In this document: one piece after another, positions 1 through 32,223 of the stretch
How positions within the stretch are numbered: the stretch's first letter is position 1
How the letters are laid out: the number at the start of each line of letters is the position of its first letter
Made by a program: the position numbers and the translations under genes
The notes under the pieces: generated by a model
What the model was told of the DNA's origin: nothing
The model's input: the letters and a program-made list of their open reading frames with translations, nothing else
The model's database searches: none
Assembly (NCBI GenBank): GCA_947652925.1
Contig: CANTEW010000030.1
Coordinates: forward strand, 1-32,223
Origin: an uncultured Lachnospiraceae bacterium
GTDB taxonomy: Bacteria; Bacillota; Clostridia; Lachnospirales; Lachnospiraceae
Direction: 5' to 3'
Length of the DNA stretch: 32,223 bases

Positions 1-55
1 CTCGAAATGCAGTTGTCCTTTACAGGGCACGTGGGTTCGAATCCCACACTCTCCG
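1..55 (+). tRNA. tRNA-Ser(CGA), 3' part
   Basis: The window opens in the anticodon loop: bases 1-7 read CTCGAAA, so the anticodon is CGA (bases 3-5). The 3' half of the anticodon stem (TGCAG) follows, then a long variable arm of the class II type with a TGTCC/GGGCA stem, a T arm with GTGGG/CCCAC around TTCGAAT, and the acceptor strand ACTCTCC with discriminator G55. A long variable arm with discriminator G fits serine. CCA is not encoded. The 5' half lies outside the window. Confidence 0.9.
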
Positions 56-60
56 TTTGT

Positions 61-88
61 AAAAAAGTCCGGAATTCCGGGCTTTTTT
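61..88 (+). terminator. Intrinsic terminator of the tRNA gene
   Basis: A run of six A, then G and CCGGAA, is mirrored by TTCCGG, GC and a run of six T, giving a compact GC-rich hairpin followed by a U tract 5 bases after the tRNA. The flanking A run means it could also work on the other strand. Confidence 0.8.
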
Positions 89-215
89 CTTCTTCATTAC
101 GATCCCATGACAAAAAATGCTCCCTCTCTGATCAAACACTGGACGGGACTTCTGTTACTATATCCCAGAATGACAGGATCGATCGGGAGATAAAAAATGG
201 ATTGATATATGTTGA

Positions 216-388
216 TATACTAGTGTACTGTACCGCTCATATTCAGCAAAACTCCTTGCCCAATCTTTCATCAGACTGTGTTGGCTTCGATCAACGATGC
301 CACCGCATCGCCTCACTCAGCCGCCTTGCTGCTGAAAAATTGTCCGGCAGATCTTTGCTAAACATGAACGGTACAGTACACTAGTATA
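216..388. repeat. Long imperfect hairpin element A (MITE-like)
   Basis: The two ends are perfect 19-base inverted repeats (216-234 and 370-388, beginning TATACTAGTGTACTG). The next 16 bases inward pair with few mismatches, and the centre is a perfect small hairpin, CGATGC-CACC-GCATCG at 295-310. The whole 173 bases can fold as one long stem. A gene-free stretch of about 400 bases (56-462) holds only this element, the tRNA terminator, the left IS end and the IS promoter; I see nothing in 89-215. The central tip resembles those of the elements at 1197 and 2082. No protein is encoded, so any movement would need a transposase in trans; that is inference. Confidence 0.65.
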
Positions 389-1199
389 ACTCGATTTAAA
401 TAAGTTTACATTATTATCCTGAAATGTTATAATACATATAGACTATTTCAGGAGGTAAAAAAATGCCAAAGAGTGCCACGCCTATTTCTCTTTCCGATGA
501 TGATAGATCATATTTAAAGTCAATCCTGCAGAAAGGGACTGTTGAAACCAGAGTCCACAGGAGAGCCAAAATCCTCTTATTGAAATCAGATGGCATGGCG
601 GATGGAGCCATTGCTGACAAACTTGATATTTCGAGGCCAACTGTGAAACTCTGCCTGAAAAAATATATGGAATCAGGCGTGAAGACCGCCTTGGAGGACA
701 GCAAAGGCCGTGGCCGCAAAGCCGAAATTACCGATGGAGCAAAGGCATGGGTAATCAATATTGCCTGCCAGAAGCCTTCCGCCCATACGTCCAAAGAGAC
801 ACAGGAATACCTAAATACAGTGCCCGGAAGGTTTGGATTTGTGTTCACACCCACGCATGGATCCTGGCTGAATATGATGGAAGGCTTTTTCAGCAAAATG
901 ACCCGTCAGATGCTGTCAGGGATCCGCGTAAACTCAAAAGAGGAACTAAAGGAACGGATCTTGAAATATTTTGAGGATATCAACGGGGTGCCTGTACCCT
1001 ACAAATGGAAATACCGCCTGGATACGATAGACCTTTCGCAGGAAGATATCAGCACAATCGTCTATGAAGTGGTAAACGCCAAGGCGGCAAGTCCGGAGAA
1101 CCAAGGGAAACGTGCGCCCAAACCAAGGACACGCAAGCCTAAAGATCAGGCGGTTACCAATGTTCAAATTGTAAGGTTATTTAAATTGGGTTATACTAG
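381..1199 (+). mobile_element. Shortened IS630-type insertion sequence
   Basis: The ends form a 24-base inverted repeat with 21 matches: the left starts CTAGTATAAC at 381, and the right is its complement ending at 1199. TA dinucleotides at the ends fit the TA target of the IS630/Tc1 superfamily. The element is about 0.82 kb, against a usual 1.1-1.2 kb, because the middle of the transposase gene is missing. Its left end overlaps hairpin element A and its right end abuts the element at 1197, so these mobile pieces are nested or were inserted end to end. Confidence 0.7.
405..433 (+). promoter_or_regulatory. Promoter of the IS630-type gene
   Basis: TTTACA (405-410), a 17-base spacer and TATAAT (428-433) lie just inside the left IS end. 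A strong ribosome binding site, AGGAGG, follows at 451-456 before the ATG at 463. The expression signals of the shortened transposase are therefore intact. Confidence 0.65.
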
Positions 1200-1251
1200 A
1201 GCGTGTCTTAAAGATCATTCACGCCACCTGTACGCCCCACTTTGCGGGTGA
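463..1251 (+). CDS. IS630-family transposase with in-frame loss of the catalytic core
   Basis: The 262-residue frame starts at an ATG 6 bases after AGGAGG. Residues 1-100 are a typical IS630 N-terminus: paired helix-turn-helix with RRAKILLLKSDG, IADKLDISRPTVK and the GRGRKAEIT linker. After ACQKP (residue ~104) the sequence jumps to SAHTSKETQEYL, which in full-length relatives comes just after the second catalytic aspartate. The C-terminal signature TPTHGSWLNMMEGFFSK, carrying the last acidic residue of the DDE triad, is present. About 150 residues with both aspartates are thus missing while the frame stays open. The last ~25 residues run through the right IS end into the neighbouring hairpin element. 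It cannot catalyse transposition by itself; it could still bind DNA or simply be a relic. Confidence 0.75.
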   Translation: MPKSATPISLSDDDRSYLKSILQKGTVETRVHRRAKILLLKSDGMADGAIADKLDISRPTVKLCLKKYMESGVKTALEDSKGRGRKAEITDGAKAWVINIACQKPSAHTSKETQEYLNTVPGRFGFVFTPTHGSWLNMMEGFFSKMTRQMLSGIRVNSKEELKERILKYFEDINGVPVPYKWKYRLDTIDLSQEDISTIVYEVVNAKAASPENQGKRAPKPRTRKPKDQAVTNVQIVRLFKLGYTRACLKDHSRHLYAPLCG

Positions 1252-1362
1252 TCTTTCCCGCTTTCGGTTGCCGTAGCCCGCTACGCCGCTCTCTCATTTG
1301 GGATAGATTTCCCACAAATTGTGGCGCACAGTTATCATAAAGCATTTTTAAGACACACTCTA
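1197..1362. repeat. Long imperfect hairpin element B (MITE-like)
   Basis: The ends TAGAGCGTGTCTTAAA (1197-1212) and their complement (ending at 1362) differ at one base. The interior pairs with mismatches up to a central hairpin, CGTAG-CCCG-CTACG (1272-1285). The 166-base element lies exactly between the right end of the IS630-type element and the Uma2 gene, and it supplies the C-terminal codons and stop of the shortened transposase. The tip and the following bases (CTACGCCG, then CTCTCTC) resemble elements A and C although the outer arms differ. Confidence 0.65.
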
Positions 1363-1401
1363 AACCCGCTTCTACAATCTACAAAAATAAGGAGGGGATT
1401 C

Positions 1402-1947
1402 ATGACACTTCCTCAAGAAAAAATCTATACGATCGAAGACATATATGCCCTGCCGGACGGCGAAAGAGCTGAGCTGATCGACGGCAGGATGTATATGATG
1501 GCTCCACCCAGCACGATCCACCAAAAGATAAGCTGGAAACTACATCAAGAGATTGGAAACCACATCACTTCTATGGGCGGAAAATGTGATGTATATGCTG
1601 CTCCATTTGCGGTGTTTTTGGACAAAGACGGCAGTGACTATGTGGAACCTGATATTTCTGTCATATGCGACAAGCAAAAAATAGATGATAAAGGCTGCAA
1701 AGGCCCCCCTGACTGGATCATTGAGATCGTGTCTCCATCATCTCAGCAAATGGATTATGGGATCAAGTTATTTAAATACCGTACTGCAGGAGTCCGTGAG
1801 TACTGGATCGTGAACCCTTTGAAACAAACTATCACAGTCTATGATCTGGAAAAAGAACAAGAAACAAAACAATATTCTTTCGACGATACCGTTCCAGTAT
1901 GTATCTATGAAGACTTGGCCATCAACATTTCAGACTTGCTCTCATAA
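1402..1947 (+). CDS. Uma2-family (DUF820) putative endonuclease
   Basis: This 181-residue protein matches the Uma2 family, a PD-(D/E)XK-type fold found in many copies in some bacteria and rarely assigned a biological role. Visible landmarks are ELIDG (E24), YVEPDISV (D84), DWIIEIVSPS (E108), lysines K122 and K125 in IKLFKYR, and GVREYWIVNP, so the likely active-site residues are all present. The ATG at 1402 is chosen because GGAGGGG lies 5 bases upstream; the frame is open to a GTG at 1321, inside hairpin element B, which lacks such a site. It stands alone between two hairpin elements and beside the IS630-type relic. Target and partner are unknown. Confidence 0.8.
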   Translation: MTLPQEKIYTIEDIYALPDGERAELIDGRMYMMAPPSTIHQKISWKLHQEIGNHITSMGGKCDVYAAPFAVFLDKDGSDYVEPDISVICDKQKIDDKGCKGPPDWIIEIVSPSSQQMDYGIKLFKYRTAGVREYWIVNPLKQTITVYDLEKEQETKQYSFDDTVPVCIYEDLAINISDLLS

Positions 1948-2081
1948 ATAGTCCACCCTTACACCAACAAAAACGGTCGATCTTCAAGCCGATCGATCTC
2001 ATCTACAATCTGTAAGCCCCAATCTGCAGGAAATCCAATACAGATAAGAGCAAATATCTCGCAAAGTGTAACAACAAGATG

Positions 2082-2210
2082 ACTTCTATAACAATTGTAC
2101 CGTCTATTTTGCCATCTGCTACGTTGTCATCAATCGACGTAGTCACCGCTACGCCTCATTCCTCCACCTTGCAGATAGACAAAATATCCGACACACTTTA
2201 TTATAGAAGT
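2082..2210. repeat. Long imperfect hairpin element C (MITE-like)
   Basis: Perfect 10-base outer arms (ACTTCTATAA at 2082-2091 and TTATAGAAGT at 2201-2210) enclose partly paired arms and a central hairpin, CGTAG-TCACCG-CTACG (2138-2153), followed by CCTCATTC. That centre matches elements A and B. The gene-free stretch 1948-2630 holds this element, the palindrome at 2375 and the padR promoter; 1948-2081 and 2211-2374 are AT-rich with nothing recognisable. Confidence 0.6.
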
Positions 2211-2374
2211 GAACTGATCGTTACGCTAATATCTAGATTTCACAAATTACTTTTTTTATTTTGATACTCATATCTATAAATATAAAAATCATACAAACCT
2301 CCCTATAAAAGCAAAAAACTTATCCATATTATAGAAATAATACACAATAAATCATGATAAAGATTAGATAAATC

Positions 2375-2475
2375 GTAAGCGTCAAATAAGATAGTGGATA
2401 GAAAAAAGACCACTGCCCTTTTAGTATAGAGGGTTGGTGGTCTTTTTTCTATCCACTATCTTATTTGACGCTTAC
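2375..2475. repeat. Palindrome with perfect 39-base arms
   Basis: Bases 2375-2413 and 2437-2475 are perfect inverted repeats of 39 bases around a 23-base loop, which itself can pair CCCT with AGGG. Each inner arm contains a run of six A or T next to GACCAC/GTGGTC, so the core looks like a bidirectional intrinsic terminator. The arms are far longer than a terminator needs, which suggests a recently inserted MITE or an inverted duplication. No clear target duplication flanks it. Confidence 0.8.
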
Positions 2476-2535
2476 TGATCACGGATCTTTTCTCACCAAA
2501 AAATACAAAACTCTTAAATTTTTTCACCTATACTA

Positions 2536-2565
2536 TTGACACACACATATTATATGATATATAGT
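2536..2565 (+). promoter_or_regulatory. Promoter and possible PadR operator
   Basis: TTGACA (2536-2541), 18 bases and TATAGT (2560-2565) form a good promoter about 65 bases before the padR start. The -10 region lies in the imperfect dyad ATGATATATAGTAT (10 of 14 positions symmetric). PadR regulators often bind ATAC/GTAT-type dyads over their own promoter, so autoregulation is likely but inferred. Confidence 0.6.
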
Positions 2566-2630
2566 ATTATCAACAAGATAATATTAAACTCCAAACAACA
2601 AACACATAATATTCTATAAGGAGGGATCAT

Positions 2631-2957
2631 ATGGTTTTTAATACAGGGGCTGCCCTGCTGGATGCCATTGTCCTGGCGGTGGTATCTGGGAAGAAGGAAG
2701 GTACTTACGGATATAAGATCACACACGAAGTACGCCAGGCGATCGATATCTCCGAATCCACCCTCTACCCCGTCCTGCGGCGGCTGCAGAAAGACGGATG
2801 TCTGGACGTATACGATATGGCATTTCGGGGGAGGAACCGGAGATATTACAAGATCACCGAGCAGGGCACGGCCCAATTGGATCTGTACAAGACAGAATGG
2901 AAAAATTATGTTTCCCGGATCAGCGGCGTACTGTCCGGCAACTATCCCGTCCAATGA
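2631..2957 (+). CDS. PadR-family transcriptional regulator
   Basis: This 108-residue protein has the PadR winged helix: GTYGYKITHEV, then SESTLYPVLRRLQKDGCL (recognition helix and wing) and RRYYKITEQGTAQLD, followed by a short dimerisation helix, as in the small PadR subfamily. AAGGAGG lies 7 bases before the ATG. It is the first gene of an operon with the DUF1700 and DUF4097 genes, 17 bases before the next start. This order is common in Bacillota, where the regulator usually represses its own operon in response to an unknown envelope or drug signal. No ligand can be read from the sequence. Confidence 0.9.
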   Translation: MVFNTGAALLDAIVLAVVSGKKEGTYGYKITHEVRQAIDISESTLYPVLRRLQKDGCLDVYDMAFRGRNRRYYKITEQGTAQLDLYKTEWKNYVSRISGVLSGNYPVQ

Positions 2958-2974
2958 AGAAAGGAGGAGAAGGG

Positions 2975-3715
2975 ATGAACCGAGAAGGATTTTTAAGAGA
3001 GCTTGCCCGCCTGCTGGCAGACATTCCGGAAACCGAACGGCGTGAAGCTCTGGAATATTACAACAGCTATTTTGACGATGCGGGCCCCGAAAACGAGGCA
3101 AAGGTCATACAGGAATTGGGCGGGACCCCTGAAAAGGCCGCTGCCAGCATCCGCGCCGAATTTCAGTCCGGCAAGAGCGACAGCAGGCAAAATTACGGAG
3201 AATACACAGAGCGCGGATATCGGGATACACGGATCCCCCATACAGAGCAGATGCCCCGCCCTGTGTTCACACAGAAAAAGAAGAAAACCGACCCCAGGAG
3301 ATTTTTCAATGACAGCAATAAGATCATAAAGATCATTCTGATCGTCCTCATCCTGCTGGTGGGCGGCAGCACATGTCTGGGGCTTTTGAGCGGGCTTGTG
3401 GGAATGATCTTCGGGCTTTTGGGCGGATTGTTGGGTCTTATCTTCGGCCTGGCCGCTGCAGTCTTCAGCCTTTTGGTAGGCGGTATCGCCCTGACTACTG
3501 CAGGCATCGCCAAATGTGTGATAAACCCACCCCTGGGGCTTTTGATGTCCGGCTTCGGGTTACTGCTCTTGAGCATAGGGCTCTTGCTCCTGATCCTCTG
3601 CGTCTGGCTGGCATCAAAGCTGCTGCCCTGGATCACACGGCGGTCCTATGGCTGGCTGCGCAGATCCTGCGACTGGTGCAAGGCAAAATGGAATAAGATC
3701 ATAAAAGATCGATAA
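2975..3715 (+). CDS. DUF1700 (HAAS-domain) membrane protein
   Basis: This 246-residue protein begins with a helical HAAS/DUF1700 domain (residues 1-~60: LARLLADIPETERREALEYYNSYFDDAG, then VIQELGGTPEKAAASI). A polar linker (~70-115) follows, then a very hydrophobic glycine-rich region (~118-225) with three to four membrane segments and a basic tail. The start at 2975 follows AAGGAGGAG; the frame is open to an ATG at 2798 inside padR, which has no such site. It lies between padR and the DUF4097 gene. Such proteins are thought to pair with the adhesin-like DUF4097 partner at the membrane; the function is not established. Confidence 0.85.
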   Translation: MNREGFLRELARLLADIPETERREALEYYNSYFDDAGPENEAKVIQELGGTPEKAAASIRAEFQSGKSDSRQNYGEYTERGYRDTRIPHTEQMPRPVFTQKKKKTDPRRFFNDSNKIIKIILIVLILLVGGSTCLGLLSGLVGMIFGLLGGLLGLIFGLAAAVFSLLVGGIALTTAGIAKCVINPPLGLLMSGFGLLLLSIGLLLLILCVWLASKLLPWITRRSYGWLRRSCDWCKAKWNKIIKDR

Positions 3716-3728
3716 AAAGGAGGCTATC

Positions 3729-4526
3729 ATGAGAAAAATTTTTAAGATCGGGATCATCTCATCCATCGCATTTTTAACCCTGGGCCTGGGCTTTCTCATC
3801 GCCGCAGTCGCCCTGGGCGCCACATGGGGGCAATTCGTAGACGCCGTAGATACCCATGACTTCTCCCTGATCCCTGGGAACATAAGTGAAAAAGGCGCAA
3901 AAGACAAAATCTACTACTCAGATGTAGAGTCCCTGGATATAGAACTGGGCGCAGGGACCCTGGAGATAAAAGAGACAGACGAAGACCAGACCATCGTAGA
4001 GATATTATCAGATCCTTCCGGGATCGTCAAAACGAGTATGGAGGGAGACACTCTGCAGCTCTCCACCAGATCCAGATCCGCAAAAAATAAAGTGGGACTC
4101 TGTCTCTACATCCCTGAAGACACTTCTTTCGAAAAAGCCGATCTGAAATTAGGGGCAGCCGCCGTGACCGTCGGCTCTCTGGACGCCGACAGACTGGATG
4201 TGAAACTGGGCGCAGGATCCTTCAACGGGACCGGAGAGATCACCGCCGACAGATCAGAATGGAAAGTGGGCGTAGGCGAACTCACCCTGGACTACCTGGA
4301 CTGTGAAGACCTGTCCATGGACTGCGGTATGGGGAGTATGTCCGTCACCATGGCCAACAGCCAACAGGACTATAGATACGAGATCTCCTGCGGCGCAGGC
4401 GTGGTGGCCATAGGGGATGATGACTATTCCATGGGCAGCCACTCTTTCAAAGGGGACGACGCCGACGATAAGATCAGCATCAAATGCGGCATGGGTTCTG
4501 TGGATGTGGCGTTTGACGGCGACTGA
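3729..4526 (+). CDS. DUF4097-family adhesin-like protein
   Basis: The 265-residue protein has an N-terminal transmembrane anchor (residues ~5-35) and then a repetitive beta-rich region typical of DUF4097/DUF4098: VESLDIELGAGTLEIKE, ADLKLGAAAVTVGSL, LDVKLGAGSFNGTGEI, WKVGVGELTLDYL and SIKCGMGSVDV. These repeated G-A-G or G-M-G turns suggest a right-handed beta-helix or solenoid outside the membrane. AAGGAGG precedes the ATG by 7 bases, and the gap from DUF1700 is 13 bases. It ends 9 bases before the stop of the convergent helicase gene. The role is probably envelope-related but unknown. Confidence 0.85.
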   Translation: MRKIFKIGIISSIAFLTLGLGFLIAAVALGATWGQFVDAVDTHDFSLIPGNISEKGAKDKIYYSDVESLDIELGAGTLEIKETDEDQTIVEILSDPSGIVKTSMEGDTLQLSTRSRSAKNKVGLCLYIPEDTSFEKADLKLGAAAVTVGSLDADRLDVKLGAGSFNGTGEITADRSEWKVGVGELTLDYLDCEDLSMDCGMGSMSVTMANSQQDYRYEISCGAGVVAIGDDDYSMGSHSFKGDDADDKISIKCGMGSVDVAFDGD

Positions 4527-4539
4527 GATCCTATCTCAG
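4523..4539. terminator. Small hairpin over two convergent stop codons
   Basis: CTGAGAT-CCT-ATCTCAG forms a 7-base-pair hairpin that includes both the stop codon of the DUF4097 gene and that of the helicase gene on the other strand. There is no real U tract on either side, so termination by this element alone is doubtful. Confidence 0.3.
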
Positions 4540-6956
4540 CCTTTATCCATCCGATCCCAGAACTCACCCAGATGCTGCTCTACTGTCCCCCGGCTGCACA
4601 CGATATGGTCCGACCATTCCACCGGGAACAGCCGGCGTTGATCTCTCTGGAGGAAACGGTCATCCAAGAGCAGGATGACCCCTCTGTCCTCCGGCGTGCG
4701 GATGACCCGTCCCGCCGCCTGCAGGACCTTATTCATCCCAGGATAGCGATAGGCATAGTCAAACCCCTGTCCGCCCCGCTGGTCATAGTAAGCTTTCAAG
4801 ATCTCTCTCTCATGGCTGACCTGTGGGATCCCCGTCCCCACCACCACAACTCCGATCAAACTCTCCCCGATCAGATCGATCCCTTCCGAAAAGATCCCAC
4901 CCATGACACAAAATCCCACCAGGCTCTCTTTTCCCAGCCCTCCTTCCTTCCTGTCCGTCTGGAAATTCTCCAGAAAATCTTCCCGCTCCCCCTCATCCAT
5001 ACCCGTTTTCTGACAGATACAGCGGACCGGCTCCATAGCATAAGCTGCCAGAAACTCCTGAAAGACTTCCTGCTGCATCTGATACGAGGGAAAAAAAACC
5101 AGATAATTCCCCGCCTTCGCATTCACCGCCGCATATATATAGGAAGATATCCTCTGATATTCCTCCTGGCCGCGCCTGGTATAACGGCTGCTCACATCAC
5201 GCCCCACGCACAGACACCGCCGCCGCGGGTCAAAAGGTGACTTTACATAGACCGCATAGTCATCTTTCCTCCGGCTGAACAAAGTGCGGTAATATCCCAT
5301 GGGATGCAGTGTCGCTGAGAAAAACACCGCGCTGACCCCTTTATCCAGACATGCCTGCAGGTTCCCCGAGGGATTGACACAGAAGAGCTTCAGGAAAAAA
5401 CTGCCGTCCGGATCTTGCTGTGTATAGACCACATAGTCCTCATCCACTGATCCAGAGATGTTCAGAAAATCCCGCACCGTAAAATAAAACGCCAGCAGCT
5501 CCTCCCGCACTCCTCTGTCAATATCATCCCTGTCCTCCTCCACCAGGAGAGTCTCTATCTCTCCGATCACATTCATCACAGATACCGGGATCCCTCCGGC
5601 ATCTTTCCACACCCGGTACGTCTCACATTCATCCCGCAGCGCCTGCAATTCCCGATCCAATCTATCCAGATACCGATCCAGCTTCCGGGAGTAGGGATAA
5701 AATCTCTCATGGGCTGTTTCCACCGCCTCCTGGGTGAGGACAGCGCTGTACATCTCCCGCCCCCTGTCCACCAGATTATGGGCCTCATCAATAAGGAATA
5801 TATGCTCCCCTTTCACACCCTCGCCAAAGAAACGCCGCAGATGGGCATTGGGATCAAAGACATGATTGTAATCACAGATGACCCCATCCACCCACACTGC
5901 CAGATCCAGGCTCATCTCATAGGGGCACACCTGCCACCTGGCCGCCTGGTCCTCTATAGCCTCCCGGTCCAGCACATCCCCGCCGGTCCATAATCCATAG
6001 ACCGCATCGTTCACCCGGTCATAATGACCTTTGGCATAAGGACAGACCTCCGGATCGCAGACCGGCTTATCCAGAGGGCAGATCTTCTCCTTTGCCGTCA
6101 ATGTCAATATCTGGAAGAGTAGCCCCTGCTCCCGGAGGATAGCCACCGCTCCCTCCGCCACCGTACGGGTCACCGTCTTCGCCGTCAGATAAAAAAGTTT
6201 CTCCCCTAAGCCCTCCCCTATGGCGCGTATAGCCGGAAAAAGAGCCGACATGGTCTTTCCAACTCCGGTGGGCGCCTGCACGAACAATTGCTTCTTGCTG
6301 GCGATCGTATGATAGACCCCCCGCACGATATCCCTCTGCCCCGGTCTGTAGGGAAACGGGAACTCCAGCCCCTGCATGGAAGCGTCCCGCATCTCCTGCC
6401 ACCGCACCTGATGATCCGCCCATTTATAATATGCATCCAACAGCTCAAAAAACCAGTGGGAAAGCTCTTCCACCGTATATTCCCTGTAAAAACGCCGGAT
6501 CTGTTCTGTCTCCATATTACAATACGTCATCTGTACCGCCACTTCCCGCATCTTGTGGGATGCCGCCAGCGACCCCACATACATATAGGCATAACACTTC
6601 GCCTGCGCCAGATGCACGCCCACCGGCTCCGCAAGATGATCCAGATCGCGAAAGACGCCTTTGATCTCATCAATGACAGCGATCTCTTTTTCATCCTCTG
6701 CTCTCCCGGCAGGCATGATACCGTCCGCACGCCCCTCCACACGCAGGGTAAAGCCCTCGTATCCCTGTTCCCAGACAAGCGGCACTTCCGCCTGATAACC
6801 CGCGCCCATCTGCCGCTGGATCTTCCTGTGTATACGGCTCCCTTTCTGCATGGCCTCCTTATCCGCCAGGGAACCCTTCCGACTGTCCAGATCGCCGCTG
6901 CGCAAGATAAATTCCACCAGGTTCCTCACCGATATCCTGATCACTTTTTTTCCCAC
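4536..6956 (-). CDS. XPD/DinG-type ATP-dependent DNA helicase with nuclease-like N-terminus
   Basis: Superfamily 2 Fe-S helicase of about 806 residues. In order: an N-terminal PD-(D/E)XK-like domain (RIH near 43, RADG with D78, DEIKG with E97 and K99); Walker A APTGVGKT (~229); four cysteines at about 293, 300, 305 and 344 that fit the XPD/DinG 4Fe-4S cluster; DEAH (~390); and the C-terminal helicase motifs GIFSEGIDL and QAAGRVIRT. The family unwinds DNA 5' to 3' in repair. The GTG at 6956 is chosen because TGGAGG lies 5 bases upstream; an upstream TTG (6968) is part of that site. The nuclease residues look complete, so combined helicase and nuclease activity is possible; that is inference. 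Confidence 0.88.
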   Translation of the reverse strand: MGKKVIRISVRNLVEFILRSGDLDSRKGSLADKEAMQKGSRIHRKIQRQMGAGYQAEVPLVWEQGYEGFTLRVEGRADGIMPAGRAEDEKEIAVIDEIKGVFRDLDHLAEPVGVHLAQAKCYAYMYVGSLAASHKMREVAVQMTYCNMETEQIRRFYREYTVEELSHWFFELLDAYYKWADHQVRWQEMRDASMQGLEFPFPYRPGQRDIVRGVYHTIASKKQLFVQAPTGVGKTMSALFPAIRAIGEGLGEKLFYLTAKTVTRTVAEGAVAILREQGLLFQILTLTAKEKICPLDKPVCDPEVCPYAKGHYDRVNDAVYGLWTGGDVLDREAIEDQAARWQVCPYEMSLDLAVWVDGVICDYNHVFDPNAHLRRFFGEGVKGEHIFLIDEAHNLVDRGREMYSAVLTQEAVETAHERFYPYSRKLDRYLDRLDRELQALRDECETYRVWKDAGGIPVSVMNVIGEIETLLVEEDRDDIDRGVREELLAFYFTVRDFLNISGSVDEDYVVYTQQDPDGSFFLKLFCVNPSGNLQACLDKGVSAVFFSATLHPMGYYRTLFSRRKDDYAVYVKSPFDPRRRCLCVGRDVSSRYTRRGQEEYQRISSYIYAAVNAKAGNYLVFFPSYQMQQEVFQEFLAAYAMEPVRCICQKTGMDEGEREDFLENFQTDRKEGGLGKESLVGFCVMGGIFSEGIDLIGESLIGVVVVGTGIPQVSHEREILKAYYDQRGGQGFDYAYRYPGMNKVLQAAGRVIRTPEDRGVILLLDDRFLQRDQRRLFPVEWSDHIVCSRGTVEQHLGEFWDRMDKG

Positions 6957-6966
6957 GACTGCCTCC

Positions 6967-7018
6967 AAAAAAGGCCCATCCCCCTTCTAAATATCAGAAT
7001 AGAAAAGGAACAGGCCTC
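6967..7018 (-). terminator. Possible terminator or attenuator before the helicase gene
   Basis: On the minus strand, AGGCCTGTTCC pairs imperfectly with GGGGGATGGGCCT and is followed at once by six T, directly before the helicase ribosome binding site. It probably ends transcription from the HPr-like gene, or weakens read-through into the helicase gene. The stem is imperfect. Confidence 0.4.
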
Positions 7019-7037
7019 AAAATATATGATATCCTCT

Positions 7038-7274
7038 TTAAGCCACCGCGCTCTGCACAGCAAACTTCTCCAGAACTTTCCAGAACCGGTCGTCTGTGCC
7101 ATAACACCTGACTGTAAGGACTCTATGAAGATCCATACTCAAAACACCAAGGATAGACTTCGCATCGATCACCACACGATTATAGAAAATATCGATATCA
7201 AAGTCACATTTCCCCGCTGCTGTCACAAATTCTTTCACTTCCTGTATCCCATTTAATTTGATCTGCATTTCCAT
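7038..7274 (-). CDS. HPr-like protein lacking the active histidine
   Basis: This 78-residue protein has the HPr fold pattern: IKLNGIQEVKEFVTAAG, then FDIDIFYNRVVIDAKSILGVLSM and a final helix. The DAKSILGVLSM segment matches the regulatory-serine loop of HPr (Ser46 region; here S40), but the segment that should carry His15 reads LNGIQEV with no histidine. It therefore cannot pass phosphate in the PTS in the usual way and resembles Crh-type regulators, although Crh kinase control cannot be shown here. The ATG at 7274 follows GAGGAGGAG; the frame extends to an ATG at 7334 without a ribosome site. Confidence 0.75.
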   Translation of the reverse strand: MEMQIKLNGIQEVKEFVTAAGKCDFDIDIFYNRVVIDAKSILGVLSMDLHRVLTVRCYGTDDRFWKVLEKFAVQSAVA

Positions 7275-7406
7275 AACGCTCTCCTCCTCATGAATGAAAC
7301 CAACGTCTACAATGGATCCGTTACTGTCAGCCATGATAGGCCATAGAAAGTAACCCTTTTGATCTAGTCTTATCCGTTTAAACTTAACACCTTTTTAATC
7401 TGACCC

Positions 7407-7435
7407 ATTATTACATTTAGGGAAGGATTTGTCAA
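7407..7435 (-). promoter_or_regulatory. Promoter of the HPr-like gene
   Basis: On the minus strand TTGACA (7435-7430) is followed after 16-17 bases by TAATAAT (7413-7407). The start of the HPr-like gene lies about 130 bases downstream, an unusually long leader for this region. I see no known riboswitch in it. Confidence 0.55.
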
Positions 7436-7444
7436 TAGTGATCT

Positions 7445-8215
7445 TCACCAAAACTCCGGCATGTATCTTCGATATTTGTACGGGAGATTTTGTCTCTGCA
7501 CCCTTAAGTTTTCCCGTTCCGTGACCGATATACTCTGACAAAAGACTTTCCAGAGAGCCGCATACTCTCCTTTGTCGCCGCTGCCCTGCACCCGTTCTAT
7601 ATCCAGTCCGGCCCCCCGCACGATATAAAAAGGCTTCCCAGCCGGATGGAGCAGCGCGTCCCGGCGCTCCTCGTCGTAGATGATCCAATCTTCCCTGGGC
7701 AGACGATCCTCAAAATGAGGCCCGATCAAGGGCAGGATGGGATTGTCCGGGCAGATGACCGCGAACAAGATCCCATCCTGGATCTCCTGAAACCGGACAA
7801 ATCCCAGGAATCGGTGCATCTCATGCCACACGGTCTGGCGCAGCTTGGAGAGCTTCAATATAGAAGGATCTTTCAGATCCTCCAGTATGGCCGGGTTCCC
7901 CTGTCCGTAGGACAGCCCTTTCCGGACCGCATGATAGATACAGGTCCCCTTTTCCTTATCTGTGGAGCATGCCGCATAACACAGATGCTCATAAGAAGCC
8001 CGCCCCAGCTGGCGCCATATGGTGCGCATCACCTTTCCCGCTTTTTCCTGATCCGCAGCCACATCCACATAATGGCAGAAAAGCTCCGACTGCCCGGGAG
8101 GTCCCATACACAGCTCCACCTCTGCCCCCCTGTTCCCGTATCGCCATCCCTCATAGACCCCTGTAAAGATCCCTTCTATACTATCCTCACAGACCAACAC
8201 ATATTTTTCATTCAC
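7445..8215 (-). CDS. TIGR03915 family putative DNA-metabolism protein
   Basis: This 256-residue protein matches the family named TIGR03915 (with a DUF4130 region), known as the partner of the radical SAM protein TIGR03916 and found fused to a uracil-DNA glycosylase-like domain in other bacteria. Landmarks are the start YVLVCEDSIEGIFTGVYEGW, the middle VWHEMHRFLGFVRFQE and the end LPYKYRRYMPEF. The start codon overlaps the stop of the radical SAM gene (ATGA), so the two are translationally coupled. Co-occurrence points to DNA repair or base processing; the reaction is unknown. Expression should follow the LexA-like promoter upstream of the pair. Confidence 0.85.
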   Translation of the reverse strand: MNEKYVLVCEDSIEGIFTGVYEGWRYGNRGAEVELCMGPPGQSELFCHYVDVAADQEKAGKVMRTIWRQLGRASYEHLCYAACSTDKEKGTCIYHAVRKGLSYGQGNPAILEDLKDPSILKLSKLRQTVWHEMHRFLGFVRFQEIQDGILFAVICPDNPILPLIGPHFEDRLPREDWIIYDEERRDALLHPAGKPFYIVRGAGLDIERVQGSGDKGEYAALWKVFCQSISVTERENLRVQRQNLPYKYRRYMPEFW

Positions 8216-9519
8216 GACGACAGTCCCACCCCCATATCTGCAAACAAGGACAACTGACGAAAACCTTCCGCCTGGACAAGAGTGCCGTTCTTCCTGCCCT
8301 GTCCTTCCAATAGACTCTGCGTGATCGCCTGTTCTTCCATCTTGACAGGAAAGAACGTCTTCCCTTTACAGGTGATAAAATAGACAGCCCGCTTCAAAAC
8401 GACCCCCATCTTCCTAAGATCCTCAAAATCCAGACTGCCGTATCTCCTCGCACCCAATATCTTCCTGGCCGACTTCTCCCCGATCCCTGGCACTCTGAGC
8501 AATGTACGATAGTCCGCCTTATTGATCTCCACCGGGAACCATTCCAGATGCCCCACCGCCCAATCACATTTCGGATCCAAAAATACATTAAAATCCGGTC
8601 TTTGAGGGCTTAACAGCTCGTCCGCAGTGAATCCGTAAAAACGCAGGAGCCAGTCCGCCTGGTAAAGCCTGTGTTCCCGCAGCAAGGGCGGCCCCTGGGT
8701 GGGCGCGGGAAGATCCAAGTCTCTATTCACCTGTACAAAAGCCGAATAAAAAACCCTTTTCAGCGCGAACTTTTTATACAGGGATTCCGCTACGGAGACG
8801 ATCTGATAATCCGTCTCCCCGGACGCCCCGATGATCATCTGGGTACTCTGCCCGGCCGGGACAAAACGCGGACTGTGGGGGCTGACCGCCAGTTCTTGGC
8901 GGTTCTCACTGGCTTTCAGCTGGATCCGCCGCATCGGTTCCAGGATCGTCTTCCGGCTCTTATGGGGAGCCAGGCGTTTCAGGCCCTCCGCCGTGGGAAA
9001 TTCCAGGTTCACGCTCATCCTGTCCGCCAGATAGCCCGCCTGCTCGATCAACTGGGCAGACGCCCCGGGGATCGTCTTCAGATGGATATACCCCTGGAAA
9101 GCATACTGCCTGCGCAGCCGGTACACCGTCTCATACAGGAGTCCCATGGTATAGTCCGGGCTGTGCAGGACCCCGGAACTTAAGAACAGCCCCTCTATAT
9201 AATTCCTGCGGTAGAACTGTATAGTCAGCTCACAGATCTCCTCCGGTGTGAAGGAAGCCCGTACCACATCGTTTGAACTGCGGTTGATACAATATTTACA
9301 ATCAAATACACATTCATTGGTAAAGAGGATCTTCAGCAGTGTGATACAGCGCCCGTCCGCCGAAAAACTGTGGCAGATGCCCGGAGCGATACAGTTCCCT
9401 ATACCTTTGCCGTCCCCTTTCCTGTCATGGCCGCTGGACGTACAGGCCACATCATACTTGGCTGCATCCGATAAGATACGCAGCTTCTCCTCTACCGTCA
9501 TTTTCTCCTGGATCACCAT
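8212..9519 (-). CDS. Radical SAM protein linked to DNA repair (TIGR03916 type)
   Basis: This protein of about 435 residues has the radical SAM motif CVFDCKYC (C70, C74, C77 from this start) that binds a 4Fe-4S cluster and S-adenosylmethionine. It carries a conserved N-terminal block (AAKYDVACTSSG) and, towards the C-terminus, a helix-hairpin-helix DNA-binding motif (LLRVPGIGEKSARKIL). The combination matches TIGR03916, a putative DNA modification/repair radical SAM family linked to UDG-like proteins. Two starts are possible: the ATG at 9519, 10 bases after GGAG, and the ATG at 9501, only 3 bases after AGGAG but fitting the usual family N-terminus. It is first in a two-gene operon with the TIGR03915 gene. 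The substrate is unknown; photoproduct lyase-like or base-repair chemistry is conceivable. Confidence 0.88.
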   Translation of the reverse strand: MVIQEKMTVEEKLRILSDAAKYDVACTSSGHDRKGDGKGIGNCIAPGICHSFSADGRCITLLKILFTNECVFDCKYCINRSSNDVVRASFTPEEICELTIQFYRRNYIEGLFLSSGVLHSPDYTMGLLYETVYRLRRQYAFQGYIHLKTIPGASAQLIEQAGYLADRMSVNLEFPTAEGLKRLAPHKSRKTILEPMRRIQLKASENRQELAVSPHSPRFVPAGQSTQMIIGASGETDYQIVSVAESLYKKFALKRVFYSAFVQVNRDLDLPAPTQGPPLLREHRLYQADWLLRFYGFTADELLSPQRPDFNVFLDPKCDWAVGHLEWFPVEINKADYRTLLRVPGIGEKSARKILGARRYGSLDFEDLRKMGVVLKRAVYFITCKGKTFFPVKMEEQAITQSLLEGQGRKNGTLVQAEGFRQLSLFADMGVGLSS

Positions 9520-9526
9520 ACGCAAA

Positions 9527-9582
9527 CAACTCCAAACGTTCGTTCTTATATTGATTATAGAACGAGCGTTTGGAGTTGTCAA
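9527..9582 (-). promoter_or_regulatory. Consensus promoter with two LexA-like (SOS) boxes
   Basis: On the minus strand TTGACA (9582-9577), exactly 17 bases and TATAAT (9559-9554) form a full-consensus promoter. The spacer holds GAACGAGCGTTT (9560-9571), and a second box, GAACGAACGTTT, read on the minus strand, lies at 9545-9534 around the expected transcription start. Both fit the clostridial LexA pattern GAAC-N4-GTTT. The boxes sit in a 20-base inverted repeat with one mismatch (9527-9546 and 9559-9578). A repressor bound here would block RNA polymerase, so DNA-damage induction of the radical SAM/TIGR03915 operon is expected; the binding itself is inferred. Confidence 0.75.
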
Positions 9583-9590
9583 TACTTATT

Positions 9591-10427
9591 TTAATCTAAT
9601 TTTGGCATTGCCTCAACGCCGCCCGCAAGATGGGGATTTTCCACTTCATGGAAGCGGCCCTTATCCGCGCAGGACGCATACGCAGGGTCCACAGGCATCT
9701 TGCCCAGCAGAGGTACATTCAGATCCTTGGCGATCTCCTCTATATGGCTCTCGCCAAATACTTTTAATTCCTTTCCGCAGTCGGGACATTTTACATAGCT
9801 GTAATTCTCTACAATGCCCAACACCGGGATATGCATCATCTCAGCCATATTATAAGCCTTCTTCACGATCATGCTCACCAGGTCCTGGGGAGAAGTGACG
9901 ATCACTACGCCGTCCACAGGCAGGGACTGGAACACCGTCAGGGGTACATCCCCGGTCCCCGGAGGCATATCCACAAGGAGATAATCGATCTCTTCCCAGA
10001 CAACATCTGTCCAGAACTGTTTGACCATATTGGCGATCACCGGCCCTCTCCAGATCACCGGAGTCTCCTCTGAAGGCAGGAGCAAGTTGACTGAGATCAC
10101 CTTGATCCCATTCTCTGTGACTTTCGGCTGCAGGCCGTTCTCATCTGCATAAGCAGCCCCGGTCAGACCATACATCTTCGGGATGGACGGTCCTGTCACA
10201 TCCGCGTCCAGGATCCCCACTCTAAAGCCTTTGGCTGCCAATTGGTTCGCAAGGGAAGCCGCCACAAAAGATTTGCCCACGCCTCCTTTGCCGCTGACGA
10301 CCCCGATCACCTTCTTTATCTCTGAAAACTGGTTACAGACTTCTTTCGGTATCCCGTTTTCCTGTTTTTCTTTGCAGCCTGCACAATCATCTTTTGTGCA
10401 GCTGGCATTGTCGCATTCTTTTGCCAT
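9591..10427 (-). CDS. Mrp/NBP35-family Fe-S carrier ATPase
   Basis: This 278-residue P-loop ATPase of the Mrp/ApbC type moves 4Fe-4S clusters to apoproteins. The deviant Walker A GKGGVGKS is at 46-53, DADVTGPS near 74, and DMPPGTGD near 153. The CxxC (C214, C217, in KCPDCGKE) is the usual bridging cluster site. An extra N-terminal stretch with cysteines 5, 10, 15 and 18 resembles the NBP35 N-terminus. The ATG at 10427 follows AAGGAG by 11 bases; a GTG at 10439 overlaps that site. It is 18 bases downstream of the CsoR-type gene and probably co-transcribed. The radical SAM promoter starts just behind its stop. Confidence 0.9.
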   Translation of the reverse strand: MAKECDNASCTKDDCAGCKEKQENGIPKEVCNQFSEIKKVIGVVSGKGGVGKSFVAASLANQLAAKGFRVGILDADVTGPSIPKMYGLTGAAYADENGLQPKVTENGIKVISVNLLLPSEETPVIWRGPVIANMVKQFWTDVVWEEIDYLLVDMPPGTGDVPLTVFQSLPVDGVVIVTSPQDLVSMIVKKAYNMAEMMHIPVLGIVENYSYVKCPDCGKELKVFGESHIEEIAKDLNVPLLGKMPVDPAYASCADKGRFHEVENPHLAGGVEAMPKLD

Positions 10428-10445
10428 TGTTGTATCCACTCCTTC

Positions 10446-10808
10446 TTATTTTATAAACTGGTCTATAGCTTTCTCCAGTTCCAGAAGCGCCTGGGTATCC
10501 CCATGCTCCACCGCATCCACGATGCAGTGTTCGATGTGGTCCTGGAGGATGACCTTTCCCGTATTATTGATGGCAGACTTCACCGCCGATAACTGGATCA
10601 GCACCTCACTGCAGTCTCTCCCGTCCTCCACCATCTTCTTTATGGAATTTAGATGCCCGATCGCCCGGGACAGCCGGTTCAGCACCGCCTTCGTGTGTGT
10701 ATGGCTGTGCGTATGCCCATGACCGTGTCCATGGCCGTGGGCATGCTCCACGACTGTCCCATTTGCCAATACATGCCTGTGGATGTTCTCCTGTCCGTCC
10801 TGATCCAT
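10446..10808 (-). CDS. CsoR/RcnR-family metal-sensing repressor with histidine-rich N-terminus
   Basis: This 120-residue protein has the all-helical CsoR fold from residue 40 onward. The copper-type ligand set C66, H91 and C95 (DCSEV; DHIEHC) is complete. The N-terminus carries nine histidines at alternating positions (22-38, HAHGHGHGHGHTHSHTH), a likely metal-binding tail not found in core CsoR. GGAGGAG precedes the ATG. It lies before the Mrp gene with a short gap, so the regulator and the Fe-S carrier probably share a message. No copper exporter is beside it. Copper, nickel or another metal could be the ligand. Confidence 0.88.
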   Translation of the reverse strand: MDQDGQENIHRHVLANGTVVEHAHGHGHGHGHTHSHTHTKAVLNRLSRAIGHLNSIKKMVEDGRDCSEVLIQLSAVKSAINNTGKVILQDHIEHCIVDAVEHGDTQALLELEKAIDQFIK

Positions 10809-10847
10809 ATCTCCTCCAACTACAGATGTTTTTTCACTCTGCCCTCT

Positions 10848-10876
10848 ATTATAACAAGCGATCAGATCTCTGTAAA
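10848..10876 (-). promoter_or_regulatory. Promoter of the csoR-like/mrp operon
   Basis: On the minus strand TTTACA (10876-10871), 17 bases and TATAAT (10853-10848) lie about 40 bases before the csoR-like start, with the -35 inside the end of the upstream small gene. No clear CsoR palindrome is visible nearby. Confidence 0.65.
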
Positions 10877-11089
10877 GGAATACCTCTGCCTGATCTGGGA
10901 CGCCATGATGTCATAGATCACCGTACCGTCCTTTTGCACAGTCTTTTCGTAACTCATGTCCTCGTCTTTGAACTTTTCCTTGATGAAAGCGTCCAGATCC
11001 TCGATCTTAAGCTCTTCCACAAACACATCCCGCATCTGGTTCCCCGGACACAGATTGAAGATCTCCCATACGGCCTCATATTCTTTCAA
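10862..11089 (-). CDS. Small protein of unknown function
   Basis: This 75-residue acidic protein (KEYEAVWEIFNLCPGNQMRD, then VFVEELKIEDLDAFI) has one cysteine, no signal peptide and no membrane segment; I do not recognise the family. A TTG start at 11089 is proposed because AAAGGTGGTGAT, nearly perfect to the 16S end, lies 5-8 bases upstream; GTG codons in that site would give a start at 11101 or 11098. It lies 53 bases before the csoR-like gene on the same strand, and its 3' end contains that gene's -35 box. Confidence 0.6.
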   Translation of the reverse strand: MKEYEAVWEIFNLCPGNQMRDVFVEELKIEDLDAFIKEKFKDEDMSYEKTVQKDGTVIYDIMASQIRQRYSFTEI

Positions 11090-11123
11090 TAGTATCACCA
11101 CCTTTCGCTATCCTATGTAAAAC

Positions 11124-11163
11124 ATCCCATCCCTCATACCCCACCCCCATGAGGTGGTGGGAT
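11124..11163. terminator. Hairpin after the acyltransferase gene
   Basis: ATCCCATCCCTCAT pairs with ATGAGGTGGTGGGAT with one bulge. CCTTTATTT follows on the plus strand, and GTTTTACAT follows on the minus strand. It lies between the acyltransferase stop (11191) and the next minus gene, so it may end or attenuate transcription from upstream. The U tracts are weak. Confidence 0.45.
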
Positions 11164-11190
11164 CCTTTATTTAGATAGTAACACTATTTC

Positions 11191-12291
11191 CTATTTTTTG
11201 CAACCATTTATACTTGAGCAAAAAGATCTATTTTTGATACATGCATCCACAGCTTTCAGATATATTTTTTCCACTGTATACTTCCTCACCAGGTCGATGG
11301 CCGTACACAAGATATAGACCAATGCTACGACAATGACCGAATAGATGATCAAAAAGGCGGAATCCTGGTATCGGCTGTTCTTGGCCACATCCCGCCACAG
11401 GAAATAGCGGACGATATTATTGTCATGGATCAGATAGACGCCAAATGTGGCGGACGCAAAAAGATTTATCCACGCAGGACACCGCACCTTCGCCCTCTCA
11501 ACGGCCATGAACAGACTCACAGAGACCAGGAACACAGATAGTTTTTCAGCTCCGTAAAAATATCTGCTGTGTCCGGCGAGGACTGCAAATCTTTCCTCCA
11601 AAATACACAGGACGACAGCGGACAGATATGTCAGCGATGAGAAAACGATCCACATGCCCAGATAATGCCCCGACCGTATCCTCAGATCCAGGCCAAACAA
11701 ACGGATATAGCCTGCCAGACTATACAGACACAGGAACCATATCAATGAGTTCCCCTGATAACTTGATGTTGTAAAAGTCGGGATCACACACCAACAGGTA
11801 AACTGCAGTATGAGCAGCCTCTGATACTCTTTCTTCTTGAACCCCAGCAAAAACTTATTCACAAACGGATGCAGCAGATACATGACAAAATAGGTACTCG
11901 CGAACCAATACGCAGAAAAAGTTATGGGAAACGCAGCTTTTATGAACGTTTTTACAGAAAAGCCGCTCACACCCGCCGCCCCAAACACCAGGTATGCCCC
12001 CATAGAATAAAAGAACACTTGCCCCCAAAATCTCAAGATCTTCTTAAGGTCAAACATCCTCCCCGCATCACCGATCAAAAAATATCCAGAAATGAGCACA
12101 AATATATCCACACCCACCTTCCCTCCCATAGCCATCCATTCGATCCATGCTCTGGGCAGCGTGACCGCGCCCGCCTCCAGATCAAATCCGCTGTGGACGG
12201 CAAAATGGTGGGATACGATCATCACCATGGCGATGATCCGCAATAACTCCATATTCGGATCCCTTGTCTTTTTATCAACACAGTCTCTCAT
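11191..12291 (-). CDS. Acyltransferase 3 family membrane protein
   Basis: This 366-residue integral membrane protein has about ten hydrophobic segments and begins with the Acyltransferase 3 (OafA/WecH-like) signature NMELLRIIAMVMIVSHHFAVHSG, including the conserved histidines. A later YLIHDNNIVR motif is also typical. The family moves acetyl or other acyl groups onto surface sugars or teichoic-acid-like polymers. AGGGGGAAG precedes the ATG. It follows the GT2-TagF fusion gene after 91 bases on the same strand, so modification of the polymer built by that protein is a reasonable guess. The basic C-terminal tail is cytoplasmic. Confidence 0.85.
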   Translation of the reverse strand: MRDCVDKKTRDPNMELLRIIAMVMIVSHHFAVHSGFDLEAGAVTLPRAWIEWMAMGGKVGVDIFVLISGYFLIGDAGRMFDLKKILRFWGQVFFYSMGAYLVFGAAGVSGFSVKTFIKAAFPITFSAYWFASTYFVMYLLHPFVNKFLLGFKKKEYQRLLILQFTCWCVIPTFTTSSYQGNSLIWFLCLYSLAGYIRLFGLDLRIRSGHYLGMWIVFSSLTYLSAVVLCILEERFAVLAGHSRYFYGAEKLSVFLVSVSLFMAVERAKVRCPAWINLFASATFGVYLIHDNNIVRYFLWRDVAKNSRYQDSAFLIIYSVIVVALVYILCTAIDLVRKYTVEKIYLKAVDACIKNRSFCSSINGCKK

Positions 12292-12382
12292 CTTAACGAT
12301 CTTCCCCCTAAATATCTATGGACAGCAAAGATCCCTGTCCCGACAGCCGTGAACACCGTCCCAGACAGGAACCCATTACCAC

Positions 12383-15300
12383 TCATAGATCTAATTTTAC
12401 ATATGATCTTATCTTCTGTTTCAAACGATGGGAACTCCCCGCCATCCAACTGGGCTTTATGACTTTGCGGACGATCATCCTGCACGAATCAGGATTCTCA
12501 TATCCCACGTATCTTTCCTTAAATGCCCTTATCCTGCCGCCGCACGCCTCCACCTCATCATCAAGGTTTTCGATCGCGGTGATCAGTCCATCCGTATCAT
12601 ATACGATCGGGCCAGGCGCTTCGCTCTCAATGTCCACATAGATGCCCCTCAGGCGATCCCGATATGCTTCCAGATCATATATGAAAAAGATCATGGGTTT
12701 ATCCAGCAGTACATAGTCAAACATGGCAGACGAATAATCTGTGATCATCATATCTGAGATCAGATACAGATCCTCTATGCTCCTGTAAGACCCCAGATCA
12801 AAGACAAACGCATTATCCGGCTCCAGCTCATGGCATACCGGTGAAAAATAATGGAGCCGCACCAGCAGGATATACTCATCTGAAAATCGTTCCTTGAATC
12901 TCTCCAGATCCAGCTCCATGTGGAAGACACCCCTCACACGCCAGGTGGGCGCATAGAGGATCACCTTCTTATCAAGAGGCAGTCCCAATCGCTTCTTGAT
13001 CCCCAGCACCTGCTCTCGATCCCTGTTATATAAAATATCCGTTCGGGGATAACCAGTCTCCAGGATCTCCTTTTTGAAACCAAAACAGCTATATGCCTTC
13101 TCTTTCATAAATCTGCCCTGGACGATCAAGTGATCCCACCGGGAATTTTTCTCGATATATTTTTTTCGGCTGTTTTCATTGGGGAGCTCATCTGTCACAT
13201 CCAGCCCAAAAGTCTTTAAGGGCGTCCCATGCATCGTCTGGATCTCGACCTGCCCTTCACGCTTGATATACTCATTGGGAAAATTCACATTATTGACAAG
13301 ATATTTTGCCGTAGCCAGATAATGGTAATACTCCTGTGAGTGCCGCCGCACCCTTATCCCGTTGCCTTTGATCGGGATCCTCTCATCATTGAGTGACCAC
13401 ACGCATTTATACTCTGGATGGTTCTTATCGATATACTCATAGAGATGCTGTGGGTTGCAGCTATATTTGGCGCCCCACATGGATTCGAAGATGATGCACT
13501 TAGGGTCTATCTTCTCCTGTCTGTACTTGGGATAATTCTCCGCGATCAAAGCCTTGCGCTTCTGCCAGGTGTCCTCCTCTTTTCTCCAGATATCCTTGGA
13601 CATGAAACGGATATTGCCGTCATTTCCCCGGTATATGCTGACTTTCAGCGTAGATACTCTTACATTGATCTTATAACGCTTCGTGCTGTATATAGCCTCG
13701 CATACTCCCTGTCCACCTTCGCCTTCGTAGCATATACGCAGGTCGCGCCAACTGGTATAGAGGTTCTTGGTCACCTCCTCATCCTCCAGATCGATCAAAA
13801 AGGCACATCCTATCCGGTCGTGGCCGGCTCTGCATCCAGACTCCCCTAAGACAGTCCTCTCGCCGGAAATATCATCATCGACATATAGATAGGCCCTGGA
13901 TGGGACAGATCGCAATACCCCCCTGGCCAGCGTCTCCGTTCCCAACCGGATGGTCCTGCCCGACCGGGCCATATCCTCTACACAGGTCACATGGTCTTTC
14001 ACTGTGAAACGTACCCCATGATCCTGGTTTGTTTTGAAGATGACCACCGGATCACTCTCCTCCTGGATCAGGATGCTCTTATCCCGGTAAAAAAGTTTCC
14101 GTTCTGTATCCTCACCATCGACCCAAAACAGATGGTACACCATATCTCTCTTAAAACGATCTGCATCCGCCTCAAATACTCTGCCATCCTCCGTCCCAAA
14201 CCATACCGTTTCCCCTTCTTTTGGCTTTGCTGACAATCTGTCTGCCCGCTGCCCCAGTGTGATCCGTATCCGTCCATCCTCTGCTGTGAGCCGCTCCGCA
14301 AGAGCATTCCCATCTTTCAGACAGACCCTGAGTTCTTTTGCCCCATCGTACTGCAGCCCCATATATCTATCATCCAGGATGACAGCATTTCCCGCCATCG
14401 GCTTTCTCTGGCCCGAGAGACGGATCTTACCTTTTGTAAGATCATCCTCATAACATACAAGGATCCTGTTATATCCCCTGTTCTCATCACTGATCTCCAG
14501 ACTCTCCAGATCCAGGTCGATCTCAAATGATGCGCCGTCATAGTCATAAGTGCAGCCGGTATCTGTCTGCCTGTCATACATAGACCCATACATCTCTGTG
14601 ACTGTACCGTCCCTGACCGGGACTACTCCCAGCGGCATGAGACACCCTGTCATCTCATTTTCCAGATATGCCTGGATCTTCTGCTCTGAAGGGTCGCTGA
14701 TATGGATCCTGCTGTGGTAGATATACGCTCTTATCCTGTATCCGCCCGGTCTTATCTTGATAGATGTGATATCCCTTTTCGGCGCATACGCAGGAAGTTC
14801 ATCTGTGATATCACGATCCGGCAATGTAAATAGATGTTCCGGCAAGGTTACGATAAACCGCCCTGCTTTTTTTTCAACCTTTGCATTATAATAATCTTTA
14901 CTCTGATAGTCCAGAAGCCCGATGAGCCTCTCTATATCATACGCTCTCACATACACGTATTTCTGCTTGGAGATGAGCGGCAGCAGATCAAAGACCTCCT
15001 CCTCCACCGCCTCGTCCATATACGCATTGATGATCTCAAACATCTGCCTGCATGTGCTCTCCGGCATGGACGTACATTCATTGACGAAGATCATCAAGTC
15101 CACCTCCAGCGCCTTCTTCTGTTTGAGCAGGCAGTACTCCCGGCTGATATCATTTTTTGCAAAAAAGGCATCCAGCATCTTCAGGATCTTGACCCGGTCC
15201 TGCAGATTGCTGAGGCTGTCCGTACACTGGGTGATCGATCTGGTCGCGCCGTCGCGCACCCTCCAAAAATAATAGGAACTCTCCACAACAGAAACTCTAT

Positions 15301-15898
15301 CCGCCTTAAAATGCATCGGGATCGTGACCGGGATATCTTCGTACAAAATGCCCTCAGGGAATAAAAAATGGTTTTTATCATAAAAAGACTTCAGGATCAA
15401 TTTATTCCAGGAGACCGTATCATAGATGAGATCCTGATCCTCCGTGATATGCGTGCAGCTGCCGATATCTTTAAACACTCTCTTATGGAGATTGGACGCC
15501 CAGACCTTCTTAGAATCAAACCTTAAAACATTGCAGATCGTAAGTTCACTGTGGTCCCTCTGCGCATATGTGAACATCTTCTCATACAGATCGAGAGAGA
15601 CAACATCATCCGAATCCACAAATGCTATATATCTCCCGCTCGCCCTCTCCACACCATAATTCCTGGCACAGCCCAGGCCGCCGTTTTCTTTATAAAAATA
15701 TATAAAATCATCGTATCTCTCTGCAAAGGACTTGGCGATCGCGCCGCTTCGATCTGTGGAGCCATCGTCCACCATGATCACTTCTATATCCTTTTTCGTC
15801 TGATCTGCCAGAGACTGCAGGCATTCTTCCAGATATTCCTCAACATTATATATAGGGACGATGACACTGATATCCTTGTCCCTCACTGTCTTCTCCAT
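12383..15898 (-). CDS. Bifunctional GT2 glycosyltransferase/CDP-glycerol glycerophosphotransferase
   Basis: This 1171-residue fusion has an N-terminal GT-A glycosyltransferase of family 2 (SVIVPIYNVEEYLEECL at 11, DDGSTD at 44-49, DSDD at 95-98). A central beta-rich region (~400-760) has no clear enzyme motif. The C-terminal TagB/TagF-type domain (~790-1165) carries QTMHGTPLKTFG, GYPRTDIL, LYAPTWR and MMITDYSSAMFDY, the usual substrate-binding and catalytic elements. It should build or prime a glycerol-phosphate-containing wall polymer at the inner membrane face. AGGAGG lies 9 bases before the start, inside the end of the preceding gene, 4 bases away, so the two are co-translated. The exact polymer is unknown. 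Confidence 0.9.
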   Translation of the reverse strand: MEKTVRDKDISVIVPIYNVEEYLEECLQSLADQTKKDIEVIMVDDGSTDRSGAIAKSFAERYDDFIYFYKENGGLGCARNYGVERASGRYIAFVDSDDVVSLDLYEKMFTYAQRDHSELTICNVLRFDSKKVWASNLHKRVFKDIGSCTHITEDQDLIYDTVSWNKLILKSFYDKNHFLFPEGILYEDIPVTIPMHFKADRVSVVESSYYFWRVRDGATRSITQCTDSLSNLQDRVKILKMLDAFFAKNDISREYCLLKQKKALEVDLMIFVNECTSMPESTCRQMFEIINAYMDEAVEEEVFDLLPLISKQKYVYVRAYDIERLIGLLDYQSKDYYNAKVEKKAGRFIVTLPEHLFTLPDRDITDELPAYAPKRDITSIKIRPGGYRIRAYIYHSRIHISDPSEQKIQAYLENEMTGCLMPLGVVPVRDGTVTEMYGSMYDRQTDTGCTYDYDGASFEIDLDLESLEISDENRGYNRILVCYEDDLTKGKIRLSGQRKPMAGNAVILDDRYMGLQYDGAKELRVCLKDGNALAERLTAEDGRIRITLGQRADRLSAKPKEGETVWFGTEDGRVFEADADRFKRDMVYHLFWVDGEDTERKLFYRDKSILIQEESDPVVIFKTNQDHGVRFTVKDHVTCVEDMARSGRTIRLGTETLARGVLRSVPSRAYLYVDDDISGERTVLGESGCRAGHDRIGCAFLIDLEDEEVTKNLYTSWRDLRICYEGEGGQGVCEAIYSTKRYKINVRVSTLKVSIYRGNDGNIRFMSKDIWRKEEDTWQKRKALIAENYPKYRQEKIDPKCIIFESMWGAKYSCNPQHLYEYIDKNHPEYKCVWSLNDERIPIKGNGIRVRRHSQEYYHYLATAKYLVNNVNFPNEYIKREGQVEIQTMHGTPLKTFGLDVTDELPNENSRKKYIEKNSRWDHLIVQGRFMKEKAYSCFGFKKEILETGYPRTDILYNRDREQVLGIKKRLGLPLDKKVILYAPTWRVRGVFHMELDLERFKERFSDEYILLVRLHYFSPVCHELEPDNAFVFDLGSYRSIEDLYLISDMMITDYSSAMFDYVLLDKPMIFFIYDLEAYRDRLRGIYVDIESEAPGPIVYDTDGLITAIENLDDEVEACGGRIRAFKERYVGYENPDSCRMIVRKVIKPSWMAGSSHRLKQKIRSYVKLDL

Positions 15899-15902
15899 CC
15901 AT

Positions 15903-16376
15903 CTATACCTCCTGTCTTCCTCCTGTCAGCAGGATCTCCCGCATAAATGCCTGTAAGATCCCTGAAAAACCATCTTCCGAAAGCTGGGAAGGCGTGAACA
16001 CACACCGACATCCCTCCGTGATGACAGAAGGGTTTTCCACTCTGCCCACGACAAAAACACTCTCCTCCAACTGCAGATCCCTGATCTTTTTCTCCACACT
16101 CTCTGACTCTCGACATGCTCCTAGTATATACAGACGCGTATCCGGATATTCCTGGTGAAGATCCGCAAAAGAACGGATCAGCGCCAGGACTCCCTCTGTC
16201 CCGCTCCCCGTCCCCATGAATGCAAGATCGATCTTATCAGCCAACGGCGCAGGGATCAGCCGGGCATCAAACAGACCAGTACATCGCTCCTGCAGATCCC
16301 GGACAAAAAACCGCTGATCCCCGATCTTTACTGACTCCAAAATGGACCCTTTGTCGTCGCTCCTATCCATTCCCAT
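15903..16376 (-). CDS. GT4-like glycosyltransferase fragment
   Basis: The ~158-residue product looks like the C-terminal Rossmann half of a GT4/GT1-type glycosyltransferase: FMGTGSGTEGVLALIRSF, then DTRLYILGACRESESVEKKI, ESVFVVGRVENPS and a TPSQLSEDGFSGILQAFM segment that matches the usual E-G-F-G acceptor region only loosely. The N-terminal half is absent, so it is either a shortened gene or a stand-alone domain helping the GT2-TagF protein directly behind it. The frame is open to an ATG at 16418, but a -10 box covers that codon. Starts downstream of AAGGAAGGAAGG (16400-16389) fit better: TTG at 16382 or ATG at 16376. Confidence 0.5.
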   Translation of the reverse strand: MGMDRSDDKGSILESVKIGDQRFFVRDLQERCTGLFDARLIPAPLADKIDLAFMGTGSGTEGVLALIRSFADLHQEYPDTRLYILGACRESESVEKKIRDLQLEESVFVVGRVENPSVITEGCRCVFTPSQLSEDGFSGILQAFMREILLTGGRQEV

Positions 16377-16416
16377 ACACAAAAACAGCCTTCCTTCCTT
16401 AATTTCTACAAAATCC

Positions 16417-16445
16417 ATTATAACAATACTTTAGTATTTTGTAAA
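16417..16445 (-). promoter_or_regulatory. Promoter of the glycopolymer genes with a dyad
   Basis: On the minus strand TTTACA (16445-16440), 17 bases and TATAAT (16422-16417) form a strong promoter. Its spacer contains the inverted repeat AATACT-TT-AGTATT (16425-16438). The divergent XRE gene starts 50 bases away, so this dyad is a likely operator for it, governing both directions; that is inference. Confidence 0.6.
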
Positions 16446-16488
16446 TGTATTTCCAGTCTAGTAGCCTTATAAAGAAGGAGGGTATCCC

Positions 16489-16770
16489 ATGCTCGGTGAA
16501 GTGATCAAGAAGTTACGTGCCGCCCACGGTCTGAACCAAGTCCAATTAGCAGAAAAATTAGATGTTTCCAAACAGACCATATCCAATTGGGAAAACAACA
16601 ATATCCTGCCGTCGATCGAGATGCTCGTAAAGATCTCAAGATTCTTTTCAGTCAGTACTGACCATCTGTTGGAATTGGACACACGGGACTATATAGAAGT
16701 GACAGGGCTGTCACAGACGCATCTGACCCATATCCAGCAGATCATCAACGACATCGTCGGTAAAAAATAG
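16489..16770 (+). CDS. XRE-family helix-turn-helix regulator
   Basis: This 93-residue protein has a Cro/CI-type helix-turn-helix at residues ~5-60: IKKLRAAHGLNQVQLAEKLD, then VSKQTISNWENNNILPSIEML and the LSRFF-like ISRFFSVSTDHLLEL end. A short C-terminal helix (THLTHIQQIINDIV) follows. GAAGGAGGG lies 8 bases before the ATG. It is divergent from the glycopolymer genes and ends 19 bases before a convergent small gene. It probably controls its own promoter and the divergent genes through the dyad at 16425-16438. Similar small regulators often carry a C-terminal sensor; this one does not. Confidence 0.85.
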   Translation: MLGEVIKKLRAAHGLNQVQLAEKLDVSKQTISNWENNNILPSIEMLVKISRFFSVSTDHLLELDTRDYIEVTGLSQTHLTHIQQIINDIVGKK

Positions 16771-16789
16771 ATCATGATATGTAGCGGGC

Positions 16790-16975
16790 CTAACGGGGAT
16801 CTCTCGCTCCATCGTCCCCACCCGGCATACTCTCTTCCAGGAGCGAGATCGCATACCGGTATCCATCCATAAAAGCCTCCTGCTGCAGCTTTTGGATCCT
16901 CTCTATGATACATCCGGGAAACCCGGACCGTTCCAGCTCTTCTATCATACAGAGCATAACATCATCTTTTTTCAT
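16790..16975 (-). CDS. Small hypothetical protein
   Basis: The 61-residue product (MKKDDVMLCMIEELERSG at the start) is mostly helical and charged, without membrane segment or known motif. AAAAGGAG lies 6 bases before the ATG, a better signal than random frames here, so it is probably real. It is convergent with the XRE gene and divergent from murT. No function is proposed. Confidence 0.6.
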   Translation of the reverse strand: MKKDDVMLCMIEELERSGFPGCIIERIQKLQQEAFMDGYRYAISLLEESMPGGDDGARDPR

Positions 16976-16999
16976 GTACGTCTCCTTTTCAATTAACTA

Positions 17000-17028
17000 T
17001 TGCTTTTTCATGGAAACAGGGCTATATT
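17000..17028 (+). promoter_or_regulatory. Promoter of murT-gatD
   Basis: TTGCTT (17000-17005), 17 bases and TATATT (17023-17028) lie about 45 bases before the murT start. No operator or leader structure is visible. Confidence 0.55.
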
Positions 17029-17077
17029 TATTTTTATACACTTATCATATCTTTTATCGGCCATTATGGAGGAAGCC

Positions 17078-18418
17078 ATGAAAATAAGAAGGATCCTAGC
17101 GGTCTGGACCGCGAAGGCGGCCTGCGGCATCTGCAGGCACATGGGCAGGCAGGGCGTGACCTGGGCAGGGAAACTGGCTTTGATGATCTACCCGCCTGTT
17201 TTAAGAGAACTGGCGGCGGAGGTCCGCGGGAAGATCTTCATCGTCTGCGGGACCAACGGGAAGACCACCACCAACAACCTGCTCTGCTCCGCCCTGGAAG
17301 CAGAAGGACAAAAGATTGTCTGCAACCGCACAGGTTCCAACATGTTGAACGGTGTAGCTGCGGCTTTTGTCCTGGCTGCGGGCATGGACGGTCGGATCGA
17401 CGCGGACCATGCCTGCATCGAGGTGGACGAAGCCTCTACACGCCATATCTTTCCCCAATTCCATCCGGATTATATGGTGCTGACCAATCTGTTCAGGGAT
17501 CAATTGGACCGATACGGAGAGATCGACATCACCATGGACATCTTAAAAGGCGTCCTGGACAGCTCTCCCCGGACAGAGCTGATCATCAACGGCGATGACG
17601 CCCTCTCTGCATTTCTGGCTCTGGAATGCCGCAATCCATCCGTGACCTATGGGATCAGTGAACAAGTGGCCGAGACATCCGATACAGATGAGATACGGGA
17701 AGGGCGGTTTTGCAAAAAATGCGGGGCCCGGCTGTCCTACCGCTTCTACCATTACAGCCAGCTGGGGGATTATTCCTGCCCCCAATGCGGTTTTTCCAGA
17801 CCTCCCATCGATCATGACGCCAGGGGAGTCCGAGTGGGGGATCAGCTGTCTTTCTCTGTGGGGTCGGAACGGATCGTGGCCAATTACAGGGGCTTTTATA
17901 ATGTATACAATATCCTGGCTGCTTACGCGGCAGGGAGGCATGCCGGCTTTCCCCTGACCCATTTCAACCAGATGCTGAAAGATTTCCACCCGGAAAACGG
18001 CAGGATGGAGAGCTTCCGCATCTGCAATACGGCGATCGTACTGAACCTTGCCAAGAACCCGGCGGGCTTTAACCAGAATATCGCCGCGGTCATGACAGAT
18101 CCCCGTCCCAAAGACCTGATCATCGTCATCAACGACAACGAACAGGACGGCACCGACGTATCCTGGCTATGGGATGTAGACTTTGACCGATTCTCCGGGG
18201 ATCGGATCAACTCCATCACAGTCAGCGGCATCCGCTGCCGGGACATGCAGCTGCGCCTGAAATACGCAGATATCCCTTCTATCTTAGACGATGACGTGGA
18301 GTCAGCCATCTGGGGACGCGTCATAGACGGCTGCGGAAATCTCTATATGCTGGTGAACTACACCGCTTTATTCAGCACCAGGAATATCTTAAAGAAGCTG
18401 GAGGATACACGCTCATGA
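17078..18418 (+). CDS. murT: Lipid II isoglutaminyl synthase, MurT subunit
   Basis: With GatD, this 446-residue Mur-ligase-like subunit amidates D-glutamate of lipid II to D-isoglutamine at the cytoplasmic membrane face. The ATP-binding motif GTNGKTTT is at 58-65, and VDEAST near 116 and NLFRDQLDRYGEID near 137 are ligase landmarks. A four-cysteine zinc ribbon (212, 215, 234, 237) is inserted in the middle, as in known MurT. The C-terminal DUF1727 domain carries the acidic SWLWDVDFD block (D366, D368), where the aspartate that completes the GatD triad is expected. The ATG at 17078 follows GGAGGAAG; the frame is open from 17000 but lacks a site. It overlaps gatD by four bases. Confidence 0.95.
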   Translation: MKIRRILAVWTAKAACGICRHMGRQGVTWAGKLALMIYPPVLRELAAEVRGKIFIVCGTNGKTTTNNLLCSALEAEGQKIVCNRTGSNMLNGVAAAFVLAAGMDGRIDADHACIEVDEASTRHIFPQFHPDYMVLTNLFRDQLDRYGEIDITMDILKGVLDSSPRTELIINGDDALSAFLALECRNPSVTYGISEQVAETSDTDEIREGRFCKKCGARLSYRFYHYSQLGDYSCPQCGFSRPPIDHDARGVRVGDQLSFSVGSERIVANYRGFYNVYNILAAYAAGRHAGFPLTHFNQMLKDFHPENGRMESFRICNTAIVLNLAKNPAGFNQNIAAVMTDPRPKDLIIVINDNEQDGTDVSWLWDVDFDRFSGDRINSITVSGIRCRDMQLRLKYADIPSILDDDVESAIWGRVIDGCGNLYMLVNYTALFSTRNILKKLEDTRS

Positions 18419-19131
18419 AACTGACCATCGGACACCTCTACCCGGATCTATTGAACCTGTACGGAGACAGGGGGAACATCGCCTGCCTGATGAAACGCTG
18501 TCAATGGCGGGGGATCGAAGCCCGGACGATAGGATTTGAGAGTGAAGACAGTATAGACTTCAGCCTCCTGGATATCGTACTCCTGGGCGGCGGCTCTGAC
18601 CGGGAACAGATGCTGGTATGCGAAAAACTCAAAAAGATCCGGCAGGCCTTCCAGTCCTATGTGGAAGACAACGGAGTCGTCCTGGCCGTATGCGGAGGCT
18701 ACCAGCTGCTGGGCAGATATTACAAAACAAAAGACGGGCTCATCCAGGGCTTGGATCTGGTCGATCTGTATACAGAACAGGGAGAAGGGCGCCTGATCAA
18801 CAACATCATCCTGGACAGCCCTTTATGTAAGATGCCGGTGGTTGGATTTGAAAACCATGGCGGCCGGACCAACATAGGGAAGAACCGTCCCTTTGGAAAA
18901 GTCCTGTACGGGGCAGGTAACGACGGCGAGAGCGGCTATGAAGGGGTCATTTATAAAAATGTCATCGGGACTTATCTGCACGGCCCTCTCCTTCCCAAAA
19001 ACCCCCAGATCTGCGACCATCTGATCAAAAAAGCCCTGGAAAGGAGATATGGGGACATAGATCTGAAACCTCTGGACGATCGACAGGAACATGGAGCGAA
19101 CACATACATGGTAAAGAGACTGATGAAATAG
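18415..19131 (+). CDS. gatD: Lipid II isoglutaminyl synthase, GatD glutaminase subunit
   Basis: This 238-residue class I glutamine amidotransferase of the CobB/CobQ-like type delivers ammonia to MurT. The nucleophile is C93 in AVCGGYQLLG and the catalytic histidine H189 in TYLHGPLLP, almost the numbering known from Staphylococcus aureus GatD (C94, H189). LYGDRGNIACL near the start and GFENHGGRT at ~144 are family landmarks. The start overlaps the murT stop (ATGA), so the subunits are coupled in translation. The gene is complete. Confidence 0.95.
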   Translation: MKLTIGHLYPDLLNLYGDRGNIACLMKRCQWRGIEARTIGFESEDSIDFSLLDIVLLGGGSDREQMLVCEKLKKIRQAFQSYVEDNGVVLAVCGGYQLLGRYYKTKDGLIQGLDLVDLYTEQGEGRLINNIILDSPLCKMPVVGFENHGGRTNIGKNRPFGKVLYGAGNDGESGYEGVIYKNVIGTYLHGPLLPKNPQICDHLIKKALERRYGDIDLKPLDDRQEHGANTYMVKRLMK

Positions 19132-19146
19132 ACAAGGAGGCATTCT

Positions 19147-20295
19147 ATGCGGATAAAGATCAGCTGCTGGATGATCTGTCTCGCCCTGCTCCTGGGACTG
19201 ACAGGATGTGCAGGACAAAGATCTCCCTCCGACGGGAAGGACACAACATCCAGCGAGGACAGCTCGATAAAAGATCTCATTTCAGAAAACGGGGATGGAA
19301 AACAGACTGTAGCCATCTCCATGCCATCCCAGGCCCAGGAAAAATGGATCAGCGCAGCGGCCATCATGGACACATATCTGACGGACGCAGGATACCAGGT
19401 GACTGTGGGATTCGCAGAAGATGACGCAAAACAGCAGATCGAGGGATTAGAAAGATCCATAAAACAAAAAGCAGACTGCCTGATCGTCGCCCCCATCCCC
19501 TCCGCTGATCTGACCGAAACACTGGATAAGGCAAAAAAAGCCAAGATCCCTGTGATCTCCTATGAGAGTCTGGTGATGGGCACCGACGCGGTGGACTATT
19601 ACACAGGGTTTGATAACCTGGAGGCAGGAAGACAGATCGGCAGATACATCGCCCAGGAGAAAGGTCTGCGCAGATCCGTATCCACCGATAAGACCCGCAG
19701 CTACACCATCGAATTTTTTGCAGGCGATCCACAAGACTACAGCGCCAAGATGGTCCATGAGGGGATCCTCGAGATCCTCCAGCCTTACCTGGACAGCGGA
19801 CAGCTGGTGTGCAAGTCCGGACGTGTGAGATTCGAAGACACGGCGATCCTGTACGGATCCCAGGAGACAGCCCAGCGAAACTGCGAGGCATTATTAGACG
19901 CCAATCATCTGGACGGCCACCTGGATATCGCCTGCACCTCCTCGGACACCCTTGCCTACGGTGTACAGACAGCCCTGAAAAATAAAGGCTATACCCAGAG
20001 CGACTGGCCGCTCGTGACCGGACAGGACGCGCAGATAGACGCCGTCAAAGATATCAAAGCCGGATACCAGGCGATGTCCGTGTTCCGCGACACCCGTACA
20101 CTGGCAGAAAAATGCGCCCAGACCGCCGTAGACTGCTTAAAGGGCAAAAAACCAGCGACCAATGACAAAGAACACTATAAAAACGGGACAAAAGCCGTCC
20201 CCTCTTATCTGTGCGACACACAAGTCGTGGATAAAGAAAACTATGAGGAACTCCTCATCGACAGCGGCTATTACACAAAAGATCAGTTATCATAA
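19147..20295 (+). CDS. Sugar ABC transporter substrate-binding lipoprotein (ChvE/XylF-like)
   Basis: This 382-residue protein begins with a lipoprotein signal: basic MRIK, a hydrophobic core and the lipobox GLTGC, with lipidated C21. The rest is a type I periplasmic-binding fold for sugars: VAISMPSQAQEKW, then ADCLIVAPIPSADL, IPVISYESL, YYTGFDNLEAGRQIG, CTSSDTLAYGVQTAL and VTGQDAQIDAVKDI. This set matches the multiple-sugar-binding ChvE/XylF group. AAGGAGG precedes the ATG and the gap from gatD is 15 bases, so read-through is likely. No ATPase or permease gene is near, so it is an orphan that must use remote partners or act as a sensor. Confidence 0.88.
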   Translation: MRIKISCWMICLALLLGLTGCAGQRSPSDGKDTTSSEDSSIKDLISENGDGKQTVAISMPSQAQEKWISAAAIMDTYLTDAGYQVTVGFAEDDAKQQIEGLERSIKQKADCLIVAPIPSADLTETLDKAKKAKIPVISYESLVMGTDAVDYYTGFDNLEAGRQIGRYIAQEKGLRRSVSTDKTRSYTIEFFAGDPQDYSAKMVHEGILEILQPYLDSGQLVCKSGRVRFEDTAILYGSQETAQRNCEALLDANHLDGHLDIACTSSDTLAYGVQTALKNKGYTQSDWPLVTGQDAQIDAVKDIKAGYQAMSVFRDTRTLAEKCAQTAVDCLKGKKPATNDKEHYKNGTKAVPSYLCDTQVVDKENYEELLIDSGYYTKDQLS

Positions 20296-20318
20296 AAACA
20301 TATCTTATGAACATACGC

Positions 20319-20355
20319 AAAAAAGGTACATCCATACAAAAGATGTACCTTTTTC
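20319..20355. terminator. Bidirectional intrinsic terminator
   Basis: AAAAAGGTACATC (20320-20332) and GATGTACCTTTTT (20342-20354) are perfect inverted repeats around a 9-base loop. U tracts occur on both strands. It lies between the convergent stops of the sugar-binding lipoprotein gene and the ECF S-component gene and serves both. Confidence 0.85.
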
Positions 20356-20386
20356 TTATAGATCATGATGCCGTCTGTCCCAAAAG

Positions 20387-20920
20387 CTACCGATCATGAT
20401 GGGACAGGCCAGCCAAATGTGAAAATTCCGGTATCGCTGACAATACTGGATACAAGAACATAGACAAGACCAGACCGCCAGCCCCCTGGATCATATTCGG
20501 GAACATACTGCCCACAGCCGCTGGAAGACCATATAAGAAGGTCTCACAGAGGCCATAGCCAAAGACGACCAACAGGACGTCTAAGACACCTCCCGCCGCC
20601 ACGCCCATCCAGGCCGCTCTCCCTTTTGCCATAAAATGCTGAAAGACCTTTCCCGCCAAAAATCCCACTGCACCTTTGATCAGAAAAGTGATCGGCACAT
20701 ATACGAAATATCCGCCCAGCAGGTCAGCCATGGCCGAACCGATGCCCGCAGCCATCCCGCCGTATACAGGCCCGAGAAAGACACCGGAGAGGATGACAAT
20801 GGCATCCCCGGGATGGATATACCCCCCGGTGCCAGGTATAGGGATCGGGATGACCATAGTCGCCGCACAGGTCAGAGCCGCAAACAATGCTGCGAGTACT
20901 GTTCTTTTCGTGTTCCTCAT
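20387..20920 (-). CDS. ECF transporter S-component
   Basis: This 177-residue membrane protein has five to six hydrophobic segments and the ECF S-component pattern: an N-terminal LAALFAALTCAATMV helix (AxxxA-type contact with the EcfT subunit), then IHPGDAIVILSGVFLGPVYGG and GIGSAMADLLGGYFVYVP. It captures a vitamin or related small molecule and works with a shared EcfAAT module encoded elsewhere. The ligand is not clear, and no riboswitch is visible upstream. AAAGGAAG precedes the ATG. It lies 35 bases after the AGCS-type gene on the same strand. Confidence 0.85.
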   Translation of the reverse strand: MRNTKRTVLAALFAALTCAATMVIPIPIPGTGGYIHPGDAIVILSGVFLGPVYGGMAAGIGSAMADLLGGYFVYVPITFLIKGAVGFLAGKVFQHFMAKGRAAWMGVAAGGVLDVLLVVFGYGLCETFLYGLPAAVGSMFPNMIQGAGGLVLSMFLYPVLSAIPEFSHLAGLSHHDR

Positions 20921-20955
20921 ATCAAGTCGCTTCCTTTCTGCATCATATCAACGAA

Positions 20956-22356
20956 TCATCTATCACTTTCTCTCTGGATCACATCCTGGTAGGCAAAACA
21001 GTCTTTTGCCACCACCCCGCTCAAGACCAGGAGGCTGATCAGGTTGGGGATCGCCATCAGGCCATTCATGGTATCAGAGAAATCCCACACGATGCTCAGT
21101 GTCTGCGTCGCCCCGATAAAAGCGATCAGAGAGAAGAACAGACGATAAGGTTTATTCGCCTTCGTGGACCCTACCAAAAATTCCAGAGATTTTTCGCCAT
21201 AGTATTCCCAGCCCAGGATCGTAGAGAAAGCAAACAGCATGATCCCGATGGATACCATCCAGCCGCCGAAAGTCCCCAGTACAGACCGAAATGCTGTGAT
21301 CGTCAAGGACGCCCCTGTGAGCAGTTCCCCGCTGGCGTCCACAGCCCCCAGCTGTCCGGAGCTTGCGATCACCAGCCCCGTCACCGAACACACAACGATC
21401 GTATCAAAGAACGTACCCGTCATATTGATATATCCCTGCCTGGACGGAAGGTCTGTCTTCGCGGCAGCTGCGGCGATCGGTGCAGAACCTAAGCCCGCCT
21501 CGTTGGAAAATACGCCGCGCGCCACACCCCAGCGCATAGCGGAGAGCATAGACGCGATGATCGCGCCGCCCACGCCTCCGGATACAGCTTTCACACTGAA
21601 AGCCATAGAGAAGATCTGCGACACACCTGCCGGAAGGTTCTTGGCATTCAGTATGATGACGATGATACCAGATACAAAATACAGGACCGCCATGAACGGC
21701 ACGATCTTCTCGCAGACTTTGCCGATACTCTTGATACCGCCCAAAAGCACGATCAAAGCCAGCACTGTGAGCAGCGCTCCGGTCACCGCATTCGGCACCC
21801 CAAAAGTGGTGTGCAGGGCCTCTGAGATAGAATTGGCCTGTGTCATATTACCGATACCAAAAGAAGCCAGCACAGCGAACAGGGCAAACGCTACGGCGAG
21901 GATCTTGCCCAGCGCCGGGATCGGAAATGCATTCTTCATCACATACATAGGCCCGCCGGCCATCTCCCCGTCGTCGTTCACTTCACGGTATTTGACAGCC
22001 AGAAGGCTCTCTGCATATTTGGTGGAAAGGCCGAAAAGGGCGCTGATCCACATCCACACGATGGCGCCGGGACCGCCCAGTACCATAGCCGTGGCCACGC
22101 CCACGATATTTCCGGTCCCGATGGTGGCGGCCAACGCGGTCATCAGGGACTGGAACGGGGTGATATCCCCTTCCTGCTGTTCCTCTGTCTGTTCCGGTTT
22201 ACGGAATACAGACTTTAACGCATACCCCAGATTCCTCCAGGGCAGGAACTTCAGCCGGATAGTCAGGAACACGCCTGTGCCCACCAAAAGCACCAGCATG
22301 ACCGGTCCCCAGACAAAATCATTCACACTGCCTAAAATATCTTCAAATAACTTCAT
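20956..22356 (-). CDS. Sodium:alanine/glycine symporter (AGCS family)
   Basis: This 466-residue protein has about ten membrane segments and the AGCS signatures: GTGVFLTIRLKFLPWRNL, then ALAATIGTGNIVGVATAMVLGGPGA, GGPMYVM, and FSNEAGLGSAPIAAAAA. It imports alanine or glycine with sodium. Two runs of glycine and asparagine near residues 75-85 and 280-290 are the usual substrate and sodium sites. GGGGAAGGAG lies 8 bases before the ATG. It follows porB after 34 bases, so it probably belongs to the por transcript; alanine gives pyruvate after transamination, which would link the two. Confidence 0.9.
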   Translation of the reverse strand: MKLFEDILGSVNDFVWGPVMLVLLVGTGVFLTIRLKFLPWRNLGYALKSVFRKPEQTEEQQEGDITPFQSLMTALAATIGTGNIVGVATAMVLGGPGAIVWMWISALFGLSTKYAESLLAVKYREVNDDGEMAGGPMYVMKNAFPIPALGKILAVAFALFAVLASFGIGNMTQANSISEALHTTFGVPNAVTGALLTVLALIVLLGGIKSIGKVCEKIVPFMAVLYFVSGIIVIILNAKNLPAGVSQIFSMAFSVKAVSGGVGGAIIASMLSAMRWGVARGVFSNEAGLGSAPIAAAAAKTDLPSRQGYINMTGTFFDTIVVCSVTGLVIASSGQLGAVDASGELLTGASLTITAFRSVLGTFGGWMVSIGIMLFAFSTILGWEYYGEKSLEFLVGSTKANKPYRLFFSLIAFIGATQTLSIVWDFSDTMNGLMAIPNLISLLVLSGVVAKDCFAYQDVIQRESDR

Positions 22357-22390
22357 ACTCCAACTCCTTCCCCTCTTTTATGTGGAGTGC

Positions 22391-23323
22391 TCATCTGCTG
22401 CAGCGGTAACACAGGTTCTCCCACCTGCGGTCCACCTCTTTTTGGAATTCCTCGATCAGGTACTCGTTCCCTTTCTTAAACAGATGTTTGAAACGTCCCT
22501 GTTTGACCAGGAAGTCTTCGATCGGGAGTTTTTTCTTCGGTTCATAGTCCAATGTCCACTTGCCCTCTTCCACCTGGAACAAAGGCCAGTAATTCGTCTC
22601 CACGCCCAGGCGGCAGATCTCCATGATATCCGCCGTGGGGTACTGCCATCCCCTGGGACAGGGCGCCATGATGTTTAAGAACGCCGCCCCTTCTGTATAG
22701 ATGGCCTTCTCCGCTTTCACATGCAGATCCTTGAAATTTTTCCAGAAAGTGGTCTGCGCCACATAGGGCACGTCGTGCTCTGCGATGATAGAAGCCAGGT
22801 CTTTCCTGTTCTGCGGTTTCCCGTTACTCTTGCTGCCCACCGGCGTGGTGGTGGTATTGGCATACATGGGCGTAGCCGAGGAACGCTGGATACCCGTGTT
22901 CATATAAGCCCCGTTGTCATAGCACACATAGACCATATCGTGGTCACGCTCCATCGCCCCGGACAGGGACTGGAAGCCGATATCGTATGTGCCGCCGTCT
23001 CCGCCGAAAGTGATGAATTTATAGTTATCGGAGATCTTCCCTTTTTTCTTCAATACGCGGTAAGCCGTCTCCACGCCGCTCAGAGTGGCTCCGGCGTTCT
23101 CAAAAGCATTATGTATATAACTGTCCTCCCAGGCTGTGTAAGGATACATGAAAGTAGAAACCTCCATACAGCCCGTGGCATTCCCGATGACTGCCCGGTC
23201 GCCCTCGTGGAGCCCGCGCAGCACGTTCCTTGCCGCGATGGTGCCGCCGCAGCCTGCGCACATCCTGTGCCCCGGCGCCAGACGTTCCGGCTTGCTCATT
23301 GTCTCTTTAAAATTATAGGCCAT
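22391..23323 (-). CDS. porB: Pyruvate:ferredoxin oxidoreductase, beta subunit
   Basis: This 310-residue subunit binds thiamine diphosphate and a 4Fe-4S cluster in the four-subunit PFOR, which converts pyruvate and CoA to acetyl-CoA, CO2 and reduced ferredoxin. The ThDP motif begins GDGGTYDIGFQSLSGA (~108). Cluster cysteines are visible in MCAGCGG (22, 25), the conserved GCMEV (51) and APCPRGW (~219). The block NGAYMNTGIQRSSATPM with TTTTPVG is typical of pyruvate rather than 2-oxoglutarate enzymes. It is 19 bases behind porA. Confidence 0.93.
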   Translation of the reverse strand: MAYNFKETMSKPERLAPGHRMCAGCGGTIAARNVLRGLHEGDRAVIGNATGCMEVSTFMYPYTAWEDSYIHNAFENAGATLSGVETAYRVLKKKGKISDNYKFITFGGDGGTYDIGFQSLSGAMERDHDMVYVCYDNGAYMNTGIQRSSATPMYANTTTTPVGSKSNGKPQNRKDLASIIAEHDVPYVAQTTFWKNFKDLHVKAEKAIYTEGAAFLNIMAPCPRGWQYPTADIMEICRLGVETNYWPLFQVEEGKWTLDYEPKKKLPIEDFLVKQGRFKHLFKKGNEYLIEEFQKEVDRRWENLCYRCSR

Positions 23324-23342
23324 GATCTTCTACCCGTCCTTT

Positions 23343-24524
23343 CTACTCTCTCAGTCCCAGATAGCGGTATGCATCCTGTACTTCTCCTGCAGCCGCGATC
23401 TTCTCCAACTGTGCGTATACATCCTCTATATGTTCTACACGGACGTCCCGTCCTCCCAGGCCATAGATATAGTTGACAGCCAGCGCCTGGGACCTTGCAC
23501 AGTAAAGAGCCGCCATCACTTCCGCACCCAGAGGCCCGCCCTGGGAGGAGAGGCTCTCCGCCCGGTCCATGACAGCCACAGCTTTCACATGGGCCAGCGC
23601 CTGGGCGATCTCCTCCGCCGGGAACGGACGGAAGAGACGAATCTTCAAGATCCCTGCCTTCACACCTTTTTCCCTCAGATCGTCCACCGCGTCTTTCGCC
23701 GTACCTGCCGCCGAACCGATGATCACGATGGCGTAGTCCGCATCTTCCAGGCGATACGTCTCAAACAGCCCATATTCCCTCCCGGAGATCTTTGCAAATC
23801 TTTTTGCCACGTCCAGTACCACCTGTTTCGCATTGGCCATGGCCTGGGCGTGCTGTTTCTTCGCTTCCATATAATAATCCGTCACAGAATAGGGGCCTAC
23901 CGCCATGCGCTCCTTATCATTCAGGAGATAATGTTCCGGCTCGTACTCCCCTACGAAAGCTTTCACCTCTGCGTCTTCCAGCAGCTCGATGTTCTCCACC
24001 GCGTGGCTGGTGATAAAACCGTCCTGGCAGACCATGATCGGTAGCCTCACGTCCGCATGTTCCGCGATGGGGAATGCCTGGATGAAATTATCATAGACTT
24101 CCTGGTTATTCTCCGCATAGATCTGGATCCACCCCGCATCCCTGGCGCCCATACTGTCTGAATGGTCACAGTTGATGTTGATCGGGCCGGATAATGCACG
24201 GTTCACCAGAGCCAGGGCGATGGGCAGCCGGTTGGAAGCCGCCACATACAGCTCTTCCCACATGAGCGCCATACCACAGGAGGACGTGGCCGTCAGCGTC
24301 CGGGCGCCTGCCGCCTCTGCTCCGATCGCGGCGCTCATAGCGCTGTGCTCACTCTCCACCGGGATAAATTCTGTGCCCACCTGCCCGTTGGCCACAAAAG
24401 ATGAGAAATACTGGGGTATCTCTGTAGACGGTGTGATGGGGAACGCCGGCATCACATCCGGGTCGATCTGGCGCATGGCGATGGCCACGGCCTCATTTCC
24501 TGATAAACGGTCTCTTTTTCCCAT
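23343..24524 (-). CDS. porA: Pyruvate:ferredoxin oxidoreductase, alpha subunit
   Basis: This 393-residue subunit carries the pyrimidine-binding half of the ThDP site and the transketolase-like fold. Landmarks are LSGNEAVAIAMRQIDPDVMPAFPITPSTEI, with the ThDP-contacting glutamate in the SEHSAMSAAIGA block, and AGARTLTATSSCGMALMWEELYVAA. The domain III block GPLGAEVMAALYCA lies near the end. It starts two bases after the porD stop, with a purine-rich site inside the porD end, so translation is coupled. The gene is complete and of usual length. Confidence 0.93.
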   Translation of the reverse strand: MGKRDRLSGNEAVAIAMRQIDPDVMPAFPITPSTEIPQYFSSFVANGQVGTEFIPVESEHSAMSAAIGAEAAGARTLTATSSCGMALMWEELYVAASNRLPIALALVNRALSGPININCDHSDSMGARDAGWIQIYAENNQEVYDNFIQAFPIAEHADVRLPIMVCQDGFITSHAVENIELLEDAEVKAFVGEYEPEHYLLNDKERMAVGPYSVTDYYMEAKKQHAQAMANAKQVVLDVAKRFAKISGREYGLFETYRLEDADYAIVIIGSAAGTAKDAVDDLREKGVKAGILKIRLFRPFPAEEIAQALAHVKAVAVMDRAESLSSQGGPLGAEVMAALYCARSQALAVNYIYGLGGRDVRVEHIEDVYAQLEKIAAAGEVQDAYRYLGLRE

Positions 24525-24526
24525 AA

Positions 24527-24823
24527 CTATCTTACCCCCTCCATTTTGATCGCGCCGGCATGGCAGGCATTCACACAGATGCCGCAGCCTTTGCAGTGGC
24601 TATAGTCAAAATCTCCCCTTTTCTGGTCTTTCACAGGGATCGCGCTGTCCGGACAGACCGGTACGCACAGAAGGCACTGATTACAGTTCTCCTCTATAAA
24701 CTCCGGTTTCACAGCTGTCCACTCTCCTGTAGCGAAGTCCGCAGAAGTCCCACCCTGGTAGATCTGCATCCCTTCCGTCAGCTCCTGCCAGCTGCAGTTT
24801 TCATCGATCTTATGTAAATCCAT
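24527..24823 (-). CDS. porD: Pyruvate:ferredoxin oxidoreductase, delta (ferredoxin-like) subunit
   Basis: The 98-residue subunit has two 4Fe-4S motifs, CNQCLLCVPVC (~47-57) and CKGCGICVNAC (~77-87), which carry electrons from the beta subunit to ferredoxin. The ATG at 24823 shares one base with the porG stop (TGATG) and follows AGGAGG; a GTG three bases earlier is less likely. Its N-terminal 40 residues pack against the other subunits. Confidence 0.92.
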   Translation of the reverse strand: MDLHKIDENCSWQELTEGMQIYQGGTSADFATGEWTAVKPEFIEENCNQCLLCVPVCPDSAIPVKDQKRGDFDYSHCKGCGICVNACHAGAIKMEGVR

Positions 24824-25395
24824 CACCGCACCTCCTGTAATGCCATTTCCAGTGCCTTCATGTTGCCTTCGATCACTTCCGGTTTGGAAGCAAATTTATG
24901 CTTAAAGGAACTCTCCATCTCCTGCATAAATACCGACTCCTCCATCACGCCGCTGACTTTTACGATAGCCGCCAGCATGGGCGTGTTGGGAAAATACCTG
25001 CCCAGAGTTTCCAGGGACACTTTCTTGGCATCGATGGTAAAAAGCTTCCCTTCATAGCCTTCTAAGTGCTTCCGGATCTCTTCTTTCGGCTTATCTGTAT
25101 TGACCACAATGGCGCCGTCCTTCTTGAGCCCCCGGGTCACATGTACAGTCTCCAGCAGACTCTCGTCCACCACCACCACAAAATCAGGTTCATAAATATT
25201 CGAGTGTACCCGGATCTTCTCTGGACTGATCCGGTTGTAGGCTGTGATGGGCGCGCCCATGCGCTCCGGCCCGTATTCCGGGAAACCCTGTACATATCTC
25301 CCTGTCTGGAAAGCCACGTCTGCGAGCAGCAGTGCCGCAGTCTTCGCGCCCTGGCCGCCCCTTCCGTGCCATCTGATCTCTACCATATCTCTCAT
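24823..25395 (-). CDS. porG: Pyruvate:ferredoxin oxidoreductase, gamma subunit
   Basis: This 190-residue subunit has the domain signature EIRWHGRGGQGAKTAALLLA (residues 6-25), the CoA-side domain of PFOR, followed by YVQGFPEYGPERMGAPI and PDFVVVVDESLLE. It is the first gene of porG-porD-porA-porB, the usual order in archaea and Clostridia. GGAGGAAG lies 4 bases before the ATG. Many Clostridia instead have single-chain PFOR, which may also exist elsewhere in this genome. Confidence 0.93.
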   Translation of the reverse strand: MRDMVEIRWHGRGGQGAKTAALLLADVAFQTGRYVQGFPEYGPERMGAPITAYNRISPEKIRVHSNIYEPDFVVVVDESLLETVHVTRGLKKDGAIVVNTDKPKEEIRKHLEGYEGKLFTIDAKKVSLETLGRYFPNTPMLAAIVKVSGVMEESVFMQEMESSFKHKFASKPEVIEGNMKALEMALQEVR

Positions 25396-25462
25396 GATCT
25401 TCCTCCGCTTCTTCGCATTCTTTATTGAGTACTTTTACTCATGACTGCAGATGCATTACTTT

Positions 25463-25491
25463 ATTGTAATAAAATTTTTATAAAATTACAA
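25463..25491 (-). promoter_or_regulatory. Promoter of the por operon
   Basis: On the minus strand TTGTAA (25491-25486), 17 bases and TACAAT (25468-25463) lie about 70 bases before porG. The -35 and -10 are themselves mirrored (TTGTAAT and ATTACAA). A second small dyad, TGAGTA-CTTT-TACTCA, lies at 25424-25439 in the leader. Either could bind a regulator; neither fits a regulator I recognise. Confidence 0.5.
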
Positions 25492-25511
25492 GTTTTTTCG
25501 ATAACAAAATA

Positions 25512-25564
25512 AAGCCTTAGGTGTCAGTAGATCCCATCTTTGGGAAACTTGCCGCCTAAGGCTT
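25512..25564 (-). terminator. Terminator behind the chemoreceptor gene
   Basis: AAGCCTTAGG (25512-25521) and CCTAAGGCTT (25555-25564) form the base of a branched hairpin that contains an inner TCCCA-TCTT-TGGGA stem. On the minus strand it is followed by TTATTTTGTT, so it fits a terminator for the chemoreceptor transcript, ahead of the por promoter. Confidence 0.65.
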
Positions 25565-25590
25565 GTCCTCACGCCATCATCTTCAGTTTC

Positions 25591-25671
25591 TCAAAAATGG
25601 TCCATGATGACCTTTTTCATGATCTCCAGATCTGCCTGCATATCCTGCTGCATTTTCCCCATACCGTCCAT
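25591..25671 (-). other. Short methionine-rich frame after the chemoreceptor gene
   Basis: A 26-residue frame (MDGMGKMQQDMQADLEIMKK at its start) lies in the same frame as the chemoreceptor, five codons beyond its stop. Removing one T from the TTTTT at its end would extend it as EKLKMMA and a stop. It has no ribosome binding site. It may be a decayed tail of the chemoreceptor or of a lost gene, or chance. Confidence 0.25.
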
Positions 25672-25686
25672 GCGTCGATATAGAGA

Positions 25687-27837
25687 TCAGGACAAGGCCT
25701 GGCCATTGCTCTCCTGGAGATCAAACTGGCCCACCAGGTCGCGCAGCGTCTGGGCCTGACTGGAAAGCTCCTGGCTGGTAGCCGCACTCTCCTCCGCTGT
25801 GGCTGAATTGGTCTGCACCACGCTGGAGATCTGGTTCATCCCCACATTGACCTGCTCCAGGGATTCCGACTGCTCCGCCGCCGCCTCTGCGATCTTGTCC
25901 ACGGCTCCAGAGATCATCTGCGTACTCTCCACGACTTTCATCAGGGAATCAGCCGTCTCCCTGGCGATCTTCGTCCCCTTATCCACTGCACTGACTGCAT
26001 CCTGGATCAATTGGGAAGTACTGTTGGACGCTGCGGCCGATCTGCTGGCAAGGCTGCGGACTTCATCAGCCACCACTGCGAAGCCCTTACCCGCCGTCCC
26101 TGCGCGGGCAGCCTCCACCGCCGCGTTCAGCGCAAGGATATTCGTCTGGAAGGCGATATCCTCAATGGTCTTGATGATCTTCCCGATCTCTGTGGATTTC
26201 CTCCCGATCTCGTCCATGGCCTCCACCATACTATGCATCTGTTCCCGGCATACCGTGACCTCATCTCCGGACGTTCTGGAACGCTCCTGGGCATCTGCGG
26301 CGTTGCTGGCAGTATGCTGGACACGTCCCAGGATCCCTGAGATCGTGGCCGCCAGCTCTTCGATCGAGCCCGCCTGTTCAACAGCTCCCTGGGACAGCGC
26401 CTGGGACCCGGAAGACATCTGCTCACTCCCGGCAGATACCTGGTCCGCGGAGATACTGATCTGAGCCAGGTCATTGCTCAGTCTCTGGTTCATCCTGTCC
26501 ATGGAATCCAGCACACCCTCAAAGGTACCCTTGTAGCTCTCACCTGCCTGGGTATGTACGTTAAAATTCCCGTCTGCCATCTCCCCCAGCATATATTTTA
26601 CATCGGTTATGATCCGATCTAAGTTCACCGCCATCTCCTCAAAAGTTTTGGCAAGGATACTGATCTCATCCTCATTGTCCACTTCAAAGTGTACATCCAG
26701 ATCTCCCTCTGCGATATTCCTGGCCGCCTCCACGACTCCCTGGACGGGCCCCAGCACTTTTCTCAATACAAAGATGCTGGTCAGGATGATGACAAGGAGT
26801 GCCAGTACCGAGAGCAGGACCATCCAGAAGACTGTCTTTTTCACGGACGCGTTGATATCTTCCGTTTCGATCGCCGTCAGTGACCACCATGTCTGTTCTG
26901 CCGCCTGGATCGGTGAGAAGAACCGGGTCACTTTCCGCCCATCCTCCCGCGTCGTCTCGATCTGGAAAGCCTCTCCCCGGGCCATGCCCTCCTGGATCTT
27001 AGACAAATCCGATGCCACTGGCGTAAAATCTTCCAGCATCTTGCCTATGTCGTCTTTCGACTCACTGTCATAGACGATCTTACCCGCATCGTTATAGATC
27101 GTGGCATACATACTGGGATAATTCTCATTCGTGGTCTCCACATCGTCAAAATTCTCCACTTTTACATCTGTCATGACCACACCCAGCAGCTCATCATTGT
27201 GGATCACTGGACTGGCGTATGAGACCATAGTCGTCCCGTTATATGTATAAGGCTCTGTGACGACAGGCACCCGAGATTCTGCTGCCATCTTATAATAAAC
27301 TTCCTGGGAATAGTCCTCGTAAACGCCAAACGGTGTGATATCTTTGTCCGCATTTTCTTCATCCACATAAAATGCATAGTCCCGGATGCCGTCCTGGAAT
27401 CTATTTGGCTCGAACATAATGCCCACACCCGCCAGATTATCATTGTATGCGGCGGCGCTGCGGGCAGTCTCTCGCAGGTATATCTCATTATCGTAACTGA
27501 TCGGTGTGAGTACTTCGTCGTAAATACCGCTCGTACACAGCTCCCTTGCTTCCGGGCTGGTGGGGATCGTCGTCCAGGATGGATCCGTCTCTGCTGTCTT
27601 GTATGAATTTTCCAGGAAATACTGTATATCTTTTGCAACAGACTCCGCTTCACTGAAGATGGTCTGGATCTGCCTGGAATTTAACTTAGAGATCTCATTG
27701 AGCTCACCATAGACCGCCGCCGAGATCGTTGTCCTGGATATCATGACAGTGATCACCACTAAGATCATCAGGATCACTGTCAGGACACTCCCGATGGTCA
27801 GCGCCAGCTTAGGCGCCAGTTTCAATTTTTTTAACAT
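25687..27837 (-). CDS. Methyl-accepting chemotaxis protein with dCACHE sensor
   Basis: This 716-residue receptor has a membrane segment at ~13-33 and a large extracellular dCACHE_1-type sensor (~35-335; [37 protein letters not shown] and GVVMTDV are typical). A second membrane segment lies at ~336-358, then HAMP (~360-412) and the cytoplasmic signalling hairpin, with the conserved tip [20 protein letters not shown]. It senses a small ligand, often an amino acid, and signals to CheA/CheW. There is no C-terminal CheR-binding pentapeptide. It is monocistronic, with its own promoter and terminator. No motility gene is in the window. Confidence 0.93.
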
Positions 27838-27914
27838 ATTCTCTCCCTTCTCACACTCTGGATCAGTCAGGAGCCTACTTCTTACTTGAACCGGAAATGT
27901 GTTTCACTATGTGG

Positions 27915-27943
27915 ATTATAGCAAAAAACAGAGAAAAAAGCAA
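27915..27943 (-). promoter_or_regulatory. Promoter of the chemoreceptor gene
   Basis: On the minus strand TTGCTT (27943-27938), 17 bases and TATAAT (27920-27915) precede the chemoreceptor by about 80 bases, and GGGAGAG lies 3 bases before the ATG. No sigma-28-like box (TAAA/GCCGATAA) is seen, so control looks vegetative. Confidence 0.6.
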
Positions 27944-27965
27944 GTTGGCAGCTGTAGAGGCGCAG

Positions 27966-29334
27966 GGTAAACGCATGATTTGATATCTATGCATCAAGGA
28001 AAAAATCTGTTATATTGTCTTTGATAACTGACAATCTCCGCACAATCGTGTACAATGATCTCCATAACATCTTGAAAGTAGATCATGATCATGGCAGAAA
28101 TGAGAAATGAACTTTCATTGATCGGATGTATGGAGCAGGTTCCGGATCCGAGAGCGCCATACAACCAGAGACACAAATTTCTTGATAGTATCATCATTGC
28201 TGTTACCGCAATCCTTTGCGGAATGGATACCTGGAATGAGATCAAGGATTGGGCATAGCCAAAAAAAGAATGGCTGGAAACATTTTTGGAACTTCCCAGT
28301 GAGATCCCATCCCATGATACGATCAACCGGGTATTCCAGATGATCGATCCGGACCAGTTTCATGATGCCTTTTTTCGGTGGACCAGCGCAGTTGCGGGAA
28401 AGATCGAAGGGGTTGTAGCCATTGACGGCAAGACCATCCGCCGCAGTAAGGATGAAAGCAAAGTAAACCGCCCATCCTTTGTGGTAAGTGCATGGGCCTG
28501 TAACGCATCCCTTGTTTTAGGGCAGTTACGGGTGGATAAAAAGACAAATGAGATCAAAGCGATCCCAGAGCTGCTGGAGATCATCTGCCTGAAAGGGTGT
28601 GTGGTGACTATTGATGCCATGGGGACCCAGAAGGAGATCGCCGAAAAGATCCTAGACAAAGAAGCGGACTATATCCTTCAGGTAAAAGGGAACCAGGAAA
28701 CGCTGCTGGAGGACATTTCGTTATATTTTTAAAGAGGAGATATTCCCACATCCCAAGAAAGAACTGGAAAGAGAGGACCGGTACTGGAAGGAAATGAGCT
28801 TTGACCACGGCAGAATGGAGATCCGAGAATTTTATGTGGAAAATGATGTTGAATGGCTTAGGAAGAGCCACTCCGGTTAGAAAGGACTAAAGGGGATCGG
28901 TGCCTGCACAGCAACCGTGACTGAAAACGGTGAGACAACGACAGCGGTACCGTATTCCATATACAGTCAGGAAAAGATGAAGGCGGAAGGATACGGGAAG
29001 AGCAGACGAGCACACTGGGGGATCGAGAACAGCCTGCACTGGGTGTTGGACATTGGGTTCCGTGAAGACGAAAGCCGGATGCGGGCAGGAAATGTAAATG
29101 TACTACGACACATAGGGATGGATCTGCTGAAACAGGAAAAAAGCTGTCGTATGGAAATCGCAAGCAAAAGAAAAAAATGTGGCTATGACCAGAAATATCT
29201 ATAATAAAGTTCTTAGCGGACTAAATACAGGCATTGAATAAAAAGCGCATAGCAGTGCCGCATTTATAAAAATGGTTTAAGTAGACATATCATGCAGGCG
29301 ATATGTTTACTTGATTTAGAAGCTTGCGTTTACC
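27966..29334 (+). mobile_element. Decayed ISAs1-family insertion sequence
   Basis: The ends GGTAAACGCA (27966-27975) and TGCGTTTACC (29325-29334) are inverted repeats, and the 1369 bases between them hold an ISAs1-type transposase gene with stops and a frameshift. No target duplication is evident. A 13-base hairpin with one mismatch (29279-29312) lies behind the transposase gene and may block read-through. Confidence 0.65.
28091..29204 (+). pseudogene. ISAs1-family transposase, broken
   Basis: The translated pieces match an ISAs1/IS1548-type transposase: an N-terminal DPRAPYNQRHKFLDSIIIAV, the first acidic block VAIDGKTIRRS, the second VVTIDAMGTQKEIAEKI, the block ADYILQVKGNQE and the last, AHWGIENSLHWVLDI. 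Three defects interrupt it: TAG at 28256, a one-base insertion in the T run 28726-28730 that leads to TAA, and TAG at 28878 where relatives have tryptophan (GWKGL). All catalytic blocks are otherwise present, so the decay is fairly recent. It is inactive. Confidence 0.85.
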
Positions 29335-30292
29335 GTGCTCAAGTTTATAGAAAATATCTTATTATGTTTCCGTACCTGTTTTTCCAGAAAATCTTCTTTT
29401 AGCTGGTCTGTGACTATCATAGTTGGCTTTATGGTCCGTTCCGATATGCTCGGTATCGCTTCTGTGATCCGTGACCTTGCCCTGGATCCTGCACTCTACA
29501 ACAGCATGGATCATTTCTTCCGTGCAGACTCTTGGGAGTGGGAGGACATCTTTATCGCATAAGCCAGGACCATCTCCAGCCATATGCCCTTAAAACGGAT
29601 AACTGGCCGGGCCGTACAGGGGACGGGCCGGCGCCCTGTCCATGGCCTTCGGTCCATCTGCAGGAGCTTTTTGTGACACACAGCCAGTCTTTTCAAAGTG
29701 CATGGCTGCACATTTATGGACCATAAGGGATGTCCGTTTTCTTTCCAAGACATATCTATGGGGGCAGGGACTGTACCAGCCCCTGCGGTTTGTCCTTGTA
29801 AAGTATAGAGAAACACAGGCCATCCTGGCATGCACGGACCTGTCTATGGCTGCGGGAGATATCATAGAAGCATATGCCTGCCGTTTTAAGATCGAGACCA
29901 TGTTCTGGGAGATGGAACAACAGCTCGGGGGCTTTTGTTACCATTTCTAGACACATGCGGTCCCCAGACTGGACCATTACCGCAGGAAAGGCAGTGCCAA
30001 TCCGTTCGCACAGGTAAAGGACAGCCGTCAGCAGCAACGTATCATAAAGACACTTAAAGCCATAAAAGGGTATGTGATGTCCAGCTGTATCACCATGGAC
30101 ATCATCCAATTCCTGTGCCTGGAATATCAGGATGATATCCGTGTATCGGACTTCCAGTATCTGCGCACACCATCCTGTAAGGTCATGTCGGAAGCCAGTA
30201 TGATGGAGTATCTGACAAGCAGGTCTCCCTTGAAACAGAGGATATTAACCGGCTTATTTCTTGTTAGAACTTTTAACTGTCCAGTTACTTAA
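29335..30292 (+). pseudogene. IS4-like transposase remnant
   Basis: Pieces in two frames resemble a DDE transposase of the IS4 type: SVIRDLALDPALYNSMDHFFRA near the start, YLWGQGLYQPLRFVLVKY, and AYACRFKIETMFWEMEQQ, which fits the Y-2-R-3-E signature. Then comes a TAG at 29948 in place of tryptophan, and the frame continues through HAVPRLDHYRRKG to 30292. The centre, with the first acidic residues, has been lost, and the first piece is out of frame. It directly abuts the ISAs1 right end, which may have been inserted into it. Element ends are not recognisable. Confidence 0.65.
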
Positions 30293-30303
30293 ATATCCCA
30301 AAA

Positions 30304-30347
30304 TAAAAGAGAGGTGTTGGAGTTTACACTCTAACACCTCTCTTTTA
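30304..30347. terminator. Bidirectional intrinsic terminator
   Basis: TAAAAGAGAGGTGTTGGAGT and its near-perfect complement (one G-T pair) enclose the loop TTAC, with T or A runs on both sides. It can end transcription of the surface-protein gene from the right and of anything from the left. The rest of 30293-30548 holds nothing recognisable. Confidence 0.85.
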
Positions 30348-30548
30348 TCCACAATCCGAATGTAACATAGTTACATAAAATACTGCAGATCCAATGGATC
30401 AATATCTTTAATAAAATGATATTTTAACCAATGGATAAATACGCCCTACTTGAGAAAATATTTTTTATTTATCGATTGGCATTTATTAGTTACTCTTATA
30501 TATCCCAATCTCCAGACCCGCGCTTTCCGGTCATACTCTTGTTTAAGA

Positions 30549-32223
30549 TCACATAACCACACGTTTGGATCTGCTCCACTCAGAATGATAGTCCTTGCCA
30601 AATACTGTCTTGTATGTGCGGATACGGATATAATATACTTTCCCTGCCTTCAGACCGGGACAGATTTTCGAGTTTGTGCCTACTTTCGTGATCTCCTTAT
30701 TGACCACGTTTTTCTTAAACTCCTTATCTGTACTATATTGGATCTCATAACCTGATACTTCCGGATCTACTTTCCACTTAAGGGTCAGCTGCCCCTTTAT
30801 ATGTGTCGGCTTCACATAGGTAAGCCTGACAGACGCCGGGTTGACTGTGACGGTGATCTTTTTTGAAGTCCTTTTGAACCCCCCGTCTTTGCCGCCGTGA
30901 CCATGATACCTGCCTCTCCGATAAATCTTTTCTTGACCGTGACCTTACCTGATCTATCTACATTGACCGAGCTATTATCAGATCTGTAGCTCAGTTTTGC
31001 GTTTCCGTTTGCTTTAGCATTGATCTTGAATGTCTGTGGCTTTTCTGAAACAGTCTTCGTGATATCAGGCGCAGTGATGGTATTCTCTGCCTCTTTAATC
31101 ATACAGGTCAGCTTCTTGCTGCCCTTGTAATATTTTTTAAACGTGACCGTCACGCTGCATTTGCCTACGTCCACACACTTTCCACTGTATTTTACCGTAT
31201 AGTTTGAAGTCGGGATCTTATTCCCGTCGCTCCCTTTCACGACCACCGGAGGTTTTTGCTTTTTTCCAGTGTATGAATAGAAAGCTCGGCTCATCCTTAT
31301 GGTCTTGGGATAAGGGATAACAATCGTTTTTTTATAGCCGCAGATTGAACAAGTCCTTAGGATGCTCCCATTTTTCTTAAGGGTCGCTTTTTTGATAACC
31401 TCTTTATCATAAATATGCTGCTCCCCCTTCTTACTGATATGGATGACTGCCCAGTCCGATTCGTCTTTGTTCTCATATTTATCTTTCAGTTTACATTTGT
31501 AGATATACCCTTCTTTTGATCCTATCCAGGCAACCCTCAGCACATTTTCATTATACCCTTTTGTAGAATGGCTGAGCGCTATCCATGTCTTACCTTTATC
31601 TTTGCTGACCACCCATTGATATTGGATTCCTTGGCCTTCTGCCTTGACCCTAAACTCTGCCGTGCTGTGTACGCTACCCCAATAGTCACGCGGCTGTTCG
31701 GTGATGTTTATCTTTTTTTGTTCCGGTCCGGGCGACGCAGTCGGCGTCGGCTGCCCAAAGATGATCTTAGCCCCGCGAGAGTCGATCCAATCATTTTCAT
31801 CGACCTTGCCGTTCCATCCCTGTTTCCGCACTCTGCAGCGGTACTGGTATCCTTCTTTGTCTTTGATAAAAGTCACCTCTAATGTATCTGTATTAGATCC
31901 GACGGTGTTATAACTCAGATCCGCCCAGCTTTCCCCTCCGTCTGTGCTGATCTGCCACTGATATACCAACCCGCTCCCATCTGCCGATTCCGCCACGACA
32001 TGAAATCGGGCTGTATCATGTTTTGAACCATAGAAATCCTCAGGATGACAAGTGATCGCGATCGGGTTTTTCTGTCCGAAAACAATCTTCGCTTCTTTTG
32101 ATATCTCTGTATTGCCACTCTCGTCTTTGACGATACAGCGATAGCGATACCCTTCTTTATTTATAAAAAATGGGTTAAACCAGATAGGGATAAAAATAGA
32201 TATGTATCGGCAGGAGCATAGAT
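30549..32223 (-). pseudogene. Surface protein with Ig-like and Fn3-like domains, 3' part, frameshifted
   Basis: The gene runs off the right edge. The frame is open from at least 32223 and encodes two to three repeats of ~90 residues with the pattern YQWQISTDGGESW, then DKEGYQYRCRV (also YQWVVSKDKGKTW, then SKEGYIYKCKL). A CSICGYKK motif, a YTGK beta domain and a Big_2-like region follow. A frameshift then sits in a run of six G (30884-30879): with seven G the frame would continue as TGGFKRTSKKITVTVNP into the Fn3-like C-terminal domain (GYEIQYSTDKEF, GLKAGKVYYIRIRTYK; stop at 30549). This looks like a secreted cell-surface protein. The frameshift may be decay, a switch, or a sequencing error. 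Confidence 0.7.

Follow-up and report, generated by a model that had tools for sequence, protein, structure and literature searches.

The window analysed here, the whole 32,223-nucleotide stretch of DNA, carries a two-gene operon on its minus strand, comprising a radical SAM gene of family TIGR03916 and a TIGR03915/DUF4130 gene, with a promoter that holds two putative LexA boxes (Table 1). The GTG start of the second gene overlaps the stop of the first, and the same order is found elsewhere, with the TIGR03915/DUF4130 gene downstream of the radical SAM gene in 78 of the 79 named loci used (out of 80; one has 112 bases upstream, and the set partly overlaps the unnamed one). In the radical SAM protein, the cysteines of the CxxxCxxC cluster motif (C70, C74 and C77) are invariant in 42 sequences. 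Among the named matches listed, the closest is a radical SAM protein with 88% identity from an unclassified Clostridia isolate, and Lachnospiraceae supply most of the others; the comparison may omit records very close to the window. Searched against PDB sequences, the radical SAM protein gave a single weak match, within its HhH-like region, and a PHROGs search with the operon proteins matched residues 1-104 to phrog_6306, of unknown function.

Table 1. Positions in the window of the operon, its promoter and the associated boxes
Feature	Positions	Strand or placing	Score, basis or detail
Radical SAM protein with HhH-like C-terminal region, TIGR03916	8212-9519	minus	672.7 bits (cut-off 343.5)
TIGR03915/DUF4130 protein	7445-8215	minus	225 bits (cut-off 112.25)
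−35 hexamer TTGACA	9577-9582	minus	sequence
−10 hexamer TATAAT, 17 bases from −35	9554-9559	minus	sequence
Putative LexA box 1, GAACGAGCGTTT (plus strand; near-palindromic)	9560-9571	−35/−10 spacer	exact GAAC-N4-GTTT
Putative LexA box 2, GAACGAACGTTT (minus strand)	9534-9545	just past predicted start	exact GAAC-N4-GTTT
Likely Shine-Dalgarno GGAG	9530-9533	minus	by eye; adjoins box 2; 10 bases before ATG
Inferred start codon ATG, radical SAM gene	9517-9519	minus	sequence
Inverted repeat with both boxes	9526-9579		arms 9526-9546 and 9559-9579; outer arms CAACTCC / GGAGTTG

Several neighbours of the operon are recognizable. An XPD/DinG-type helicase gene (Helicase_C_2, DEAD_2; 4536-6968, minus) lies two genes downstream, with a gene for a weakly HPr-like protein (7038-7334) between it and the operon. 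An Mrp/ApbC-type ATPase gene (9591-10439, minus) ends immediately before the promoter and is adjoined by a gene for a CsoR/RcnR-type metal-sensing repressor (PF02583; 10446-10808, minus) with a His-rich N-terminus. Transposase-like frames of the IS630 and ISAs1 types, possibly broken, were seen by eye at 463-1251 (+) and 28286-29204 (+). No UDG-family domain was found in the pair or in the four neighbouring genes scanned. TIGR03914 scored above its cut-off in 0 of 150 genomes of the window's family, with lower matches in six of the 150, and the host genome has one such sub-cut-off match on another contig (C1; 142.3 bits versus a cut-off of 189.95). The description of the pair as UDG-linked in an earlier note on this DNA is thus unfit for the window's family.

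The promoter is a strong sigma-A-type promoter, and what the earlier note had described there proved right on inspection of the minus strand: a full-consensus TTGACA-17-TATAAT promoter, two exact GAAC-N4-GTTT boxes, and a near-perfect inverted repeat around them, with 18 of 19 positions paired in every 19-base register reported. The placing of the boxes could be refined, since the second, said to lie across the start site, is centred at about +8, just downstream of the predicted start, and the first at about −18. A second in-frame ATG deeper inside the radical SAM gene is a possible alternative start codon. Because the predicted start comes after the first arm of the repeat, the repeat should not fold in the operon mRNA; a leader RNA structure was also considered, and is unsupported because the fold of 9480-9550 gave a z of 0.12.

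GAAC-N4-GTTT/C has been used as a clostridial LexA search motif, according to the part of the source consulted (PMC4234289). The bare GAAC-N4-GTTT count is not unusual in the window, where two matches stand against 0.63 expected and 16 of 100 shuffles reach at least two, nor in the host genome, where the pattern occurs less often than its backward control (64 versus 83). Genome-wide counting of this pattern was dropped as evidence because of that lack of enrichment. The palindromic form GAAC-N4-GTTC is commoner in the genome than its control (44 strand hits, at 22 places, versus 20), and none of its genome matches falls in the window promoter. Unlike the bare pattern, the box pair and the inverted repeat exceed chance: two matches within 60 bases arose in 1 of 500 window shuffles, and a comparable 19-base inverted repeat in 0 of 100. 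The real window holds two further such repeats, near 2392-2458 and 30303-30348 (18-19 of 19 pairs), which are perhaps terminators or insertion-element ends.

To score individual sites, we used an independent LexA matrix built solely from 81 sites of lexA and recA promoters of the family. On this scale box 1 is the weaker window site (9.3 bits) and box 2 the stronger (13.7 bits), and both have unusual centres, GAGC and GAAC versus ATAT. Taken singly, neither box outscores chance in-gene sites, since matrix sites inside open frames of the host genome reach 15.7 bits (L344). The host-genome stretches fetched gave 53 site rows, 40 inside long frames and 13 outside, in a count that covers part of the genome's pattern matches and includes recA twice. 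One further 15.7-bit host site (L341; G000:C34:9499-9510) lies just ahead of an MGS-like-domain frame, or within it if that frame is read longer. Within the window, a 12.7-bit site at 22478-22489 is in a coding frame and was taken as chance, and LexA control of the helicase gene was rejected, its site (8.7 bits, 6282-6293) being intragenic. The unenriched bare pattern and the equally high in-gene scores are what one would expect if the boxes were chance matches within a strong constitutive promoter; the closeness of the pair, which so few shuffles reproduce, speaks against this, and the presence of the boxes upstream of 79 orthologues out of 86, counting the window, contradicts it, making an origin by chance scarcely credible.

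The orthologue counts come from 150 genomes of the window's family, 87 of which have TIGR03916 above cut-off; 86 promoters were read, the window included, and one genome (G063) was left out as the N-terminus is missing. The scan upstream of TIGR03916 genes that the earlier note had suggested found the boxes to be widely present, both as the exact pattern GAAC-N4-GTT[TC] within 300 bases upstream (79/86) and by the independent matrix, with sites of at least 10 bits before 86 of 88 radical SAM genes (85 from the family and 3 from the genus, without the window). The lack of boxes that the earlier note had named as refuting its reading was thus not observed. The controls were far lower for the exact pattern (1/86 coding stretches; a mean of 1.2 over 50 shuffles; 0-4 of 86 promoters for 11 other permuted half-sites) and for the matrix (0/88 coding stretches; 2/87 more distant upstream stretches). 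Other half-site spacings were matched in 0-14 of 86 promoters; the 14 and 11 found at spacings 8 and 0 may be inner variants of the sites already counted.

The same motif was found before recA in 30 of 30 anchored family loci and before lexA in 18 of 22, which served as positive controls. The lexA loci are 22 of 29 fetched, seven not being caught by the anchor motif, and one of the 22 has 60 bases only; they were anchored inside the protein, so that distances are not measured from the start codon. The host genome, from a gut bacterium (98% complete, 100 contigs, Lachnospiraceae-type), holds one LexA, whose sequence carries what we take to be the Ala-Gly, Ser and Lys cleavage features. Its recA box scores 17.8 bits and a further box precedes a Y-family polymerase; its lexA promoter has one-mismatch sites alone, which are weak (6.8 and 6.4 bits), and its uvrB match runs to the contig end, which leaves no uvrB promoter to read. 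The sites before orthologues and the motif shared with recA and lexA support the earlier note's reading of the pair as being under LexA-type control.

Beyond the family, the association is less complete. The phylum set comprises 89 of 91 genomes, from other families by listing, with the window and one contig-start gene left out. Matrix sites of at least 10 bits precede 59 of the 89 orthologues, 30 are without a site at that threshold, and the exact pattern occurs within 330 bases in 54 of 89 (the coding control covers the family set). In one genus (f92/g289, L226-L232), 7 of 7 drawn genomes have both TIGR03916 and LexA without a LexA site before the gene; LexA control is therefore not universal, being absent or changed there, and a loss of SOS control is possible. 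A pattern that speaks for LexA control was noticed post hoc, by eye, in five genomes with TIGR03916 above cut-off: G391 has no LexA match and no site at 10 bits, and G262, G203, G521 and G327 have distant LexA matches alone (E 3e-4 to 1e-36) and likewise no site at 10 bits, G391 being 79% and G262 81% complete.

The operators recur in pairs. Among 161 distinct promoters (those sharing 50 bases removed; site threshold 9 bits), 154 have at least one site. New here is that 132 of the 161 carry two or more, and that 100 of these paired promoters fall into two spacing classes, of 23-31 bases (57 promoters) and 54-61 bases (43), with 32 at other spacings; 89 coding controls had none. Position medians were taken over promoters passing the −35/−10 score limit, duplicates included. 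Relative to the predicted start, the median site centres of the first class are at −20 and +8 (59 promoters) and those of the second at −50 and +6 (41 promoters). The window promoter, with its centres at −18 and +8, falls in the first class, an arrangement in which LexA would sit on both the spacer and the start site.

The inverted repeat extends beyond the boxes into outer arms, which are identical in the window and in two congeners (L101 and L103) at only 51-61% agreement in third codon positions; the arms are thus conserved in three of the four genus members read. The right arm holds the likely Shine-Dalgarno and is therefore in part conserved for that reason, and together with the −35 element this accounts for part of the arm conservation. 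One might regard the long repeat with its outer arms as the true site of another regulator, for example a TetR- or MarR-type repressor, with LexA uninvolved. The identity of the arms at such low third-position agreement and the departure of both box centres from the LexA consensus would fit such an operator. However, the fourth congener (L100) keeps both boxes and not the arms, the right-arm Shine-Dalgarno explains some of the conservation, the motif is common to recA and lexA promoters across the family, and a matrix derived from those promoters finds the orthologous radical SAM sites. Furthermore, outer symmetry reaches 7 of 7 in the window's genus only, and averages 3.2 of 7 versus 2.5 in shuffles (shuffle sd 0.16) over 59 spacer-type (class A) rows, four of which are from the window's genus (L103 and L252 are apparently one contig). 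We regard an unrelated regulator as highly improbable.

The same 3.2 versus 2.5 is too weak to show that LexA operators in general are symmetrically extended, an idea that was rejected. It is, with the genus counted in, an excess of symmetry in spacer-type promoters, and with the retention of the arms in three of four genus members it could indicate a shared site, with the boxes recognized by LexA and the outer arms by a second factor specific to the genus. Such a factor would add to LexA control rather than replace it; AT-rich flanks, the −35 element and the Shine-Dalgarno can produce symmetry of this kind, and we consider a second factor improbable.

The partner protein offers a structural lead. 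Its model resembles a degenerate DHH/DHHA1-like fold, with RecJ, Cdc45 and NrnA among the top rows listed, at TM-scores by query of 0.12-0.39 among the 50 matches listed. The modelled fold may be akin to that of DHH/DHHA1 phosphoesterases (RecJ, NrnA, Cdc45, family II pyrophosphatase), but DUF4130 lacks a conserved DHH triad, none appearing among residues conserved in at least 75% of 61 DUF4130 sequences. Of the 26 families matched by the 61 members with E values of up to 10, the 25 listed include no DHH or DHHA1 family, and a sequence tie between DUF4130 and DHH families, being unseen among those listed, was set aside; the PDB has no sequence match for DUF4130. It is conceivable, though we think it rather unlikely, that DUF4130 is, like Cdc45, a DHH/DHHA1 protein that has lost catalysis, which would bind DNA ends or single strands and pass a damaged base on to its radical SAM partner, in a LexA-induced, radical-based DNA repair route of anaerobes without a linked uracil-DNA glycosylase.

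A LexA link of such a pair is not unprecedented. Its kind is already known because SOS control was predicted or reported earlier, in the parts of the sources consulted, for two operons. For the CAC3343-CAC3344 operon of Clostridium acetobutylicum, a similarly described pair in which CAC3343 is TIGR03916 by product name alone, LexA control was predicted in 2013 (PMC3828012). That prediction, in the part consulted, concerns one species, and the present analysis adds a family-wide test, the paired-operator geometry and the partner fold. For the UDG-linked COG1573-COG4277 operon, SOS control is described in Bacteroidetes and cited also for Verrucomicrobia and Alphaproteobacteria; it probably contains the same radical SAM family, but differs, as far as the part consulted goes, in its LexA motifs and its UDG partner, the window's family having no TIGR03914 above cut-off (PMC8565304). 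DUF4130 itself has been placed in the SOS network, where it is predicted to be an enzyme related to mutagenesis and is linked to UDGs and to radical SAM proteins resembling SplB; there the link, in the section seen, comes from gene neighbourhoods, and here from LexA sites and a fold model (PMC3765255). Two LexA operators at one promoter are described in the part consulted for E. coli lexA, with which the radical SAM operon promoters agree in number (PMC9210283); here the pairs mark a radical SAM operon and have two recurring spacings. The Streptomyces venezuelae LexA list, in the portion seen, includes a radical SAM gene (PMC9380542). The open-licence papers listed held nothing on DUF4130 beyond PMC3765255, and did not contain the family-wide LexA tie, the operator geometry or the DUF4130 fold lead. 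The correspondence of COG4277 to TIGR03916 is our own assumption.

The promoter, its boxes, their conservation before orthologues, the motif shared with recA and lexA, and the presence of LexA form the direct basis for an explanation in which we have high confidence, namely that a strong promoter is shut by LexA at two operators and that RecA-triggered cleavage frees transcription of the two-gene operon. LexA would repress the sigma-A-type promoter from the −35/−10 spacer and from just past the start, and its presence at both operators is proposed to block RNA polymerase. RecA filaments on damaged DNA would then induce LexA self-cleavage, which would allow high-rate transcription of the TIGR03916 radical SAM gene and the overlapping TIGR03915/DUF4130 gene. 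We infer this occlusion, and its relief by RecA-driven cleavage, from established SOS biology; LexA would bind the boxes, damage would induce the operon, and the two proteins would presumably act on DNA.

That the operators come in pairs points to tight repression, at a promoter that is itself very strong. Since LexA-like sites are kept by most relatives that have the operon, its membership of the DNA-damage response is, judged from sequence, very probable. The DHH/DHHA1-like model may serve as a structural lead on DUF4130. For a pair whose chemistry is unknown, the family-wide LexA tie tells when a phenotype should be sought, after DNA damage and without oxygen, and opens its function to simple tests of survival and mutation.
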